This document shows positions 1 through 64,000 of a stretch of 64,000 nucleotides of DNA, piece after piece. The position numbers and the translations under genes were made by a program. This stretch comes from Endozoicomonas montiporae CL-33 (GTDB lineage: Bacteria; Pseudomonadota; Gammaproteobacteria; Pseudomonadales; Endozoicomonadaceae). The stretch is from NCBI RefSeq assembly GCF_001583435.1, contig NZ_CP013251.1, forward strand, positions 3,609,215 to 3,673,214, written 5' to 3'. Position 1 is the first letter of the stretch, and the number at the start of each line of letters is the position of its first letter. The notes under the pieces were generated by a model, which was given only the letters and a program-made list of their open reading frames with translations, did not search any database and was not told where the DNA came from.

Positions 1-1
1 G

Positions 2-58
2 TTTCTCATCAGGGATGTGATCAAAGGCAATGTTCAGGTAAACGGAAAAAGCAACTAA
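2..58 (+). CDS. possible 3' end of an upstream gene
   Basis: An open frame enters from the left edge and ends with TAA at 56-58 (last residues VIKGNVQVNGKSN). A strong terminator for the same strand follows about 115 bp later, so some plus-strand gene must end here. The piece is too short to identify, and another frame could be the real one. Confidence 0.2.
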   Translation, partial: FLIRDVIKGNVQVNGKSN

Positions 59-173
59 GTAGATACCGAACCACTAGTCGTATATTTACTCAAGGCAGGA
101 ATGCAATAGAGGCACTATCTTTCAGAGCATCAATCAAGTTAGTCCTGAAGGATACTCGTTCAGCAAACTGCGT

Positions 174-214
174 CCGGACAGCACTCCCCTCTTCGAGTCT
201 GTCCGGTTTTTTTT
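174..214 (+). terminator. Rho-independent terminator
   Basis: An 8-bp perfect stem (CCGGACAG/CTGTCCGG, 174-181 and 199-206) is followed directly by eight T residues (207-214). It ends transcription entering from the left edge. Before the insertion sequence arrived it lay just beyond the convergent msrA gene. Confidence 0.85.
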
Positions 215-236
215 GCCTCAATCTCTTCTATCAGAT

Positions 237-1850
237 GGGTGAAAGTCTCATATTGACTGGTACTATAATTCCAAGTCACCTTTCTGCATGGGGAATGGGA
301 TGACATTGTCCATACCCACTTCCGTGACCTTGGCGCAGTAGGTCACCGCCAGTAACTTCCAGCCATTGTCGAACATGCCACTCTGAATTAATGACCTTGC
401 TGTCAAAATACCTTGGCCTCCGGGATGCCGCCACCTCATTCCAGAACACTTCATTCGCTGCGTTACCAAGGTTTTACAAGTAGCCTCAATAACCCCTGAG
501 CCTATTGGCAAGTTGTGCGACAAGTGTTCAGCATAGTTCATGCGGGTTCGATTACTTCTGAAGTACTCCAGCTCTGTTTTCAACTTCGATCGACGAGGGT
601 GTCGTTTATGCTGGTAAGCCAGAGCTTTGATGACTTTTTCAACACCTTCGGGCTCCTCTTTGAGGATGTGGCGATAGGTGATGAACTTTTCTCTGGATTT
701 GTTGCTGTTTTCACCATAGGACAGGTCAAACGCTTTCTTCAGGTGCTCTGCGGCATGATAGAAGTCTACAACCTCGTGACCTTCAGGGAGTTCATTGGCA
801 AGGTAGGTCCAGTTGTCTTTTGCCCCATCAGCGACTTTAACAAGCGTCAGATCTGGCCTCTGTCGAAGAGCTTCGCTCAGGAGTGCGGAGAGTGATTGTT
901 TCAAAGTCACTTTCTTGCTTTCAGGCATTCGACTCATCCTGACCGTTGAGAGGCGTTCACCCTGTGCATCGTAAAACGACAATGTTCCACAACTGGCCTC
1001 CTGACAGCCAGCAGGGCCACGGGTTCGCTTGCCATCGACTCTATTCTGTTCCCGCTTTTCCTGACGTTTACCATCTTTCATCGGCAACATGACGCCATCA
1101 AGAGAAGCGGCCGCAGTCACAGCTTCTTCAGGAACCTTGACGCTTTCCCAGAGAAAGTCTTCAAAGGCTTCCCTATTGGGTTCCCACTGCGCATTGAACT
1201 TTTTGGGTAGTCTGGCCAGAGAGCTTTCCGAGGGCGTCATGTTCCCTATCAGATCAAGTAGGCTTTTAGCCTCTCCGGGAGGCATTTGCGCAACCATCCA
1301 GACAGCTTGTTTAGCTGCTTTTGGTGTCCAATACCCCTCTACAATACCTGCCTGTAGCTCCAAAGGGATGATAGAGTGATCCTTACCGTTACGATAGAGC
1401 GTACGCAAAACCCGGACAGGGCCGACAGCGGATTGATAAGTTTCTGAAGATCGCAACACCCGATGGTAACAGACACCGCTTACCTCAATCGCAGGAACGT
1501 CAATATCAAGCCCGGTCAGGTCTTCTGCCAGAACGCTTTGCTCTGCTTCGATAAAGAGTTTATGGATCTCACCTTCATAGTCTTCAAAGTGCTTGATTGG
1601 GCTGTGTTCCTGACGAAGAACGGCCAGTTTTTGCTCAAGCTGTTGGATAGCATGACAAGAAAAATTGGCGGCTTCAGCTAGTGGCTGACATACTTGCATC
1701 GGGGCGGCCTTTCACTGTTGCGGTATCTTTTACAGTAACCATCATAGCGGTGTTTGGCCGTTCCTATGTAAGTCCAGAGAAAATTTGTAGCTGCTGTATA
1801 AACCACGGACGGCAAGCCCAGAAAAAATGGTCAGTATGAGACTTTCACCC
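237..1850 (-). mobile_element. complete insertion sequence, ISKra4-like
   Basis: A 1614-bp element with one transposase gene. The 21-bp terminal inverted repeats (237-257 and 1830-1850) start GGGTGAAAGTCTCAT and match at 20 of 21 positions. Both sides carry the same 8-bp direct repeat TATCAGAT (229-236 and 1851-1858), the target duplication. The ends and open transposase suggest a recent, possibly active insertion. It landed in the last codons of msrA. The family is assigned from the transposase C-terminal motif. Confidence 0.9.
263..1699 (-). CDS. ISKra4-type transposase
   Basis: A 478-residue protein that should cut and join DNA at the ends of the surrounding element. The C-terminal segment IGSGVIEATCKTLVTQRMK followed by SGMRW is the signature I associate with ISKra4 transposases and holds the glutamate of the catalytic triad. 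The earlier acidic residues are probably in ASLDGVM (about residue 200) and VKVADGAKDNW (about residue 290), by position only. The length suits the family and the frame is intact. It is read in the same direction as msrA, so transposase transcription could follow from msrA read-through. Confidence 0.85.
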   Translation of the reverse strand: MQVCQPLAEAANFSCHAIQQLEQKLAVLRQEHSPIKHFEDYEGEIHKLFIEAEQSVLAEDLTGLDIDVPAIEVSGVCYHRVLRSSETYQSAVGPVRVLRTLYRNGKDHSIIPLELQAGIVEGYWTPKAAKQAVWMVAQMPPGEAKSLLDLIGNMTPSESSLARLPKKFNAQWEPNREAFEDFLWESVKVPEEAVTAAASLDGVMLPMKDGKRQEKREQNRVDGKRTRGPAGCQEASCGTLSFYDAQGERLSTVRMSRMPESKKVTLKQSLSALLSEALRQRPDLTLVKVADGAKDNWTYLANELPEGHEVVDFYHAAEHLKKAFDLSYGENSNKSREKFITYRHILKEEPEGVEKVIKALAYQHKRHPRRSKLKTELEYFRSNRTRMNYAEHLSHNLPIGSGVIEATCKTLVTQRMKCSGMRWRHPGGQGILTARSLIQSGMFDNGWKLLAVTYCAKVTEVGMDNVIPFPMQKGDLEL

Positions 1851-2529
1851 TATCAGATACTGGCAGCTCAGTCGGTAAACAAACACCGGCTCCCCCAAGG
1901 CCACAATAACCATTTACGTGTTTGGCCAGATACTGCTGGTGATACTCTTCAGCGTAATAGAAGTCAGGGGCTGAACGAACTTCCGTAGTCACTGCACTAT
2001 TTACAGTATCAACGCCTTTTCCTGCACGAATCATTGCTGACTGAAAAGCTACCTGAAAAGCTACCTTTGCTGCTTCAGCCAGATAATATTGTTCATCAGT
2101 GGTTGTATAAATCACCGAACGATACTGCGTGCCAATATCATTGCCCTGACGCATACCCTGGGTTGGATCATGAGACTCCCAGAACAGCTTCAATAATGTC
2201 TGCGCAGAAATCAGTGCCGGATCAAACACCACCAGCACTACTTCGGCATGCCCTGTTCCACCGGAGCAGACCTCTTCATAAGAAGGGTTTGGCGTATGCC
2301 CTCCCGAATAACCGACGGCGGTTGTCCAAACACCTGACGATTTCCAGAACAGTCGCTCTGCCCCCCAGAAACACCCCATGCCAAAATAAATGACTTCACA
2401 ATTGTCCGGAAAAGGCGCCAGAATAGGGCGACTATGTACAAAGTGTCGTCCACTCAGGGAAACCGGCTCTTTCCGGCCGGGCAGTGCCTCTTCGATAGAA
2501 GGAATACTCTGCTTGCTGTAAACGGTCAT
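1831..2529 (-). CDS. msrA: peptide methionine sulfoxide reductase MsrA
   Basis: Reduces methionine-S-sulfoxide in proteins and free methionine, repairing oxidative damage in the cytoplasm. The GCFWG motif carries catalytic Cys53; TGHAEVV and the C-terminal [11 protein letters not shown], with resolving cysteines, are also present. I start at ATG 2529, preceded by GGGAGAG, rather than at the longer frame; this matches the E. coli N-terminus (ALPGR motif). Two oddities: a 12-bp tandem duplication writes VAFQVAFQ near residue 150, and the last codons plus the stop are supplied by the inserted IS, so the tail now reads VSDRVKVSY instead of a predicted VSDRRD. Both changes lie outside the catalytic core, so the enzyme is probably active. 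The M23 peptidase gene lies about 50 bp upstream. Confidence 0.95.
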
Positions 2530-2579
2530 AAATCTCTCCCGGGAGCTATTTTCCCTGCTATTGCGATAGCCCCAAAAAC

Positions 2580-3380
2580 TCACTGCATCATCAGGGCCGG
2601 ATCAAGCCGGACGTCGAACCAGTTTATACGCCAGTCAAGGTGCGGACCTGTTACACGACCCGTCGCACCTATTTTGCCAATCAGCTGACCTCGCTCAACG
2701 GTTTCCCCTTCTTTAACATCAATAGCACTTAAATGCAGATAACTGCTGGAAATACCAAACCCGTGATCAATAATGATGGTACCACCTGAAAAATAAAGAT
2801 CCTCATGGGCCAGTCTGACAATGCCGTCTGCTGCTGAAACAACGGGGTGCCCAGTGGGGGCGGCAAAGTCGATACCATAGTGAGGCCTGCGGGGCTCTCC
2901 ATTAAAGTAACGTTGACTGCCATAGATTCCGGTAATCCGCCCTCTGGCTGGCTGCGTAAACCCGGAAAAGAAATCATCAGCCGGTGTATCAAACTGCCGG
3001 GATTGTCCCACACGCTTTGCCTCAGTGCGTATACGGTGCAAAACATCCGGAGCCGGCTGAACGTATTTTCGAGCGACACCATCAATATGCTGTATATCAT
3101 ATTCACGGGATTTTAAGGCAAGGCTGACTTTCTCCGAGCGACCATCGTTATGCAACAGTTTAAAAGACTGCTGTAGTTCAGCATCCCTGCCAAAGCCGAT
3201 AATAAACTGCCCGTCATCCGACACACGAACCTGCCTGCCCTTGTAATGTACTTCAGTTCCACTTTTAACAACCCCAACATAAAAGCCACCCGGTTTAAGT
3301 CTCGAACTGAGGCGACCAGTGTCGCTGGCAAAGACCTGAAGCGAGCAGAAAACCATCAGTAGAGTTAGCACCTTTACCAT
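2580..3380 (-). CDS. M23/LytM-family peptidase, exported
   Basis: A periplasmic zinc endopeptidase-type protein predicted to cut peptidoglycan cross-links or to activate amidases. A signal peptide (residues 1-18, ending VFA) is followed by a beta-rich N-terminal half and a C-terminal LytM domain. Zinc ligands appear in PHYGID (His and Asp), with SYLHLS and GPHLDW supplying the other two histidines, so the site looks catalytically complete. The start at ATG 3380 is preceded by AAGGAAAA at good spacing and puts the signal peptide at the N-terminus; the frame extends 27 codons further but that part is unlikely to be translated. A sigma-70-like promoter lies 43 bp upstream. Confidence 0.9.
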
Positions 3381-3422
3381 CAAGCTATTTTCCTTTTTAT
3401 AAAGACAGTGCCTTTCCAAACC

Positions 3423-3451
3423 AATATAAAAAAACCTTATACGAATGGCAA
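3423..3451 (-). promoter_or_regulatory. predicted sigma-70 promoter of the M23 peptidase gene
   Basis: Read on the minus strand: -35 TTGCCA (3446-3451), a 17-bp spacer, and -10 TATATT (3423-3428). The -10 is about 43 bp from the chosen start codon, which supports ATG 3380. Confidence 0.55.
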
Positions 3452-3793
3452 TTCCCTGCAAATTTCAAAAACTATGCTAGTTTCAATCTGGTCAGACAGG
3501 TGACTGAGGGTTAGCTCTGTTCTTTTTCTGTGGATCTTACGAAAGCTCCGTTACCGATGAACCCGTGAATCCATGAAAAGTATCACTACAGAAAACCTGC
3601 GACACCAAAAACAACCATGGCCGAGACACCTGAATACTGCCTCGACTATGACAAAAACCCGGCTTTCGCAAACATACGCCATAGTGAAGAGACCCGGATA
3701 AGGCTTATTGACATACAGCCAGACATCCGGTTTATGGCAAAGAGATTCGGAACCACTTTACCAAGCTTTGATGATTCAGAGGAACACGCCTCC
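3452..3793. other. intergenic region between divergent M23 and tolC genes
   Basis: About 340 bp between the M23 promoter and the tolC start. The tolC frame stays open upstream to 3617, but that extension precedes the signal peptide and lacks family resemblance. I see no clear plus-strand promoter, RNA or repeat. Confidence 0.4.
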
Positions 3794-5119
3794 ATGAAAA
3801 TACTTCGTGCTTCAGCCCCTGCCTTGTTGGTCGCTGCTGCCCTTCAGGGCTCAGGTGCCCATGCGGTATCACTGGAGGAAGCGATAACACAAACCCTGGT
3901 AAGCAACCCACAGGCACAAGCCTCCTATAATCGCTATCAGGCCAGTCAGGAAACCGTCAAGGCAGCCCGTGGTGGCTATCTGCCCACATTAGACTGGAAA
4001 GCCGGAATTGGTCACGAACGTCTCGATAATCCAATAACTGAAAAAGCAGGCACCAAAGATAAAGACTTCAGGCCCAAAGAGAATGCCCTTACCCTGAATC
4101 AGAACCTGTTTGATGGTTTGTCCACCACCAATGAATACCGCAAAACCAAAGAGCTGCAACACGGTCGCAAAGAACAGTTACGCACAAAAGCTGAAAGCCT
4201 TGCTCTGGAAGTCGCCGACGTCTATCTGAAACTACTGGAGAACCGTCGTCAGGTGACACTGTCCAAAAACAATCTTGCGTCCCATGAACGCATTTACAAG
4301 CTGATCCAGCAGCGCTCCGACCAGGGCGTTGCAAACCAGTCAGATCTGTACCAGATTGAAGGCCGTCTGGCGCGTGCCCGTGCCAACCTGATCAGTGCCC
4401 GCAATAACCTTGAAGATTCTGAAACCCAGTACCTTCGACTGGTCAATCAGGCTGCCGATGATCTGATTATGCCCCATCTTGATGAACAGACACTTCCGAC
4501 GGATCTGGAACAGGCTCTGACGATTGCTCTTCAGGATCATCCGGCCATCCATTCCAGCAATTACGACCTGAGCGCCTCTCAATATGGCTATGACCAGACA
4601 CGCAGTGCTTTCCTGCCCACGGTTGATCTGTCACTGAGCCAACGCTGGGACAAAGACATCAATGGTTTGAAAGGTCGCCATGAAGACACCATGGCCATGC
4701 TGACCATGAAGTACAACCTGTTCCACGGTGGCTCTGACAGTGCCCGCCGTCAGGAAGCAGCCTATAGAGTTGAAGAAAGCCGAGCCATGCAGCAAGACAC
4801 TCAGCGCATGATCAAGGAAACCCTGAGAATTGCTTGGGCTGCAATGGAAAACCTGAGTGCAGAAGAGCCCTACCTGAAAAAGCATATGGACTCCAGCGCC
4901 CAGACGGTGAAGGCCTACCAGAAACAGTTCGAGCTGGGCAAACGTACCCTGCTTGACCTGCTCGACAGCGAGAATGAAAATTTTCAGGCTCAGCGCGCCT
5001 ATACCACCGCCATTCATCGCAGCCTGTTTGCCCGCTACCGCGTATTAAATGGTCTGGGGCATCTTATGCAGCAACTGAATATCGGCCTGCCTTCCAACTG
5101 GCAAATAGTGGACAGCTGA
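3794..5119 (+). CDS. TolC-family outer membrane channel protein
   Basis: A 441-residue outer-membrane efflux or type I secretion channel, expected to form a trimeric barrel with a periplasmic helical tunnel. A signal peptide (MKILRASAPALLVAAALQ, cleaved near AHA) leads into SLEEAITQTLVSNPQ, the typical first helix. The two internal halves, each starting with a helical pair, are visible, as is the motif GKRTLLDLLDSENE near the end. The chosen ATG has AGAGGAA upstream and places the signal peptide first. No ABC transporter or membrane-fusion gene is adjacent, so its partner is unknown; it could serve type I export or multidrug efflux. Confidence 0.85.
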   Translation: MKILRASAPALLVAAALQGSGAHAVSLEEAITQTLVSNPQAQASYNRYQASQETVKAARGGYLPTLDWKAGIGHERLDNPITEKAGTKDKDFRPKENALTLNQNLFDGLSTTNEYRKTKELQHGRKEQLRTKAESLALEVADVYLKLLENRRQVTLSKNNLASHERIYKLIQQRSDQGVANQSDLYQIEGRLARARANLISARNNLEDSETQYLRLVNQAADDLIMPHLDEQTLPTDLEQALTIALQDHPAIHSSNYDLSASQYGYDQTRSAFLPTVDLSLSQRWDKDINGLKGRHEDTMAMLTMKYNLFHGGSDSARRQEAAYRVEESRAMQQDTQRMIKETLRIAWAAMENLSAEEPYLKKHMDSSAQTVKAYQKQFELGKRTLLDLLDSENENFQAQRAYTTAIHRSLFARYRVLNGLGHLMQQLNIGLPSNWQIVDS

Positions 5120-5274
5120 TCATCAACTACCTGACCCTCTGAATCTGACGGAAACTAAAGTTAGGCTGGCGGTTTGAAGCGGGTCAGGTCAAGATATGAA
5201 TCAATGGCACTGACTCAAGGACAAACCCCATGAAGCAGTGGCTCTGTGGCTCTGCAAGCTATTTCGACGAGTTC

Positions 5275-5420
5275 GGGCTGTAGGTTGGGACGAGCGGAAC
5301 GCGACCTCCCAACACGGTGACTATCCACATGTCACTGCAACACTACAGCCATCAACTCTATGCCCATATCAAGAGACTCACCGTATTGGGAGTCACTTCG
5401 TTCGTCCCAACCTACAGCCC
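5275..5420. repeat. fold-back repeat of about 146 bp
   Basis: The arms 5275-5296 and 5399-5420 are inverted copies matching at 21 of 22 positions (left arm begins GGGCTGTAGGTTGGGACGA). Pairing continues imperfectly inwards (CACGGTGA against TCACCGT). It looks like a REP/MITE-type palindromic element. It lies in the 461-bp gap after tolC; the rest of that gap shows nothing else. A 66-codon open frame across it is a by-product of the repeat. Confidence 0.7.
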
Positions 5421-5580
5421 TTTGCTTTCAAGAGATGAGCGCTTAAGTCAACGCTATTGAGACATGGATGTCTTTGCCTTTTCGTTTTGCTCTTTCCATA
5501 CCCTGCTTAATGCTGATATGTTAAATGAGTAATTGTTTGAAAGCCCTTAGAAATAACAACAATAAAAACAGGACTCAGAC

Positions 5581-5664
5581 ATGGATCAGATTATTCTTGC
5601 TCTATCACTCATCATGCCTGCAATTTATGGCTTTGCTCTGATGCTGCCCCTTTGCAAAGAATAA
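5581..5664 (+). CDS. possible 27-residue membrane miniprotein
   Basis: An ATG preceded by AGGACTCAGAC opens a 27-codon frame ending in TAA. The predicted product starts MDQIILALSLIMPAIYG and is one hydrophobic helix with a short charged tail. It ends 6 bp from the stop of the convergent HemG gene. I recognise no family. Coding is plausible because of the ribosome site and amphipathic ends, but a frame this short can occur by chance. Confidence 0.35.
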   Translation: MDQIILALSLIMPAIYGFALMLPLCKE

Positions 5665-5670
5665 GCCTTC

Positions 5671-6261
5671 TCATGCAGAGGCTTCTATAGTTTGGATAGC
5701 ATGCTCAGGTTTCTCCTGAGCATCACTCGCCAGACAAGATATTACGTTGTCACAAAATTCATCAACCCTCCCCCAGTCGGTATACTCGATATCCTTCGAA
5801 GTATCCGTACTCCCGCCCGTTAGTTTCATAATCAGCTGAATAGCCAGCCGGTTAAACAGATCATAACGGGAATACTGCAAAGCACCGGCAAACACATCCA
5901 CAAGATCCGGTTTCCACTGGGTTCTGGCGAGGTATTTTTGCAGGTAGCGATTATTATCAGGTTGGCACCGCTCTGGTTTTCTGGCCGTTAAATTAACGGA
6001 AAAGAAAAAGCTGGGTTTGTCATTCAGGAGCTGACTGTATTTCTCAACAAACTCACAAAACTCTCTGTGGTGATGTCCATAACGGATAGAGCAGCCCAGA
6101 ACAAACGCATCAAAGCTATTTAAATGGGTACTCAGTAATGGGTCCCGAACATCAAACAGTATCGTCCGAAAACCACTGGCTTCCATCTTTGCTTTGACCG
6201 CATTGAGAATCTTGACGGTCTGCCCTTCACGAGTTTGGTACAGCAAGGCAAGTTTTAACAT
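5671..6261 (-). CDS. hemG: HemG-type protoporphyrinogen oxidase (flavodoxin fold)
   Basis: Catalyses oxidation of protoporphyrinogen IX to protoporphyrin IX, the penultimate haem step, passing electrons to a membrane quinone so that it works without oxygen. The protein follows E. coli HemG closely: YQTREGQT (FMN phosphate loop), GCSIRYGHHH, SVNLTARKPE, AGALQYSRYD and a C-terminal GGSTDTSKDIEYTDW. The ATG at 6261 is used; a TTG two codons earlier is less likely. The 196 residues are slightly longer than in E. coli because of an acidic tail. It is consistent with HemN and with two quinone pathways in this window. Confidence 0.92.
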   Translation of the reverse strand: MLKLALLYQTREGQTVKILNAVKAKMEASGFRTILFDVRDPLLSTHLNSFDAFVLGCSIRYGHHHREFCEFVEKYSQLLNDKPSFFFSVNLTARKPERCQPDNNRYLQKYLARTQWKPDLVDVFAGALQYSRYDLFNRLAIQLIMKLTGGSTDTSKDIEYTDWGRVDEFCDNVISCLASDAQEKPEHAIQTIEASA

Positions 6262-6290
6262 GTGCAATCCACTCGTTGTGTTTTTTTCTA

Positions 6291-6451
6291 GGAGGCTGTC
6301 CGAGAATAGCGCCCGTAGCGAGGATCGTAGAAAATTGAGGATAAAAATTCGGTTTTGAGAGGAGAATAGCGAGCTATTTGACGAACAAAATCGGATTTTT
6401 AGACCAATTTACTACGACCGCAGTAGGGCAGACTATTCTCGGACAGGCTCA
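6291..6451. repeat. fold-back repeat of about 160 bp with AGGCTGTCCGAGAATAG ends
   Basis: The outer arms 6294-6309 and 6433-6448 are inverted copies (15 of 16). Pairing resumes inside at AAAAATTCGGTTTTG against CAAAATCGGATTTTT and closes on AATAGCGAGCTATT near 6365-6378, so the whole unit can fold into one long hairpin. It has no coding capacity. It lies between hemG and the DUF1338 gene, just upstream of both starts. A 16-bp piece of its end recurs at 58384. Confidence 0.75.
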
Positions 6452-6516
6452 TAGGTACGATTGTACCAGCAAAAAAGCCGCGTATTACAGGGCAGCCACT
6501 GTAAATCTGTTTCATA

Positions 6517-7350
6517 ATGATGCGGCGATTTTCTAAACAGGCCGTTACCTTGAGCCAGACGATTTACCAAACCATTCTTGCCGACCTGATAAGCCCGTTA
6601 TGGACCGCTTATTGCCAGCGGGTTCCCCAGGCACTGAGGATTCACCAGCTGCTAGAAGGCCATAACAAACGGGTGGTACACGACCACATCGGCTTGCGAA
6701 CCCTTAATTTCCCCTGGTCATCAAGCTCCGCTCTCGGAGAAAAGCTGGGACAATATGGCTATTGCATTCGGGATCGGGCCAGCGACCCTGAGCAACATCT
6801 TGAATATTTCTGGTTTCACCATCCGGCCCCGGAAGTTCCGGCTATTCTGATCACCGAACTGGATATTGAAGCTTTAACAAAGTCTTCCCAAATGATACTC
6901 AGGGAGCTCGCCAGTACCACCTGCCACTCAACGTTATGGAGCCTGAACCAGACTCCTGCCTGCAAACCTGCCTTACAACCATTCGAAGCCCTGTTGTCAG
7001 AAAGTGAAATCGCTGCATGGTTCAGTTTATTTGGTACTTCCGCTCATTATTTTTCTGTAAGTGTCAATCAACTGGACCGGCAGAATGACATGTCAAAGCT
7101 GATCAAACTGCTACTGGAAGAAGGCTTTACTCTTGATAGCCAGGACAGGTTAATCAGGAAGTCTGACCAGACGCTGCTCGCACAGGCCATTACTCTGCCA
7201 GACCAGCTGGAAGTCAACTTGGGAGATCAGGAAAAAGTCAGAGTATCAACCGGTTGCTACCATTTCACATTGCGTTCAAAAAGCCCGTCCGGAAAGCTCT
7301 ATAAAAAATTTTTTTCCAGTACGGCCTTTTCCGGCACTCAATGCGATTAG
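6517..7350 (+). CDS. DUF1338 family protein (2-oxoadipate dioxygenase/decarboxylase-like)
   Basis: The family includes HglS, an iron-dependent enzyme turning 2-oxoadipate into 2-hydroxyglutarate. The protein has the family N-terminal motif HDHIGLRT (His57, Arg61) and a central AHYFSVSVN (His177) where the family has a metal histidine. Near the end, CYHFTLR aligns where I expect YYEF with the metal glutamate, so the third ligand seems to be His249. At 277 residues it is a short-form member (YdcJ is about 450). The exact start is uncertain because two ATGs are adjacent and no strong ribosome site is seen. Substrate cannot be inferred from the neighbours. Confidence 0.7.
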   Translation: MMRRFSKQAVTLSQTIYQTILADLISPLWTAYCQRVPQALRIHQLLEGHNKRVVHDHIGLRTLNFPWSSSSALGEKLGQYGYCIRDRASDPEQHLEYFWFHHPAPEVPAILITELDIEALTKSSQMILRELASTTCHSTLWSLNQTPACKPALQPFEALLSESEIAAWFSLFGTSAHYFSVSVNQLDRQNDMSKLIKLLLEEGFTLDSQDRLIRKSDQTLLAQAITLPDQLEVNLGDQEKVRVSTGCYHFTLRSKSPSGKLYKKFFSSTAFSGTQCD

Positions 7351-7422
7351 CCGTCTATAGTATACCCATTACAAACAAAATCTCTGAGCCTGAAAGCTCG
7401 GTCTATTAAACGATAAAAACCC

Positions 7423-8652
7423 ATGCCGCCCGATAATTTCCTGAAAAACACAACCACTTTTGAAAAGCTGGGGCTCTTTCTGTGGCTGCTGGCGCTTATT
7501 CTGATCTTTGCCAAAGTTGTACTGGAGCCCGGCAGTCATTCAGTTGTTGACAGTTACCTGCTGGGCGGACAACGCTGGGTTGACCGGGTTGCCCTTTATA
7601 GCGGTCCCGGTGGCTTTATCTACACTCCTTTGTTTGCCCTGCTGTTTACACCTTTTCTCCACATTTCCGAAGCCATGACCGACTTACTCTGGCGACTGTT
7701 TATAATATTTCTCTACCTCTATTCCCTGATTGCCCTGATCAGAATGATCAGTGATGCTCCTGCAAAAACCATGGGTAAATGGCTTGGCATGATGAGCATT
7801 ATCGCCGTTCCCATTGCATTTTCCGGCTTTCGCAACGGGCAGGTCAATGTCATCCTCACGGCCGTTATGGTTCTGGTCGTCTGCCAGATCGCCGAAAAAC
7901 GCTGGAACAGTGCCGCTATTCTGCTGGCACTGGTTATGAGCCTGAAGCCCACCTTTATTGTCTTCTTCTTGCTCACTACGACACTGTTTCGTCCATTATG
8001 GCTCAGGGTTCCAGTGCTACTGTTGTTTTTTCTGGCTCTTCCCATGCTCTTTGGTGGCTGGCAATATGGCTGGCAGCAATACATCAATTTTATCGAGATG
8101 GCTCAGTCCGCCATGCATCATGGCGTCCACAACCAGAACTTTGCCAGTCTGTTCAACGTGTTCCAGGTCTTCGGCGTCTTCATCTCTGACCATTCGCAAC
8201 ACCTGATTAAAGTGATACTGGCCGGTGCTACATGGCTCCTGTGCTGGTTTGCCATTCGTCAGTTTGATACAAAAACCGCCCTGCTTTACCTTCTCACATT
8301 CGCTTCCTGCTACCACCTGATGTTTAACCCCAGAAGTGTAAATACCGACTACATTATTCTTGGCACTGTACTCGCGCTCTGGTTTACCTGCGCCATCTAC
8401 CTCTGGAACAACAAGCGTCTGGCTCTGGCAGTCGGACTTATTTCTCTGGGAGTACTGGAAGCGTTTGACCTGTCAAGGACACTGGTACCGGGAAGTACCA
8501 GCTGGGTTAATCCACTGATGGGTTTATTGTTTTCGATTCTGGTGATCTGGCAACTCTTTCAAAAACGGACGTTCGTTAAACAAACGTCCGCTCACCAACC
8601 GTTGCCAGACCAGCCCATTACCAGGCTAGAAAAGCGTTCTCAATTAGAATAA
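7423..8652 (+). CDS. integral membrane glycosyltransferase, GT87/DUF2029 type
   Basis: A 409-residue polytopic inner-membrane protein with about ten hydrophobic helices. The first loop holds YLLGGQRWVDR and LYSGPGGFIYTP; later come FRNGQVNVIL and MSLKPTF, features typical of GT87-like (DUF2029) enzymes that use polyprenyl-phosphate-linked sugars. The acceptor is unknown. A proline- and charge-rich cytoplasmic tail of about 30 residues ends the protein. It follows the DUF1338 gene by 72 bp on the same strand and converges with the ABC transporter operon 24 bp away; no terminator hairpin is seen between them. Confidence 0.75.
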   Translation: MPPDNFLKNTTTFEKLGLFLWLLALILIFAKVVLEPGSHSVVDSYLLGGQRWVDRVALYSGPGGFIYTPLFALLFTPFLHISEAMTDLLWRLFIIFLYLYSLIALIRMISDAPAKTMGKWLGMMSIIAVPIAFSGFRNGQVNVILTAVMVLVVCQIAEKRWNSAAILLALVMSLKPTFIVFFLLTTTLFRPLWLRVPVLLLFFLALPMLFGGWQYGWQQYINFIEMAQSAMHHGVHNQNFASLFNVFQVFGVFISDHSQHLIKVILAGATWLLCWFAIRQFDTKTALLYLLTFASCYHLMFNPRSVNTDYIILGTVLALWFTCAIYLWNNKRLALAVGLISLGVLEAFDLSRTLVPGSTSWVNPLMGLLFSILVIWQLFQKRTFVKQTSAHQPLPDQPITRLEKRSQLE

Positions 8653-8676
8653 CAGACAGCCTGATAACGAAAGTGC

Positions 8677-9621
8677 TCAACCCTTATAAAGCTTGGGGTT
8701 GAGCAAATCCCTCAACCAGTCACCCAGCAGATTAATCACCAGTACCAATACCACCAGGACGACACCGGGAATAACCGTGATCCACCAGCTACCGGAAAAA
8801 ATATACTGAAATCCACTGGAGATCAGTGCCCCCAGCGAAGGTTCAGAGACCGGCATTCCCAGCCCGAGAAAAGAGAGCGCCGCCTCACTGATAATGGCAT
8901 TGGCAATCTGTACCGTTGAAATAACCAGAATTGGCGAAAGACAATTAGGGAGAATATGTCGGAACATAATACGCCGGCTGCCCAACCCCATCACCCGTGC
9001 CGCTTCAACATACTCTTTTTTCTTTTCCGCCAGCACTGAAGCCCGAATAGTTCGGGCATACTGTGGCCACTCGGCAATACCAATCACAAGAATCAGCATC
9101 AGCATTGCCAGACGGTTATACAACTCTGATCCAAACGATGCCTGAAATACGGCCAGTACCACAATCGCCACCATCATCGTGGAAAACGATAACTGAATAT
9201 CCGCAATCCTCATCAGAAAGCTGTCCAGTCGCCCACCAAAATAGCCAGCGGTTAAACCCAGCGTGATGCCCAATGCAGCTTGCAACAACACCGCAAACAC
9301 ACCAATCGTCAGTGAAATACGGGCACCGTATAGAATGGTACTTAACAAATCCCGACCTTGATCATCTGTCCCCAGCAGAAAGCGTTCGTCTCCGTATTCT
9401 GTCCAGGCCGGGGGCAACTCGGAATCCATAATATCAATGGTGGCGAGGTCATACGGGTTGGTCGGTGCAATCACCGGAGCCAGCAATGCCGCCCCCACCA
9501 TCAACAGAAAGATAGCCGCCGATACCATAGCAACCCAGTCACGGGTGAAGCTGTACCAGATCGTAGACTCTTTCACTCTTTGCCAGCGAGACACTGGCGT
9601 ATGCATTATCAGTTCACTCAT
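8677..9621 (-). CDS. peptide/nickel-type ABC transporter permease, DppC-like
   Basis: Second inner-membrane permease of the importer encoded in this operon. The 314-residue protein has the N-terminal OppC-type segment, six membrane helices and the coupling motif EAARVMGLGSRRIMFRHILP, which binds the ATPase. The start codon overlaps the stop of the DppB-like gene (ATGA at 9618-9621), so translation is coupled. It is the last gene of the operon. Dipeptides, oligopeptides, glutathione or nickel are all possible substrates. Confidence 0.9.
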   Translation of the reverse strand: MSELIMHTPVSRWQRVKESTIWYSFTRDWVAMVSAAIFLLMVGAALLAPVIAPTNPYDLATIDIMDSELPPAWTEYGDERFLLGTDDQGRDLLSTILYGARISLTIGVFAVLLQAALGITLGLTAGYFGGRLDSFLMRIADIQLSFSTMMVAIVVLAVFQASFGSELYNRLAMLMLILVIGIAEWPQYARTIRASVLAEKKKEYVEAARVMGLGSRRIMFRHILPNCLSPILVISTVQIANAIISEAALSFLGLGMPVSEPSLGALISSGFQYIFSGSWWITVIPGVVLVVLVLVINLLGDWLRDLLNPKLYKG

Positions 9622-10598
9622 TGCGCAGGCCTTGCCAGATTGACGGTTGGATTAATCAGTCCATAAAGAACATCGACAAGGGTATTGACGATCACAAAGA
9701 TGCCACCCACCACAATCAGATACGCAACAATCAATGGAGTATCAACGCGATGCACCGCTTCCAGAAACAGAAAACCCATGCCCGGCCACTGGAAAACACT
9801 TTCGGTCAGAATGGTGTAAGCCACCATAGTGCCTATCTGCACACCACCCACCGTTAGCACCGGTAGCATGGTATTTTTCAGGGCATGAACAAAATACACA
9901 CGAGCCTTTTTTAATCCTTTGGCTTTAGCAAATTTCACATACTCGGTATGCAATGCTTCCACCATTTCGGAACGGATCAGGCGAATAAACAACGGCAGCA
10001 TAATACTGGCGAGGGCAAAACAGGGCAGCACCAGGTGTAAAATGCCGTCTTTAGTGAAATAGCCGCTCTCCCAAAGACCAAAAACAGACACCAGCTCACC
10101 ACGGCCATACGACGGTAGCCAGCCAAGCTCAATGGAAAAGAAAAAGATACAAAAAATCGCGGTTAGAAAAACCGGTATGGAAATACCAAGAATGCTGACA
10201 CCCAATATCACTCTGGTCAGCCAACTACGAGGGCGAATCGCACAATAGACGCCGGAAGGTACAGAAATAAGCACAATCAGCAAAGTGGCACCAAACACCA
10301 ATTCCAGTGTGGCGGGCAACTTCGCCATAATCACTTTCAGGGCAGGTTCTTTAAAGAAATACGACGTACCCAGATCACCCCGAACCGCTCTGGACATAAA
10401 TCGCCCATACTGAACCAGAAACGGGTCATTTAACCCCATTTCCTGTCGCAAAGCCTGACGTTCTGCTTCAGATACTGACTGCCCCACCATTTCACGTAGC
10501 GGGTCGCCCAGATTATCCTGAATGGAAAAACTGATCAGACTGATAACAGACATGACTGCCAGTCCCTGCATCAGCCTGCGAAATAAAAAAAACAACAT
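9618..10598 (-). CDS. peptide/nickel-type ABC transporter permease, DppB-like
   Basis: First permease of the importer. Six membrane helices, the OppB-type N-terminus (LFRRLMQGLAVMSVIS), the periplasmic segment LGDPLREMVG and the coupling loop EYVKFAKAKGLKKARVYFVHA are present. I start at ATG 10598, which puts the first helix at the N-terminus as in DppB; a GTG start 18 codons upstream is possible. It partners the DppC-like protein, and its gene overlaps that one by 4 bp. Confidence 0.88.
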   Translation of the reverse strand: MLFFLFRRLMQGLAVMSVISLISFSIQDNLGDPLREMVGQSVSEAERQALRQEMGLNDPFLVQYGRFMSRAVRGDLGTSYFFKEPALKVIMAKLPATLELVFGATLLIVLISVPSGVYCAIRPRSWLTRVILGVSILGISIPVFLTAIFCIFFFSIELGWLPSYGRGELVSVFGLWESGYFTKDGILHLVLPCFALASIMLPLFIRLIRSEMVEALHTEYVKFAKAKGLKKARVYFVHALKNTMLPVLTVGGVQIGTMVAYTILTESVFQWPGMGFLFLEAVHRVDTPLIVAYLIVVGGIFVIVNTLVDVLYGLINPTVNLARPAQ

Positions 10599-10680
10599 AA
10601 TACAACCCGGTCGTTTATTTTTAATCTTCCTGAAAATCGCAGCTGCCAGCACCTTGAAGCATGCGACAGCTGCACGACCA

Positions 10681-12237
10681 TTACTGGGTCACCACCAGGT
10701 CACCAAGGTATGGGAAATTCATCACATTAACGACAGATTCAGCCTGAACGCCTTTACCGGCACCCCAGGCCAGATTCTGCCAGTGCAGAGGCACATAAGC
10801 AGCTTCTTCGTAAAGCGTACGCTCAACGTCCTGAAGAATAGCGGCACGCTTGGCCATATCGGTTTCCTGATTAGCCGAACGAACCATACCGTCTATCACC
10901 TGATTACAGTAGTTGCCGCTGTTGTACTGGCCCCAGCCGGTTTTTTCATCGGCACAGGCAGTCAGGTATTCGGTGAAGTTGGCAGAATCTTCTGTGTCTG
11001 AATGCCAGCCAATCAGCATGATATCGGCTGAGCGCAGATCAAACTCTGGCCAGTACTGAGCTTTCGGCAGAGTTTTCAAATCCACCCGGATGTTGATTCG
11101 AGCCAGCATGCTCGCCGCTGCCTGAGCAATACGGGCGTCATTGATGTAACGATTATTCGGAGCCAGCATGGTGATGCTGAAGCCGTCTTCATAACCCGCT
11201 TCTTTCATCAAATGCTTTGCTTTTTCCAGATCAAACTGAGGCTTCAGCTCATCGACATAACCCACATACCCTTTGGGCCCCTGTTGACCGGCTGCCGTGG
11301 CAAAACCACGCATAATCCGTTCGACAATCCCTTCATTATTGATGGCGTAGTTGATGGCCTGACGAACACGCTTATCCTTAAAAGCTTCCACCCGATCCTG
11401 ATTCAGCTGCAAAGTAATCAGACGGGTACCCGGCAAAGTGACCAGATCAGAACGGGCAGAACGATTAATACGGTCATGGTCGTTCGGCGGAACAGGGAAG
11501 ATAAAGTCCACATCACCCGCCAACAGGGCTGCAACGCGGGTAGGGCCTTCTTTAATCGGTGTCAGAGTGATGGTTTTGACATTACCCGGAGACTGCTTGT
11601 CCCAATACTCGGCAAAGCGCTTATAATCGGTTCTCACACCTTGCTGACGACGCTCGACAATATACGGTCCCGTACCAGAAGCATTTCTGGAAGCAAACGT
11701 ATCGGCATGTTTCACCAGACGATCTTTTGGCTGACCTTTGTCGTCTTCACCGCTGTAAAAAACACTGTCCATCGGGAAGATATAGGTGGCGTTATTCAAC
11801 ACCAGCGGGAATGGCTTTCTGGTCACCAGGTCAATCGTGTAATCATCAACCACCTTAAGATCAGCAAAAGGCTCAAAGATGGCACGATAATCAGGACTGC
11901 TCTTTAGTCGATCAAACGTCCACTTCACGTCTTTGGCAGTGAAATCATTACCGGAATGGAATTTCACACCCTTGCGCAGATAGAAGCGCATGGTCAGATC
12001 ATCCTTTCGTTCCCACTTTGTCGCCAGACGCGGTTCAAAGTTCATATCCTGATCCCAGCGTACCAGCGGATCAAACAGCAAATGCGACATTTGCAGTGTG
12101 CCGCCCGACAGCTGCTCGTGCGGATCAAGAGATACCGGATCAGAGTCGTAAGCGACCTTCAGCGTAGCAGCCTGAGCCCCCACTGCCAGTGTTGTGGCAA
12201 GCACCATACCTGCCATGGATTTAAAGATTTTCTTCAT
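10681..12237 (-). CDS. extracellular solute-binding protein, family 5
   Basis: Periplasmic receptor delivering substrate to the permease pair. A Sec signal peptide (about residues 1-23, ending QAA) precedes SBP_bac_5 landmarks: YDSDPVSLDPHEQLSGG, LRKGVKFHSGNDFTAKDVKW, NASGTGPYIVE, RQAINYAINNEGIV and the C-terminal PLHWQN. There is no lipobox, so it is probably soluble. GGGGAGGG upstream of ATG 12237 is a strong ribosome site, fitting the high expression usual for binding proteins. It lies between the ATPase and permease genes. The binding pocket residues do not let me name the ligand. Confidence 0.92.
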   Translation of the reverse strand: MKKIFKSMAGMVLATTLAVGAQAATLKVAYDSDPVSLDPHEQLSGGTLQMSHLLFDPLVRWDQDMNFEPRLATKWERKDDLTMRFYLRKGVKFHSGNDFTAKDVKWTFDRLKSSPDYRAIFEPFADLKVVDDYTIDLVTRKPFPLVLNNATYIFPMDSVFYSGEDDKGQPKDRLVKHADTFASRNASGTGPYIVERRQQGVRTDYKRFAEYWDKQSPGNVKTITLTPIKEGPTRVAALLAGDVDFIFPVPPNDHDRINRSARSDLVTLPGTRLITLQLNQDRVEAFKDKRVRQAINYAINNEGIVERIMRGFATAAGQQGPKGYVGYVDELKPQFDLEKAKHLMKEAGYEDGFSITMLAPNNRYINDARIAQAAASMLARINIRVDLKTLPKAQYWPEFDLRSADIMLIGWHSDTEDSANFTEYLTACADEKTGWGQYNSGNYCNQVIDGMVRSANQETDMAKRAAILQDVERTLYEEAAYVPLHWQNLAWGAGKGVQAESVVNVMNFPYLGDLVVTQ

Positions 12238-12307
12238 TACATCCCTCCCCTGGGATTTTTGTTTTATAGCGATTATTGATGAAGATATTTTTTATAAGCT
12301 GAAGCTC

Positions 12308-14071
12308 TCAGACAACAACGCACCTTTCGTTATGCAGCCTGCCGGTTTGTTCTTCTACATCCAGCCCCTCCCGGGAAAGCTGGTGCATATCCGGCATTAA
12401 TTCAATCAGACTTCTGGAATAAGGGTGTACCGGCTGAGTAAACAGTTGTTCGGTGTCGGCTATCTCGACAATAGCTCCCTCCTTCATGACAGCTACCCGG
12501 TCACACATCTGGCGAATGACCGGAAGGTCATGACTGATAAACAGCATGGTTAAGCCCAGCTCTTCCTGAAGGTCTTTCAATAGGTTAAGAATCTGAGCCT
12601 GAACTGATACATCCAGTGCCGAGGTAGGTTCATCACACATCAGTAATCTGGGGCGTGTCGCCAGAGCTCTGGCAATGGAAATACGTTGCCTCTGACCACC
12701 GGAAAACTCATGAGGATATTTTACGCCCGCTTTCCAGCCCAATCCGACATGATCGAGCAGATCAGCCACAATTTGCTGAACCTGCTGTTCAGATTCAGCC
12801 AGACCATGAAAGCGAATAGGCTCGGCAATAATATTATTAACTGTCATCCGTCCATTCAGGCTTGAATAGGGATTCTGGAAAACCATCTGAATCTGTCGTC
12901 GGATAGGGCGGCGTTTTTTATCATCCAGCCTGCTGATCTCCCTGCCCGCGTACAGAATGTCTCCGCTGTCTGGCGTATAAAGACCCGCAATGACTCTGCC
13001 AATGGTTGACTTGCCCGAACCCGATTCACCCACCAGCCCGAACGTTTCGCCTTCCACTACATTAAAGGAAACATTGCTGGATGCCTGAACGTATTTACGG
13101 TTTTTCTTCAGAAACGCGGACTGGGTTTCAAACTTCAAATTGACACTCTGAACATCCAGCAGGCAGCCGTCATGAAGCTGCTTGCCTTCAATGACTTCCT
13201 GCTGCCCAAGCCAGTGATTTTTAACATCAATGTGTCGGGCTTCAACTTTCTCAATGTATTCAACCCTTGGAAATCGATGCAGTTTGATATCTGCCCTTGG
13301 CACTGCACTGATCAGGCTTTTTGTATAATCGTGGATTGGGTCGTGGAGAATCTGTCGTGTAGTACCCACTTCAACCATTTCCCCCATATACATTACCGCT
13401 ACCCGGTCAGTCGTGTTGGCAATCACCCCCATATCGTGGGTGACAAGGATGCAGCCCACATCGCGTTCTTTGCAGAGTTTGCGAATCAGCTGCAATATCT
13501 GATCCTGTACCGATACATCCAGTGCCGTAGTGGGCTCATCCGCAATAATGAGCTCCGGATCACAGGACAGGGCGATGGCAATCACCACCCTCTGTCGCAT
13601 ACCACCGGAAAACTGATGCGGATACTGTTTTATGCGAATTTCAGGTTCAGGAATACCAACCGCCCGCAACATGGCAATGGCTTTTTGGGTGGCAGCCTGT
13701 TCATTCAGCTGCAGGTTCGTACGTATGGTTTCAACCAGTTGTGTTTCTATGGTCAGCAACGGGTTCAGGGATGTCATTGGGTCCTGAAAAATAAAACCGA
13801 TTCGACTCCCCCTGACCTGTCGAATAGCCTCACCGGAATAACCCGATATTGCCTCACCTGCCAGAACCACCTGCCCGGAAGCCACACGCCCCGGCGGGCT
13901 CAACAGATCAATAATGCCATTACCAATGGTAGATTTTCCTGCCCCTGACTCACCGACCAACCCAAGAATTTCACCCCGGCTCACCGTAAAGGAGACATCG
14001 TTCACTGCCACAGCGACGCCGTGACGGGAGGGAAATTCAATACGCAGGCTATTCACTTCCAATAAAGACAC
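12308..14071 (-). CDS. fused double ABC ATPase of a peptide-type importer (DppD-DppF/GsiA-like)
   Basis: One 587-residue protein contains both ATPases that usually come as separate DppD and DppF subunits. The N-terminal domain has Walker A GESGAGKST (residues 40-48), Q-loop FQDPMTSL, signature SGGMRQR and Walker B LIIADEP. The C-terminal domain repeats the set (GESGSGKST, FQNPYSSL, SGGQRQR, LLMCDEP). Each is followed by an oligopeptide-transporter C-terminal extension. The layout matches GsiA and YejF. It is the first gene of the operon ATPase - binding protein - permease - permease, and powers the pore from the cytoplasm. Confidence 0.93.
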   Translation of the reverse strand: MSLLEVNSLRIEFPSRHGVAVAVNDVSFTVSRGEILGLVGESGAGKSTIGNGIIDLLSPPGRVASGQVVLAGEAISGYSGEAIRQVRGSRIGFIFQDPMTSLNPLLTIETQLVETIRTNLQLNEQAATQKAIAMLRAVGIPEPEIRIKQYPHQFSGGMRQRVVIAIALSCDPELIIADEPTTALDVSVQDQILQLIRKLCKERDVGCILVTHDMGVIANTTDRVAVMYMGEMVEVGTTRQILHDPIHDYTKSLISAVPRADIKLHRFPRVEYIEKVEARHIDVKNHWLGQQEVIEGKQLHDGCLLDVQSVNLKFETQSAFLKKNRKYVQASSNVSFNVVEGETFGLVGESGSGKSTIGRVIAGLYTPDSGDILYAGREISRLDDKKRRPIRRQIQMVFQNPYSSLNGRMTVNNIIAEPIRFHGLAESEQQVQQIVADLLDHVGLGWKAGVKYPHEFSGGQRQRISIARALATRPRLLMCDEPTSALDVSVQAQILNLLKDLQEELGLTMLFISHDLPVIRQMCDRVAVMKEGAIVEIADTEQLFTQPVHPYSRSLIELMPDMHQLSREGLDVEEQTGRLHNERCVVV

Positions 14072-14440
14072 GCAGCCCCCTTACAGACAGCAACAATCCC
14101 TGCAACCACCTGCATAATTCATTGTTATTTATGGCGCACGAATGCTCTGCCAGATCTGGCTGCGGACGGGTAGGAATCTGCCTGCTGAGAAATCAGGTTC
14201 ACTCAGTAAAATAAAAAACCTGCGGAAGCGACAAAGCTTTTGTTAAAAAAATAGTTGTCGCATGATTAACCATGTTTGATGAATAGTTTTTCGAATATTT
14301 ATTGGCAGCCCGTACCACGCATTCGGGCAATCTGCCTGCACTATATCAGAGAAAATAAGAGGAATAAAACACAAGACAGTATTCGTATATAAAAACGACA
14401 ACCTGATGAAAGCTGCCGTTTAAACTGTCTGGGCTGATAA
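14072..14440. other. 370-bp intergenic region, presumed operon promoter
   Basis: AT-rich stretch upstream of the ABC importer operon, also downstream of alaE on the same strand. It should hold the importer promoter, but I find no convincing -35/-10 pair, operator or repeat. Confidence 0.35.
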
Positions 14441-14872
14441 TTATGCAGTTTGTATAGTGCGTTCAGCGAACCAGTTACGACACATCTGCATATAAATACC
14501 ATAAGGGCGTCCCATCAGAATCAGCGCACCCAACTGCCCCATGCAAGCCGTGATGACCTGATCGACAGAAGCTCCGGAAGTGCCGACCAGCACCGCATAA
14601 ACAGGTAACTGAAAGGTCAGGAAAGCGACAATGTCCATTACGGCATCGACAACAGAACCACTGACCACTCTGCGAGCCTGAGCCATAATCCAGTCACGGT
14701 AAATGCCGTAGGGACGAGCAATCAACAGGTTAACCGGGATACTTAACAAGCGTGAATGCAACGACTGCTCAATGCTTAAACCAGCAACAAACAATTCAAC
14801 AGACATACCGACCACTATACCAAAAGTGATCAGCGCAAAGGTATCTGCAATGGTTTCACGCTTAATGGACAT
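14441..14872 (-). CDS. alaE: L-alanine exporter AlaE
   Basis: An inner-membrane exporter that relieves accumulation of intracellular L-alanine. The 143 residues align with E. coli AlaE along their whole length: IADTFALITF, GLSIEQSLHSRLLSIPVN, ARPYGIYRDW and ILMGRPYGIY, within four hydrophobic helices. A repeated RPYGIY motif appears in both halves. It is monocistronic, with its own 5' region. I see nothing unusual in the coding sequence. Confidence 0.9.
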   Translation of the reverse strand: MSIKRETIADTFALITFGIVVGMSVELFVAGLSIEQSLHSRLLSIPVNLLIARPYGIYRDWIMAQARRVVSGSVVDAVMDIVAFLTFQLPVYAVLVGTSGASVDQVITACMGQLGALILMGRPYGIYMQMCRNWFAERTIQTA

Positions 14873-14986
14873 TTTTATCCCCGGACAATCAAGACAATAG
14901 AGACTCCCTGCGCCAATAAGGCACAGAAGAAAAACGGATAGTGTTTGAACGACAGATGAAGAACATCACCTGTTTTCGACGGGGCT

Positions 14987-15015
14987 AATTTAACGCCAAA
15001 ACCATAGTATTACAA
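14987..15015 (-). promoter_or_regulatory. possible alaE promoter
   Basis: On the minus strand: -35 TTGTAA (15010-15015), 17-bp spacer, -10 TAAATT (14987-14992), about 115 bp before the alaE start. Both hexamers are only moderate matches. Confidence 0.3.
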
Positions 15016-15144
15016 TAGTAGAAATCTTTGAATTAGCACCCAAACCAGAAAATAAAACTGGAAAATAAATATAATGCTAACAATATAACCTAAAACAAAA
15101 GATACCAAGCAGAAACATCCACCAAAACCATTAAACAAGCCTCT

Positions 15145-15186
15145 CTGATTCATATCAATCCGCAAATTTCACCCCTCGTGTATAGT
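15145..15186 (+). promoter_or_regulatory. predicted Fnr-dependent promoter of thiM-ubiT
   Basis: The palindrome CTGAT-TCAT-ATCAA (15145-15158) differs at one base from the Fnr consensus TTGAT-N4-ATCAA. A -10-like TATAGT (15181-15186) follows after 22 bp, the spacing of a class II Fnr promoter (site centred near -41.5). Downstream, a small nested hairpin (CCGCAAA 15160-15166 with TTTGCGG 15199-15205) spans the start region. Confidence 0.5.
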
Positions 15187-15246
15187 CTGACGGGGCCTTT
15201 TGCGGCTACAGTTTAGCGACCTTTTTCATCCCAGCCTGGACAAACG

Positions 15247-16047
15247 ATGCACTCCGAAATTTTTGCCACACTGGCAGCTCTCAGACAACAGCAACCGGTG
15301 GTTCATAACATCACCAATCAGGTGGTCACCAACACCACAGCCAATGCACTTCTCGCCATTGGTGCCTCTCCTGTAATGGCGCACGCCCCGGAAGAAATGA
15401 TCGATATGGTCAGTATCGCCAATGCACTGGTGATCAACACCGGCACGCCTTCCCAAGGTCAGCGCCAAGCCATGAAGGCTGCTATTCATGCAGCCAAAGA
15501 GCAGGGCAAACCGTGGATTCTTGATCCGGTAGGAGCCGGTGCCACGCCTTATCGTCTGGAGTTAAACTCGGAGCTACTTGAGTTGCAACCTAACGCCATC
15601 AGGGGTAATGCTTCTGAAATTTTAACCCTGCTGACCGGCTCACCCACAGGTCGAGGAGTAGACAGCGCCTGCGAAGACACCTTCAATGAAACACTGGACT
15701 ACCTTCAGGAACAGGCAGGAAAGCTGAAGACCGTTCTCGCCGTAACCGGTGCAACTGATTACATTACGGACGGCAACCGTTTAGCCACTCTGACTAACGG
15801 TCACCCCATGATGGCCAAAGTCACCGGCACCGGCTGTACAGCAACCGCAATAACCGGTGCCTTTCTTGCCAGTTGCGACGATCCATGGCTGGCAGTGGTT
15901 GCCAGCATTGCCTGTCTGGGTATCGCAGGCGAAAAAGCGGCCTTTTCTGCCAAAGGCCCCGGCTCACTGCAAATGCATCTTCTCGACGAGCTATACCTGC
16001 TGGACGAAGAAACGATTAAGACCCGCTTAAGCCTGAGCAGTCAATAA
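15247..16047 (+). CDS. thiM: hydroxyethylthiazole kinase ThiM
   Basis: Phosphorylates 4-methyl-5-(2-hydroxyethyl)thiazole, salvaging the thiazole half of thiamine. Ribokinase-like features are clear: HNITNQVVTNTTANALLA, the DPVGAGATPYR strand, GNASEI and the anion-hole/catalytic segment TGTGCTATAI. At 266 residues it has normal length. Unusually it stands without thiD or thiE and lies directly upstream of ubiT on the same strand. No TPP riboswitch is visible upstream; an Fnr-like promoter is predicted instead. Confidence 0.93.
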   Translation: MHSEIFATLAALRQQQPVVHNITNQVVTNTTANALLAIGASPVMAHAPEEMIDMVSIANALVINTGTPSQGQRQAMKAAIHAAKEQGKPWILDPVGAGATPYRLELNSELLELQPNAIRGNASEILTLLTGSPTGRGVDSACEDTFNETLDYLQEQAGKLKTVLAVTGATDYITDGNRLATLTNGHPMMAKVTGTGCTATAITGAFLASCDDPWLAVVASIACLGIAGEKAAFSAKGPGSLQMHLLDELYLLDEETIKTRLSLSSQ

Positions 16048-16066
16048 ACAACAAGACAAAGACAGT

Positions 16067-16100
16067 GGGTGCGGCTTTTTGTAGATGCAAGTCCGCACCC
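16067..16100 (+). terminator. hairpin between thiM and ubiT
   Basis: An 8-bp perfect stem (GGGTGCGG 16067-16074, CCGCACCC 16093-16100) with an 18-nt loop. There is no T tract after it, so it may be a partial terminator or RNA-processing site that sets the thiM:ubiT ratio rather than a full stop. Confidence 0.4.
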
Positions 16101-16137
16101 TATGCAACAAAAACACTAAAAAGATCAGGGAAACTTC

Positions 16138-16614
16138 ATGCCGCTACCTACGCCCCCCTTACCCAGCATCAAAACCATGGCAACGCCTCTGCGACTGATG
16201 CCTGATGAATTGATGACTGCCCCCCTGGAAAAAGCAGTCAACCTCGTCTTTCGCCAATCAATTGAAGAGGGCGAGTTTGACTTTATGGAAAACCGGTGGG
16301 TAAAAATACACGTCACAGATGCAGAACTGGACTTTCATATCGGCTTTGATGGCAAGCAACTTAAAGCAGCCAAACACCGCCCGTGTGATGTAGCGTTCTG
16401 CGGCAACAGCAGTGCATTCAAAACACTGGCCTTACGCCGGGAAGACCCTGACACGTTGTTCTTTCAACGTCGTTTAATGATTGAAGGTGATACTGAGCTG
16501 GGGCTTGGCCTGAAGAATTTGCTCGATAGCATTGATACCGAACAACTACCTAAACTGTTTCAAACATTAATGAAAGTAGGCAATAAAATAGAAGACCTTA
16601 ATCATAAGGCATAA
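16138..16614 (+). CDS. ubiT: UbiT, SCP2-domain ubiquinone biosynthesis accessory factor
   Basis: UbiT binds hydrophobic ubiquinone precursors through an SCP2 lipid-transfer fold and is required for oxygen-independent ubiquinone synthesis together with UbiU and UbiV. The 158-residue protein shows the SCP2-like core (VTDAELDFHIGFDG, CDVAFCGNSSAFKTLALRR, DTLFFQRRLMIEGDTELGL) ending in a helix, as in YhbT. The assignment is strengthened by the convergent ubiU-ubiV genes 78 bp away. AGGGAAA precedes the ATG. Confidence 0.9.
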   Translation: MPLPTPPLPSIKTMATPLRLMPDELMTAPLEKAVNLVFRQSIEEGEFDFMENRWVKIHVTDAELDFHIGFDGKQLKAAKHRPCDVAFCGNSSAFKTLALRREDPDTLFFQRRLMIEGDTELGLGLKNLLDSIDTEQLPKLFQTLMKVGNKIEDLNHKA

Positions 16615-16691
16615 AGAGTTGCGCAGGCTGGGACAAACGCAATGCGATTCCCAGCCAATCACTTCAAGTCATCAATGATATCCGGATTAAC

Positions 16692-17582
16692 TCACCTTCT
16701 CATTAGCAGGTCTTTGCCTGAACCATTTTCCCAGTAACCATTGCACTGATCCTCTGCAGGACCGTCACCATAAGGTTGACCTGCCTTGATGACTCCTGCC
16801 AGGTTCTGTGCAATATCCAACACATCGTGAGAATGCGCTGACAGGCGCATAGAATCAACCCCCAGCCTTTCCATATCCTGCCAGCGATCAAGAATATTCA
16901 TACAATGACCAGACATGGTCTGAATACCATTCAGGGTAAACAGTCGTTGATTTTCCTGGGTAGCCAGAGGAATCCCCTGCGGAACCTTCAGGCAGATAAA
17001 CTCGCATTCGTCTTTACCCCTGTCGTTTGCCCTCGCAGTAAAACAACGGGCTGAGTAAGCCAGCGGCATATAACCGTAACTGAATACTTCGGTTTCAATC
17101 TTATCAGCAAGTTTCAGCGCTTCAGCCTGCATTAATATATCGGCCAATTTTTGTTCGGAGAGTTCCAGAGGCAAAACCCAGCGTTTCAAGCCCAGTTTAT
17201 ACAACTGTTTAAGGGTATAGGCATTATAAATATTCAGCGATGGCCCGGTACAAAATTCAAGACCGTTAGACGACAAAAACTTAACCGCTGACATGTCATT
17301 CGCTTCAACCATAAATTCATGGTTGTCACAGATTTTACGCACCTGTGATAATTCAGATTCTGATTCCAGCAGTGTCAATGTAGACAAAATAACTTTTTTT
17401 CCCGCGTCCGTCAGCATCCGGGCAATCGCCATCCAGTCGCCATGACTCAGCTCCCGACGCTTGGAACAGGTGACCTCGCCCAGACAAACACGGTCAATAT
17501 CAGACCGGGATACCTTCTCATAAAAATCAAAAACATCCTGCCGGGACCAGAAATACAACACGGGTCCGAGTGTGGTTTGCAT
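16692..17582 (-). CDS. ubiV: UbiV, U32-family iron-sulfur protein
   Basis: With UbiU, forms a 4Fe-4S heterodimer that hydroxylates the ubiquinone ring without oxygen, using prephenate as oxygen donor. The 296-residue U32 (YhbV) protein retains the four expected cysteines in VCLGEVTC and ARCFTAR...DECEFIC (the cluster ligands are one in the N-terminal half and three in the second group; exact choice is by family analogy). AGGAGGA precedes ATG 17582. It follows ubiU by 55 bp and is the distal gene of the pair. Confidence 0.93.
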   Translation of the reverse strand: MQTTLGPVLYFWSRQDVFDFYEKVSRSDIDRVCLGEVTCSKRRELSHGDWMAIARMLTDAGKKVILSTLTLLESESELSQVRKICDNHEFMVEANDMSAVKFLSSNGLEFCTGPSLNIYNAYTLKQLYKLGLKRWVLPLELSEQKLADILMQAEALKLADKIETEVFSYGYMPLAYSARCFTARANDRGKDECEFICLKVPQGIPLATQENQRLFTLNGIQTMSGHCMNILDRWQDMERLGVDSMRLSAHSHDVLDIAQNLAGVIKAGQPYGDGPAEDQCNGYWENGSGKDLLMRR

Positions 17583-17637
17583 TCGGTCATTCCTCCTGAA
17601 TGATCAGAATCCATTAAAATAATTCTTGGACAATCAA

Positions 17638-18636
17638 TTACTGCCAGGGTCGGCTATAAGCACCCAGTGTCGTCTGGCTACCTTCGGACAACTTGCTAAG
17701 TTCTGCCATCCAGCGAGACTCTGGTTGTAATTCATTCTTATTCGACTGCCAGGCATTTAGCGCCTCTCGCCAGATTCGGGTGACGGCAGCTACATACGCC
17801 GGACTACGCTGGCGACCTTCGATTTTCACAGCACTAATACCCATTTCTGATAGCTGTGGAATCAAATTCAGTGTGTTCAGACTGGTTGGCTCTTCCAATG
17901 CATGCCTGACATTACCCTGCACTTTAAATCGCCCCTTACACAAAGTCGGATAGCCCGCCTGCTCATGAGACGAGAACCGGTCAATCAGAACATCATTCAA
18001 CCGGGTTTCCATACTGCCACCGGCTCCCTGCTCCCAGCGTACAGCGGACGCCGGTGAGCAGGCACCTGCCGTATTGGGGGACTCACCCGCGACATAAGAC
18101 GACAACAGACAACGACCTTCCGCCATAATACAAAGACTGCCAAAGGCAAACACTTCAAGCTCTACCGGACTCTTCTGAACCAGTGCTTTAACCTGCTTTA
18201 ATGACAGTACTCTGGGTAAAACAGCACGACGAATATTGAACTGCTCATGGTACAGTTCCAGCGCAGCAACATTGGTTGCCGAACCCTGAACGGAAAGGTG
18301 CAAAGGCAACTGCGGGTATTTCTCGCAGGCATAGGCCATAACGCCCATATCAGAAGCAATCAACGCATCCGCCTGCAAATCGGCACAGGCATCAACGGCA
18401 TACTGCCAGCGTGACCACTGACCCGCCTGGGCGTATGTATTCACAGCAACAAACAGACGGACATTATGATCGCGGGCATAATCCAGCGCCTTCAGTGCAC
18501 GCTGGTCTGAAAAATTCAGACCGGCAAAGTGTCGGGCATTAGTGTTATCCCGAAAACCGATGTAAACGGCGTCGGCACCATTATCTACGGCTGCTTTTAA
18601 TGATGGGTAATTCCCTGCCGGGCAGACCAGCTCCAT
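17638..18636 (-). CDS. ubiU: UbiU, U32-family iron-sulfur protein
   Basis: Partner of UbiV in oxygen-independent ring hydroxylation of ubiquinone. It opens with MELVCPAGNYPSLKAAVDNG and has the U32 signature around GSLCIMAEGRCLLSSY, AGACSPA and TLCKGRF, giving four cluster cysteines in the second half. The 332-residue length equals YhbU. GGGAGCG precedes the ATG. A perfect Fnr palindrome lies 56 bp upstream, so expression should rise when oxygen falls. Confidence 0.95.
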   Translation of the reverse strand: MELVCPAGNYPSLKAAVDNGADAVYIGFRDNTNARHFAGLNFSDQRALKALDYARDHNVRLFVAVNTYAQAGQWSRWQYAVDACADLQADALIASDMGVMAYACEKYPQLPLHLSVQGSATNVAALELYHEQFNIRRAVLPRVLSLKQVKALVQKSPVELEVFAFGSLCIMAEGRCLLSSYVAGESPNTAGACSPASAVRWEQGAGGSMETRLNDVLIDRFSSHEQAGYPTLCKGRFKVQGNVRHALEEPTSLNTLNLIPQLSEMGISAVKIEGRQRSPAYVAAVTRIWREALNAWQSNKNELQPESRWMAELSKLSEGSQTTLGAYSRPWQ

Positions 18637-18666
18637 AGTGCGCTCCCTCGTTCTGGTCTGTTAAGA

Positions 18667-18705
18667 CTATCACAGGCAGACTGCATAGGTATTGATCCCT
18701 ATCAA
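18667..18705 (-). promoter_or_regulatory. Fnr box and -10 of the ubiUV operon
   Basis: A perfect Fnr palindrome TTGAT-CCCT-ATCAA occupies 18692-18705. Read on the minus strand, an extended -10 (TGT then GATAGT, hexamer 18667-18672) begins 20 bp later, near class II spacing. The box overlaps the stop codon of thpR. E. coli ubiUV is known to be Fnr-activated, which supports the call. Confidence 0.8.
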
Positions 18706-19313
18706 GCCGATTGCGCTAAGGATTGCAGCGGGTAGGTTTGCAGTGTGCGGTAGGTGGTGCCTTCCGGGCCAGTCCCACTTTGCATCAGCACCACTTCACA
18801 GATACTCATACGAAAGCTTGGCATATTAAAAAAGTGTCTTGGGGAAACATGGTGATGTTGTTTGAAGCGAGCGAGCGTCACATGAGGGCGAAAATTGCGC
18901 AGTTCCTGTCTTAATCCGCAGGACACTGCCGCTTCTTCACAGATTCTGGCCAGACTGTTGAGCTGCTGACCGGAGTGCATACTCAGGGCGAGTACTCTTG
19001 GCCGGTTAGCATCAGGAAAGACTTCGTAACGGCCGGTCATTGCAGAAAAAGCAGATTCCCGATCGAAAGCTGATTTCAGGTGTTTGCTGTATTGCTCCAG
19101 TTGCTTCTGATGACACTCACCCAGAAAATGCAGAGTAATATGCTGCTGTTGAGGAGCGATCCAGCGCATTTTATGCACAAGGGAGTCACCCGCACGATTC
19201 TGTGCTTTCTTATGCAGGGTCGCCGCCAGCTCCAGCGGTAACCTGACAGCAACAAAAGCACGAATTGTCTCTCCAGTTGATGTTCCGCATGAACTCATAT
19301 TGGTGGAACTCAT
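18702..19313 (-). CDS. thpR: RNA 2',3'-cyclic phosphodiesterase ThpR (LigT family)
   Basis: A 2H phosphoesterase that opens 2',3'-cyclic phosphate ends of RNA and can ligate tRNA halves in vitro. The two catalytic HxTx motifs are HITLHFLG and HVTLARF, separated by about 90 residues as in the family. The frame is open to 19451, but the first 46 residues are Ser/Thr-rich with no family match; I start at ATG 19313 to give about 203 residues, close to the usual size. No clear ribosome site decides the start. It is read towards ubiU. Confidence 0.8.
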   Translation of the reverse strand: MSSTNMSSCGTSTGETIRAFVAVRLPLELAATLHKKAQNRAGDSLVHKMRWIAPQQQHITLHFLGECHQKQLEQYSKHLKSAFDRESAFSAMTGRYEVFPDANRPRVLALSMHSGQQLNSLARICEEAAVSCGLRQELRNFRPHVTLARFKQHHHVSPRHFFNMPSFRMSICEVVLMQSGTGPEGTTYRTLQTYPLQSLAQSA

Positions 19314-19697
19314 TGTTATGGGGCTTGTTGTACCGGAGCCCGCTCTACTGACACTCGTTACATGATATCTGGCTGGATGATGAATAGTGTTATGCTGTTC
19401 TCTGGTCATCTGGTACTTCATAATTCGATGCTTCGCCTGCACACTGAACATTCACTATCTCAATCAGCGACGGGTCTACCTTAAGCCCCAGCCCTGTGGC
19501 CAGGTACTTATCCGTTGTATTTTCCGGAAAAATCTCCAAATCATGGTCAACGCTCATGACTGGTCGAGAACACTCTCTTGTCTCCGGGAAAATAATTATG
19601 CCTGCAACCATAGAAAAATACGAGTCAGATTACGCATTTTCACGTAGAACAAAACCTGAATAGCTGCAATAAAACCACTGATTGACCAGAAATCCGC
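19314..19697. other. gap of about 380 bp with no recognised gene
   Basis: The stretch lies between menE (ending at 19698) and thpR. Small frames exist on both strands (for example 73 codons at 19390-19611, minus) but have no ribosome site or family resemblance. Part may be the true 5' portion of thpR if its long frame is used. Confidence 0.3.
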
Positions 19698-21140
19698 CTA
19701 AGAAAGGTGACATTCAGCCAGTGCCTGAAGCAAGCGGCGGTTAGGTTTGATACCCGAAAAAAGTGTCTGGCCGGAAAACTCCGGAGGCAGCTTTTCCGGC
19801 AAGGGAACAATGTGATCCGGTATCTTGAAACGTGCTATCTTGCCTGCCAGATAACCTTTTGTAAACGTTTCATCAACGGTTTCATTGACCATTTGAACAA
19901 ATGCAAAAGGTCGCTGACCAAACTTCTCATCAGCAACGGCGACGACCACAGCCTGTAGAACCCCTTTGCAGGTCAATAACGCCTGTTCGATCTCTTCAGG
20001 ATGAATATTTTCTCCCCCGGAGATCATCATATTGTCCTTTCGGCCAAGAACACGCAGCTGGCTCTCATACCATTCCCCCAGATCACCGGTATGAAACCAG
20101 CCCTCATCGTCTGCCACAGATGTCACTCTGCCCGACTTTTCATCCGATTGACTGTAATACCCCAGGCACAAAGGTTTTCCTGCCACCAGAATTTCACCGT
20201 CGTCGGCTATTTTGACCCGACGAAAAGGAAGAACATCTCCGGATGTCACCCCTTCCGGAGTGAAAATTGGTACGCCTGTACAAACCTGAGAACTCATCTC
20301 GGTCATTCCATAGGTGGTCAGCACTCTGATCTTTCTATCCTGAACCCGTCTGACCAAAGAGGCTGACGCGACACCACCACCAAGCAAAATATATTTCAGC
20401 CCGGTTTCTGCCAGATCCATACCCTGACTCACCACAATCTGCTGCAGCTGGGTATTCACCATTGAACTATGGGTGACAGGCAGTGACATCAGCAGCTGAG
20501 ATAATGGCAAACCCTGTTGATCAATCAAAATCGCTGCACCCGCCAGCAGGCAACGTATGACAATACTAAAGCCGCCAACATGAAATAGAGGCAGAGACAA
20601 CAGCCAGCCATCTTCAGCGGTCAGTTCAATCAAAGCCGCAGAGCCTCTGGCACTGAATAAATGATTATCCAGACTGTGCGCCACGGCTTTAGGAACACCA
20701 GTGGTGCCGGACGTTGGTATCAGGTCAAATATCCTGTCGTTATCCACTGGGATGTCTGTCTTCACACTGACCGGGCTGGCTAACAATTCAGGTTTCCCAA
20801 CCTGTTGCAATGCGTTCCCATGAAAACGGTTATCGCTGACATACGCTTGAGCGCCTACCCTGTCGGCGTATTCCAATATCCGCGATTCCGGATGTGCAGG
20901 GTTGACCGGGCAATACACCCATCCGGAGCGCAGGCAGGCCAGAATCACCACCACGGTTTCCACTTTGTTCTGCAGCAACACCAACAGCCGATCCCCAATG
21001 CTCAGCTCGGGCGCCAGCTGTTGACGATAAGCCTCAACCCAGACATCCAGCTGCAGGGCAGAAACGGGGCGATCATTTATCTGCATCACCCTGTGATCAG
21101 GAGAGATCAGGGCTATCTTGCGTAAAGGACATTCAGTCAT
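19698..21140 (-). CDS. menE: o-succinylbenzoate-CoA ligase MenE
   Basis: Adenylates o-succinylbenzoate and joins it to CoA in menaquinone synthesis. The acyl-adenylate motif TSGTTGVPKAV, the aromatic-binding LPLFHVGG segment, TTYGMTEMSSQV, HTGDLGEW and GRKDNMMISGGENIHPEE are all present over 480 residues. Its start overlaps the menC stop by 4 bp (ATGA, 21137-21140), so it is translationally coupled as the last gene of menFDHCE. The later genes menB and menA are not in the window. Confidence 0.93.
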   Translation of the reverse strand: MTECPLRKIALISPDHRVMQINDRPVSALQLDVWVEAYRQQLAPELSIGDRLLVLLQNKVETVVVILACLRSGWVYCPVNPAHPESRILEYADRVGAQAYVSDNRFHGNALQQVGKPELLASPVSVKTDIPVDNDRIFDLIPTSGTTGVPKAVAHSLDNHLFSARGSAALIELTAEDGWLLSLPLFHVGGFSIVIRCLLAGAAILIDQQGLPLSQLLMSLPVTHSSMVNTQLQQIVVSQGMDLAETGLKYILLGGGVASASLVRRVQDRKIRVLTTYGMTEMSSQVCTGVPIFTPEGVTSGDVLPFRRVKIADDGEILVAGKPLCLGYYSQSDEKSGRVTSVADDEGWFHTGDLGEWYESQLRVLGRKDNMMISGGENIHPEEIEQALLTCKGVLQAVVVAVADEKFGQRPFAFVQMVNETVDETFTKGYLAGKIARFKIPDHIVPLPEKLPPEFSGQTLFSGIKPNRRLLQALAECHLS

Positions 21141-22174
21141 AACAATTCCATTTGCTGTAATACGTGATCAGGCAGCCGCTGCCAGAGCGCAACCGAATCA
21201 TCAAACAGGTGATGCTTAAAAGCATTCAGCGTATCCAGTCCGGCCGCTTCCCGGGGAGTCCAGACTCGTGCCAGCGCCGACAGGGTATTGACACCCAGCA
21301 CGGATTCAAAAGAAGAACTGACAACACAGTGAACACCTGCGTCTCTGCCGGCATTAACCAGAGATTCACAGCGGCGGATACCGCCCACCAGCGTTGGCTT
21401 GATCACCAAAGCGGCAAGACCAGACTGGGGAGCAAATTCAAACTCCGGGTTTTGTAGAGTCTCATCCCAGGCAAACGGCATCTTGGTTGCTTTATAAAAA
21501 GCCTGCTGGCTGGCAATAAAACTGCCAGAGGCATTATTCACCGGCTCTTCAATATAAGCGATTCGGGCAGGATCAATATGATCAACAAATTTAACCGCCT
21601 GCTCTACAGACCAGCGCCGGTTAGCATCCAGTTTCAGACAAACTGTTTCAGGCAAAGCGTCCAATAACTGCCGGGTTCGATAAATGTCTGACTTCAGTTC
21701 ACCCCTCGCCACTTTCAGCTTAAAGGCTGCGGGCCAGCACGATGACCAGTCGTCAATACACTGCAGCATGTCGGCAGTTGATCCGGTTAACAGCGGCGCT
21801 ACCGGTAACTCTGTTTCAGGATCATCTGCCAGAATAGCGGGCAATGAAATCGCCGATTCCAGAGCAAAAGCAACCGAAGGGTAAACCGGCTGCCCACACC
21901 ATTCCTGACTATTGAACGACTCCGGATCAACCTGCTGACCCAGCAGAGAAGACATCAGCGCACCGAGTTGCTGGCGCGCCTCATCAAGACTTTCAGAGCT
22001 GAAATCAGGAAGAGGCGCTGCTTCACCATAGAGATAACCAACCCCAAAACCATCGTCGTTTACCTTCAGCTCAAGAACCAGCCCCTGTCGTGCATTCAGC
22101 TTGGTGCCTTTCAGCGGTAATGGCCAGGCCAGCGGCAGATTGTATTGATACAGGCGGGCACCAATGATTTCCAT
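21137..22174 (-). CDS. menC: o-succinylbenzoate synthase MenC
   Basis: An enolase-superfamily enzyme that dehydrates SHCHC to o-succinylbenzoate. The barrel residues are visible as FKLKVARG, CLKLDANRRW (catalytic Lys and metal Asp), YIEEPVNN (metal Glu), FAWDETL and LVIKPTLVGG (second Lys). The 345-residue length is normal. AAGGGCAAG precedes ATG 22174, only 7 bp after menH. Confidence 0.92.
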   Translation of the reverse strand: MEIIGARLYQYNLPLAWPLPLKGTKLNARQGLVLELKVNDDGFGVGYLYGEAAPLPDFSSESLDEARQQLGALMSSLLGQQVDPESFNSQEWCGQPVYPSVAFALESAISLPAILADDPETELPVAPLLTGSTADMLQCIDDWSSCWPAAFKLKVARGELKSDIYRTRQLLDALPETVCLKLDANRRWSVEQAVKFVDHIDPARIAYIEEPVNNASGSFIASQQAFYKATKMPFAWDETLQNPEFEFAPQSGLAALVIKPTLVGGIRRCESLVNAGRDAGVHCVVSSSFESVLGVNTLSALARVWTPREAAGLDTLNAFKHHLFDDSVALWQRLPDHVLQQMELL

Positions 22175-22181
22175 CTTGCCC

Positions 22182-23024
22182 TTACCCTTTCTCTTTCACT
22201 TTGAAATCGTTCACTTGGCACTCGTGCGCATCGACATGACTCAACTGCTGCCTGATAACATCAGCCATCCCCGAAGGCTGCTCACAATGAACGTTGTGAC
22301 CTGCCGCTGCTATTTTGTGCAGACCGGACAAACTGCCAGACTTGTGCAATCGCAAGGCAATCTCAGCAAATTTCAAATCCCGTTCACCGTAAAAATAGTG
22401 AACAGGAAATGAAACGTCTTCCATCCGTCCCCAGCAGGCAGGTTGCCGGGACAAACTGCAGTGGTCCAGAATATCACCCAGATGTTGTCCATCCTGATTC
22501 ACACCCAGACGATGCGCCATCAGAGCCTGTCGCTGCTGGCTGTTCAGGTCAGCAAACACGGGCTGGTGATACCAGCGTTGTAAAACCTCGTCCAGCGGCT
22601 CTGTACGAAACCGTTCCGCCCATTCCTGATCAGTCTGCCTGCGGATGGAACGGTCAGTCTCGGACTCAAGACCCGGATGGCAGGATTCCAGCAGCAACTG
22701 TTCAACCCGGTCACCATGGCTCAGACTGTGCAATAGCGCCAGACGACCACCCAGTGAATAACCCAGAAGGCTGTAGCGCTTGAGATCCAGCTGCTGCAGG
22801 GTCAGATCCAGAATATCGCTGAAAGCAGTAAAAGCATTGTTGTCCGGTAATTCAATGCTCCGGCTTTTAGCATGGCCGGGGAGATCAACAGCAACAAGAT
22901 AAAAATCATCTTCCAGCAGCGACACCAGAGGCAGCCAGTCTTCACTGTCTCCCAGAAAACCATGCAGCAATACCAGGGCAGGACGCCCCCGAATACCCCA
23001 GGTTCGATAAGCAAGATTATTCAT
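22182..23024 (-). CDS. menH: SHCHC synthase MenH
   Basis: An alpha/beta-hydrolase-fold lyase that eliminates pyruvate from SEPHCHC. It shows LLHGFLGDSEDW (oxyanion region), nucleophile elbow GYSLGGRLAL with the serine, and AAGHNVHCEQP with the catalytic histidine. The size (280 residues) is slightly above E. coli MenH. The ATG overlaps the last base of the menD stop (TAATG), indicating coupling. Position inside the men operon settles the choice among many hydrolases with this fold. Confidence 0.9.
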   Translation of the reverse strand: MNNLAYRTWGIRGRPALVLLHGFLGDSEDWLPLVSLLEDDFYLVAVDLPGHAKSRSIELPDNNAFTAFSDILDLTLQQLDLKRYSLLGYSLGGRLALLHSLSHGDRVEQLLLESCHPGLESETDRSIRRQTDQEWAERFRTEPLDEVLQRWYHQPVFADLNSQQRQALMAHRLGVNQDGQHLGDILDHCSLSRQPACWGRMEDVSFPVHYFYGERDLKFAEIALRLHKSGSLSGLHKIAAAGHNVHCEQPSGMADVIRQQLSHVDAHECQVNDFKVKEKG

Positions 23025-24775
23025 TACAACTCCTCTACCCGGGTAATGATCTGACTGATGTCACAGGCAGCTTCCCCCGGTGCCGTTTTAACTTCAAGCA
23101 GGGTACACCCGGGACTTTGCAACGACAGCTCAACAGCCTCTTTGAAAGCCGCAGTGGACTCCGGGCACCGGTACTCTATACCAAACATTGCCGCTGCGTA
23201 ACGGGCATCCAGACCGTGCGGTGTTGTGAAATAATCAATAGCCTGATGCTTGATGGCCGAATCGCCCTTTGCCAAAGGCAGCAGATTAAAAATGCCGCCC
23301 CCGTCGTTATTAAGCAACACAATCAACATAGGCACATCAAGCTGCCTGACCAACTGTAAAGAATTCAGGTCATGCAGAAACGAAATATCACCCACCAGCA
23401 AAACCAGTGGCTTTTTCGTTGCCACACAACACCCGGCAGCAGTTGCTACCAACCCGTCAATGCCACTGGCACCCCGATTAGTGTAGACACCATAGGAGCG
23501 GTGGGCAGAAAACATATCCATCAGACGTATGGGTAAGCTATTACCAATAAACAACGAAGCCTCTTCAGGCAGCAGTGCTGAAAGATGAGTACCAATCCAG
23601 CTTTCCGATAGCTCTTCAACCTGCTGATGTCGTACGACAGTAGACACTTTTTGTCCCAGCATCCGGAATGCTTCCAGCCAGTCTGGCAGCAAGGGAGCAT
23701 CTGAAGCGGAATGCAACTGCGCCAGCTGATGGCAGATCCTGCCAATATTGCCCACCATACGATAGGTCTGCGAGTGTCCGGTATCCATCCGCCTGATTTC
23801 CCGCCCCAGCATGTAATAGTGCTGCCAGCGATGACTACCAAGAAAACGATCCAGTCGTTTGGAAATAAGATGTCCGCCAATCTGGAAAACACGATCCGCC
23901 TGACACATTAATGCTCTGCCAGAGCGGGATGACAGCAGCAAGTCGCAGTGTGGAATCACAGCTGGGTGTCCGTGCAGCTGAGACTGAATATCGGCCAGCA
24001 CCGGCCAGCCCAGCCTTTGCGCCAGAGCTAACACCGCTTCTACATCGTCACTGGTTCTTAAACGACCTACGACCACTAATCCCTTGCCAGACATAAACTC
24101 GGACCAGGGCACAGGACTGGCATTCAAACCGCCATCGCCGTGTAGTTCATATTCGGTATGAGCCGCATCGGACTCGGTCCAGCGAGTGGTTTCAGCCAGA
24201 TAAAGAGAATAATCCTCATCACTCTTGTACGGATACAGCGGCTCCCTGAACATACAGTTAATGTGCAATGGCAAACCTTGCCGACAGGAACGGGCATAAG
24301 CCTGATCAATACTGGTCAATAACCAGTTAGCAGGAATATCCAGACTGGGCGTTGGCAGCCGAATCGTTGCGCCCGGATAACCGGAAAAAATATCTTGCTG
24401 TTCAATGGCCTGGTTGGCACCACAGTCAATCAGCTCTGGCGGCCGATCGGCCGTGATGATCACCAGCGGCACACCCGACTGTCGTGCCTCGACAATCGCC
24501 GGATACAGATTGGGTACAGCCGTTCCCGATGTGGTAATCACTGCAACCGGTCTGCCACTGCTCTTTGCCAACCCAAGGGCAAAGAAAGCCAGCCCCCGCT
24601 CATCAAAATGAACGTGTTGTTGCAGATGAGGGTGAACAGCCGCCGCCAGGGTCAAAGGTGCCGAGCGCGAACCCGGAGCGATACAGACATGCTCCACGCC
24701 CAGCCGCCAGAGTTCTTCCAGCAGCAGTGCAGACCATAAGCTATTCAGATTGGGATGCCGGGTTGGAAATTTCAT
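23024..24775 (-). CDS. menD: SEPHCHC synthase MenD
   Basis: A thiamine-diphosphate enzyme joining isochorismate with 2-oxoglutarate, the first committed step of classical menaquinone synthesis. It contains CIAPGSRSAPL, the ThDP-activating region HFDERGLAFFALG, ITTSGTAVPNLYPA, TADRPPEL, and the cofactor-binding GDISFLHDLNSL with NNDGGGIF. The frame is open to 24856, but ATG 24775 gives the MenD-typical N-terminus (NSLWSALLLEELWR) and 583 residues. The start is 52 bp after menF. Confidence 0.92.
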   Translation of the reverse strand: MKFPTRHPNLNSLWSALLLEELWRLGVEHVCIAPGSRSAPLTLAAAVHPHLQQHVHFDERGLAFFALGLAKSSGRPVAVITTSGTAVPNLYPAIVEARQSGVPLVIITADRPPELIDCGANQAIEQQDIFSGYPGATIRLPTPSLDIPANWLLTSIDQAYARSCRQGLPLHINCMFREPLYPYKSDEDYSLYLAETTRWTESDAAHTEYELHGDGGLNASPVPWSEFMSGKGLVVVGRLRTSDDVEAVLALAQRLGWPVLADIQSQLHGHPAVIPHCDLLLSSRSGRALMCQADRVFQIGGHLISKRLDRFLGSHRWQHYYMLGREIRRMDTGHSQTYRMVGNIGRICHQLAQLHSASDAPLLPDWLEAFRMLGQKVSTVVRHQQVEELSESWIGTHLSALLPEEASLFIGNSLPIRLMDMFSAHRSYGVYTNRGASGIDGLVATAAGCCVATKKPLVLLVGDISFLHDLNSLQLVRQLDVPMLIVLLNNDGGGIFNLLPLAKGDSAIKHQAIDYFTTPHGLDARYAAAMFGIEYRCPESTAAFKEAVELSLQSPGCTLLEVKTAPGEAACDISQIITRVEEL

Positions 24776-24827
24776 CAACAGATTCACACAAAAGCTAATT
24801 GAGGTGGAGTACTTATGTTTGCTGTTT

Positions 24828-26231
24828 TCAGAGCGCAACAGTTTCCTGCTCTGCATCCTTTAACAGGGAATACACGGTAGCCAGCTTATTGTTCAGTTCC
24901 TGCCATTCTTCAGCGGCAACAGAACCCTGAACAATGCCACCACCGGAAAACAACGACAGTTGTTGCAGATTGTCTGACAACCTTCGTAACAGGCCGGAAC
25001 GAATAGTCACCGCCATCTCGGTATGCTCCGGTGAGACAATGCCAAAAACGCCTGCATAGAGCCCACGGGCATAACCTTCGCGCTGTTCAATAAATGACAT
25101 AGCCACTTCACGACTGGTGCCGCCCACAGCGGGCGTTGGGTGCAGAGCTGTCAGTAGCTGCGCATCGGTCACTCCGGCATGAAGCACGCCCCGGATCAGA
25201 TAACGCAAATGCTGAATTGACTTGAGTTTGACCACGGAATGACTCCGGTCTGCTTCCAGCGACTGACACAAAACACCCAGTCGCTCACGTATATCATTCA
25301 GCACCAGCCGGTTTTCATGAATATTTTTGCGATCACTCAACAGCGTCTGCTCCAGCACCTTATCTTCTTCACGGGTGCCCCCTCTGGGCGTAGTACCCGC
25401 CAGTGCTTCTGTATGAAGCACCCGCCCGCGACGAGCCATCAGCCGCTCCGGCGTGCAGCCAAAAAACAGATCGCCACATTTGGCTTCAACGGCAAAAACA
25501 TACGAGCGAGGATTAGCGGTACGCCAGCGCTGCAACAGCCGCCACGGACTGAAAACACCTTCAATGGTGAGAGAAGCGGAACGGGAGAGTACAACTTTCT
25601 GCATCTCACCCGCTGCAAAGGCGCGGGTTGCTTTAGCAATATTGCCATTCCAGCCAGCCTGATCCGGCTGATACTGAACGGGCCCAAGCTGATACGCTTC
25701 CCGCGCTCCGGTCACCTGCCAGTTAATAGCGTCCAACTGCTTCAATGTACTGCGAATACCTGATTGCCAGAGTTCGTCCGTACCAGCCTGAATATAACAG
25801 GCCAGTGTCGCCCCTTTTCGGGTAAGTTGCATCTCAATGCCGGGCAGATAAACACATCCGTAGCCAAATGTCGGCCAGACCATACGATCCACATCCGAAA
25901 ACGACAGCCACAACAGTGAACGGGCTTTTTCCGCCCAATGACCGGAGTCGTTTATCAGGCGCTGAACCGTATTCGTAGCCTTCGACAGCTCCTGCCTCGA
26001 TGGAATGGGCATTTTCCAGCACTGCCCCAAGGTCGCAATTTCTATATCAGCGTCCCGGTCACGCCAGTAAGAGCGCTGTAAGTGGGCGTTCTGGTGTTCC
26101 AGCCAGGTTAACAGGTTGCACACAGGTACAGGCTGCTCGATGCGTACAAAAGGTACACCCGGCGCAGGCTTGTGCAGAAGTTGCTGCAAACGTTTGGTTA
26201 ACACAGGTGTATGAATATTAACTTCTTGCAT
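24828..26231 (-). CDS. menF: isochorismate synthase MenF
   Basis: Converts chorismate to isochorismate. The C-terminal chorismate-binding domain carries FFGCTPERLMARRG, HTEALAGTTPRGG, ENRLVLNDI, LHPTPAVGGTSRE, REGYARGLYAG and FSGGGIVQGS. At 467 residues it is the long MenF/EntC type; the men operon context favours MenF over a siderophore enzyme. It is the first gene of the operon. No Fnr palindrome or strong ribosome site is seen upstream of ATG 26231. Confidence 0.92.
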   Translation of the reverse strand: MQEVNIHTPVLTKRLQQLLHKPAPGVPFVRIEQPVPVCNLLTWLEHQNAHLQRSYWRDRDADIEIATLGQCWKMPIPSRQELSKATNTVQRLINDSGHWAEKARSLLWLSFSDVDRMVWPTFGYGCVYLPGIEMQLTRKGATLACYIQAGTDELWQSGIRSTLKQLDAINWQVTGAREAYQLGPVQYQPDQAGWNGNIAKATRAFAAGEMQKVVLSRSASLTIEGVFSPWRLLQRWRTANPRSYVFAVEAKCGDLFFGCTPERLMARRGRVLHTEALAGTTPRGGTREEDKVLEQTLLSDRKNIHENRLVLNDIRERLGVLCQSLEADRSHSVVKLKSIQHLRYLIRGVLHAGVTDAQLLTALHPTPAVGGTSREVAMSFIEQREGYARGLYAGVFGIVSPEHTEMAVTIRSGLLRRLSDNLQQLSLFSGGGIVQGSVAAEEWQELNNKLATVYSLLKDAEQETVAL

Positions 26232-26391
26232 TGTTATAGCCGGAGAGCAAAATTATCTCCCGAAAAAACCCCATCATCAGTGTGTCAGGTAAATCGGCAA
26301 ATTTTACGTACATGCACTGATCACTACAGGTTGGTATTTTCCGAAACGGTGCGTAAGATAGCTCTGAAAGTTGTAAATGACAGGATCGAGT

Positions 26392-26745
26392 ATGGCAACC
26401 AATGGCGAATCTGCCAGAAAATGGCTTGAAGCCAATCAGCACAAAACGTCTCCGGAACGTATTCGCCAGATTCGCGATAATATAGTCACGAAGTTACAGC
26501 AGCTGGATGATACTGACCATGAACACGATGGTTTGCTGGAAGCTCTGGACGTAATGGATGGCCATCTGCTACAGCTAGAACAGCAGAGCAAACCGGCTGC
26601 TCAATCTGACTCCAGCCCTGAAGACCTGCCGCCGCTGGATTACAGCCCGCTGGTTAACCATCAGGAAGAAGTGGTGCCACAGCTGAGTGCGGAAGAGAAA
26701 CAGAGGCGGTTTCAGGCGTTGCTTCGTAAGGGTAAAACTCAATAA
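26392..26745 (+). CDS. small conserved-looking soluble protein, unknown function
   Basis: A 117-residue hydrophilic protein beginning MATNGESARKWLEANQ. It has predicted helices (PERIRQIRDNIVTKLQQLDD, then LEALDVMDGHLLQLEQQ), a Ser/Pro-rich linker and a basic end (KQRRFQALLRKGKTQ). AGGATCGAG precedes the ATG; an in-frame ATG five codons upstream is less well placed. It is divergent from menF and has a terminator after it. I recognise no family; a helical regulator or adaptor would fit the composition, but that is a guess. Confidence 0.7.
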   Translation: MATNGESARKWLEANQHKTSPERIRQIRDNIVTKLQQLDDTDHEHDGLLEALDVMDGHLLQLEQQSKPAAQSDSSPEDLPPLDYSPLVNHQEEVVPQLSAEEKQRRFQALLRKGKTQ

Positions 26746-26756
26746 AGTAAGACTAA

Positions 26757-26792
26757 TTAAGAGAAAGGTGGCTCTATCCGCCTTTCTCTTAA
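26757..26792. terminator. bidirectional terminator hairpin
   Basis: Two 15-bp arms (26757-26771 and 26778-26792) match at 14 of 15 with a 6-nt loop; A/T-rich ends on both sides let it act on both strands. It separates two convergent genes. Confidence 0.7.
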
Positions 26793-26811
26793 TTTAAACT
26801 ACTACTCCTAA

Positions 26812-27249
26812 TTATTCAGAGTTCTCTAGTGCGCTACTCGCCGCATCCACTAGAGCTTTGTACGCACCATTCAATGCGTTAGAATCTAGAGACAACTCGG
26901 CGTTTGCAAATATATAGTTATAGGCAGTTGAAACACCATCTGTAATAACGTTTACTGTTTTAGATGCGAGATTAGCCTCTGAGCCACCATCAACCGTGAT
27001 GATATCATAATTACCATCCGCAGTCTGTTTCTCTGGATCGTAGAGAAACTTCATAACTTCCCCAGTTTTGTACATAGCCGTCGCAAGCAACCCTTTCACC
27101 GCTTTACCGCCTGCTTCACCAGTTTTTAATATGAACTTAGTTACTTGAATGCTCACAGGCGGGTTTGGCCCTGTTGCATGAGTAAGAGAAGACATACTAA
27201 TGAGCAATGCAAAACCGAATAAAACTTTAAAAAATGACTTCTTAAACAT
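26812..27249 (-). CDS. small exported protein, unknown
   Basis: A 145-residue protein with a signal peptide (MFKKSFFKVLFGFALLIS, cleaved near THA). The mature part is Ala/Gly/Val-rich with few charges, one DGNYDIITVDGG segment and two Ala-rich helices. I start at ATG 27249, which puts the signal peptide first; the frame extends 8 codons upstream. Local base composition is more AT-rich than the neighbours, hinting at recent gain. No family recognised; periplasmic or secreted location is inferred. Confidence 0.6.
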   Translation of the reverse strand: MFKKSFFKVLFGFALLISMSSLTHATGPNPPVSIQVTKFILKTGEAGGKAVKGLLATAMYKTGEVMKFLYDPEKQTADGNYDIITVDGGSEANLASKTVNVITDGVSTAYNYIFANAELSLDSNALNGAYKALVDAASSALENSE

Positions 27250-27431
27250 TTCAAATGACCACTTTAAAAACACCTAGAGGACAGAAAAAAAGTAGACCAC
27301 ATGATGACTATTGTCCTGAGTTATTTCTTCCATGGAAAAAACAAACGTCACAAACTACTTTTATCCGGTGGTGCACCGTGACCTTATCACCATTATCTCC
27401 CAGGCCTTTTCAGTCATCTCAAAAAATGACG

Positions 27432-27659
27432 TTATACTTTCAGCCGCTTGCACTCAGACACCACAAGATCGTAACTCCAGGCCAAGCCACCCGGTGCTGC
27501 GACCTCGTGCTCAATCAGTTTGTTGCACATCTGCATCGGGTTCAGTCCTTTCTTTTTCAATCGTTCCAGCGTTGATCTCAGCTCTGCATCAATGCCGTTG
27601 AGCTGACCCTGTTCATCATGACTTCCCTTTTTTCCAACACTGACTTTGACCTGTTTCAT
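27432..27659 (-). CDS. small basic protein, unknown
   Basis: A 75-residue protein rich in Lys and Leu, beginning MKQVKVSVGKKGSHDEQGQ. The middle is a charged helix (AELRSTLERLKKKG), and the end WSYDLVVSECKRLKV resembles the helix-turn segments of recombinase C-termini, but the match is too short to trust. AGGGCAGCGAG lies upstream of the ATG. It is divergent from the gene at 27782. Coding is likely from composition; function unknown. Confidence 0.5.
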   Translation of the reverse strand: MKQVKVSVGKKGSHDEQGQLNGIDAELRSTLERLKKKGLNPMQMCNKLIEHEVAAPGGLAWSYDLVVSECKRLKV

Positions 27660-27781
27660 CTCGCTGCCCTGCTGCGCTGCTTTGAACGTTAATATTTCTA
27701 AGTATCAACAAGACTTTGCCTTCCTGCCAGTGCTCTATAATTTTTCAATCCGTCTTGCATGCCGTACCGCAGGAGGTCAGC

Positions 27782-28333
27782 ATGAAACGTCTGTATTATC
27801 TGACCGGCACGCTTAACAGTGTCAGCCAGATCAGTGAAGACCTGCATCACACAGGTGTTACTGACTGGCATATTCATGTACTCAGCAAGAATGAAGCCGG
27901 TCTTTATCATCGCCATATTCACAGTGCCAATCTGTTTCAGCAGAACGATGTTATTCACTCCGGGGAACTGGGTGCCATTCTGGGCGGAATCCTCGGTCTG
28001 GTCACGGCATTTATTTTGCATCACCTGCTGCCGTTTATCTCTGAACCTGTGCCGCCACTGGTACTGCTGATGGTGGCAGGTGTTATGACACTGTTTGGTG
28101 CCTGGAGTGGTGGTCTGGCAGGTGCAATGCGGGATAACTACAAAATTGCCCAGTTTCATGACGACATAGAGCAGGGCAAACATCTCATTATGGTGGACGT
28201 TCACAAACCTCAGGAACAACAGGTTCGTCAACAGTTGCGCCAGTACCATCCGGAAGCGCTGCTCGCTGCCATCGGTTCTTCATGGATACTGCCGTTTAAC
28301 CGTCGTTTCTGGTTCAGCCCGAAACGGTTATAA
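27782..28333 (+). CDS. two-helix inner membrane protein, unknown
   Basis: A 183-residue protein. Residues 1-55 look like a small alpha/beta domain (RLYYLTGTLNSVSQISEDL), then two hydrophobic helices around 62-80 and 88-108 joined by a short loop (glycine-rich, GAILGGILGLV and LFGAWSGGLAGAM), then a charged helical domain. Layout is reminiscent of DUF1269-type stress membrane proteins, but I would not assign it. AGGAGGT precedes ATG 27782; the upstream open stretch is rejected. A terminator overlaps the stop. Confidence 0.7.
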   Translation: MKRLYYLTGTLNSVSQISEDLHHTGVTDWHIHVLSKNEAGLYHRHIHSANLFQQNDVIHSGELGAILGGILGLVTAFILHHLLPFISEPVPPLVLLMVAGVMTLFGAWSGGLAGAMRDNYKIAQFHDDIEQGKHLIMVDVHKPQEQQVRQQLRQYHPEALLAAIGSSWILPFNRRFWFSPKRL

Positions 28334-28344
28334 ACCGTTTTTTT
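28323..28344 (+). terminator. Rho-independent terminator
   Basis: A 7-bp stem (AACGGTT/AACCGTT, 3-nt loop) followed by seven T residues. It overlaps the stop codon of the preceding gene. Confidence 0.75.
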
Positions 28345-28424
28345 ACCTATTCGGCTTTGCTGGTTCAACCAGTACAATTTTGCGCCTTTTGAATCAACAG
28401 CGAATTAACATTCCCGGAAACACT

Positions 28425-28799
28425 ATGGAGTACGAATTTCGTCGCGATCTGACAGGTCGAGTAGAAGCCCGGTTCTCAATGGGTCATGAAGCCATGGGCA
28501 GCTGGCTGCTGGCAGAGCCTGCCGCCCGGGCCGACAGGCTGGAATCATTATTCAGCGCCATCACGGCCTTACAGACTAAGGAGTGCTGGGAGTTTAACCT
28601 GCCGGGTCAGGAATTTAACCTGAGACTGACACGCACAGATGCCTCCGTCCGCTCAACCGTCCTGCCCGAAGAGGACTGTGAAGATATGCCGGAAGACGAC
28701 GACATGGACTTTTACGATCAGGAACTCTGCGCAGAATGCGGGCTGGATGATTTTAAGACCATGCTGGACGCGTGGCAGACATTTAACCTGCGGGGCTAA
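28425..28799 (+). CDS. yacL: UPF0231 family protein YacL
   Basis: A 124-residue acidic cytoplasmic protein of unknown biochemical role. It follows E. coli YacL: MEYEFRRDLTGRVEARFSMG at the start, an acidic middle (EDCEDMPEDDDMDFYDQEL) and CGLDDFKTMLDAW near the end. ATG 28425 has GGAA upstream and gives the family N-terminus. Its last 17 bp overlap the end of the convergent ACT-domain gene. Confidence 0.88.
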   Translation: MEYEFRRDLTGRVEARFSMGHEAMGSWLLAEPAARADRLESLFSAITALQTKECWEFNLPGQEFNLRLTRTDASVRSTVLPEEDCEDMPEDDDMDFYDQELCAECGLDDFKTMLDAWQTFNLRG

Positions 28800-29175
28800 C
28801 CTCATAGCCTGCACTCACTAATGCCGTGCAGGCATTATCCAGCTGATTCGTTTTCACTAACACATAGTCTGTGTCGTATGTTGACAGAGCAAACAGGCTG
28901 ATACTGGCGTTTGCCAGTGCCGTGGCCAGCCCGGACAGAATACCTGTAAGTGAAAAATCCAGCGGGCCGGTCACTTTCAGTGCCGACCAGTCTGTTTCAG
29001 ACTCTTGCGAGTTCAGGCTAATTGACGACTCACAGACAATCGACAACTCGTCGTCCATGCGCATAACAGAAAATATGTGACTGTTTAGCACGGCCTCGGG
29101 AACTTGACTGTCAACGGCAAAACGGTGAACCGAAAACGTTTGACTCAAAACAGACAGCTGCAAGGGCTTTGACAT
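28783..29175 (-). CDS. ACT-domain protein
   Basis: A 130-residue protein with two ACT-like halves. The second half contains SLTGILSGLATALANASISL and YDTDYVLVKTNQLDNA, characteristic of the CASTOR/ACT_7 type, which usually bind amino acids. The first half (residues 1-60) is a more divergent copy. Acts in the cytoplasm; ligand unknown. Converges on yacL with a 17-bp overlap, an arrangement in which the two 3' ends could influence each other. Confidence 0.8.
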   Translation of the reverse strand: MSKPLQLSVLSQTFSVHRFAVDSQVPEAVLNSHIFSVMRMDDELSIVCESSISLNSQESETDWSALKVTGPLDFSLTGILSGLATALANASISLFALSTYDTDYVLVKTNQLDNACTALVSAGYEVSPAG

Positions 29176-29217
29176 ACTATCCTCCGGAAACCTGCCGGAG
29201 CCAGATCCAGCAGACGG

Positions 29218-30474
29218 TTAAGATTTCTGAAAATGAGCTTCAGTACTGTTGCCGCCATCCGCCCCCTGAGTGCTGCAAATTCTGTTTAGTATCAATAACG
29301 ACGGAACACTGACTACTATTAACAGCCACCATAAGCTGGCAGCTACCGGAAACTGCAGGTGAGTGACCAGTAAAGCCATAGCTACAGAAGCAAAACGCAC
29401 CGACTCAAGAATAACCAGCTTCTGTCTTTTTTCCAGCAGCCAGCCAATAACCAGTAACTGTATGACAAACACCACCACCCAGATCGCATTAAACCACAAC
29501 GGCATCAGGTGATAACTGCCCATTATTGCCAGAGTTGCCAACATCATCAGGACAAAATGAAAACCGGCATACACCATAAGCGGTTGAGAGACAGGTGGCT
29601 GATAATTCTCATAAGCATGAATGTCCGGCATTTTCATGGGTTTGGCGACATCGGCCGGACGGTAACCGGTTCTGCGAAACCACAGCGTTAATTTATCTTT
29701 CCAGTTTCGGGTGGCTTTGCAGTCCTGCCACATATCAGAATACAAATGCAGGTTCGCCCACACCGGGTTCCAGCTGCGCAACGGTTTCAGTGTGCCGTAG
29801 CGAATCGGCTCATACTGTTCATCTTCTTCCTCAAAGGTTCCGAACAGGCGATCCCAGAGAATAAACACTCCACCGTAGTTCTTATCCAGATAACGACGAT
29901 TCTTTGCGTGATGCACGCGATGGTTTGACGGAGTGATAAAAATCCACTCCAGCCAGCCCAGTTTTGGCACATGACGGGTATGAACCCAGAACTGGTACAA
30001 CAGGCTAATTAGTCCAATCGTGAGATAAACCACAGGCGGAATGCCCACCACCGCCATGGGAATATAAAACAGCCAGCCAAACAGGAAGCCACTGCTGGTC
30101 TGACGCAATGCCGTTGTCAGATTGTATTCTTCACTCTGGTGGTGAACGGCATGGGCGGCCCAGAGAATATTCACTTCATGACCCATGCGGTGAGTCCAGT
30201 AGTAACAGAGATCATAGAATACAAAGGCCAGCCCCCAAACCCACAAAGACTCTGCACTCATTTCCCACAGGGCAAACACACTGTAGAAGCCGGTATAAAC
30301 GCCTGCAATCACGACCTTGGTGAGAATACCGGAGGTGATGCTGACCATGCCTGCACTCAGGCTATTGATCGCATCACTGAAATGGTAATAGTCTTTTTTT
30401 CTGACAACAGTAGCGATCAGCTCGATAGCGATCAGCACCATAAAAACCGGAATGGCATAAACGATGTAGTCCAC
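29218..30474 (-). CDS. sterol desaturase/fatty acid hydroxylase family membrane enzyme
   Basis: A di-iron membrane oxygenase-like protein. The histidine boxes HRMGH, HAVHH and HRVHH (between about residues 95 and 195) supply the metal site, within several hydrophobic helices; a second hydrophobic block of four helices ends the protein. The 418-residue length fits bacterial relatives that act on lipids. GTG start with GGA upstream. Substrate (sterol, hopanoid, fatty acid or ether lipid) is unknown. Upstream on the same strand, 95 bp away, is pdxB. Confidence 0.85.
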   Translation of the reverse strand: MDYIVYAIPVFMVLIAIELIATVVRKKDYYHFSDAINSLSAGMVSITSGILTKVVIAGVYTGFYSVFALWEMSAESLWVWGLAFVFYDLCYYWTHRMGHEVNILWAAHAVHHQSEEYNLTTALRQTSSGFLFGWLFYIPMAVVGIPPVVYLTIGLISLLYQFWVHTRHVPKLGWLEWIFITPSNHRVHHAKNRRYLDKNYGGVFILWDRLFGTFEEEDEQYEPIRYGTLKPLRSWNPVWANLHLYSDMWQDCKATRNWKDKLTLWFRRTGYRPADVAKPMKMPDIHAYENYQPPVSQPLMVYAGFHFVLMMLATLAIMGSYHLMPLWFNAIWVVVFVIQLLVIGWLLEKRQKLVILESVRFASVAMALLVTHLQFPVAASLWWLLIVVSVPSLLILNRICSTQGADGGNSTEAHFQKS

Positions 30475-30569
30475 GATATTGATCCATTATTATTGTTATT
30501 GTCTGCAAAAACAGCCACCTTATTCATGGCTGCCCAATACTCTACCGCGAAACTACAACAAGAAGAACC

Positions 30570-31781
30570 TTATTCATCCGGCAAATGAAAACCCAGAGCG
30601 GCTAACCGCTCCTGCACTGCCTGTTCTGAACGCCGGGCATCAATTTTCAACGTGCTGAACTCACGACGTTCGGAATAATTCTTACGCATAAAATCAAATG
30701 CCAGCCTGCGAGCCTCCGGCTCCATTTTCAATAGCCGACGCATCAGGGCATCATCACGACGGATATCATACGTTGCACGCATGGCGACGGACGTCGCCTG
30801 ATCGGCATCAACGGTGCCGGTAAAATCAAGCTTCATCAATGGCGGCAGGGGTGTCAGATCCCGTTGCGAGACTCTGGCCGGAAGCCCAAGAAAGCGACAC
30901 AACGCCTGATAAACCATAACCGTTCCGGTGATTTTTCCGTCCAGACTGTAACCGGCAATATGCGGTGTACCAATATCCACCAGCTCCAGCAGTTCCGGAT
31001 CGACGTCCGGTTCGTGTTCCCAGACATCCAGCACCACACTGAGATCATCTCTTGATTTCAAAACACTCAGCAATGCACGGTTATCAACCACAGCCCCACG
31101 ACCGGCATTAATCAGAACCGTACCATGCTTCAACGCCAGCAGCTGAGATTCACCGAGCAGGTGATGGGTCGGATGACTGCCGGTGGTCGTCAGAGGCGTA
31201 TGCAGCCCAATCACATCGCATCGTTCAATCAGCTCATTCAACCCTACCAGTTCAACACCCGCTTCAGGTTCCAGAAAAGGGTCATTGGCAATGACGTTTA
31301 CTCCCAGCGCCTGCAGGGCACGAAAAAGCCGCCCGCCGACCTGTCCCTTGCCAACAATACCCACGGTTCTTCCCGTAATACGATAACCGTCCCGCTCTGC
31401 CAGAATATCCAGTGCGCACAGCACATACTCCACCACCGATCGGGCATTACAGCCCGGCGCACTGGAAAAACCAATACCCAGTTCATTGAGCGCTTCTACA
31501 TCCACATGATCAAAACCGGCGGTGCAGGTGCCAACAAATTTCAGGCGACTGTTCTGCACCAGCTCCCGGCTCACCTTCGTCACCGAACGTGAAACCAGCA
31601 CATCCGCATCGGCCAGATCATCGGCACAGATACTGCGTCCGGGCAGTGTGATCACCTCACCCAATCCGGCAAAGCATTCCCGTACAAGGGGAATATTTTC
31701 ATCTGCCACAATTTTAATGGCCGGCCTGCTTGCAGCCTGCCCGGAAGCTTCAGATTTCATCACAACAGAAAACCCATCCAT
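30570..31781 (-). CDS. pdxB: erythronate-4-phosphate dehydrogenase PdxB
   Basis: Oxidises 4-phosphoerythronate in the DXP-dependent pathway to pyridoxal phosphate. It carries VADENIPLVRECF, SRSVTKVSRELV, CTAGFDHVD, the NAD-binding GIVGKGQVGG, INAGRGAVVDN, the catalytic region DVWEHEPDVDPEL, and PHIAGYSLDGK; a dimerisation domain follows. The N-terminus is about 20 residues longer than in E. coli and rich in Ala/Ser; an inner ATG at 31760 would shorten it. No ribosome site decides between them. Confidence 0.93.
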   Translation of the reverse strand: MDGFSVVMKSEASGQAASRPAIKIVADENIPLVRECFAGLGEVITLPGRSICADDLADADVLVSRSVTKVSRELVQNSRLKFVGTCTAGFDHVDVEALNELGIGFSSAPGCNARSVVEYVLCALDILAERDGYRITGRTVGIVGKGQVGGRLFRALQALGVNVIANDPFLEPEAGVELVGLNELIERCDVIGLHTPLTTTGSHPTHHLLGESQLLALKHGTVLINAGRGAVVDNRALLSVLKSRDDLSVVLDVWEHEPDVDPELLELVDIGTPHIAGYSLDGKITGTVMVYQALCRFLGLPARVSQRDLTPLPPLMKLDFTGTVDADQATSVAMRATYDIRRDDALMRRLLKMEPEARRLAFDFMRKNYSERREFSTLKIDARRSEQAVQERLAALGFHLPDE

Positions 31782-31899
31782 AAAGGGAGCGATACTAACG
31801 TCCTATTTAAAAGCTGAAAAGGATTGGCCGGAATCGATTAATTTTAACTAATGACAGGATGTTGTAGGCTACTTTTATTATCTGGTCGAATTTCTGAAC

Positions 31900-32949
31900 A
31901 TGTTTCGTTTTCTTTCTGCGCTCTTATTGTTCCTGCTGTCCGGCTGCCAACCGGGTTCGCCTGCGGATCATTTACTGGATGACTACCTGAAACGGATCAG
32001 TCGAGTGACAGAAATGGAGACACCGATTCAAGCGGAGTTTACCTACCCGGTTCTACCGCCTCTGAAGCAGCGCATTTATGATATTCCCGATATCCGCATG
32101 AAAGCACTGGCTGCCCTGAATCTGTTGGAATGCCCGAGACTGAGCAAGGTCGTGGCTTACCGGAACAGCAGTCTGGGGCGGCAAATGCTGCCCTCCCAAC
32201 GACTGCACTATGAAAAAGAGCTGTTGAATGAACTGGGCGACTGTATCCATTATCTGCAGGAAACCGAACCAAAATCAGAGGTACTGCCAGAACTTAAAAG
32301 CATCAGTGAACAAAAGCAGAAACAACTGCCCGCCATTCGCTGGAATGCCCTGTTGGGTAATGTGGAACTGTCTGACCAGCTGGTGCTGAGACCAGAGTCT
32401 CTGCCTGAGGAGCACACCGGCAAAACCGGAACGCTGAATGCCCTGCTCTATCTGAATGGTTACCTGCCTGACCAAACTCTGTCCCCGCCTTACAGCCGTT
32501 CTGAAATGGAGCGACAGTTGCAGCAGCTGACCGCTTCGCACTACAGTGGGCAACTGCTTAGATCAGCTATTAAACTGACCGAAACCCTGAATACCGTTGC
32601 CGACCTGCTGGAAGCACGTCTGAAACAGCGCCCGCTGTGCCCGAATGGCAGACTGATGCCTGCCGCCGAACGATTACAAAATGTGTTTCATCTGCTTTAT
32701 GCCAGCCAGATTCAGGGTTATCTGAGTCGCATTTACAGGGAAGGCAGTGAATGGCGGTCTGCCATGAAACACCTGCTTGAACAATTGCCTGCACCACCTT
32801 CGCCTGCAATGCAGCATTACCTGAACCAGATCACTTCTGACAACACTCCGGACAGTGTCTGGTACCAGCTTGAACAAGCGGTGAAGCGTCATACCTCTGC
32901 CTGGCAGGCCGTACTGAGCGAGTGCAACCTGATGCCTGCCCATCGTTAA
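31900..32949 (+). CDS. DUF3080-type lipoprotein
   Basis: A 349-residue predicted lipoprotein: hydrophobic start and lipobox LLSGC, so Cys16 is acylated. The mature part is helical and Leu/Gln-rich with a conserved-looking NLLECPRLSKVVAYRNSSLG segment, typical of the DUF3080 group found beside pdxB in Pseudomonas relatives (from memory). No enzymatic motif seen. Divergent from pdxB, with 118 bp between them. Confidence 0.75.
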   Translation: MFRFLSALLLFLLSGCQPGSPADHLLDDYLKRISRVTEMETPIQAEFTYPVLPPLKQRIYDIPDIRMKALAALNLLECPRLSKVVAYRNSSLGRQMLPSQRLHYEKELLNELGDCIHYLQETEPKSEVLPELKSISEQKQKQLPAIRWNALLGNVELSDQLVLRPESLPEEHTGKTGTLNALLYLNGYLPDQTLSPPYSRSEMERQLQQLTASHYSGQLLRSAIKLTETLNTVADLLEARLKQRPLCPNGRLMPAAERLQNVFHLLYASQIQGYLSRIYREGSEWRSAMKHLLEQLPAPPSPAMQHYLNQITSDNTPDSVWYQLEQAVKRHTSAWQAVLSECNLMPAHR

Positions 32950-33030
32950 CTTCCCCTGTTGAATGCCGATAGTCTTCCCTGTGAGCAGCTTTCCTTTTCC
33001 GCCACGCCAGTTTCAGGAGACAGGGCATTT

Positions 33031-33720
33031 ATGGATAAGAAGCCAGTAGAGAATACCAATGTCATTGATCTCTTTACCCGCAAGCCCCTTGATGAGAACG
33101 AATCCAGCAAAATCATTCGTCTGGCGCCGGAAATGGACGGTATGGAAATGCTGTACAGCAACGACGCCAACCCCGGCAAACTGTTCAGTATGAAAATTCT
33201 GTGCTGGGCTCTGACCAGAGATGGCAACGTTGACGCCATGGTTCCCTGGCTGAACCGGCTGGTGCCTGCCAGAGAGTTAAACGACCCGCTGAACGGTCAC
33301 TGGGAAGGTTACTATGACAGTTTTCACGAGCTGGCCTATTTCGAACCTCCCGAGCACAAAGTACTGGAACTGGAAAGTTCAGCCAATTTTTACAACATCG
33401 AAAGCGAAGACCCTGAGATCATTCTTCAGGAAATAAACGACAACATTGGCACACATGCGATTTTATCAGAAGACAGTTTCAAAACCGTTGTGCTGGTTCA
33501 TGTTACCAGTTGGCGATTGTTTAACGATGGCCGGATTCTCGCAATGGTCGCCAATGAAGAAGAAGTCGATATGACACCGATTCTGGTGGGGGATGAATGC
33601 CTTTACGCCGCTCAGGAACACGAAAACTTCCGTTATTTCTTTCACCATATTATTGCTAATAAAATCAAGAAAGGTGACCCCGATGCTATTTCGGCGTTTA
33701 CCAAACTAGTGGATGAATAA
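33031..33720 (+). CDS. conserved hypothetical protein, acidic
   Basis: A 229-residue acidic, cytoplasmic-looking protein starting MDKKPVENTNVIDLFTRKPL. Landmarks include LWHEGYYD-like HWEGYYDSFHELAYF, two beta-rich segments (FKTVVLVHVTSWRLFNDGRI) and a helical end. AGGAGA precedes ATG 33031, which is preferred to the longer frame. It follows the lipoprotein gene by 81 bp and may be co-transcribed. An ISNCY-type element begins 22 bp after its stop. Function unknown. Confidence 0.7.
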   Translation: MDKKPVENTNVIDLFTRKPLDENESSKIIRLAPEMDGMEMLYSNDANPGKLFSMKILCWALTRDGNVDAMVPWLNRLVPARELNDPLNGHWEGYYDSFHELAYFEPPEHKVLELESSANFYNIESEDPEIILQEINDNIGTHAILSEDSFKTVVLVHVTSWRLFNDGRILAMVANEEEVDMTPILVGDECLYAAQEHENFRYFFHHIIANKIKKGDPDAISAFTKLVDE

Positions 33721-33742
33721 TGCTTTCAATTTCCTATAATTA

Positions 33743-35465
33743 GTGCCTGTCCGAAAACCCACAAACACTTGAAAACAGCAGCCTGTAGCCCCATATAGTA
33801 CTCGAAGATTTTCCAAAACAAGCTGTTTTCACATTTATGCGCCAAACCATCAACCCACAAATGCAGTTGGGCGAAGTTGATATCTCTGCCATCACGTTTA
33901 ATCCCAAGTCCAGAGACGACATTCCCCGTCTGCTTCGGGGGCTGCAACATATCTGGATAACACCTGATCTGCGACACAGGGTTTTTCAGGTGCTTGAGAA
34001 CATGATTCCTGCCAGTCGGCACAACGGTCGTCCCGGTATGGACCTCTGGAACATTCTGGTTTTCGGCACTCTGCGCCTTGTCACTAATTGTGACTATGAC
34101 CGCTTGCAAGAGTTGGCTAATGAACATGGGACATTACGGAAAATGCTCGGTCACGGCCCATATTGTACCCATTCCTACCACATACAAACATTGCAGGATA
34201 ACATCAGCCTCTTCACACCGGAGATACTGGATCAGATTAACCAGGTCACGGTGGATGCAGGTCACCAGCTGGTTAAAAAAAAGATGAGCCGCTACATGGC
34301 CGTGCCGATTCCTTCGTAGTCAAAACCGATGTCCATTTCCCCACGGATATCAGCCTTCTGAGCGACGCTTGCCGTAAAAGCATTGAGTTTGCATCCGCTC
34401 TCTCCAATCAGTACCAGCTTCCGGGCTGGCGTCAGAGCAAATATCTTAAAGACCAGCATCGCAAACGCTACAACAAGGCTCGAAACCTGAAGCATTCCAG
34501 CGCAACCTGTGAACTGAAACAACAGCAGCGGCAGCACGACATTGAAATGGCTCACCTTGAGTACATAAAGTACAGCCTTTCAATTGTCCGCAAAGCTGAA
34601 ACGACCTTGTCCTTGCTGTTGAAAAAACAACCGGATGAGCCAAGGCTGGAAAACCTCAAATACCACATAGCCCACAGCCGTCACCAGATAAACCTGATTT
34701 ACCGACGGGTGATAGAACATGAGCAGATTCCCCATAATGAGAAGGTGTTCTCAATCTTTGAGCCTCATACAGAATGGATCAGCAAAGGCAAAGCCGGAAC
34801 TCCGGTTGAACTGGGGTTACGGGTCTGCGTGTTGCAGGATCAGTTCGGTTTTACTTTGCATCATCAGGTCATGCAAAAACAAACAGACGACCAGGTTACA
34901 GTACCTATGGCCGAGGCTGCCAAAAAGCGGTTCCCGACATTAAGCCAGGTGAGCTACGACAAAGGCTTCTGGAGTCCGGGCAATCTTGAAAAGTTGGAAG
35001 TTCTTCTGGAACGCCCGGTTCTCCCCAAGAAAGGCAGGCTGTCAGCCAATGACAAAAAACGGGAATGCCACCCGGAATTTATCCGGGCAAGAAGGAAGCA
35101 CTCAGCCGTTGAATCCGATATCAACGCACTGGAAGCGAATGGTCTCGACAAATGCCCGGATAAAGGGATAGAAGGCTTTGAGCGGTATGTCGCACTGGCT
35201 GTTGTCGCCAGCAACCTGAAGCGGTTGGGTAAAATTCTGCTGACCAGAGATCGTCAGTAGCCTTTCAGTCAGGCTCCCGTCAGTTTACTTTTGATCATGC
35301 CAAGCATGAGAGATTACTGTGCTCGTAGATAGTCGAATCAGGTTGTATTTTGAGCAGCGCAGTACAAAAAACATCCTTTGTTCGTCTGGTAACTGAAATC
35401 CAGCCGTTATCAACTTCTGTCGGCCAGGAACGACTGCCATTTTTCAGAGGTTTTCTGACAGGCAC
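33743..35465 (+). mobile_element. insertion sequence, ISNCY-like
   Basis: A 1723-bp element with 16-bp terminal inverted repeats (33743-33758, GTGCCTGTCCGAAAAC; 35450-35465), matching at 15 of 16. Both sides carry TAATTA (33737-33742 and 35466-35471), which fits a 6-bp target duplication; because TAATTA is palindromic it could also be part of the ends. The transposase is in two frames joined at an A run. The family is from the transposase N-terminus. Confidence 0.8.
33837..35260 (+). pseudogene. ISNCY-type transposase in two overlapping frames
   Basis: The first frame (33837-34319) contains MRQTINPQMQLGEVDIS, the RPGMDLWNILVFGTLRL DNA-binding region and INQVTVDAGHQLVKKK. The second frame continues as DEPLHGRADSFVVKTDVHFP through the catalytic part to 35260. 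They join at A8-G (34275-34283), which contains the canonical slippery heptamer A-AAA-AAG in the correct phase for a -1 shift. So either a base was lost from the A run, or a working programmed frameshift produces the full transposase of about 470 residues. I mark it as pseudogene because either is possible. Confidence 0.7.
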
Positions 35466-35529
35466 TAATTAAACCAGCTAAAAACCTTCTGAGTAACTCC
35501 CCATGAGCTCGCCGGTTGCTAAAACAACC
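35266..35529. other. junction between two insertion sequences
   Basis: The 3' end of the ISNCY-type element and about 60 bp of flanking DNA (35472-35529) before the IS110 transposase. The inner end of the IS110 element probably lies in these 60 bp. No gene seen. Confidence 0.4.
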
Positions 35530-37136
35530 CTAACCGACGGCGGTTTCAACCGGCGTTAATGTGAAGCCCATATCTTTAGCCTTCTGCTTCAGGGTTTTCA
35601 AAACTCTTTCTCTGTACCGCTGCTCAAAGTATTCCTGACCTTCATCTACATACTGGCTCCCATGCTTGAGCATACTGTAAACCAGCCTTGCCAGCTTATG
35701 CGCTGTTGCCGTAATCGCCTTTGGAGCACCAAGCTTGCTTCGCATTCTTCGGTAATAAGCACCCAAAGCACTTTTTGATCTGGTCAGTGAATAAGCCGCC
35801 AACCTGAATGCTGTTGCGGCTGCGCCTGGCAAACGCTTGGTTTTCCGGTTCAGAACTTTACCACCGGATATTTTGGTTCCGGGACAGAGCCCTAACCAGG
35901 AGGCAAAATGTTTAGCGGAAGGCCATCGACTCATATCCAGACCGATTTCTGAAACAATCTTCAGAGCCGTATTTTCATCAATGCCATCGATATCAGTCAG
36001 ATCGACACCACTCACCCGGTTGAGCTCTGAACGCACATCAAAGTCTGGAGCGCAACGGGACTTCCGTTTTTTTGAAGGCTTATCTGGCGTAGAAGGCTTT
36101 TGAGAGTCTTTATCATCTTTGCTGTCAAATGTGTTGAGCTTCTGTTCCAGAGCTTTGTCACAAGCCCTGATTTTTTCATCATAAGTATCGTAAAGTTCAA
36201 CAGCTTGCCGCAGAGCAAATACATGCTCATCCCGGTAATGCCCCTTCAGGGATTTGGCGATTTCTTCCTCGGATTTTTTGCAGTGCTTGTCACGATATCT
36301 GGCCAGCTCCACAGGATTCCGCTGCCCATTCAGTATGGCGCGGATAATAGTCATACCGGTTTTTCCGGTAATATCAGTCACCACATTATCCAGTAACAGA
36401 TTCATCTGTCGAAGTGCCTTTTGCATATGCTGGATGTGGGAAGCACGGTAGCCAACAAGAGTGTCACGTTGTCGTCTATAGGATCGCAATGAACAAACCT
36501 GTTCATCCGGGCGGAACGCGCCATTGAGCAATCCGTAAGTATGTAACTGCAAAAGCCATTGGCAGTCCAGAACGTCAGACTTACGTCCGGCAACATTCTT
36601 TACATGTCGTGCATTGACCAGTTTTACATCAAGCCCCGGGATTCCAGTATTTCAAACGCAGGTATCCAGTAAATCCCGGTTGACTCCATCACAACGGTGG
36701 TAATGCCAAGCTTTACGAGCCAGTCAGCCATAGCTTCAAGGTCTGCGGTAAAACAGCCAAATGAACGCACCGGTTGTTCATCTAACTCTTCTGGCACTGC
36801 AACAAAGTGTGACTCTGACCCGATATCAATACCGGCGGCAAAGAGATTGATTTTCTCCAGATGTCCAGCAATACGCTTTTTGACTCTGTCAGAATGGGAA
36901 CGGTTGGATTTGCTGCGGCGAGACATGGTTTACCCTCTATACTTCTGTGCGAAGGCATATCCGGATATGGGGCTGTCGATGATTCGCATTCTTCCGAACG
37001 AGATCGCATATTGCGTCATCAGTGATGTTGTCGCCAGCTCCCCGACCACGCTTTCAAACGGGCAAAAGGCACCAGTGTGTTTACGGTCTCTGGTCCGGAT
37101 ATGTCTTCCTTTCTATCATAGGCATGTAGGCAGTAG
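35472..37136 (-). mobile_element. IS110-family element, broken (limits approximate)
   Basis: IS110 elements lack clear inverted repeats, so the ends are set only by neighbours: the ISNCY flank on one side and the truncated sulfatase on the other. The transposase is frameshifted. The 210 bp upstream of the transposase start (36927-37136) is where IS110-group elements keep the non-coding bridge RNA gene. Confidence 0.6.
35530..36926 (-). pseudogene. IS110-family DEDD transposase, frameshifted
   Basis: The N-terminal part (36624-36926) has FAAGIDIGSESH (first Asp) and VVMESTGIYW (Glu). The rest, in another frame, continues as LDVKLVNARHVKN...GRKSDVLDCQW with the last two Asp of the DEDD site, then the Transposase_20 part GLCPGTKISGGK. 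The break is at the G4 run (plus strand C 36634-36637); one extra G would restore a continuous protein of about 460 residues. It is probably inactive. Confidence 0.85.
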
Positions 37137-37934
37137 TTGGGAGAAAAGTTACTCATAGATGTTCAGCCGGGGGCCCGGCTTGGAGCGCTTTTAATTAAAC
37201 GAAATGCTGACAAGCCTTTCTTTCTCGAAGTCTCTTTTACATCACCTCACGCCCCCATGTCTGCACCCGATGACTATATGAAAAGGTTTGAACACCTGGG
37301 AGAAAGGCAGACGCTGGCTGCCATAATTTCCAGCATGGACGACAATATCGGTTTAATTCTGGATAAGCTCAAAAAAGAAAACCTGACAGACAACACCATG
37401 GTCGTTCTGTTTTCCGATAACGGCGGCAAATTCGTACACGGTGGCGATAATGGCCCACTACGAGGTGAAAAGGCCGGGGCATTTGAAGGCGCCATTCGTG
37501 TGCCTTTTGCCGCAAAACTGCCGGGCAAAATAAAACCGGGCACCCGTTCCGACACCATGATCAGCGCGCTGGACCTTTTCCCGACCACCGTAAAACTGGC
37601 CGGAGGGGAAATCGATCCGGAATGGGATCTGGATGGTAAAGACATCATGCCGGTGCTCAGTGGAGAAACCACTGAAAGTCCACACGACACACTGTTCTGG
37701 CGCTATGGTGAAAGCTGGGCTCTGCGTCAGGGCGAATGGAAACTGGTGCAGAATCGCAGAGAGAAAGCAGGTCTTTAAAACCTTGCCGATGATATCGGTG
37801 AAGAAAATAGCCTGATAAATGAGTTTCCGGAAAAAACCCGACAAATGCGTAAAACCTGGCAGGAAATGAGTAAAGAGTTTGGTGGCGCAGAGTGGGGACG
37901 CTTCAAAGGTAAAACCGATCGTCGAATGAGGTAA
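37137..37934 (+). pseudogene. truncated sulfatase
   Basis: The C-terminal half of a formylglycine-type sulfatase. NADKPFFLEVSFTSPHAPM, LSDNTMVVLFSDNGG-like TDNTMVVLFSDNGG, GEKAGAFEGAIRVPF and SALDLFPTTVKLAGG are family landmarks. The N-terminal half with the catalytic C/S-x-P-x-R is missing, probably removed with the IS110 insertion. A TAA at 37776-37778 interrupts ...KAGL*NLADDIGEEN, where the family has a tyrosine (TAT to TAA likely); the frame then continues to 37934. The gene is dead. Confidence 0.85.
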
Positions 37935-38025
37935 GGTTAAGCTATTCATGGATGACAAACAGCCTGAAGGATAATTTCATCCATCAGGCTGTTCAAAGCC
38001 AGTTACCGATGAATACCGCCCATTC

Positions 38026-38880
38026 TTACCCAACTAGCCGGCCTTCCCGATAATCCACAAATGCCTGCTCTATTTCTTCATCAGAATTCATAACAAACGG
38101 GCCTGACTGAACCACCGGCTCATTCAAAGGTTCACCGGCAAGGACAATGAATCCACTCTCTTCACTGGCTGTGAGCTCCAGATCTCCCGACTCGCTCAAT
38201 ACCGCCAATGAAGATTGATTAACCGGAATAACGGATTCATTGCCAACAACGTTCACTGAGCCATGATAGACATAAATCATGACCTTGCTGGTCGTCACTG
38301 GTAAAACCAACCGGCCATTAGTATTAATATTCACATCCAGCATCAGAGCCTGCGTGCCTTCACGAACGACCGGCGCCTGAATCTGAGTTTCCTCATTGTG
38401 TAATGCCCCGACAAGTACACGACACTTGCCATCTGGTAAGATCCACTCGGGAATATCAGCACGATTGACATCAAGATATTGTGGATCGCTCATCTTGGCC
38501 TGTCTGGGTATGTTCAGCCACACCTGAAAACCATGCAGGCGATCCTGCTCGGGTAACGGCATTTCCGAGTGAATGACACCCCGTCCGGAATTCATCCATT
38601 GCATACCGCCATTACCCACTTCCCGACGATTGCCCATATGATCCTCATGGCGAAAACCGCCAACCAGCATGCAGGAGATGGTTTCTATTCCCCGATGCGG
38701 ATGGGGCGGAAAGCCGCCACCCAGAGACTCGTTATCATCTGCTTTCAGTTCATCCAGCATAAGAAAAGGATCCATCAGCCGGTGAGGCGGCTGACTCATT
38801 ATTCGTTTCAGTTGTACACCGGCGCCGTCGGAAGCGGGCACTGCATCTATACAATGAATGACGCTTCTTGTGGATTTCAT
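38026..38880 (-). CDS. pirin family protein
   Basis: A cupin-fold protein; some members act as quercetinase, others regulate. The metal site is in PPHPHRGIET and an HSEM motif (GRGVIHSEMPLPEQ). ATG 38880 follows GGAGG by 6 nt, and the gene starts 1 bp after azoR stops, so both are one operon. 284 residues, two cupin domains; the second has lost the metal ligands, as usual. The role is probably in redox or aromatic-stress response, by association with azoR. Confidence 0.9.
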   Translation of the reverse strand: MKSTRSVIHCIDAVPASDGAGVQLKRIMSQPPHRLMDPFLMLDELKADDNESLGGGFPPHPHRGIETISCMLVGGFRHEDHMGNRREVGNGGMQWMNSGRGVIHSEMPLPEQDRLHGFQVWLNIPRQAKMSDPQYLDVNRADIPEWILPDGKCRVLVGALHNEETQIQAPVVREGTQALMLDVNINTNGRLVLPVTTSKVMIYVYHGSVNVVGNESVIPVNQSSLAVLSESGDLELTASEESGFIVLAGEPLNEPVVQSGPFVMNSDEEIEQAFVDYREGRLVG

Positions 38881-38881
38881 G

Positions 38882-39481
38882 TTAAACCTCCAGGTGTTCA
38901 ATAGCGTGCTCTGCGTCCTGCAGGGCTTTACCCCTCACATCACTTATTGCCAGCCCCTCGGCATAAACAAACTGAACGTCGTCTATTCCAAGAAACGCCA
39001 GAAAATCGGTGACATAACGGGTTTCTGTATCTTTGGGTGTACCTTTATACAGACCGCCACGGGTTGTCAGAACATAGGCTTTTTTTCCGGTTAACAACCC
39101 CACTGCCCCCTGATCGGTGTATTTGAAGGTAATGCCCGCCCTGGCAATATGATCAAAGTAAGCTTTCAGCGTTGAAGGAATGCCAAAGTTATACATTGGC
39201 AGCCCCAGCACCAGAATATCCGCTTGCTGCAGTTCATTAATCAACTGATCTGACAGCTCCGCTGCCTGACTCTGGCTTTCACTTCGCTCGGCAGCCTGAA
39301 GGGTAAAGCCCTGAAAGCTGTCTGCCGTTAAATGAGGAACCGGTTTGGCGGCGAGATCCCGATGAATGACTTCAGCATCCGGCTGTTTGACCAGCAGGCG
39401 ACTGATGAAAGTCCGGGCCAGTTTCGAGGATTGTCCGTCTTTACCAAACAGACTTGAAGAGATATTCAGAATGGTGCTCAT
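38882..39481 (-). CDS. azoR: FMN-dependent NADH:quinone/azo reductase AzoR
   Basis: A dimeric flavodoxin-like enzyme that reduces quinones and azo compounds with NADH, protecting against thiol stress. It has LNISSSLFGKDGQSSKLA (FMN phosphate), LPMYNFGIPSTLKAYFDHI and VLTTRGGLYKGT. The 199-residue length is typical. AGGAG precedes ATG 39481. It is the first gene of azoR-pirin; no LysR regulator, often adjacent, is seen. Confidence 0.93.
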   Translation of the reverse strand: MSTILNISSSLFGKDGQSSKLARTFISRLLVKQPDAEVIHRDLAAKPVPHLTADSFQGFTLQAAERSESQSQAAELSDQLINELQQADILVLGLPMYNFGIPSTLKAYFDHIARAGITFKYTDQGAVGLLTGKKAYVLTTRGGLYKGTPKDTETRYVTDFLAFLGIDDVQFVYAEGLAISDVRGKALQDAEHAIEHLEV

Positions 39482-39699
39482 GGTGGGCTCCTGTCAGCAG
39501 GTTTGTATTTTTTTCAACATACTTATCAATTTATCGTCGAATATTACGAAATAAAAGACGAAAATTTGGAGCTTATCTATCCATTTTTTCGAAAATAATA
39601 AACAGGGAGGGAACTAACAGCAGGGTATATTGATCAAAAGGGTTCGGAAACAGGTAATTGTTTTTTTGTCACAGCTGACAAACCCCAACGGAGCGCAGA
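39482..39699. other. intergenic region between azoR and the ETS gene
   Basis: AT-rich divergent promoter region of about 218 bp. It should hold promoters for both genes; I see no certain hexamers. CACAGCTGACAAACCCC lies just upstream of the ETS gene ribosome site. Confidence 0.3.
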
Positions 39700-40518
39700 A
39701 TGGATACAGCTTTTCAAAATGATCCTCTATTCAGGTCATGTTTTGTGCCGGACTTTCGCTCTTACGCCCCTGATGGCGTTGAAAAGGATGATTCGACTCT
39801 GTGGGGGCGTATACTTTCTCAAAGTGAATTATCAGACCAACCATCTGTTTCAGTAAAAGCCCCTCAAAATACGGAAACGTTCCAGACAGCAGCTCAGGAA
39901 CATAGCAGTCTGGAGCAGCGGCAGGCAACAGCCGTCTCACCGTTTCCCCATCAAACAGTTTCCACTATGGTCGTAGCTGCGCCTTACAACCAGACAGTAA
40001 CCCTTCCCGTTTCGTCAACCGACTCATCAAGCGCTCAGCCTGCCGGCAATTATCAAAAAAACGCAGTCGCTAAGAGGTCTACTCAGAAGAAACCCACTCT
40101 ACAAAAAAAAGCAGTTGCTGAAGGTAAAGTTGCTAAAGGTAAAAAGGCCATGGCAATAAAACAGCGTAAAGTGAGCAAAGCTAAACGGGCAACAATCTAT
40201 GATTTTCTACTTAAGAAGCTGTGTGACGGAAACGACGATTCTGTTATCTGGCAGAATAGATCCGAAGGCACTTTTGTATTAGCCAAGAGGAGGCAGGTGA
40301 TACAGCAATGGGGGAAAGTTGGCCGTAGCAAAGGATCAATGACATTCGAATCCATGGCCAGAGGCATGCGTTACCACTACAAAACCAAAGTAATGAGATG
40401 TACAGGGCAAAGTGGTGTTTACGCCTTCAACCCCGACCACCCCAAAGTTCAACGCTATCTTGGAAGCATAAACAACGAAGCAGCCTCCTCCTCCAGTCAA
40501 CAACCTGCTCCTGACTAG
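39700..40518 (+). CDS. ETS-domain protein, animal-type DNA-binding domain in a bacterium
   Basis: A 272-residue protein. Residues 1-120 are polar (Ser/Thr/Gln-rich) and probably disordered; 125-163 form a lysine-rich NLS-like stretch (KRSTQKK, KGKKAMAIKQRK, SKAKR); about 165-256 match the metazoan ETS winged helix. Helix 1 is TIYDFLLKKLCD, then SVIWQN and GTFVLA strands, RQVIQQWGKVG, and recognition helix MTFESMARGMRYHYK, with both DNA-contacting arginines kept (Arg221, Arg224), then a VYAFN strand. GGAG six bases before ATG 39700 shows bacterial translation. There is no signal peptide. The inference is a secreted effector acting on host promoters; a bacterial regulator is the alternative. 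Confidence 0.85.
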   Translation: MDTAFQNDPLFRSCFVPDFRSYAPDGVEKDDSTLWGRILSQSELSDQPSVSVKAPQNTETFQTAAQEHSSLEQRQATAVSPFPHQTVSTMVVAAPYNQTVTLPVSSTDSSSAQPAGNYQKNAVAKRSTQKKPTLQKKAVAEGKVAKGKKAMAIKQRKVSKAKRATIYDFLLKKLCDGNDDSVIWQNRSEGTFVLAKRRQVIQQWGKVGRSKGSMTFESMARGMRYHYKTKVMRCTGQSGVYAFNPDHPKVQRYLGSINNEAASSSSQQPAPD

Positions 40519-40567
40519 CCTGAATAATCAATCAAAACTGCGCTGAATGCAGCCGCTATTTCAGTCA

Positions 40568-40813
40568 CTATTCACCCGCTTTGCGAATCACATAAATGTA
40601 GTGTTTATCTTCTTCCTTACTCTCCAGCAATTCATGATCCAGAAAGTTGCAAAACTTGGGTATATCGCGTTTGGTTGAAGGGTCAGTAGCGATCACCTTA
40701 ACCACTTCACCCGCCAACATATCCCGAACCTTGTTGTGCAGCATCATTACCGGTTCAGGGCACAACAGCCCACAGGTATCGAGTTCGTGTTGTACTTCAA
40801 TGTGCTCAGACAC
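40568..40813 (-). CDS. tusA: sulfur carrier protein TusA
   Basis: Carries persulfide sulfur from IscS to the Tus relay for tRNA 2-thiouridine, and to molybdenum-cofactor enzymes. The 81-residue protein has [10 protein letters not shown] with the carrier Cys18, [12 protein letters not shown] and a YVIRKAGE end, as in E. coli. It starts at GTG 40813 with GAGGAT upstream. Monocistronic. Confidence 0.93.
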
Positions 40814-40860
40814 AGACCATCCTCAAAATAACTTGTCCCGAAACCATTCAGGTTCACTTT

Positions 40861-40898
40861 CCGCCATAAACCGGAGTATCCACCATAAACCAGAGTAT
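40861..40898. repeat. two-copy 19-bp tandem repeat
   Basis: CCGCCATAAACCGGAGTAT (40861-40879) and its near copy (40880-40898) match at 17 of 19. They lie in the 309-bp gap upstream of tusA and the DyP gene; the remainder of the gap shows nothing clear. Could be a binding site pair or a replication slip. Confidence 0.6.
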
Positions 40899-41122
40899 AA
40901 GGCGATCAAAAGCCGTGATTACCGATACTCAAAGTAATGTACCAGACAGGTAGAAAAGCGCTTATTGTAGCGATCAACAGGTTATGTTGCATTCTCTACA
41001 CAGATTCTGCCGCAATAAATACCACCCGTTTCCTGAAATCAGGTTTTATTGACTTCCGGCATAGTCATTAATCCCCGGAACTCATAGAATGTCGGGCTGG
41101 ACACACAGACCCGAGGCCATCC

Positions 41123-42049
41123 ATGTATACTCCCCAGTCAGGTATCACTCCGGAAGCCAATACTGACGCTCTGTTTCTCACATTGCTGATCAACAGAGAC
41201 ACAACCAGCCTTGCGCGCATCCGCAAGACCTGCGCCATCATTCCAGAAATGACCACCAAGCTGGCAGAACAATATCCCGACGCCCGTTTGTCATCGACCA
41301 TCAGTATTGGCAGTGACGCATGGAGCCTCCTTTATCCTGACACCCGTCCGGAATCCCTTCGCCCATTCCCGGAAATAGAAGACGAAGAACGTCTGGCTCC
41401 TGCCACCGCAGGCGACCTTCTGCTACACATCCGTGCCAATCGCCGTGATATCGTTTTCCAATTGATGCACGATGTTCTGGAACAGTTTGGTAAAAGCATC
41501 TCGGTTGAAGAAGAAGTCTCCGGCTTCCGTTATCTTGATTCCCGCGACCTGACCGGTTTCGTAGACGGCACCGAAAACCCGACAGGGGACAGCCGCACCA
41601 GCGTTGCTCTGGTCGGAGAAGAAGATTCCGAATTTACCGCCGGTAGCTACATTCATACCCAGCGTTACATCCATCATCTGCACCAGTGGAACGAACAGCC
41701 TGTTGCCGAACAGGAAAAAATCATTGGCCGTACCAAGGCTGACGACATTGAGTTCAGCAGTGAACAAAAAGCACCAACAGCACATATTAAACGTGCCAAC
41801 ATCAAAGACGCCGAAGGCAAAGGGATGGAAATCCTCCGGCACAGCATGCCCTATGGCAACAGTAAAGAAGCCGGGCTGCTGTTTGCTTCCTACTGTCGTA
41901 CACCCGTGCATTTTGAGCTGATGCTTGAAGCCATGATGAAGGCCGATGAAGCCGGTCATTATGACCACCTGATGAACTATTCAACGGCAGTCACTGGCTG
42001 TGCTTTTTTCGCACCTTCTATTGAGTTTTTAACTCGCCACAGCGACTGA
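41123..42049 (+). CDS. DyP-type haem peroxidase (YfeX-like)
   Basis: A haem peroxidase of the dye-decolourising family. The distal motif GFVDGTENP (residues 145-153, catalytic Asp148) and the presumed axial haem His221 (AHIKRANI) are present. The 308-residue, signal-less form matches class P/B YfeX-like enzymes in the cytoplasm. Suggested natural substrates are porphyrinogens or peroxide detoxification. A strong hairpin follows its stop. Confidence 0.92.
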   Translation: MYTPQSGITPEANTDALFLTLLINRDTTSLARIRKTCAIIPEMTTKLAEQYPDARLSSTISIGSDAWSLLYPDTRPESLRPFPEIEDEERLAPATAGDLLLHIRANRRDIVFQLMHDVLEQFGKSISVEEEVSGFRYLDSRDLTGFVDGTENPTGDSRTSVALVGEEDSEFTAGSYIHTQRYIHHLHQWNEQPVAEQEKIIGRTKADDIEFSSEQKAPTAHIKRANIKDAEGKGMEILRHSMPYGNSKEAGLLFASYCRTPVHFELMLEAMMKADEAGHYDHLMNYSTAVTGCAFFAPSIEFLTRHSD

Positions 42050-42060
42050 CAGCCATCGGT

Positions 42061-42097
42061 TTGCCGGAAGTGGGATAAAGCCTCCCGCTTCCGGCAA
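42061..42097 (+). terminator. hairpin after the DyP gene
   Basis: A long stem (TTGCCGGAAG-x-GGGA with TCCC-x-CTTCCGGCAA) spans 42061-42097 and follows the DyP stop by 11 bp. No perfect T tract follows, only TTTT further on. It insulates the cco promoter. Confidence 0.6.
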
Positions 42098-42362
42098 TAC
42101 CTGTTTTCCCTGTGAAAAAGCCTCGAATTCAACCCCCTCCCCCATCTACGCAAATGCCGAAAAAGCATTAGCGATTACATCTACATTTCTGTATGATTGC
42201 CGCGGGCTTACCGAATCTTTGCAAACAGCTGTCAGACTGGTAACGACAGTGTCGTGTAAAAGGCCGGCAACCACTCAGGACCGGAGAATAAAAAAAAGAA
42301 GTGCGATAGTACCGATCCAGGACAGAACTGTACCGCCATCCATGGGTTACAACCATGAAAAA

Positions 42363-42404
42363 TTGACCCAGATCAATACTCCAGCCCTGTGTATTACCCA
42401 CAAT
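42363..42404 (+). promoter_or_regulatory. Fnr box and -10 of ccoNOQP
   Basis: TTGAC-CCAG-ATCAA (42363-42376) has one mismatch to the Fnr consensus. A -10-like CACAAT starts 22 bp later (42399-42404), as in class II Fnr promoters, about 38 bp upstream of ccoN. cbb3 operons are classical Fnr/Anr targets. Confidence 0.75.
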
Positions 42405-42442
42405 AATCGAACAATAAGTACAAACCGAAGGTAACATGGAGC

Positions 42443-43879
42443 ATGAGCACTGTAATGCTACAGCCCGCTTACAACTATAAGGTTGTCAGGCAGTTTGCCC
42501 TCATGGCAGTGGTCTGGGCCATCGTAGGTATGGGCGTCGGACTGTTCATCGCCACGCAGATGGTTTTCCCCGAACTCAACCTGAATCTTCCCTGGACCAG
42601 CTTTGGTCGTTTGCGACCGTTACACACCAATGCCGTTATCTTTGCCTTTGGTGGCTGCGTCCTGTTTTCCACGTCGTATTATGTTGTTCAGCGCACCTGT
42701 CAGACGACGCTGGCACTGCCGAAACTGGCGGCCTTTACCTTCTGGGGCTGGCAACTGGTGATCGTGCTGGCAGCCATCACCCTGCCTATGGGTATGACAT
42801 CCTCTAAAGAATACGCCGAGCTGGAATGGCCCATTGATATTCTGATCACTATTGTCTGGGTGTCGTATGCGCTGGTGTTCTTCGCCACGATTATGAAGCG
42901 CAAGGCCAGACACATCTATGTGGCAAACTGGTTCTTTGGTGCCTTTATCATTACTGTTGCCGTTTTGCATGTAGTGAACAGTGCCGCTATTCCTGTCACC
43001 CTGACCAAATCCTACTCGGCCTATGCCGGTGCCATGGATGCCATGATTCAATGGTGGTACGGGCACAACGCCGTGGGCTTTTTCCTGACGGCAGGCTTCC
43101 TTGGCATGATGTATTACTTTGTGCCCAAGCAGGCCGAACGTCCGGTTTATTCCTACCGTCTATCCATCGTGCATTTCTGGGCCCTGATTGCCATTTACAT
43201 CTGGGCTGGCCCGCATCACCTGCATTACACCGCACTGCCAGACTGGGCCCAAAGTCTGGGTATGGTCATGTCATTGATTCTTCTGGCACCTTCCTGGGGC
43301 GGCATGATCAACGGCATCATGACCTTGTCCGGAGCCTGGCACAAACTCCGTACCGACCCTATTCTGCGCTTCCTGGTGGTTTCCCTGTCGTTCTACGGCA
43401 TGTCTACTTTTGAAGGCCCCATGATGGCCATCAAGACCGTTAATGCTCTGTCTCACTACACCGACTGGACCATTGGTCATGTTCACTCCGGTGCTCTGGG
43501 CTGGGTCGCCATGGTCTCCTTTGGTTCACTCTACCATCTGATTCCGCGGGTTTATGGTCGTGAACAGATGTACAGCGTTCCGCTGATCAATGCGCACTTC
43601 TGGCTGGCAACCATCGGTACCGTTCTTTACGTCGTCGCCATGTGGGTTAACGGCATCACCCAGGGTTTGATGTGGCGTGCAGTCAACAACGACGGCACCC
43701 TGACTTACAGCTTTATTGAATCCGTCGTTGCCAGTGAATTCGGTTATATCGTTCGCGCCATTGGCGGTGCCTTCTTTGTCTCCGGCGTTCTGATTATGGC
43801 TTACAACGTTTACCGTACCAGTCAGCTACCTGCTCAGGATACTGAGGCCGACGCCAGTACCGAGCCCCAAGCGGTTTGA
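42443..43879 (+). CDS. ccoN: cbb3-type cytochrome c oxidase subunit I CcoN
   Basis: Catalytic subunit of the high-affinity proton-pumping terminal oxidase used at low oxygen. Twelve membrane helices; haem b, haem b3 and CuB histidines are in [34 protein letters not shown] and [10 protein letters not shown]. The 478 residues are normal. A cytoplasmic acidic tail ends it. First gene of ccoNOQP; ccoO follows by 18 bp. Confidence 0.97.
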
Positions 43880-43897
43880 GCAAGGAGGATCATCACC

Positions 43898-44509
43898 ATG
43901 ACAAAACATGAGATTGTTGAAAAAAATATTGGTCTGATGGTGCTGCTGATTGTGGTTGCAATCAGCTTTGGCGGTCTGGTCGAGATCGTTCCACTGTTCT
44001 TCCAGAAAGAAACCACACAGCCTGTTGCCGGGCTCAAACCCTACACGCCGCTGCAATTGGAAGGGCGTGACATTTATATCCGTGAAGGCTGTGTCGGCTG
44101 CCACTCGCAGATGGTTCGCCCGCTGCGTGCCGAGGTCGAGCGTTATGGGCACTACTCAGTCGCTGGCGAATCCGTGTACGAACATCCGTTTCTCTGGGGT
44201 TCCAAGCGCACCGGGCCAGACCTTGGCCGGGTTGGGCAACGTTATTCCGATGAATGGCACAGGGCCCACCTGCACAACCCGAGAGACGTTGTTCCTGAGT
44301 CCATTATGCCGGCATACCCATGGTTGAATGAAAACACGCTGGACGGAAAGCTGACCGCCAGAAAAATGGAAGCCATGCGAACACTGGGCGTGCCCTATAC
44401 CGACGAGGACATAGCCGGAGCCGCCACCCAGGTAAAAGGCAGCACCGAAATGGATGCACTGGTGGCCTATCTGCAATCACTCGGTACAGCAATTACAACG
44501 AAACGGTAA
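43898..44509 (+). CDS. ccoO: cbb3 oxidase mono-haem cytochrome c subunit CcoO
   Basis: Membrane-anchored cytochrome c subunit passing electrons to CcoN. One N-terminal helix (residues 12-34), then the periplasmic domain with haem-binding CVGCH (Cys65, Cys68, His69) and a methionine ligand in the [12 protein letters not shown] region. GGAGGATC lies upstream of the ATG. 203 residues, family-typical. Confidence 0.97.
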
Positions 44510-44513
44510 CACC

Positions 44514-44735
44514 ATGGACATCAATGACATCAGAGGGCTTGCCACGGTTCTGGCCATGGTGGCATTCCTTGCCGTCACCTACTGGGCCTACAGCAGTCGC
44601 AGGAAAAAAGACTTCGAAGAAGCTGCAAACCTGCCATTTGCTGATGATAACTTCCCTGACAACGGTAACAACACACAGAACAGTCTCAACACCGGAAATG
44701 CTGGGAAGAACAAGAAAGGAGGGGGAACACAATGA
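44514..44735 (+). CDS. ccoQ: cbb3 oxidase small subunit CcoQ
   Basis: A 73-residue single-helix protein stabilising the oxidase. The helix (LATVLAMVAFLAVTYWAY) is followed by a charged KKDFEEAANLPFADD, as in other CcoQ, then a Asn/Gly/Lys-rich tail. It starts at ATG 44514, inside a longer open frame, 4 bp after ccoO. It overlaps ccoP by 4 bp. Confidence 0.9.
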   Translation: MDINDIRGLATVLAMVAFLAVTYWAYSSRRKKDFEEAANLPFADDNFPDNGNNTQNSLNTGNAGKNKKGGGTQ

Positions 44736-45631
44736 TGAGTAGTTTCTGGAGCGGCTGGATCATTGTACTGACTCTGGCCTGTCTTGTTCTTGTGATCTGG
44801 TTGCTGTTCGCAACCCGAAAAACCCAGAGGCGCGACCTGACCGATGAAACCACCGGGCACAGTTACGACGGTATTGAAGAACTGGACAACCCAATGCCGC
44901 ACTGGTGGTTCCTGTTGTTTGTCGCCACACTGGTATTTTCTGCTGCCTACTTACTGCTTTACCCCGGCATGGGTAACTGGAAAGGCTTCCTGGGCTGGAC
45001 TTCTGTTGGCGAACTGGAACGAAGTGAGGAAAAACACGACAGACGTTATGCCCCTCTGTTTTCCCAATACGCCAGAACGCCCATCGAAAAACTGGTAGAA
45101 AACCCCAAAGCCCTGAAAATGGGGCAGCGTATTTTCCTGAACAACTGCGCACTCTGTCATGGTTCCGACGCCGGTGGCGCCTTTGGCTTTCCTAATCTTA
45201 CTGACAATGAATGGCTGTATGGCGGAAGTCCGGAAGAGATAAAAACGACCATTATGGACGGGCGCAAAGGTCAGATGCCGGCATGGGGTGCTGTCATTGG
45301 TGAAAAAGGCGTGCGGGATGTTTCTACCTTCGTTCGCTACCAGGTCGGGCTTATTGATCAGGTTGACGATGATGTGATCAGTAATGGCAAAAAAATCTAT
45401 GCGGACACCTGCTCAATCTGTCACGGCCCCAACGGTGAAGGCAATAAAGCCCTTGGCGCCCCTAACCTGACCGATGCTGTATGGTTATACGGCTCCAGTC
45501 AGGCAGAAATTGAATACACGGTTCGCAGTGGTCGTAACGGCGTTATGCCCGCCTGGAAAGATATTCTTGGAGAAGAGAAAGTGCATCTGGTTTCAACCTA
45601 TGTCTACAGTCTGGAAGATAAGAAAAAGTAG
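44732..45631 (+). CDS. ccoP: cbb3 oxidase di-haem cytochrome c subunit CcoP
   Basis: Entry point for electrons from cytochrome c. Two N-terminal helices (residues 5-25 and 56-78), then two haem domains: CALCH (139-143) and CSICH (227-231), each with a later MPAW methionine ligand. The ATG overlaps ccoQ (translation coupling). 299 residues, normal length. Terminator 25 bp downstream. Confidence 0.97.
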   Translation: MMSSFWSGWIIVLTLACLVLVIWLLFATRKTQRRDLTDETTGHSYDGIEELDNPMPHWWFLLFVATLVFSAAYLLLYPGMGNWKGFLGWTSVGELERSEEKHDRRYAPLFSQYARTPIEKLVENPKALKMGQRIFLNNCALCHGSDAGGAFGFPNLTDNEWLYGGSPEEIKTTIMDGRKGQMPAWGAVIGEKGVRDVSTFVRYQVGLIDQVDDDVISNGKKIYADTCSICHGPNGEGNKALGAPNLTDAVWLYGSSQAEIEYTVRSGRNGVMPAWKDILGEEKVHLVSTYVYSLEDKKK

Positions 45632-45655
45632 TGACCTGATACTGGCCTGATAGTC

Positions 45656-45704
45656 GAAGCCATTGATTCACCCTCATCAAAAACAACTGTGAGTCAATGG
45701 CTTC
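45656..45704. terminator. bidirectional terminator between ccoP and the 1174-residue protein gene
   Basis: Two 16-bp arms (45656-45671 GAAGCCATTGATTCAC; 45689-45704) pair at 15 of 16 with an A-rich loop. It separates ccoP from the convergent large gene. Confidence 0.7.
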
Positions 45705-45714
45705 AACGTTTAGT

Positions 45715-48700
45715 TTAATAATCCACGCTTCTCTCTACACTAACGCCACACTTTTTACAATGTTTCTCAAGTGTATCTTTAGCTTCAATCACCTCTGCCC
45801 ATTTATATTCAGGCATATTGTATTGGTTTAACTGGCTGATTTTTTCCAGCAATTTTTTCGCCTTAACACAATATGGCTGGATAGGAGTAGGATCGAGTTC
45901 AAGCCCTTCCCTCATTGCTTTCATAGCATGAAATGAGTTTTTCCAGCCTTCATAAGTTTTAACAATTGGGAATGCTTCCACCAACAATGGAGTAACGTGC
46001 TCATAGGTATACAACATTCCTTCAAGGCGGGCTAAACGAAATTTAGCCTTGCTGGCTTTACTATTACGTTTAGCAACGATCTCCTCCAGTGGTCTATGCC
46101 CGAGAATAACTTCGTTGTCTGAAATATCATTGGCATAGTGCTTTTTATACATGACAACAAGATCATTGATCAGCCTGATGACTCTCTGGTATTCCTCATC
46201 GACAAGTTCTTCTATCGTGTCGTGAAGCCATACAGAAACTGGATTGTCACTCAACCTCTCCTGTAATGCTTGTAGAGAAACAAACCCTTCAAAGTCAGAA
46301 GAAATGTAGCCTTTGTCTTTTAGAGGAAGAAGATAAACCGTCGTTCCTATCATTTTCGCCTGATCTACAACAGCAACCCGATTAAACAAAACATTCATTC
46401 CATCCAGAAAGCGCATAGTGACAGGCAATTCATTAGCATCTTTGAAACGGCTGGTTTTTCTGCTTTCTACTTTCTGGAATGCTATTGCTTTAAGCCGCTC
46501 AGCAATCACCCTGTCAATGCCCTTCCAACTTTCAGGCGGCTCCAGCCCTTGCAACTTCAATACATCTTTGCTGTGAAAAAGCGGTAATCCAACGTCTGCA
46601 GTATTACTTCTCTTCGCTCCGTACATGGCAACCCAAATATTTTGCCTGATACGTTCAATAACAACCTCTTTCCATGGTATTCCTGAGTCGATATCACGCA
46701 TTGCAGAAGCCAGCTCATCCAATACCGGTCTGACATTGCTCTTTTGCTTTATTCTGGCCAGCCGCGCAGCAACATCTGTTTCCAACTCATCTTCGATAAC
46801 TGTTTGCTTAGTCACAGGGATATCAGTACGAGGAATAGCAGCAATTTCATTTAGAGAGTTGACCGAACCTTTCACTGATGAATCATCGCCGGTTTCCAGT
46901 GACGAGTCTATCGAGCTAAGACTGGACTTGTGGGTTTGTTTTGCAAGAGTTTCAGCTGACCCAGCCTGATCGTACTGCCCTGAGTGCTCCAACCCTGAAT
47001 CCTCATACTCTGACACTAATTTTTCTCTTTCAGGCTGTGGCTTTCTACCCTCAATGCTGCTGTCAGAATCAGATAACGACTCTTCATTGACTCTATTTTC
47101 CACTACAGTGTTGGAGATTGCCTCAAACTCTGCTTTTTCTACAGTGTACTCGGGCTGGACAGACACAACTTCAACCATTTGTTTCTTGTCATCATGCTCA
47201 GGATCAATAACTGCGATTGCATCACCAGACTCTTCTAGTGTTTTAATCTCCGATTCATCCCGACTCGTCACCTTGTCAGCGTCTTCTGACCCAGCTGTTG
47301 GAGCGAGAGTGAGCACAGTATCTGGCCCAACCATTGATTGATCTAACGTCAGAACTGGTTCAGAGATGACATTTTCATCGTTAACAGCCTCCAACTCCAA
47401 CACCTTCTGGGTTTCCTTAACCCCAGGTTTTGGTTGCGGTTCTTGCTGATAAAGACTTCCAATCCGTTCAACATTTTCTGCTGCAGCGGATTCAGTGTTT
47501 CGCTGACTGAACTGAGTTTTTTTCAAAGGAGCTATCTTTTGAATGGGTACTCTGGGTTTAACCATCAAGTCGTCGCGCTCTCTTTGCGTTATGGCTGCCT
47601 TAACCAACGTCACCAGATTAAACGATGACTTTTGTTTTAAGCTGTGCAACCAGTATGGAAATACCTTTCGAGGTTTCATCAACTGAAGAGCAGCAACGCT
47701 CGGCAAGCGTGACTTAACGCGAGGCACCGGATCAACCGCTAAAGTTATTTTTGCAGCAGGCTCAACAGGCAGCACTTTGGAAACCGTACCAGAAGCAGGC
47801 GCACCAGAACTTTTCTCGCCTGAAACAGGCATTCTCTTGCCCGCCATATGAACCGCCTTGCCAGCCATTATCATGGATGCCTGCACAAACAACGCTCTGT
47901 AAAGATGGTCGTAATAAAAAGCCTTTTGAGCCTCCATCCGGTTACTGGCTGAATAAGCACCCGCTACCGGTGCGGCAGAGGCCGTTTCCAGAACAGCATG
48001 GCAATAATGTCTGTCGGAAGACGGCTTCTCGATATTGATCAGGTTACCTGGCAGATAATAAACTGCTCCGTTCATAACCACTTCCAGACAACCGCTCTTT
48101 TCGCTGGGCTGAATCAACCAGTCGGACGAATAAGGGTCAGTCTCACACTCTTCAGCATTGCAGGGTTCAGAATTGATGTCTACGACTACGACTCCGTTCT
48201 CATCCTTTCCGTCATAATGACTCAGCCATTTTGTCAAAATTATTATCCAGTCCGGCCCCAACGGTGATTCAAACTGGACATCGTCTGTCCATTCCCCGGT
48301 CAATTCCGGATCTGAATTGTCTGTAATAAAATCAGTGCCATTGACGGGATCACTTTCAAGATTACTTTGAGTTCTGTGCTTTTTGGCATAAGCCCTGGTT
48401 TGCTCATAGGCAGTGATAATATCTTCAAGCCAGAAACGCCCATTGGAAGAGTGAAAATCAACCACAACTTGCCGTCGAGCCCGGTCATTAACAGGGTATA
48501 CCGTCATTCTCAAAGTTTTGGATTCAATGTCATCTGCTTCCGACTGACAGAAAAACCCACTCAGATGGCAACCGTCCGGCACTGGAAAATCAAGCTCCAG
48601 ATACACCTTTTTGCTTCGCAACACTCTGGTCAACTGTTGCACTACATCGCTCTCGCCTGCCGTTTTGCCCGTTACAACCGGGGATACTTCCGGCAAGGGC

Positions 48701-49239
48701 ACAATTCGATAGAACAAGCGATGTTCGCTGAAATCATAAACTCGCTGAATATGAAGAGAAGGATAACCGGAAATCACCGTTGCTATCAGTTGAATAACAT
48801 ACCGGTTTTCGTCTTCGCCCAGTTGAGAAAAGCGATAAGATCTGGAAAACAGATCCAGATAAAAAGGCACCATTGAGCGGAGAGACTGCAGGAACATCGT
48901 ACCATAGGCGACCCTTGCCGGGCTGAGCTTTGATGACAGCCAGTTCGGGAAAACAGCGTAAGACAGCCCGCCCACCAGCACAGAAGCCAGCGTCATCCTG
49001 AATGACGCCTCAGCGCTGTTAATTAAAGAAGACAGATAGGGTGCATGATAAGCCTCGGCCTCCGATGAATAAGATTGATCGTAGTAAGACTGTACTCCAC
49101 TACCATCAAAGCCCAATGTTCCAAATGGAAGGTCGTGAAAGCGCTGGTCACCAGCACAAGACTGCCTGTTGGAACACAACAGCAAGGCGCTGAGAAAAAA
49201 AACTCTCAGGATAAATTTCGTATTATTTGTCACTCTCAT
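45715..49239 (-). CDS. large exported protein of unknown function
   Basis: An open frame of 1174 residues. A Sec signal peptide (NTKFILRVFFLSALLLCS, cleaved after about residue 30) is followed by three parts: about 30-520, mixed alpha/beta with possible hydrophobic segments (FRMTLASVLVGGLSYAVF) and several cysteines; about 580-830, disordered and Ser/Glu/Asp-rich; about 835-1174, helical with a cysteine pair near the end (CKKCG). I start at ATG 49239, not the preceding TTG. No domain is recognised. The gene lies against the cco genes, splitting ccoNOQP from ccoGHIS. Its size and style suggest an accessory, host-associated factor. Confidence 0.8.
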   Translation of the reverse strand: MRVTNNTKFILRVFFLSALLLCSNRQSCAGDQRFHDLPFGTLGFDGSGVQSYYDQSYSSEAEAYHAPYLSSLINSAEASFRMTLASVLVGGLSYAVFPNWLSSKLSPARVAYGTMFLQSLRSMVPFYLDLFSRSYRFSQLGEDENRYVIQLIATVISGYPSLHIQRVYDFSEHRLFYRIVPLPEVSPVVTGKTAGESDVVQQLTRVLRSKKVYLELDFPVPDGCHLSGFFCQSEADDIESKTLRMTVYPVNDRARRQVVVDFHSSNGRFWLEDIITAYEQTRAYAKKHRTQSNLESDPVNGTDFITDNSDPELTGEWTDDVQFESPLGPDWIIILTKWLSHYDGKDENGVVVVDINSEPCNAEECETDPYSSDWLIQPSEKSGCLEVVMNGAVYYLPGNLINIEKPSSDRHYCHAVLETASAAPVAGAYSASNRMEAQKAFYYDHLYRALFVQASMIMAGKAVHMAGKRMPVSGEKSSGAPASGTVSKVLPVEPAAKITLAVDPVPRVKSRLPSVAALQLMKPRKVFPYWLHSLKQKSSFNLVTLVKAAITQRERDDLMVKPRVPIQKIAPLKKTQFSQRNTESAAAENVERIGSLYQQEPQPKPGVKETQKVLELEAVNDENVISEPVLTLDQSMVGPDTVLTLAPTAGSEDADKVTSRDESEIKTLEESGDAIAVIDPEHDDKKQMVEVVSVQPEYTVEKAEFEAISNTVVENRVNEESLSDSDSSIEGRKPQPEREKLVSEYEDSGLEHSGQYDQAGSAETLAKQTHKSSLSSIDSSLETGDDSSVKGSVNSLNEIAAIPRTDIPVTKQTVIEDELETDVAARLARIKQKSNVRPVLDELASAMRDIDSGIPWKEVVIERIRQNIWVAMYGAKRSNTADVGLPLFHSKDVLKLQGLEPPESWKGIDRVIAERLKAIAFQKVESRKTSRFKDANELPVTMRFLDGMNVLFNRVAVVDQAKMIGTTVYLLPLKDKGYISSDFEGFVSLQALQERLSDNPVSVWLHDTIEELVDEEYQRVIRLINDLVVMYKKHYANDISDNEVILGHRPLEEIVAKRNSKASKAKFRLARLEGMLYTYEHVTPLLVEAFPIVKTYEGWKNSFHAMKAMREGLELDPTPIQPYCVKAKKLLEKISQLNQYNMPEYKWAEVIEAKDTLEKHCKKCGVSVERSVDY

Positions 49240-49374
49240 CAAAGCTATTTATTTGAAAGACGGGTAATATAGACCATCGAAAATCTGGATAGTTTTTTCA
49301 AATAACACCTGAAAGCCTGTATCTAATTCGACGCAGCAACAAAAGAAATCCAAAAAAGCGGTGTTTTTAGCGCA

Positions 49375-50850
49375 ATGAAAAAAAATCAGCCCGGCGAAAA
49401 TCTCGACAAACCATCCAACAATCAGCTCAGCAAGCAGCTCAGCAAGCAGCTCAGCAAGCAGCTCAGCCATCAACCCAACGAGCAGCCTGAACTGATTGAC
49501 CTGTACCAAAAGCCAGACCCCATCTACACGCGCAGCTTTACCGGCTTTTTCCGCAATCTCAGGCTACTGGGCGCAGGGCTGCTGATATTACTGTACTTTG
49601 GTACGGTTTGGGTTGAAATCAGTGGGCAACAACTGGTGCTGTTTGACCTGCCGGAAAGGAAATTCCATCTGTTTGGCACTACCTTCTGGCCTCAGGACTT
49701 TATCTTGCTGTCCTGGCTGCTGATTATCTGCGCCTTTGGCTTATTCGCTATTACCGTGTTTGCTGGCCGAATATGGTGCGGCTACACCTGTCCGCAAAGC
49801 GTCTTCACCTGGATTTTTATGTGGATTGAACGTTTCACAGAAGGTGAGCGAAACCGGCGCATGAAGCTGGATCAGCAGCCCATGTCTGGCAACAAGCTGC
49901 TGCGAAAACTGGCAAAGCATACTCTCTGGCTGCTGGTTGCACTGGCCACCGGCCTGACATTCGTCGGCTACTTTACCCCCATCCGGCAGCTGGTAGTCGA
50001 TATCACCGCTTGGCAGGTTCATCCCTGGGCCGTATTCTGGATTGCCTTTTTTACACTCGCCACCTATGGCAATGCTGGCTGGTTGCGGGAGCAGGTGTGC
50101 CTGCTGATATGTCCTTATGCCCGTTTTCAGAGCGTCATGTTTGATAATGACACACTGGTGGTCGCCTACGACGAGAAGCGCGGTGAAGCCAGAGGTTCAA
50201 GAAAACGCAACAGTGATTATAGAGAAGAAGGACTCGGTGACTGCATCGATTGTCAGGTCTGTGTTCAGGTCTGTCCAACCGGAATTGATATCCGGGACGG
50301 CCTGCAGATTGGCTGCATTGGTTGTGCAGCCTGCATCGATGCCTGCGACAGCATTATGGACAAAATGGGTTATGAGCCCGGACTGGTGCGTTATACCACC
50401 GAAAACCAGCTGGCGGGCCAATCCCGCCACTGGTTCCGTCCCCGTCTGGTGGGTTATGCCAGTGCCTTACTGGTCATGGTCGGATTGTTTCTCTGGACTC
50501 TAGCTCACCGCTCGCCGTTTGAATTTGAAGTATTAAGAGATCGCAATGTTCTGTATCGCACACTGCCGGACGGGCGCATTGAAAACATCTTTACCCTGAA
50601 GGTGGCTAACAAGACCGACCGAAATCAGACACTAACTCTCAGCTTCACGGGCATTAACGACTTACAATCCGGCAGTTCGCCTACCTTTGTCGTAGACTCC
50701 GGGGAAGTGGCAGAACAGGTCATCCGGCTATCAGCGCCTGTTAATGAATTAACAAGCCCCAGTCAGGATATTGAATTTACGCTGACGAGCCAGCAGCCCG
50801 ATTCGGTTTCGGTCAGTTCTGGCAGCCGGTTCGTTGCACCGTTAAAATAG
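49375..50850 (+). CDS. ccoG: cytochrome c oxidase maturation protein CcoG
   Basis: Polytopic ferredoxin-like protein that reduces copper during cbb3 assembly. After the membrane helices come WCGYTCPQ and VCLLICPYARFQ, and a 4Fe-4S pair in CIDCQVCVQVCP and CIGCAACIDACD. The C-terminal 130 residues form an Ig-like domain. The N-terminal 40 residues hold a Gln/Ser/Lys tandem repeat (see repeat entry). The ATG has no strong ribosome site. First gene of ccoG-H-I-S. Confidence 0.93.
   Translation: MKKNQPGENLDKPSNNQLSKQLSKQLSKQLSHQPNEQPELIDLYQKPDPIYTRSFTGFFRNLRLLGAGLLILLYFGTVWVEISGQQLVLFDLPERKFHLFGTTFWPQDFILLSWLLIICAFGLFAITVFAGRIWCGYTCPQSVFTWIFMWIERFTEGERNRRMKLDQQPMSGNKLLRKLAKHTLWLLVALATGLTFVGYFTPIRQLVVDITAWQVHPWAVFWIAFFTLATYGNAGWLREQVCLLICPYARFQSVMFDNDTLVVAYDEKRGEARGSRKRNSDYREEGLGDCIDCQVCVQVCPTGIDIRDGLQIGCIGCAACIDACDSIMDKMGYEPGLVRYTTENQLAGQSRHWFRPRLVGYASALLVMVGLFLWTLAHRSPFEFEVLRDRNVLYRTLPDGRIENIFTLKVANKTDRNQTLTLSFTGINDLQSGSSPTFVVDSGEVAEQVIRLSAPVNELTSPSQDIEFTLTSQQPDSVSVSSGSRFVAPLK
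49427..49468 (+). repeat. 12-bp tandem repeat inside ccoG
   Basis: AGCAAGCAGCTC occurs in three clean copies with partial flanking copies, encoding QLSKQLSKQLSKQLS in the cytoplasmic N-terminus. In-frame copy-number change would alter length without loss of function. Confidence 0.8.
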
Positions 50851-50900
50851 CCGTTCACTCATCATAAAAAGAACAACATTCGGACAAGAGGAAGCAGTAC

Positions 50901-51455
50901 ATGACCCATCCGGTGAATCAAGAACCTTTTACCCCCTGGTACAGGGAACCCTGGGTCTGGGCGATTCTCGGACTGCTGATGACCACGTTCATCTGGGGCA
51001 GTTACCGGATTTACTATGCCTTCAAGATTCAGGACAGCGTGGTGGTGGATGACTATTACAAAAGCGGTAAAGCCATTAATCAGGATCTGACCCGGGATCA
51101 GAATGCCCGCGATCTGAACATCGCTGCCCGGCTCTATATTGATGACCTGATGGGTGAAGTACGGGTAACCCTTCAGGGCGATGCTGAAGAGTGGCCTGAG
51201 TCCCTGAAACTTAGCCTGCTCTCCCCTACCTTTGCAGACCGGGACAATATCATCACCCTGCAACGCAGCATCAGCCGCGATTCAGGCGTCGTTTACGTCG
51301 GCCAGACCGACCATAACCCGTCCGGCAAAACCTATATTCAGCTGGAAACCATGGACGAACTGATTCCGGAAGTCGGTTATGAAACCGGCTGGCGCCTGAA
51401 CCAGGCCCATACCCTTGAGCCCGGAGCAACGCTTAAACTGCAAACGCATCCTTGA
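50901..51455 (+). CDS. ccoH: CcoH/FixH-type cbb3 assembly protein
   Basis: A 184-residue membrane-anchored protein that stabilises the assembling oxidase. One helix (WAILGLLMTTFIWGSYRIYY, residues 20-39) is followed by VVDDYYKSGKAINQDL, the FixH signature, and a beta-rich periplasmic domain. AGAGGAAG lies upstream of the ATG. Sits between ccoG and ccoI as in other cco clusters. Confidence 0.88.
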   Translation: MTHPVNQEPFTPWYREPWVWAILGLLMTTFIWGSYRIYYAFKIQDSVVVDDYYKSGKAINQDLTRDQNARDLNIAARLYIDDLMGEVRVTLQGDAEEWPESLKLSLLSPTFADRDNIITLQRSISRDSGVVYVGQTDHNPSGKTYIQLETMDELIPEVGYETGWRLNQAHTLEPGATLKLQTHP

Positions 51456-51472
51456 TGCAAGGGGAGTGAAAC

Positions 51473-53953
51473 ATGAGTAAGGAGCATCATCACTGCTTTC
51501 ACTGCCATCTGCCTATTCCGGGTGAACCGCCGTTTCACACCGAAATCGAAGGAATACAACAACCCATGTGCTGCCCCGGCTGCAAGGCTGTGGCAGAGGC
51601 TATTATTGCCGGAGGTCTGGACAATTATTATCAGCATCGTACCGATCCCGGCTTGCAAGCGGGCACCATCACCCAACGGCTTCAGGAAGAACTGCTGATC
51701 TATGACCGGGACGATATTCAGAAAGAGTTTGTTCTCTCAAAAGACGCCTCTCTGAAACAAGCCTCCCTGTTAATTGAAGGCATTACCTGTGCCGCCTGCA
51801 TCTGGCTGTTGGAAAATCACATCGGCTCGCTAAAAGGGGTAGACCTGATCAGCGTTAACCTCAGTACGCATGAAGCACAGGTCGTATGGAGCCCTGAACA
51901 GATTCCCCTGAGTACCATCCTGCTGCATATTCACCGTATTGGTTACAAAGCTCACCCTTGGCGCGCAGACAGACAGGAAGCCTTATTAAAAGAAGAAAAC
52001 CGTCGTTTTATTAGACGACTGGCACTGGCAGGCATTGGCACCATGCAGGTGATGATGTATGCCGTTGCCCTGTATTCGGGCGCCATCACCAATGATATGA
52101 GTGACCCTTACCGGGATTTTATTCGTTACATCAGTGCGATTGTAGCAACCCCTGTCATCTTTTATTCCGCCGCGCCTTTTTTTAAAGCCGCTCTGCGAGA
52201 CCTGAGAGTCCGTCACCTGAGCATGGATGTGCCTGTCTCTATTGCCATCGGCGGTGCCTATGTGGCCAGCCTGTGGGCAACACTTAATGGCAGAGGTGAA
52301 GTCTATTTTGACTCGGTATCCATGTTCACCTTTTTTCTTCTGACCGGACGCTACCTTGAACTGCGGGCAAGGCATGCCACGTCAAGAGCTGCAAGAGCCT
52401 TGCAGAACCTGCTACCTTCAAGCTGCCTAAAGCAGGTCGGCGAAGAATACGTCAGAGTACCGGTCGCAGAATTACAGAAAAGCGACTTAGTACGTGTATT
52501 ACCCGGCGACTCAATACCTGCCGATGGCATTATTACCCTTGGTTCCAGCCGTTTTGACGAATCCATGCTGACCGGTGAAAACCGTCCGGTGCCTCACTCA
52601 CTTGGAGACACAGTGATCGGCGGCAGTCTTAATGTCGAAAACGCCATCGACTTTAAGGTAACGCAAGTAGGCGCCGAAACCCGCATGTCCGCCATTATGC
52701 AACTGCTCAACCATGCCCGACATGAAAAGCCAGCCATTGCCAGAATGGCTGACCGGGTAGCAGCATGGTTTGTCGCTTCAGTACTGATTGTGGCAACCAC
52801 TGTTTACTGGTACTGGTCGGGCGTTGCTCCCGAAGACGCGTTCTGGATCACATTATCGGTACTGGTGGTCACCTGCCCCTGTGCACTGTCGCTGGCTACT
52901 CCTACGGCATTAACCGCAGCCACCGGCCACCTGCATCAACTCGGTTTTCTGATCACCCGGGGACATGTGCTGGAAGGTCTGGAAAAGATTAACCACGTCG
53001 TTTTTGACAAAACCGGAACCCTGACCAGAGGTAATATTGAACTGGCTGAGGTAAGAATGATCAGCCCGGATCATTCAAAGACAGATGTGCTTCAGATTGC
53101 CGCCGCACTGGAAGCGCATTCAGAACACCCTATTGCTAAAGCCTTTCGCAGTCGCACCTCGGCAATGCCCGCTGAGCAAGTGAGAACTCACACCGGACAG
53201 GGGGTAGAAGGTGTCGTTAATGACACTCTGTATCGAATCGGCAGAGCTGATTTCTGTCTGGCTGGACATAGCCCCGCAGCGCCAGAAGGAACAGACCAGT
53301 GGCTGATGTTGAGTCAGCGGAATACGCCTCTTTGCTGGTTCCGTATAAAAGACGACAGCCTACGCTCAGAGGCGGGCAACGTGATCAGTCAGTTGCGGCG
53401 CAGTGGCATAAAAGTGACTTTGCTCAGTGGTGACCAGACAGCCGTCGTTAGCTCGGTTGCAGAACAGTTAAACATCAGCCACTGGCAGGCAGAGGCGAAC
53501 CCGGACGACAAGCTTGACTTTATTAAACGGCAACAGCAAAAAGGTGAGCGAATTCTGATGGTTGGGGATGGTATTAATGATGTACCGGTGTTGGCAGGTG
53601 CCGATATCTCTCTGGCCATGGGCAGTGCTTCCGATCTGGCAAAAACCCACGCTGACGCGGTTCTGTTATCCAACGACTTAAGCCGTTTACTGGATGCCCG
53701 CCAGCTGGCCCGGAAAACACGATCGGTTATTCGACAGAATCTGGCCTGGTCACTGCTCTATAACCTCTCTGCCCTGCCTCTGGCAGCTAGCGGGTTAATT
53801 GCGCCGTGGATGGCTGCAATTGGTATGGCCCTGAGCTCATTATTGGTGGTTGGCAACGCCTTGCGCCTGAGCAAGCAGCCTGCTCCGGAACGGCTTCAGG
53901 GAACCGATCCCCATGACACAACGGCTGTGCATCAATCAGCTATAAGGGCGTAA
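51473..53953 (+). CDS. ccoI: copper-exporting P1B-type ATPase CcoI
   Basis: Delivers copper across the inner membrane for CuB insertion into CcoN. In order: an N-terminal zinc-ribbon-like HCFHCH...CCPGC, an HMA domain with GITCAAC, eight helices with metal site TCPCALSLATP, phosphorylation motif DKTGTLT, HP motif SEHPIAKAF, and hinge GDGINDVPVLAGADIS. 826 residues. GGGGAG precedes the ATG; it follows ccoH by 17 bp. CPC type, therefore Cu(+). Confidence 0.95.
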   Translation: MSKEHHHCFHCHLPIPGEPPFHTEIEGIQQPMCCPGCKAVAEAIIAGGLDNYYQHRTDPGLQAGTITQRLQEELLIYDRDDIQKEFVLSKDASLKQASLLIEGITCAACIWLLENHIGSLKGVDLISVNLSTHEAQVVWSPEQIPLSTILLHIHRIGYKAHPWRADRQEALLKEENRRFIRRLALAGIGTMQVMMYAVALYSGAITNDMSDPYRDFIRYISAIVATPVIFYSAAPFFKAALRDLRVRHLSMDVPVSIAIGGAYVASLWATLNGRGEVYFDSVSMFTFFLLTGRYLELRARHATSRAARALQNLLPSSCLKQVGEEYVRVPVAELQKSDLVRVLPGDSIPADGIITLGSSRFDESMLTGENRPVPHSLGDTVIGGSLNVENAIDFKVTQVGAETRMSAIMQLLNHARHEKPAIARMADRVAAWFVASVLIVATTVYWYWSGVAPEDAFWITLSVLVVTCPCALSLATPTALTAATGHLHQLGFLITRGHVLEGLEKINHVVFDKTGTLTRGNIELAEVRMISPDHSKTDVLQIAAALEAHSEHPIAKAFRSRTSAMPAEQVRTHTGQGVEGVVNDTLYRIGRADFCLAGHSPAAPEGTDQWLMLSQRNTPLCWFRIKDDSLRSEAGNVISQLRRSGIKVTLLSGDQTAVVSSVAEQLNISHWQAEANPDDKLDFIKRQQQKGERILMVGDGINDVPVLAGADISLAMGSASDLAKTHADAVLLSNDLSRLLDARQLARKTRSVIRQNLAWSLLYNLSALPLAASGLIAPWMAAIGMALSSLLVVGNALRLSKQPAPERLQGTDPHDTTAVHQSAIRA

Positions 53954-53955
53954 AC

Positions 53956-54162
53956 ATGGAAAGCCTGTTTATTCTTATTCCTATCGCTGTTCTGTTTATT
54001 GCTCTGGCTATCAAGGTCTTTTTCTGGGCGGTCGATAATGGCCAGTTTGATGATCTGGAAGGCCCTGCTCACAGCATCCTTTTCGAAGATAAAGCAACAA
54101 AAAAGAGCGCTCAGACTGACACATGTCAGAGTAGTGAGAAAGATAACCACTTACAATCCTAA
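53956..54162 (+). CDS. ccoS: cbb3 oxidase assembly protein CcoS
   Basis: A 68-residue single-helix protein needed for haem/copper insertion into CcoN. The N-terminal helix (LFILIPIAVLFIALAIKVFF) is followed by WAVDNGQFDDLEGPAHSILF, the family signature. The ATG is 3 bp after the ccoI stop. The tail is polar. Confidence 0.93.
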   Translation: MESLFILIPIAVLFIALAIKVFFWAVDNGQFDDLEGPAHSILFEDKATKKSAQTDTCQSSEKDNHLQS

Positions 54163-54244
54163 AAGATGCAAAACACATGATATTTCAGAAAAGCTGTTCA
54201 AACAGCTATACCGGCAACAATAACAATACTTCGGAAGTACGGTG

Positions 54245-54964
54245 ATGGAACTTAGCCATACCATGCCTGTTTACCTGACCGCCCTCAGCATCGGACTACT
54301 GGGCAGCGCTCACTGTATTGGTATGTGTGGTGGCATTACTTCCGCGTTAAGCCTGTCGCTGCAAGGAAAAAGTCGCTGGCAGATAACGCTTATGATGCTG
54401 GCCTATCATATAGGCAGAATTGGCAGCTATGCTCTGGCCGGTTTTATTCTGGGCAGCATTGGCTGGTACCTGGGTGATCTCAGTCGCAGTGTACATACAG
54501 CCCTGCGATGGTTTGCCGGCTTTATGCTGGTTGCCATGGGACTTTATATCACCGGATGGTGGCGAGGGCTGATACGACTGGAACAGCTAGGTGGACGGCT
54601 ATGGAAGCATATTCAGCCCCGGGCCAACCGACTGATGCCTGTTTGCAGTCTGCCAAATGCCCTGGCGCTGGGCAGTCTCTGGGGCTGGCTACCCTGTGGA
54701 ATGGTTTACAGCACCCTGATCTGGAGCGCCAGTCAGGGCAACGCCCTGCAGTCTGCATTACTCATGGGCACTTTTGGGCTTGGCACCTTACCCTCTGTGT
54801 TTCTAACCGGCCTGTTTGCCCGACAGTTAACCGGATTGATTCAGTCCGCTATCACCCGTAATCTGGCGGGATTACTGATGGTTCTGTTTGGTATCTGGGC
54901 GATGCCCGGACCTCATCAGAAATGGATCATGTCTTTGCTGACCCTTGCCGGTCACTCCATGTAA
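54245..54964 (+). CDS. SafE/UreH_2-type membrane protein of the cco cluster
   Basis: A 240-residue protein with six predicted helices, the usual gene after ccoS. The N-terminal GLLGSAHCIGMCGGI motif (paired Cys) and PCGMVYSTL in the second half mark the DsbD-like/SafE-type family. A role in copper supply or thiol transfer for cbb3 assembly is inferred from location. ATG 54245 is preferred to GTG 54242; GGAAG lies upstream. Confidence 0.8.
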   Translation: MELSHTMPVYLTALSIGLLGSAHCIGMCGGITSALSLSLQGKSRWQITLMMLAYHIGRIGSYALAGFILGSIGWYLGDLSRSVHTALRWFAGFMLVAMGLYITGWWRGLIRLEQLGGRLWKHIQPRANRLMPVCSLPNALALGSLWGWLPCGMVYSTLIWSASQGNALQSALLMGTFGLGTLPSVFLTGLFARQLTGLIQSAITRNLAGLLMVLFGIWAMPGPHQKWIMSLLTLAGHSM

Positions 54965-55025
54965 ATTCTCCAAACCTGACCCTGATCAAACAATTCACTC
55001 AACTGTAAATTGTGCTACCTACCTA

Positions 55026-55067
55026 TTGACACATGTCAATTATATAAGAACACCCATTAAATAGACT
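55026..55067 (+). promoter_or_regulatory. Fnr-like box and -10 of hemN
   Basis: TTGAC-ACAT-GTCAA (55026-55039), a perfect palindrome differing once per half from TTGAT-N4-ATCAA. A -10-like TAGACT starts 22 bp later (55062-55067), the class II spacing, 63 bp upstream of the hemN start. Confidence 0.65.
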
Positions 55068-55129
55068 GAAAGCCTATTCACAAGGTCGATGACAGACTAA
55101 TGACCTGATAAAAACAATCGAGAATAATT

Positions 55130-56515
55130 ATGAATAACACACCCGTGTGGGATACAGGTCTGATCAGCAAGTACAACCTGTCTGGTCCACGCTACACCTC
55201 ATACCCAACGGCCGTTCAGTTTTCTGAAGACTTTGATCAAAAGCACTATCAATCCAGTGCCTGGCACAGCTCGGCCACTGACAAACCACTGTCGCTTTAT
55301 TTCCACATTCCATTTTGTCAGCACGTCTGCTATTACTGCGCCTGCAACAAGATTGTCACCCGAAATACGGATCAGGCGGAAACTTACCTGAAGTATTTAT
55401 TTAAGGAGATTGAACTTCAGGCTGAACTGTACAATGCAAAGCAGGAAGTACAACAATTGCATCTGGGCGGCGGCACGCCAACGTTTCTGAATGAACAACA
55501 GATCAGTGCCCTGATCAATAAAGTGTCTGAACACTTCACACTGTCGCACGGTAACGATATTGACTATTCCATAGAGCTGGACCCCCGTGAAGTAGACTGG
55601 CCCATGATGGCAACACTGCGCGACTCAGGCTTTACGCGCATCAGCATTGGTGTTCAGGATCTGGATCCGGTCGTTCAAAAAGCGGTTAACCGGCTGCAAA
55701 CGGAAGAGCAGATCCAGTCTGTTCTGGATGCTGCACACGCCATGGCCTTCAAATCCGTCCATATGGATCTGATCTACGGTCTGCCTCACCAGACACTGAA
55801 CGGCTTCATGACCACCATCAATAAAATCATCACCATGCAACCGGACCGGGTGTCACTATTTAACTACGCTCACCTGCCACACCGATTTATGCCACAGCGC
55901 CGCATCAGTGAAGCAGATTTACCCGATGCCAGTGTCAAACTACAGATACTGCAACAGGCCACCCGTAAATTATTAGACAGTGGTTACGTGTATATCGGCA
56001 TGGATCATTTTGCACTGCCCGATGATGAACTGGCGATTGCCCAGGAAGAAGGCACACTGCATCGCAACTTTCAGGGGTACACCACACACAGCCAGTGCGA
56101 TCTGGTAGGGATGGGCGTATCTTCAATCAGCAAGGTAGGAAAAACCTACGCACAGAACCATACAGACATGGCCGAGTATCAATCAGCCATTGATGAAAAC
56201 CGGCTGCCTTTGCATCGCGGCTTGAAAATGACGAAAGACGACCAGATTCGCCAAAGCGTTATTAACGAGCTGATCTGTCATTTCAGGCTTGAGCCAGCCA
56301 TGATTGAACAGCAATACGGAATCGATTTTCCGACTTACTTCCTGTCTGAACTGATTAATCTAAAGCCTTTAGAACAAGACGGACTGGTCTCAGTGACACC
56401 CGAAGTTCTGGAAGTAACACCGGCTGGCAAGCTGCTGATCAGAAACATCTGTATGGTGTTTGACCGTTATTTTCAGCAGCAAAATAATGTGAAGCATTTT
56501 TCTAAAGTTATTTAA
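55130..56515 (+). CDS. hemN: oxygen-independent coproporphyrinogen III oxidase HemN
   Basis: A radical-SAM enzyme that decarboxylates two propionates to give protoporphyrinogen IX without oxygen. The 4Fe-4S cysteines are Cys63, Cys67 and Cys70 in PFCQHVCYYCAC (Cys72 conserved but not a ligand). LHLGGGTPTF and SIGVQDLDP are SAM-binding. The C-terminal HemN domain is present; 461 residues. Usual neighbour of cco genes and fnr. Together with hemG it makes the haem path oxygen-free. Confidence 0.96.
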   Translation: MNNTPVWDTGLISKYNLSGPRYTSYPTAVQFSEDFDQKHYQSSAWHSSATDKPLSLYFHIPFCQHVCYYCACNKIVTRNTDQAETYLKYLFKEIELQAELYNAKQEVQQLHLGGGTPTFLNEQQISALINKVSEHFTLSHGNDIDYSIELDPREVDWPMMATLRDSGFTRISIGVQDLDPVVQKAVNRLQTEEQIQSVLDAAHAMAFKSVHMDLIYGLPHQTLNGFMTTINKIITMQPDRVSLFNYAHLPHRFMPQRRISEADLPDASVKLQILQQATRKLLDSGYVYIGMDHFALPDDELAIAQEEGTLHRNFQGYTTHSQCDLVGMGVSSISKVGKTYAQNHTDMAEYQSAIDENRLPLHRGLKMTKDDQIRQSVINELICHFRLEPAMIEQQYGIDFPTYFLSELINLKPLEQDGLVSVTPEVLEVTPAGKLLIRNICMVFDRYFQQQNNVKHFSKVI

Positions 56516-56527
56516 GCTCAGACGTTC

Positions 56528-56559
56528 AAAGGTTAACTCACTTTAACCGGTTAACCTTT
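56528..56559 (+). terminator. hairpin after hemN
   Basis: A 10-bp perfect stem (AAAGGTTAAC/GTTAACCTTT, 56528-56537 and 56550-56559). There is no long T tract. Probably ends hemN transcription. Confidence 0.55.
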
Positions 56560-56945
56560 GATTCCCCCAAAAACAGTCAGCAAAAACACCGGCACTATGA
56601 TCAACTGAAGGCAGAGCCACAAGAATATTCCCTCATCAAATCAGCCTTGCCTGACACGTTTTTTACACAATAATTCCATAGAAGCCCCACAGAGCAACAC
56701 AACAAAACATTGCTCCTGATGAAACCCAGTACAAACCAGTCGCAAAAAACCTGCTCAAAACCCCAAAAAAGAACAAAACATCCACCAACGAGACTAGGCA
56801 TTAACCGCAACAAAATGCGACTTGCCGAATTAAGTTTAAAAAACGATCAATATCAACATTCGTAGGTCAACACCGCACTTACACTTTCAAAATATTTTCC
56901 ATAAAATAGTCAGCGTTTTGCATTTAAAGACCTTGAGGGCACTCG
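56560..56945. other. 386-bp intergenic region upstream of fnr
   Basis: AT-rich leader of fnr. It contains GATCAATATCAAC at about 56844-56856, i.e. two ATCAA-like half-sites without a full palindrome, which could be weak autoregulation. A TAAAAT (56902-56907) may be the -10. An open frame on the minus strand (56601-56813) is rejected. Confidence 0.35.
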
Positions 56946-57704
56946 ATGACGTCCAAGCCCAACGTCCGACAACCAAGCCATGTGGCCTGCAGGGATTGCA
57001 GTCTCAGCTCTCTGTGCCTGCCGCTGGCGTTGAGTGTGAAAGATATTGACAATCTGGATCGCATCATTAAACGCGGTCGTCCGCTGAAAAAAGGTGAGCA
57101 CCTGTTCCTGGAAGGGGATCCGTTTGACAGCGTTTACGCTGTTCGCTCCGGTGCCATCAAAACCTACACTGCTACTAACGAAGGTGAAGAACAGATTACT
57201 GCCTTCTATCTGCCAAGCGAAATCCTCGGCCTGAGTGGTATGGACACTGACGTGTATCCGGTATCCGCCCAGGCTATGGAAACCACCATGGTGTGTGAAA
57301 TTCCGTTTGAGCAGCTGGAGATGCTGTCTGATGACTTCCCGGAGCTGCGTCGTCACCTGATGCGCCTGATGAGCAAAAAGATCAGGGAAGACCAGCAAAT
57401 GATGATGCTGCTGTCCAAGAAGAATGCAGATGAGCGTATTGCTACGTTCCTGATCAATCTTGCCAGCCGCTTTCGTCGCCGTGGCTTCTCATCCCAGTCG
57501 TTCAGACTGTCCATGTCTCGCAATGAAATGGGCAACTATCTGGGACTGGCGGTAGAAACGGTCAGCCGCGTTTTCACACGTTTCCAGAAAAATGGTCTGA
57601 TTTCAGCCGTTGGCAAGGAAATTGAAATTCGTGATGCAGTTCAACTATGCTCTCTGGCTGGCGGGAAAGCCGCCGATATTGAGCAGATCATTGCAACAAA
57701 CTGA
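56946..57704 (+). CDS. fnr: oxygen-sensing transcription regulator Fnr/Anr
   Basis: A 252-residue CRP-family regulator. The oxygen-labile 4Fe-4S cluster ligands are Cys15, Cys18, Cys24 and Cys117, matching E. coli Fnr spacing. The helix-turn-helix keeps Glu204, Ser207, Arg208 in GLAVETVSRVF, the residues reading TTGAT/ATCAA. GAGG lies upstream of the ATG. Located beside hemN and apt as in Pseudomonas anr. Expected to act on the palindromes listed in this window. Confidence 0.96.
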   Translation: MTSKPNVRQPSHVACRDCSLSSLCLPLALSVKDIDNLDRIIKRGRPLKKGEHLFLEGDPFDSVYAVRSGAIKTYTATNEGEEQITAFYLPSEILGLSGMDTDVYPVSAQAMETTMVCEIPFEQLEMLSDDFPELRRHLMRLMSKKIREDQQMMMLLSKKNADERIATFLINLASRFRRRGFSSQSFRLSMSRNEMGNYLGLAVETVSRVFTRFQKNGLISAVGKEIEIRDAVQLCSLAGGKAADIEQIIATN

Positions 57705-57825
57705 TCTGATGTAATCGGATTCAGGAGCCTGCCGGATTGTTGAGTACTTATGTACACATCCGGCGGTTGCTTCCGTTCCAGCCACCAAACCTCACATCAC
57801 ACGCACAGTAACTGGTTGCCATTTC

Positions 57826-58368
57826 ATGATCATCGACGATTTTTATCTTAAGTCCCAGATTCGCAGCGTTCCGGACTGGCCGAAGCCCGGCGTTCTATTT
57901 CGGGATGTCACCACTATTTTTGAAAACCCCAAAGCCTGGCGCGGCGTGATGGACAGTTTTATCCACCGCTACATGGAACTGGATTTCAGCCATATTGGCG
58001 CCATGGATGCCCGCGGCTTCCTGATCGGCTCCAACCTCTCCTATGTACTCAACAAGCCACTGGTTCTGTTTCGCAAGAAAGGCAAGCTACCTGCGAAGAC
58101 CCTCTCTGTGGAATATGATCTGGAGTACGGCACCGCCAGCCTGGAAGTCCACGCCGACAGTTTGCACAAAGGTGATCGCGTTTTATTGGTAGACGACCTG
58201 ATTGCAACCGGCGGAACCCTTCTGGCTGCAGTTCAGCTGATAGAAAAACTCGGAGCAAAAACCATTGAAGCCGCAGCCATTATGGATTTGCCCGACCTCG
58301 GTGGCTCCCGTCGTCTGCAAAATGCTGGCGTTCCCACTTTTTCTTTGTGTGCATTTGAGGGCGAATAA
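57826..58368 (+). CDS. apt: adenine phosphoribosyltransferase Apt
   Basis: Converts adenine and PRPP to AMP (purine salvage). PRPP motif [14 protein letters not shown] at residues 123-136 and the family N-terminus ([22 protein letters not shown]) are present; 180 residues. It follows fnr on the same strand by 121 bp, an order shared with Pseudomonas. A palindrome-like stretch (GCCGGAT/ATCCGGC) lies between. Confidence 0.95.
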
Positions 58369-58383
58369 TGCTTCCCGCCACTT

Positions 58384-58420
58384 AGGAGGCTGTCCGAGAG
58401 AGAACCAACCGGTTCTCTCT
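58384..58420 (+). repeat. repeat-end remnant with hairpin after apt
   Basis: AGGAGGCTGTCCGAGA (58384-58399) is identical to the left end of the fold-back repeat at 6291. Directly inside, a 10-bp perfect hairpin (AGAGAGAACC 58397-58406, GGTTCTCTCT 58411-58420) may double as the apt terminator. Looks like a decayed or internally deleted copy. Confidence 0.55.
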
Positions 58421-58517
58421 GTACAATATTTCTTACACTTTATTTCCAAATGTCTGGTGCTTCAGTATTAAGCGGGTGATACGATAAAAATGAATAATGC
58501 ATAACAAGGATTCAGGC

Positions 58518-59051
58518 ATGGGAATCTGTGCAAAGGAATTGCGCCTCCACGTTGTTCGTCCAACCCTGAAACACCTCCAGATGTGGAGCCCTACGGCTGA
58601 AAACCTGTTACTGGGAACAGCTGCACGAGAGTCTGAGCTGGGATTTCATATCAAACAGGATCATCACCGGGCACTGGGGATTTACCATATTTCTCCGCGA
58701 ATGCATCGAAATATCTGGGATTTTTATCTGGCGAAACGATCAGAACTTTCAAGTCTGGTCAGAGGACTGGCCAGCCAGAGAGAATTTCTTTGCCATCCAC
58801 ACCTTGAGCTGGCGACAAACCTCTCTTACGCAACAGCTATTGCATGGCTGGTCTATTGCAGAACTGAAAAGAACATACACTCAATGCCTAAAGATGATAT
58901 CGAGGGTCTTGGCAAACTCTGGCATAACCATTTTCACCGCCACAACCCCGGTTCAGTGCAAAGCTTTGTAGACAGTTACGAGCGGCTGATCACAGGGGAG
59001 ACCAGCCAGACGGGAGAAAATCAGACATCAACAGCAATCCGCAGCCTATGA
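58518..59051 (+). CDS. phage-like protein with lysozyme-type motif, function unconfirmed
   Basis: A 177-residue protein. Residues around 35-60 read LLLGTAARESELGF and ALGIYHISPRMH, a pattern with a glutamate in A-x-E-S that resembles phage proteins with a lysozyme-like fold; NLSYATAIAWLVYCRTE and LWHNHFHRHNPGS fit the same family memory. No signal peptide. AGGA before ATG 58518 decides the start, which leaves 7 codons unused. Ends 1 bp from the convergent dksA-like gene. Possibly a domesticated phage gene. Confidence 0.5.
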   Translation: MGICAKELRLHVVRPTLKHLQMWSPTAENLLLGTAARESELGFHIKQDHHRALGIYHISPRMHRNIWDFYLAKRSELSSLVRGLASQREFLCHPHLELATNLSYATAIAWLVYCRTEKNIHSMPKDDIEGLGKLWHNHFHRHNPGSVQSFVDSYERLITGETSQTGENQTSTAIRSL

Positions 59052-59387
59052 TCAGCCACGGGCATCGCGGGCTTCTGCGCATTTGATGCACAGATCGGCA
59101 TAGGGCATAGCTTCCAGACGGGCAGGTGCTATTTCGCCTCCGCAACCAACACAATAGCCGTAGTCATCGTTATTCATGCGATCAAGCGCCAGATTGATTT
59201 TATTCAGTTCAATCTTTGCTTCATTACCAAGAGCATCAATCACCTCATCATTCTCACGCTCCTGTGCCTGCTCCGACCAGTCGGCACTGGCTTTACGAGT
59301 GACGTCTTTTTTAATGTTATGCAGCCGCTCGCTCAGTTCATCACGGCGGTTTAGCATCCAGTCTCTCAACTTGTTGTGATCACTCAT
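59052..59387 (-). CDS. DksA/TraR-family zinc-finger regulator, short form
   Basis: A 111-residue protein. The N-terminal helical pair (coiled coil) is shorter than in DksA (151 residues); the C-terminal zinc finger has CVGCGG...CIKC. DksA-family proteins enter the RNA polymerase secondary channel. Without the long N-terminal domain it resembles YbiI or DksA-like paralogs, so a full DksA should exist elsewhere. AGGGG precedes the ATG. Confidence 0.85.
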   Translation of the reverse strand: MSDHNKLRDWMLNRRDELSERLHNIKKDVTRKASADWSEQAQERENDEVIDALGNEAKIELNKINLALDRMNNDDYGYCVGCGGEIAPARLEAMPYADLCIKCAEARDARG

Positions 59388-59651
59388 AAAAATCCCCTGA
59401 ATATTGTGTTTTCGAAGGTTATTGTTGGTACTGACTATCCCTGAGTTGCTGTAAATTCAGCAAAAATGGTCATGAAAGTTAATACAGGCCAAGTCAAGAG
59501 CGCCTGATAAAAGGTTATCGGTCTTGCTTCAAGTCCACAGTCGGCTGTCTGTCGCTTGTACAGATTAAAGTTAGCGGATGATCCAAACCCTGCAGAACAT
59601 TTTATCTCATATAATGACACACTCTGCCTATACGGAAACAGCATCTGACCA
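59388..59651. other. region upstream of the dksA-like gene
   Basis: Leader and promoter region between the dksA-like gene and the ttcA control sites. No recognisable gene; a 69-codon minus-strand frame at 59435-59644 has no family resemblance. Confidence 0.3.
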
Positions 59652-59665
59652 TTGATCTACATCAA
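59652..59665. promoter_or_regulatory. perfect Fnr box upstream of ttcA
   Basis: TTGAT-CTAC-ATCAA, an exact Fnr consensus, centred about 125 bp upstream of the ttcA start. It lies about 97 bp before the predicted ttcA start site, so a different promoter, repression or the other strand may be involved. Confidence 0.7.
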
Positions 59666-59718
59666 TAATGCTCTCGCGGTTGTTGTTGCTCGCAGTCGCT
59701 ATTGGTAGTTGCACCGGA

Positions 59719-59748
59719 TTGCGGCTAACTATTGCACACCGCTATAAT
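59719..59748 (+). promoter_or_regulatory. predicted sigma-70 promoter of ttcA
   Basis: -35 TTGCGG (59719-59724), 18-bp spacer, -10 TATAAT (59743-59748), 36 bp upstream of ATG 59784. Confidence 0.65.
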
Positions 59749-59783
59749 CGCGAGCTTTAACTCGGAATCAGTGTTCTAAATCT

Positions 59784-60716
59784 ATGACCTCGACCACCCT
59801 GACTGGCGCAGAAAAATACAACTTTAACAAACTCCAGAAAAAACTCAGACGCCACACCGGCAAGGCCATTGAAGACTTCAATATGATTGAGGACGGTGAC
59901 CGGGTCATGGTGTGCCTGTCAGGCGGCAAAGACAGCTACACCATGCTGGACATTCTGATGAGCCTTCAGAAAAGTGCCCCTATCCACTTTGAGCTGTTTG
60001 CCGTTAACCTTGACCAGAAGCAGCCAGGTTTCCCTGAACACGTTCTGCCAGAGTACCTTGAGACTACCGGTGTGCCTTACCACATTATTAACCGCGACAC
60101 ATATTCTGTCGTTAAGTCCAAGATTCCGGAAGGCAAAACCACCTGCGGTCTGTGTTCCCGCCTGCGTCGCGGCACTCTGTATTCTTTTGCGGAAGAGATT
60201 GGCGCCACCAAGATCGCCCTGGGCCATCACAAGGACGATATTGTTGAAACCCTGTTTCTGAACATGTTCTATGGCTCACGCCTGTCTGCCATGCCACCCA
60301 AACTTCGTTCGGACGACGGTCGCAATGTGATTATCCGTCCACTGGCCTACTGTCGTGAAAAAGACATCAGCCGCTTTGCTGAAATCCAGAACTACCCGAT
60401 CATCCCCTGCAACCTGTGTGGTTCACAGGAGAACCTGCAACGTCAAAACATTAAAGCCATGCTGGCAGAGTGGGAAAAGAGGCACCCAAGCCGCATTGAG
60501 TCCATCTTTACCGCCATGCAGAATATTGCGCCTTCCCAGATGGCCGATACCGAACTGTTCGACTTCACCAGCCTGACCATTGACCGCTCCGGTGAGCGCA
60601 AGCCTTACGAGTTTGAAGATGGCCAGGAGATTTTTTCGGGAAATATTCCTGAAGCAACCCCGGCCAAAGAAGACGATACTGTGCAGGTGATTAATTTTGG
60701 GCCAGCTACCATCTGA
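59784..60716 (+). CDS. ttcA: tRNA 2-thiocytidine(32) synthetase TtcA
   Basis: Thiolates C32 in tRNA using ATP and a 4Fe-4S cluster. PP-loop SGGKDS at 46-51, [10 protein letters not shown], and CxxC pairs CGLC (121-124) and CNLC (209-212). 310 residues, complete. The iron-sulfur enzyme uses sulfur from IscS. An Fnr box upstream ties it to low oxygen. Confidence 0.95.
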
Positions 60717-60734
60717 CCCATTCTCTGGCATCAT

Positions 60735-60776
60735 GTTTGCCCTATCAACTTCAATGAGTTAGTTGATAGGGCAAAC
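60735..60776 (+). terminator. long perfect hairpin after ttcA
   Basis: A 16-bp perfect stem (60735-60750 and 60761-60776, starting GTTTGCCCTATC) with a 10-nt loop. No T tract, but the stem is strong; likely terminator or mRNA end protector. Confidence 0.6.
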
Positions 60777-60893
60777 GGTTAATGACGACGCTACTGAAGC
60801 CCTTAAATACTAATAAACGAACGCTATGCCAATTCAGTTTTACTTTTTCACAACGATAAAAACGGTAATACCCTAAACCGGTTTTTTTCAGCC

Positions 60894-62686
60894 ATGTTTC
60901 TTCGTCTTCTACTCGGCACATCTCTGTCCTCGGTTATTACCTTCGCAGCCTGTGCCGATAAACTGTTTGGCCTTCCGGTCAGCCTGCAGGGCCAGAAAGA
61001 TGCAGCCATGCTTTATGCCTCAATCCTGACTGAGCCTAACCCACAGCAAGACCTGATCACCCTCACCACGGAAGGATATCAGGGTATGGGTAACTTTTCT
61101 TATGTAATGACTTTCTCCGACCTGCTGGAGCAGGCAATACTGAATGCCAACATCCAGAGAATCATGGGAGGCAGTGAAGAAACGGAAGAGAAGGTAGGCA
61201 AAATATATAATTTTCCATCCCGTCCAGATGACATCTGGTACCAAGGCAGTGAAGACGAGTATGTCCCAACAGAAAACACCAGCTATTTGCAAAAGCTGGC
61301 ACAAAGCCAGACAGTGTATTCTTTTGTCATTCCCCCTCCTGACCTGGATCCTCTGATGGATCTCAAAGTCAACTGGATGTATTTCAGGGAAATTCATTCA
61401 CCGGATATAGACGCTTCTATCCATAAAGCTCAGTATCTGGAAATGTTGGCTTTGCTTCCTTCAGGGCATCAATTAACCATTAATGACAGTTTCAGTGTTT
61501 TCCCCCCGAGTTTGTTGAAGAGGTGTTCGCCATGGACACACTCGATGAATACAACGACGGATCATCACTTGAACATCCGCTAACCCCTTCTTTTGGGGTC
61601 AACGAGAACAACATCGGTCTGTTGCTAAGACCGTCCCCTGAAACCCAAAGTAAAACTAATGATCAATATCCTCCATTTTTAAAAGCTTATAGCCGCATGC
61701 CTCAAGGCCTGACCGAAGCCATCGACCAACTTTTAAAAGCTGATGAACGACTGAATAACAATAGAGACGATATACATTTTTACACCGGATACTTTCATAC
61801 CCTTTATGCAAAGCTGCTGTTCATTCATTCCATAACCAGTTCGGATAAAAAGTCCGATATGGTTCTGATGATGCCTCTAACTTTCAATGATCTCGAAATA
61901 CCCGCCGTTGTTGAATCATTAAAATCCCTATCCGCAGCTAAAATTCATTACTGGAACGGCGACTACTGGAAATCAATAAAAAAAACTGAAACCGCCTATC
62001 TGGCTTCAGAGGCTTATCAACGCAGCATTGTTATCATGAACCCGTTTCCCCTTGATCATAAAATTTATCTTGAGCTTCTCAAAGCATCCGGGCCCATGCC
62101 AGTAGCAGGTTCCACCGGGGACCACAGCCTGTTTGAGGTCATTTCCAGCGGGCGCCTGCCCTTCCATGAATACATGCCTTACCAGAGAATGGTCAACGAG
62201 AACCTTGCCAGTGCGGCCGGGTCGTCTTCCATTAAGATGTTTTTCTCGGCCAGAGGATACTTGAATCGAGCAAGAGCACTGCGTCAATTAAAAAAGCATC
62301 CTGAGCTGATTCAATCGTATTTGATGAGATTGAATCAGAAATACAATGCGACACCCTTCCTGATTGAAATGGTTAAACAGAGTATTAACAACGACAGTTC
62401 ATTGTGGGCTGCTATCCGATGGGCAGACCAGAGGCTTGAAAACGGGGGGTTGAATCGACCCGCCATTTCAGAGCTGGAAGCACTGATCTGTGGACGAGGC
62501 ATTATGGCGCTGGTGCGAGAGCTCGCCGACAATGAACAACTGACCGACAGCGAACGACTGCTCTACCGGCAACGGATAGACAAATATTCATTTTTTCTGT
62601 TGTTGAATTACCCCAGATTGCAGCAGATGCTTTTCGCCATCAGCGATAAAATCATTGGCAATGCTTCTGATCAGGCTACGCAATAA
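60894..62686 (+). pseudogene. exported protein, possible GT-B glycosyltransferase, split by a frameshift
   Basis: Two overlapping frames (60894-61583 and 61523-62686) read as one protein of about 597 residues: the first has a signal-like start (MFLRLLLGTSLSSVITFAACA), the second continues as FVEEVFAMDTLDEYNDG. They are joined at the C6 run 61502-61507, where one base too many (or two too few) breaks the frame. The second part has VAGSTGDHSLFEVISSGRLPF, which resembles a nucleotide-sugar-binding segment of GT-B enzymes; low confidence. It could be a dead gene, a phase-variable one, or a sequencing error. Confidence 0.55.
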
Positions 62687-62708
62687 ACTCCCGTTGAGCA
62701 GGAGAGAC

Positions 62709-63560
62709 TCAACGCCGGAACTCATTCAGCTTCCAGTTATAGCGGTAGCTGATTCCGCCCTTATAGGCCTCCAGACGAGACCGTAACTTTGCATCGGCAA
62801 ACTGCAGCAACTCTTTCCAGACGCCTTCCTCGCCAGAAACGTCTTTAGCGGCAAAGTCACCACCATACCACTCAAATATTTTCGACAATACCAGGCGTCC
62901 ACCCACAAAGTTAACGCCTTTGCTCTGATTAATGAAACGTCTGGCGGCTTCATCCAGCTGGGCTTCAATCCGTTTGCCGGTGTACATCTCAGGGGCAAGG
63001 TCGGGACAACCAATACTGGCGCAGTTCACCGCATAATGTATACGGGCATTATTCCAGATAGGCCGCAAAATACGATGCTCAATATCATTCAAAGAAAGTT
63101 CTTTTCCGGCGATGGAGATCAGCTCATCATCCCATGGCCCCACGCGGAACCAGCCTTTTCCCAGTTTGGTGATGGATTTCACCGGATAGTTTTTTAAGAT
63201 CAGCTCAACGGTTAAGGCGTTATACAGATTAATCCAGTAGGCCAGCTGCTCGTTTTTATTCAGGGTTCCGGGGTCGATCTGAGACAGATTTTTCAAATAG
63301 CCACGCAATCGTTCTGAGTTTTCACGACTGACACCACCATAAACAAACGTATGCATCTGCAGCTTATCGGAGTAGCGGACGTATTTATCCAGAATAATCT
63401 GCCAGTCACTGTGATCCACTTCCAGCTGGCTGTGCGAGTCGTGTTTATCCCAGAATGACCAGTAATCTTTTTCCGGTGCCGCCCTGAGCACCGTTGTGAA
63501 CGTCATCAGACAGAGCAGCAGCATGAGCCTGACGGCGTATTGAAACAAAACCATACACAT
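62709..63560 (-). CDS. DUF547 family exported protein, copy 1
   Basis: A 283-residue periplasmic or surface protein of unknown function. Signal peptide (MCMVLFQYAVRLMLLLCL..., end RAA), then the DUF547 signature YWINLYNALTVELIL and HYAVNCASIGCPDLAPEMY; the end ISYRYNWKLNEF is shared with its neighbour. The start at 63560 or 63554 is uncertain. Convergent with the broken gene; a small hairpin overlaps the stop. Confidence 0.85.
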   Translation of the reverse strand: MCMVLFQYAVRLMLLLCLMTFTTVLRAAPEKDYWSFWDKHDSHSQLEVDHSDWQIILDKYVRYSDKLQMHTFVYGGVSRENSERLRGYLKNLSQIDPGTLNKNEQLAYWINLYNALTVELILKNYPVKSITKLGKGWFRVGPWDDELISIAGKELSLNDIEHRILRPIWNNARIHYAVNCASIGCPDLAPEMYTGKRIEAQLDEAARRFINQSKGVNFVGGRLVLSKIFEWYGGDFAAKDVSGEEGVWKELLQFADAKLRSRLEAYKGGISYRYNWKLNEFRR

Positions 63561-63588
63561 TCATCCCTGAAACGTGAGACTAGTGACT

Positions 63589-63652
63589 TAAATAGTTTGC
63601 TTTAATAGCTTCTTTAATAGCTACTTCAATAGCTACTTCAATAGTTACTTCA
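63589..63652. repeat. five-copy 12-bp tandem repeat between DUF547 genes
   Basis: About five units of the type AATAGCTACTTC, progressively diverged, fill the gap between the two DUF547 genes and end at the stop codon of the upstream copy. Copy number is probably variable. Confidence 0.7.
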
Positions 63653-64000
63653 ATCGGCTGAATTTCCCTGTGATAAAGCATTCAGGTTCCAGTTGTACTG
63701 ATAGATGATTTCACCTTTGTACTGGTCTATTTTGGCCGCCATGGCCATCTGGCTGTTTTCCCTGATATGCCTTAGCAGAGCCTCTTTGGAGCCGAAATCA
63801 ATGGCATACCACTCATAAATTCGTGACAGTGCCAGTTTGCCATCAATAAATGCCACCCCCTTTTCCTGCTGAATAAAGCGCTTAGCCGCTTCAGCCATCA
63901 TGACTTCAACCGTAGCACCGGTATAGGCTTCACCGGCCAGATCGGGACAGCCCAGGCTGGCGCAGTTCACCACATAATGAATACGCTTGTCCTGCCAGAG
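63650..64000 (-). CDS. DUF547 family protein, copy 2 (N-terminus outside window)
   Basis: The C-terminal 116 residues of a second DUF547 protein, with the family motif HYVVNCASLGCPDLAGEAY and final IIYQYNWNLNALSQ. About 50% similar by eye to the downstream copy, so an old tandem duplication. Read in the same direction, probably one transcript. The signal peptide lies beyond the window edge. Confidence 0.85.
   Translation of the reverse strand, partial: LWQDKRIHYVVNCASLGCPDLAGEAYTGATVEVMMAEAAKRFIQQEKGVAFIDGKLALSRIYEWYAIDFGSKEALLRHIRENSQMAMAAKIDQYKGEIIYQYNWNLNALSQGNSAD

Follow-up and report, generated by a model that had tools for sequence, protein, structure and literature searches.

A putative nucleomodulin with an animal-type ETS DNA-binding domain in the coral-associated bacterium Endozoicomonas montiporae

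Introduction

Bacterial effectors that act in the nuclei of host cells are known, and the TAL effectors of plant-associated bacteria are injected, sequence-specific regulators of host genes whose repeats make up a DNA-binding fold of their own, bacterial in origin. To our knowledge, no described nucleomodulin is built on an animal transcription-factor domain. In the present study, we analyzed a gene of Endozoicomonas montiporae CL-33, hereafter P0001, whose product would work like a TAL effector and carries, unlike one, an animal-type domain. The action proposed for it is on host chromatin or promoters, as for bacterial nucleomodulins (e.g., TRP47 of Ehrlichia; PMC6224051), whereas its DNA-binding part belongs to an animal transcription-factor family.

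P0001 resembles the animal ETS factors (ELF/ESE, SPI/PU.1, ETV6, and ELK) in its profile match, predicted fold, and two recognition arginines. Presumably, the C-terminal placement of its ETS domain is also that of the ELF/ESE factors. Unlike them, it lies on a bacterial chromosome behind a Shine-Dalgarno-like run, has the helix-1 tryptophan replaced, holds no Pfam domain besides ETS, and falls into no supported group of our tree. With the YopJ family of type III effectors (PF03421) the likeness lies in a relative, locus L023, in which a YopJ-type domain is joined to a C-terminal ETS domain, whereas P0001 itself lacks PF03421.

E. montiporae CL-33 is reported to be hosted by a coral and to possess type III secretion, and the main text of the paper describing this (PMC4781883) contains no word beginning with ‘ets’; the same holds for the main text of a 2025 review of the family (PMC12491435). 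A 2022 paper lists an ‘Ets domain’ among the eukaryotic-like domains of Endozoicomonas clade A1 with no function given in its available portions, names a ‘transcription factor 15-like gene’, and speculates on host immunity in general terms (PMC9743535). Domain and family are those studied here, and YOMI1, named in that paper, is a carrier in our scans too, whereas the portions of it available to us held no ETS model, family survey, effector fusion, or mechanism. In the available excerpts, Endozoicomonas and homeobox genes appear in separate contexts in one paper (PMC12403961), and another also pairs Endozoicomonas with homeodomain as terms (PMC6754371). Our literature search found nothing linking Endozoicomonas with nucleomodulins.

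An intact bacterial gene for an ETS-domain protein

The features of the gene within the window (the whole stretch of 64,000 nucleotides that was analyzed) are as follows.

39690..39693, + strand: Shine-Dalgarno-like GGAG, 6 bases 5' of the P0001 ATG
39700..40518, + strand: P0001 gene, ETS-domain protein of 272 aa; open frame intact, Pfam ETS E 2.8e-15
39700..40059, + strand: polar N-terminal part, residues 1-120; pLDDT 39-54 by block, no strongly hydrophobic start
40060..40188, + strand: Lys/Arg-rich NLS-like stretch, residues 121-163, by K+R composition
40195..40428, + strand: ETS domain, residues 166-243, by Pfam match
40345..40383, + strand: recognition helix, residues 216-228, with Arg221 and Arg224; helix in the model, both arginines conserved to at least 90% over 15 aligned rows
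40441..40491, + strand: additional C-terminal helix, residues 248-264, in the model; pLDDT 75-90 up to residue 260, then about 53

The open reading frame and the Shine-Dalgarno-like sequence described in the first-pass annotation were both recovered, and the frame runs from its ATG through 272 codons with zero internal stops. The claimed lack of introns holds for this frame. The Pfam ETS profile (PF00178) matched residues 166-243 with 56.9 bits against a curated cut-off of 26.9, and the best 60 of 70 PDB sequence matches were all ETS proteins, led by ETS homologous factor (EHF; E 9.4e-11) and followed by ELF2, ELF3, and ELK1. Besides ETS, hmmscan against Pfam up to E 10 returned no domain in P0001, PF03421 included. 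Arg221 and Arg224, which had been proposed as DNA contacts, align with the two recognition-helix arginines of ETS proteins, positions that we take to be those of the arginines touching GGA in ETS factors. On this sequence evidence, the domain is an animal-type ETS DNA-binding domain in a bacterial gene. The earlier claim that it follows the ETS pattern strand by strand stands for the profile, the order of the fold, and both arginines, with one departure at helix 1, where P0001 has IYDF against LW(E/Q)F in the aligned animal domains; the first tryptophan of the core is replaced by Tyr167, with W184 and W204 kept.

The structure model of P0001 matches ETS and shows the winged helix of ETS domains with elements in the order a1-b1-b2-a2-a3-b3-b4; both this fold and a loose N-terminus are predicted. 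Residues 1-120 are probably disordered according to the model. The first-pass annotation had claimed a disordered N-terminus; over residues 1-160, pLDDT is 39-54 by block, which fits disorder and does not prove it, and two short helices (residues 9-15 and 32-41) are present. The basic, NLS-like stretch that had been described is there as judged by composition, with K+R at 36% over the 45 residues preceding residue 166 vs. 6% N-terminal of those. By a hydropathy rule, on which all signal-peptide calls in this study rest in place of a trained predictor, P0001 has no signal-peptide-like start; the most hydrophobic 12 residues among its first 45 score 0.28 vs. 2.71-3.09 in four relatives.

Genomic setting

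The window is part of one contig of 5,430,256 bases. P0001 stands alone between two bacterial genes, and the relevant features are as follows.

38882..39481, - strand: azoR-like gene, flavodoxin fold, left flank (PF02525, E 4.1e-47)
39602..40568, no strand: segment without counterpart by blastn in L044 (genome G007), with the ETS gene as its sole content
40568..40813, - strand: TusA family gene, right flank (PF01206, E 1.2e-22)

The same order of flanking genes was found in two relatives (G007 and G005), both of which lack the ETS gene at the matching site. Homology by blastn ends at 39601 (L044) or 39562 (L045) and restarts at 40569, and the gap between azoR and tusA is 1086 bases in E. montiporae vs. 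235 in G007 and 233 in G005. An azoR match was found in 9 of 10 genomes of the genus, E. montiporae included, and tusA lies beside azoR only in E. montiporae, G007, and G005 among the 12 locus stretches compared. Synteny and base composition had been proposed as checks, and the absence of the gene at this site in two relatives and its low GC3 both favor the reading preferred below. GC3 of the P0001 frame is 0.425, below every one of 31 chosen window genes (mean 0.539, SD 0.045, minimum 0.439). No direct or inverted repeat of at least 12 bases occurs in 39480-40700, no tRNA was found within the 64-kb window, and of two pattern matches among viral contigs neither encodes a relative.

Further features lie in the window. 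An IS110-type transposase is split over two adjacent frames (35530-36552 and 36624-36926, - strand), with PF02371 over and PF01548 under the cut-off. A sulfatase fragment lies at 37137-37778 (+ strand), its match starting at profile position 157 of 301. The protein of 1175 aa encoded at 45715-49242 (- strand) starts with a hydrophobic stretch, and Pfam returned nothing for it at E 0.001.

ETS domains recur within one bacterial family

Of the 37 Endozoicomonadaceae genomes scanned, 15 gave an ETS match over the Pfam cut-off, and these carriers belong to 5 of 8 genera; the other 22 were without a match. Within a set of 94 genomes of relatives, all 15 carriers belong to this family (0 of 57 in other families). 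In an evenly drawn sample of the class, the sole carrier among 369 genomes was E. montiporae itself (0 of 368 others), and 14 control genomes had none. The genome scan gave 16 loci over the cut-off, P0001 being one of them, so at the level of sequence the E. montiporae gene is no lone oddity. For another of these proteins, P0002, as which the ETS protein of G005 reads, the NCBI name is already ‘ETS domain-containing protein’. Absence from other assemblies had been named as a reason for doubt; the exact P0001 gene was found in no other species searched, but ETS genes other than this one were found repeatedly in the family. The searches for P0001 itself in a large protein set, by single protein and by alignment (1 and 5 proteins), cover candidates that share short words and are of similar length. 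Borderline matches were few. Locus L034 scored 27.3 bits in the genome scan (over the cut-off) and 24.4 in the protein scan (under), L017-L019 were under the cut-off, and a match in a class genome outside the family (G330, L020) was likewise under it, with three internal stops, and was taken as chance.

An animal-like domain in a host-associated bacterium is what contamination by host DNA or an assembly artefact would produce, and several other ETS-positive genomes are drafts of hundreds of contigs. Against this, P0001 lies on a single 5.43-Mb contig between bacterial genes ordered as in two relatives, and the ETS matches of six further genomes sit in contigs of 5.07, 6.28, 5.16, 6.09, 5.57, and 7.22 Mb. 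We therefore regard contamination or artefact as refuted, with a negligible chance left to it.

ETS domains are joined to unrelated N-terminal parts

For comparison of the domains, we aligned P0001 with 14 of the 15 other loci over the cut-off (L027 was omitted as a near copy of L026). Across the 15 rows, whose mean column identity is 19%, W184 never varies, and conservation reaches at least 90% at F169, W204, R221, and R224. Both recognition arginines are present in 14 of 15 rows; L035 is without both. The domain begins 80-123 residues from the C-terminus in the 18 proteins examined (L036-L038 aside), and blastp of the N-termini indicates that it forms the C-terminal end of otherwise unrelated proteins. 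These N-termini fall into five groups (L021/L026/L027/L028; L025/L031/L032/L033, with ankyrin; L034/P0004/P0005; L024/L029; and L036-L038), those of P0001, L022, L023, and L035 match none other, and L030 was left out of the comparison as just 14 residues precede its domain.

Some of these proteins have further recognizable parts. L023 holds both a YopJ acetyltransferase domain (PF03421, 32.7 bits, cut-off 24.4) and an ETS domain (56.5 bits) in one protein, and ankyrin matches over the cut-off occur in four of the ETS proteins scanned against Pfam. By hydropathy, 4 of 16 proteins have strongly hydrophobic, signal-peptide-like starts (L022, P0002, which is L024, L029, and L035). The stretch preceding the domain has K+R of at least 0.16 in 12 of 16 (it is below in L021, L024, L029, and L035), and AT-hook-like GRP(R/K) or RGRP motifs lie ahead of the domain in L031, L032, L034, P0004, and P0005; animal ELF3, we assume, likewise has an AT-hook N-terminal of its ETS domain.

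The YopJ-ETS protein, of 682 aa, is encoded at L023:9905-11953 (- strand) in a genome of the same genus. In L036-L038, an ETS-like stretch below the cut-off and two marginal stretches were seen, which may be worn-down ETS repeats. Of four such repeats considered, the second is supported (18-21 bits, where 300 shuffles of L036 reached 5.8 at best), support for the first and third is marginal (3.6-8.0 bits), and the fourth was seen only in L038 (1.7 bits).

Origin and selection

A tree of 17 bacterial and 9 animal ETS domains over 95 columns, in which no cnidarian ETS is included and L036-L038, L027's P0002/P0003/P0005-form copies, and other duplicates were not all entered, has three starred branches and P0001 in none of them; the phylogeny proposed to find the donor lineage thus placed P0001 in no supported group. 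Bacteria came out on one side of a branch in 0% of 200 bootstrap trees (3-4 changes), and yet a single bacterial clade was not rejected (p-AU 0.263). Since many branches are also long, the tree does not decide on a donor or on how many captures took place. The best PDB matches differ among relatives, being EHF for P0001, PU.1 then ETV6 for P0002, ETV6 for L021, ELF2 then ELF5 for L022, and ELF5 for L023, L025, and L030; such differences hint at several captures and prove nothing. Capture of the domain from animals, as the first-pass annotation had claimed, is itself well supported by the sequence comparisons because in the scans made ETS passes the cut-off in one bacterial family only, which is animal-associated and holds four other families of animal transcription-factor domains.

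Could the gene be a passing, functionless capture on its way to loss? The searches made turned up P0001 in this species alone, the distribution of ETS is patchy (15 of 37 genomes), and of 8 pairs of relatives, 4 show a lower dN/dS for the ETS part than for the N-terminal part and 4 a higher one, a split from which we claim no extra constraint on the ETS domain. We nevertheless consider such a fate quite improbable, as dN/dS is below 1 in 8 of 8 pairs (0.14-0.87), the frame of 272 codons is open behind its Shine-Dalgarno-like run, the recognition arginines persist in nearly all of the divergent rows, and ETS has repeatedly been joined to unrelated N-termini.

Other animal transcription-factor domains in the family

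At E up to 0.001, the homeodomain was found in 16, bHLH in 15, forkhead in 9, and the HMG box in 9 (8 over the cut-off) of the 37 family genomes, and each in 0 of 14 control genomes. Together with ETS, 23 of 37 genomes have any of the five and 14 have none. The background for bHLH, forkhead, and HMG box is the 14 control genomes, and a class-wide background was run for ETS and the homeodomain; the latter occurs in 1 of 274 class genomes, E. montiporae itself. Ten such proteins from five genomes, scanned singly, each have at least one domain over the cut-off. Where a genome is a draft of many small contigs, its matches could stem from host contamination; the matches of G000, G005, G007, G019, G030, G031, and G035 sit in contigs of more than 5 Mb. 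The N-termini of different transcription-factor classes share no similarity by blastp at E 0.01, i.e., no common N-terminal delivery module was seen.

E. montiporae has three neighboring homeodomain genes and one bHLH gene (33.1 bits), and neither forkhead nor HMG box. The homeodomain genes (L081:3235-15442, about 4411734-4423941 of G000:C1) are alike, with hydrophobic starts, homeodomains of 51.4-52.9 bits, and N-terminal parts 79-88% identical. The bHLH protein has 554 aa (L082:3801-5465, - strand). In relatives, forkhead proteins (L085 and L087, 74.9-95.9 bits) and HMG-box proteins (L086 and L088, 57.3-80.0 bits) are over the Pfam cut-off. Single proteins may hold several matches, e.g., three bHLH stretches within 504 aa (L084:3861-5375, + strand), five forkhead matches, one under the cut-off, in a frame of 933 aa (G027:C35:1196-3517), and bHLH over and HMG box under the cut-off within 536 aa (L083:3305-4915, + strand).

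We lean toward the view that the Endozoicomonadaceae possess a toolkit in which captured animal DNA-binding domains (ETS, homeodomain, bHLH, forkhead, and HMG box) are joined to bacterial delivery parts and reprogram the host. We know of no bacterial effectors that use captured animal transcription-factor domains on such a scale. If this holds, symbionts of corals and other marine animals would write into the gene-regulatory networks of their hosts.

Proposed delivery and mode of action

The first-pass annotation had interpreted P0001 as a captured gene now serving as a nucleomodulin, an interpretation that is partly supported overall. The nucleomodulin model gains support, at the level of sequence, from the YopJ-ETS protein of one relative, the four ankyrin-ETS proteins, the four ETS proteins that start like signal peptides, and the presence of type III export genes in the genome; SctN, Q, R, S, T, and U are over NCBIfam cut-offs in one E. 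montiporae cluster about 57 kb past the window end. Our preferred reading, which we judge probable, is that P0001 is an intact gene, likely a capture from an animal host, whose product ends in the ETS domain and is likely delivered into host cells, where it would act in the nucleus on host GGAA/T sites. For P0001 in particular, we infer that it was captured from an animal, is exported, would enter the nucleus by means of its basic stretch, and would bind the ETS sites of the host.

An alternative is a regulator or nucleoid-binding protein inside the bacterial cell, with the ETS domain and the lysine-rich stretch binding the bacterium's own DNA. A lysine-rich stretch could bind any DNA, and the Shine-Dalgarno-like run and the lack of a signal-peptide-like start would suit such a role. 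It would have no need, however, for the YopJ-type domain, ankyrin repeats, or signal-peptide-like starts of the relatives, and the other animal transcription-factor domains of the family and the solitary position of the gene between the azoR-like and tusA genes also speak against it; we hold it to be fairly improbable.

With respect to the route of a delivered nucleomodulin, type III export is the most likely for P0001, as its start is not signal-peptide-like. Sec-dependent secretion, outer-membrane vesicles, or release inside the host cell would each dispense with type III export, and the hydrophobic starts of 4 of 16 ETS proteins and of the three E. montiporae homeodomain proteins are in keeping with this; given that P0001 has no such start and that one relative carries a domain of a type III effector family, we consider these routes unlikely, with some small chance of one being used.

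If P0001 is delivered as a nucleomodulin, the signal for export would lie in the N-terminal part, and the Lys/Arg stretch would bring about nuclear import and raise the affinity for DNA. The ETS domain would then bind host GGAA/T sites, where P0001 may act as a competitor of, or a substitute for, a host ETS factor. As no other domain is recognized in P0001, competition with host ETS factors would be the simplest effect, and activation via the N-terminal part is conceivable. In either case, delivered P0001 would alter which host genes are on. Common coral symbionts could in this way steer host gene programs with the host's own type of regulator, and how Endozoicomonas influences coral cells would become a question that can be tested on one small protein and its binding to GGAA. 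The family would also document the changes that an animal DNA-binding domain undergoes once it has moved into bacteria.

Adjoining the type III export genes of E. montiporae, a frame at L090:9101-11437 (- strand) matches a model for an effector inositol phosphate phosphatase with 264 bits, under the cut-off of 615.
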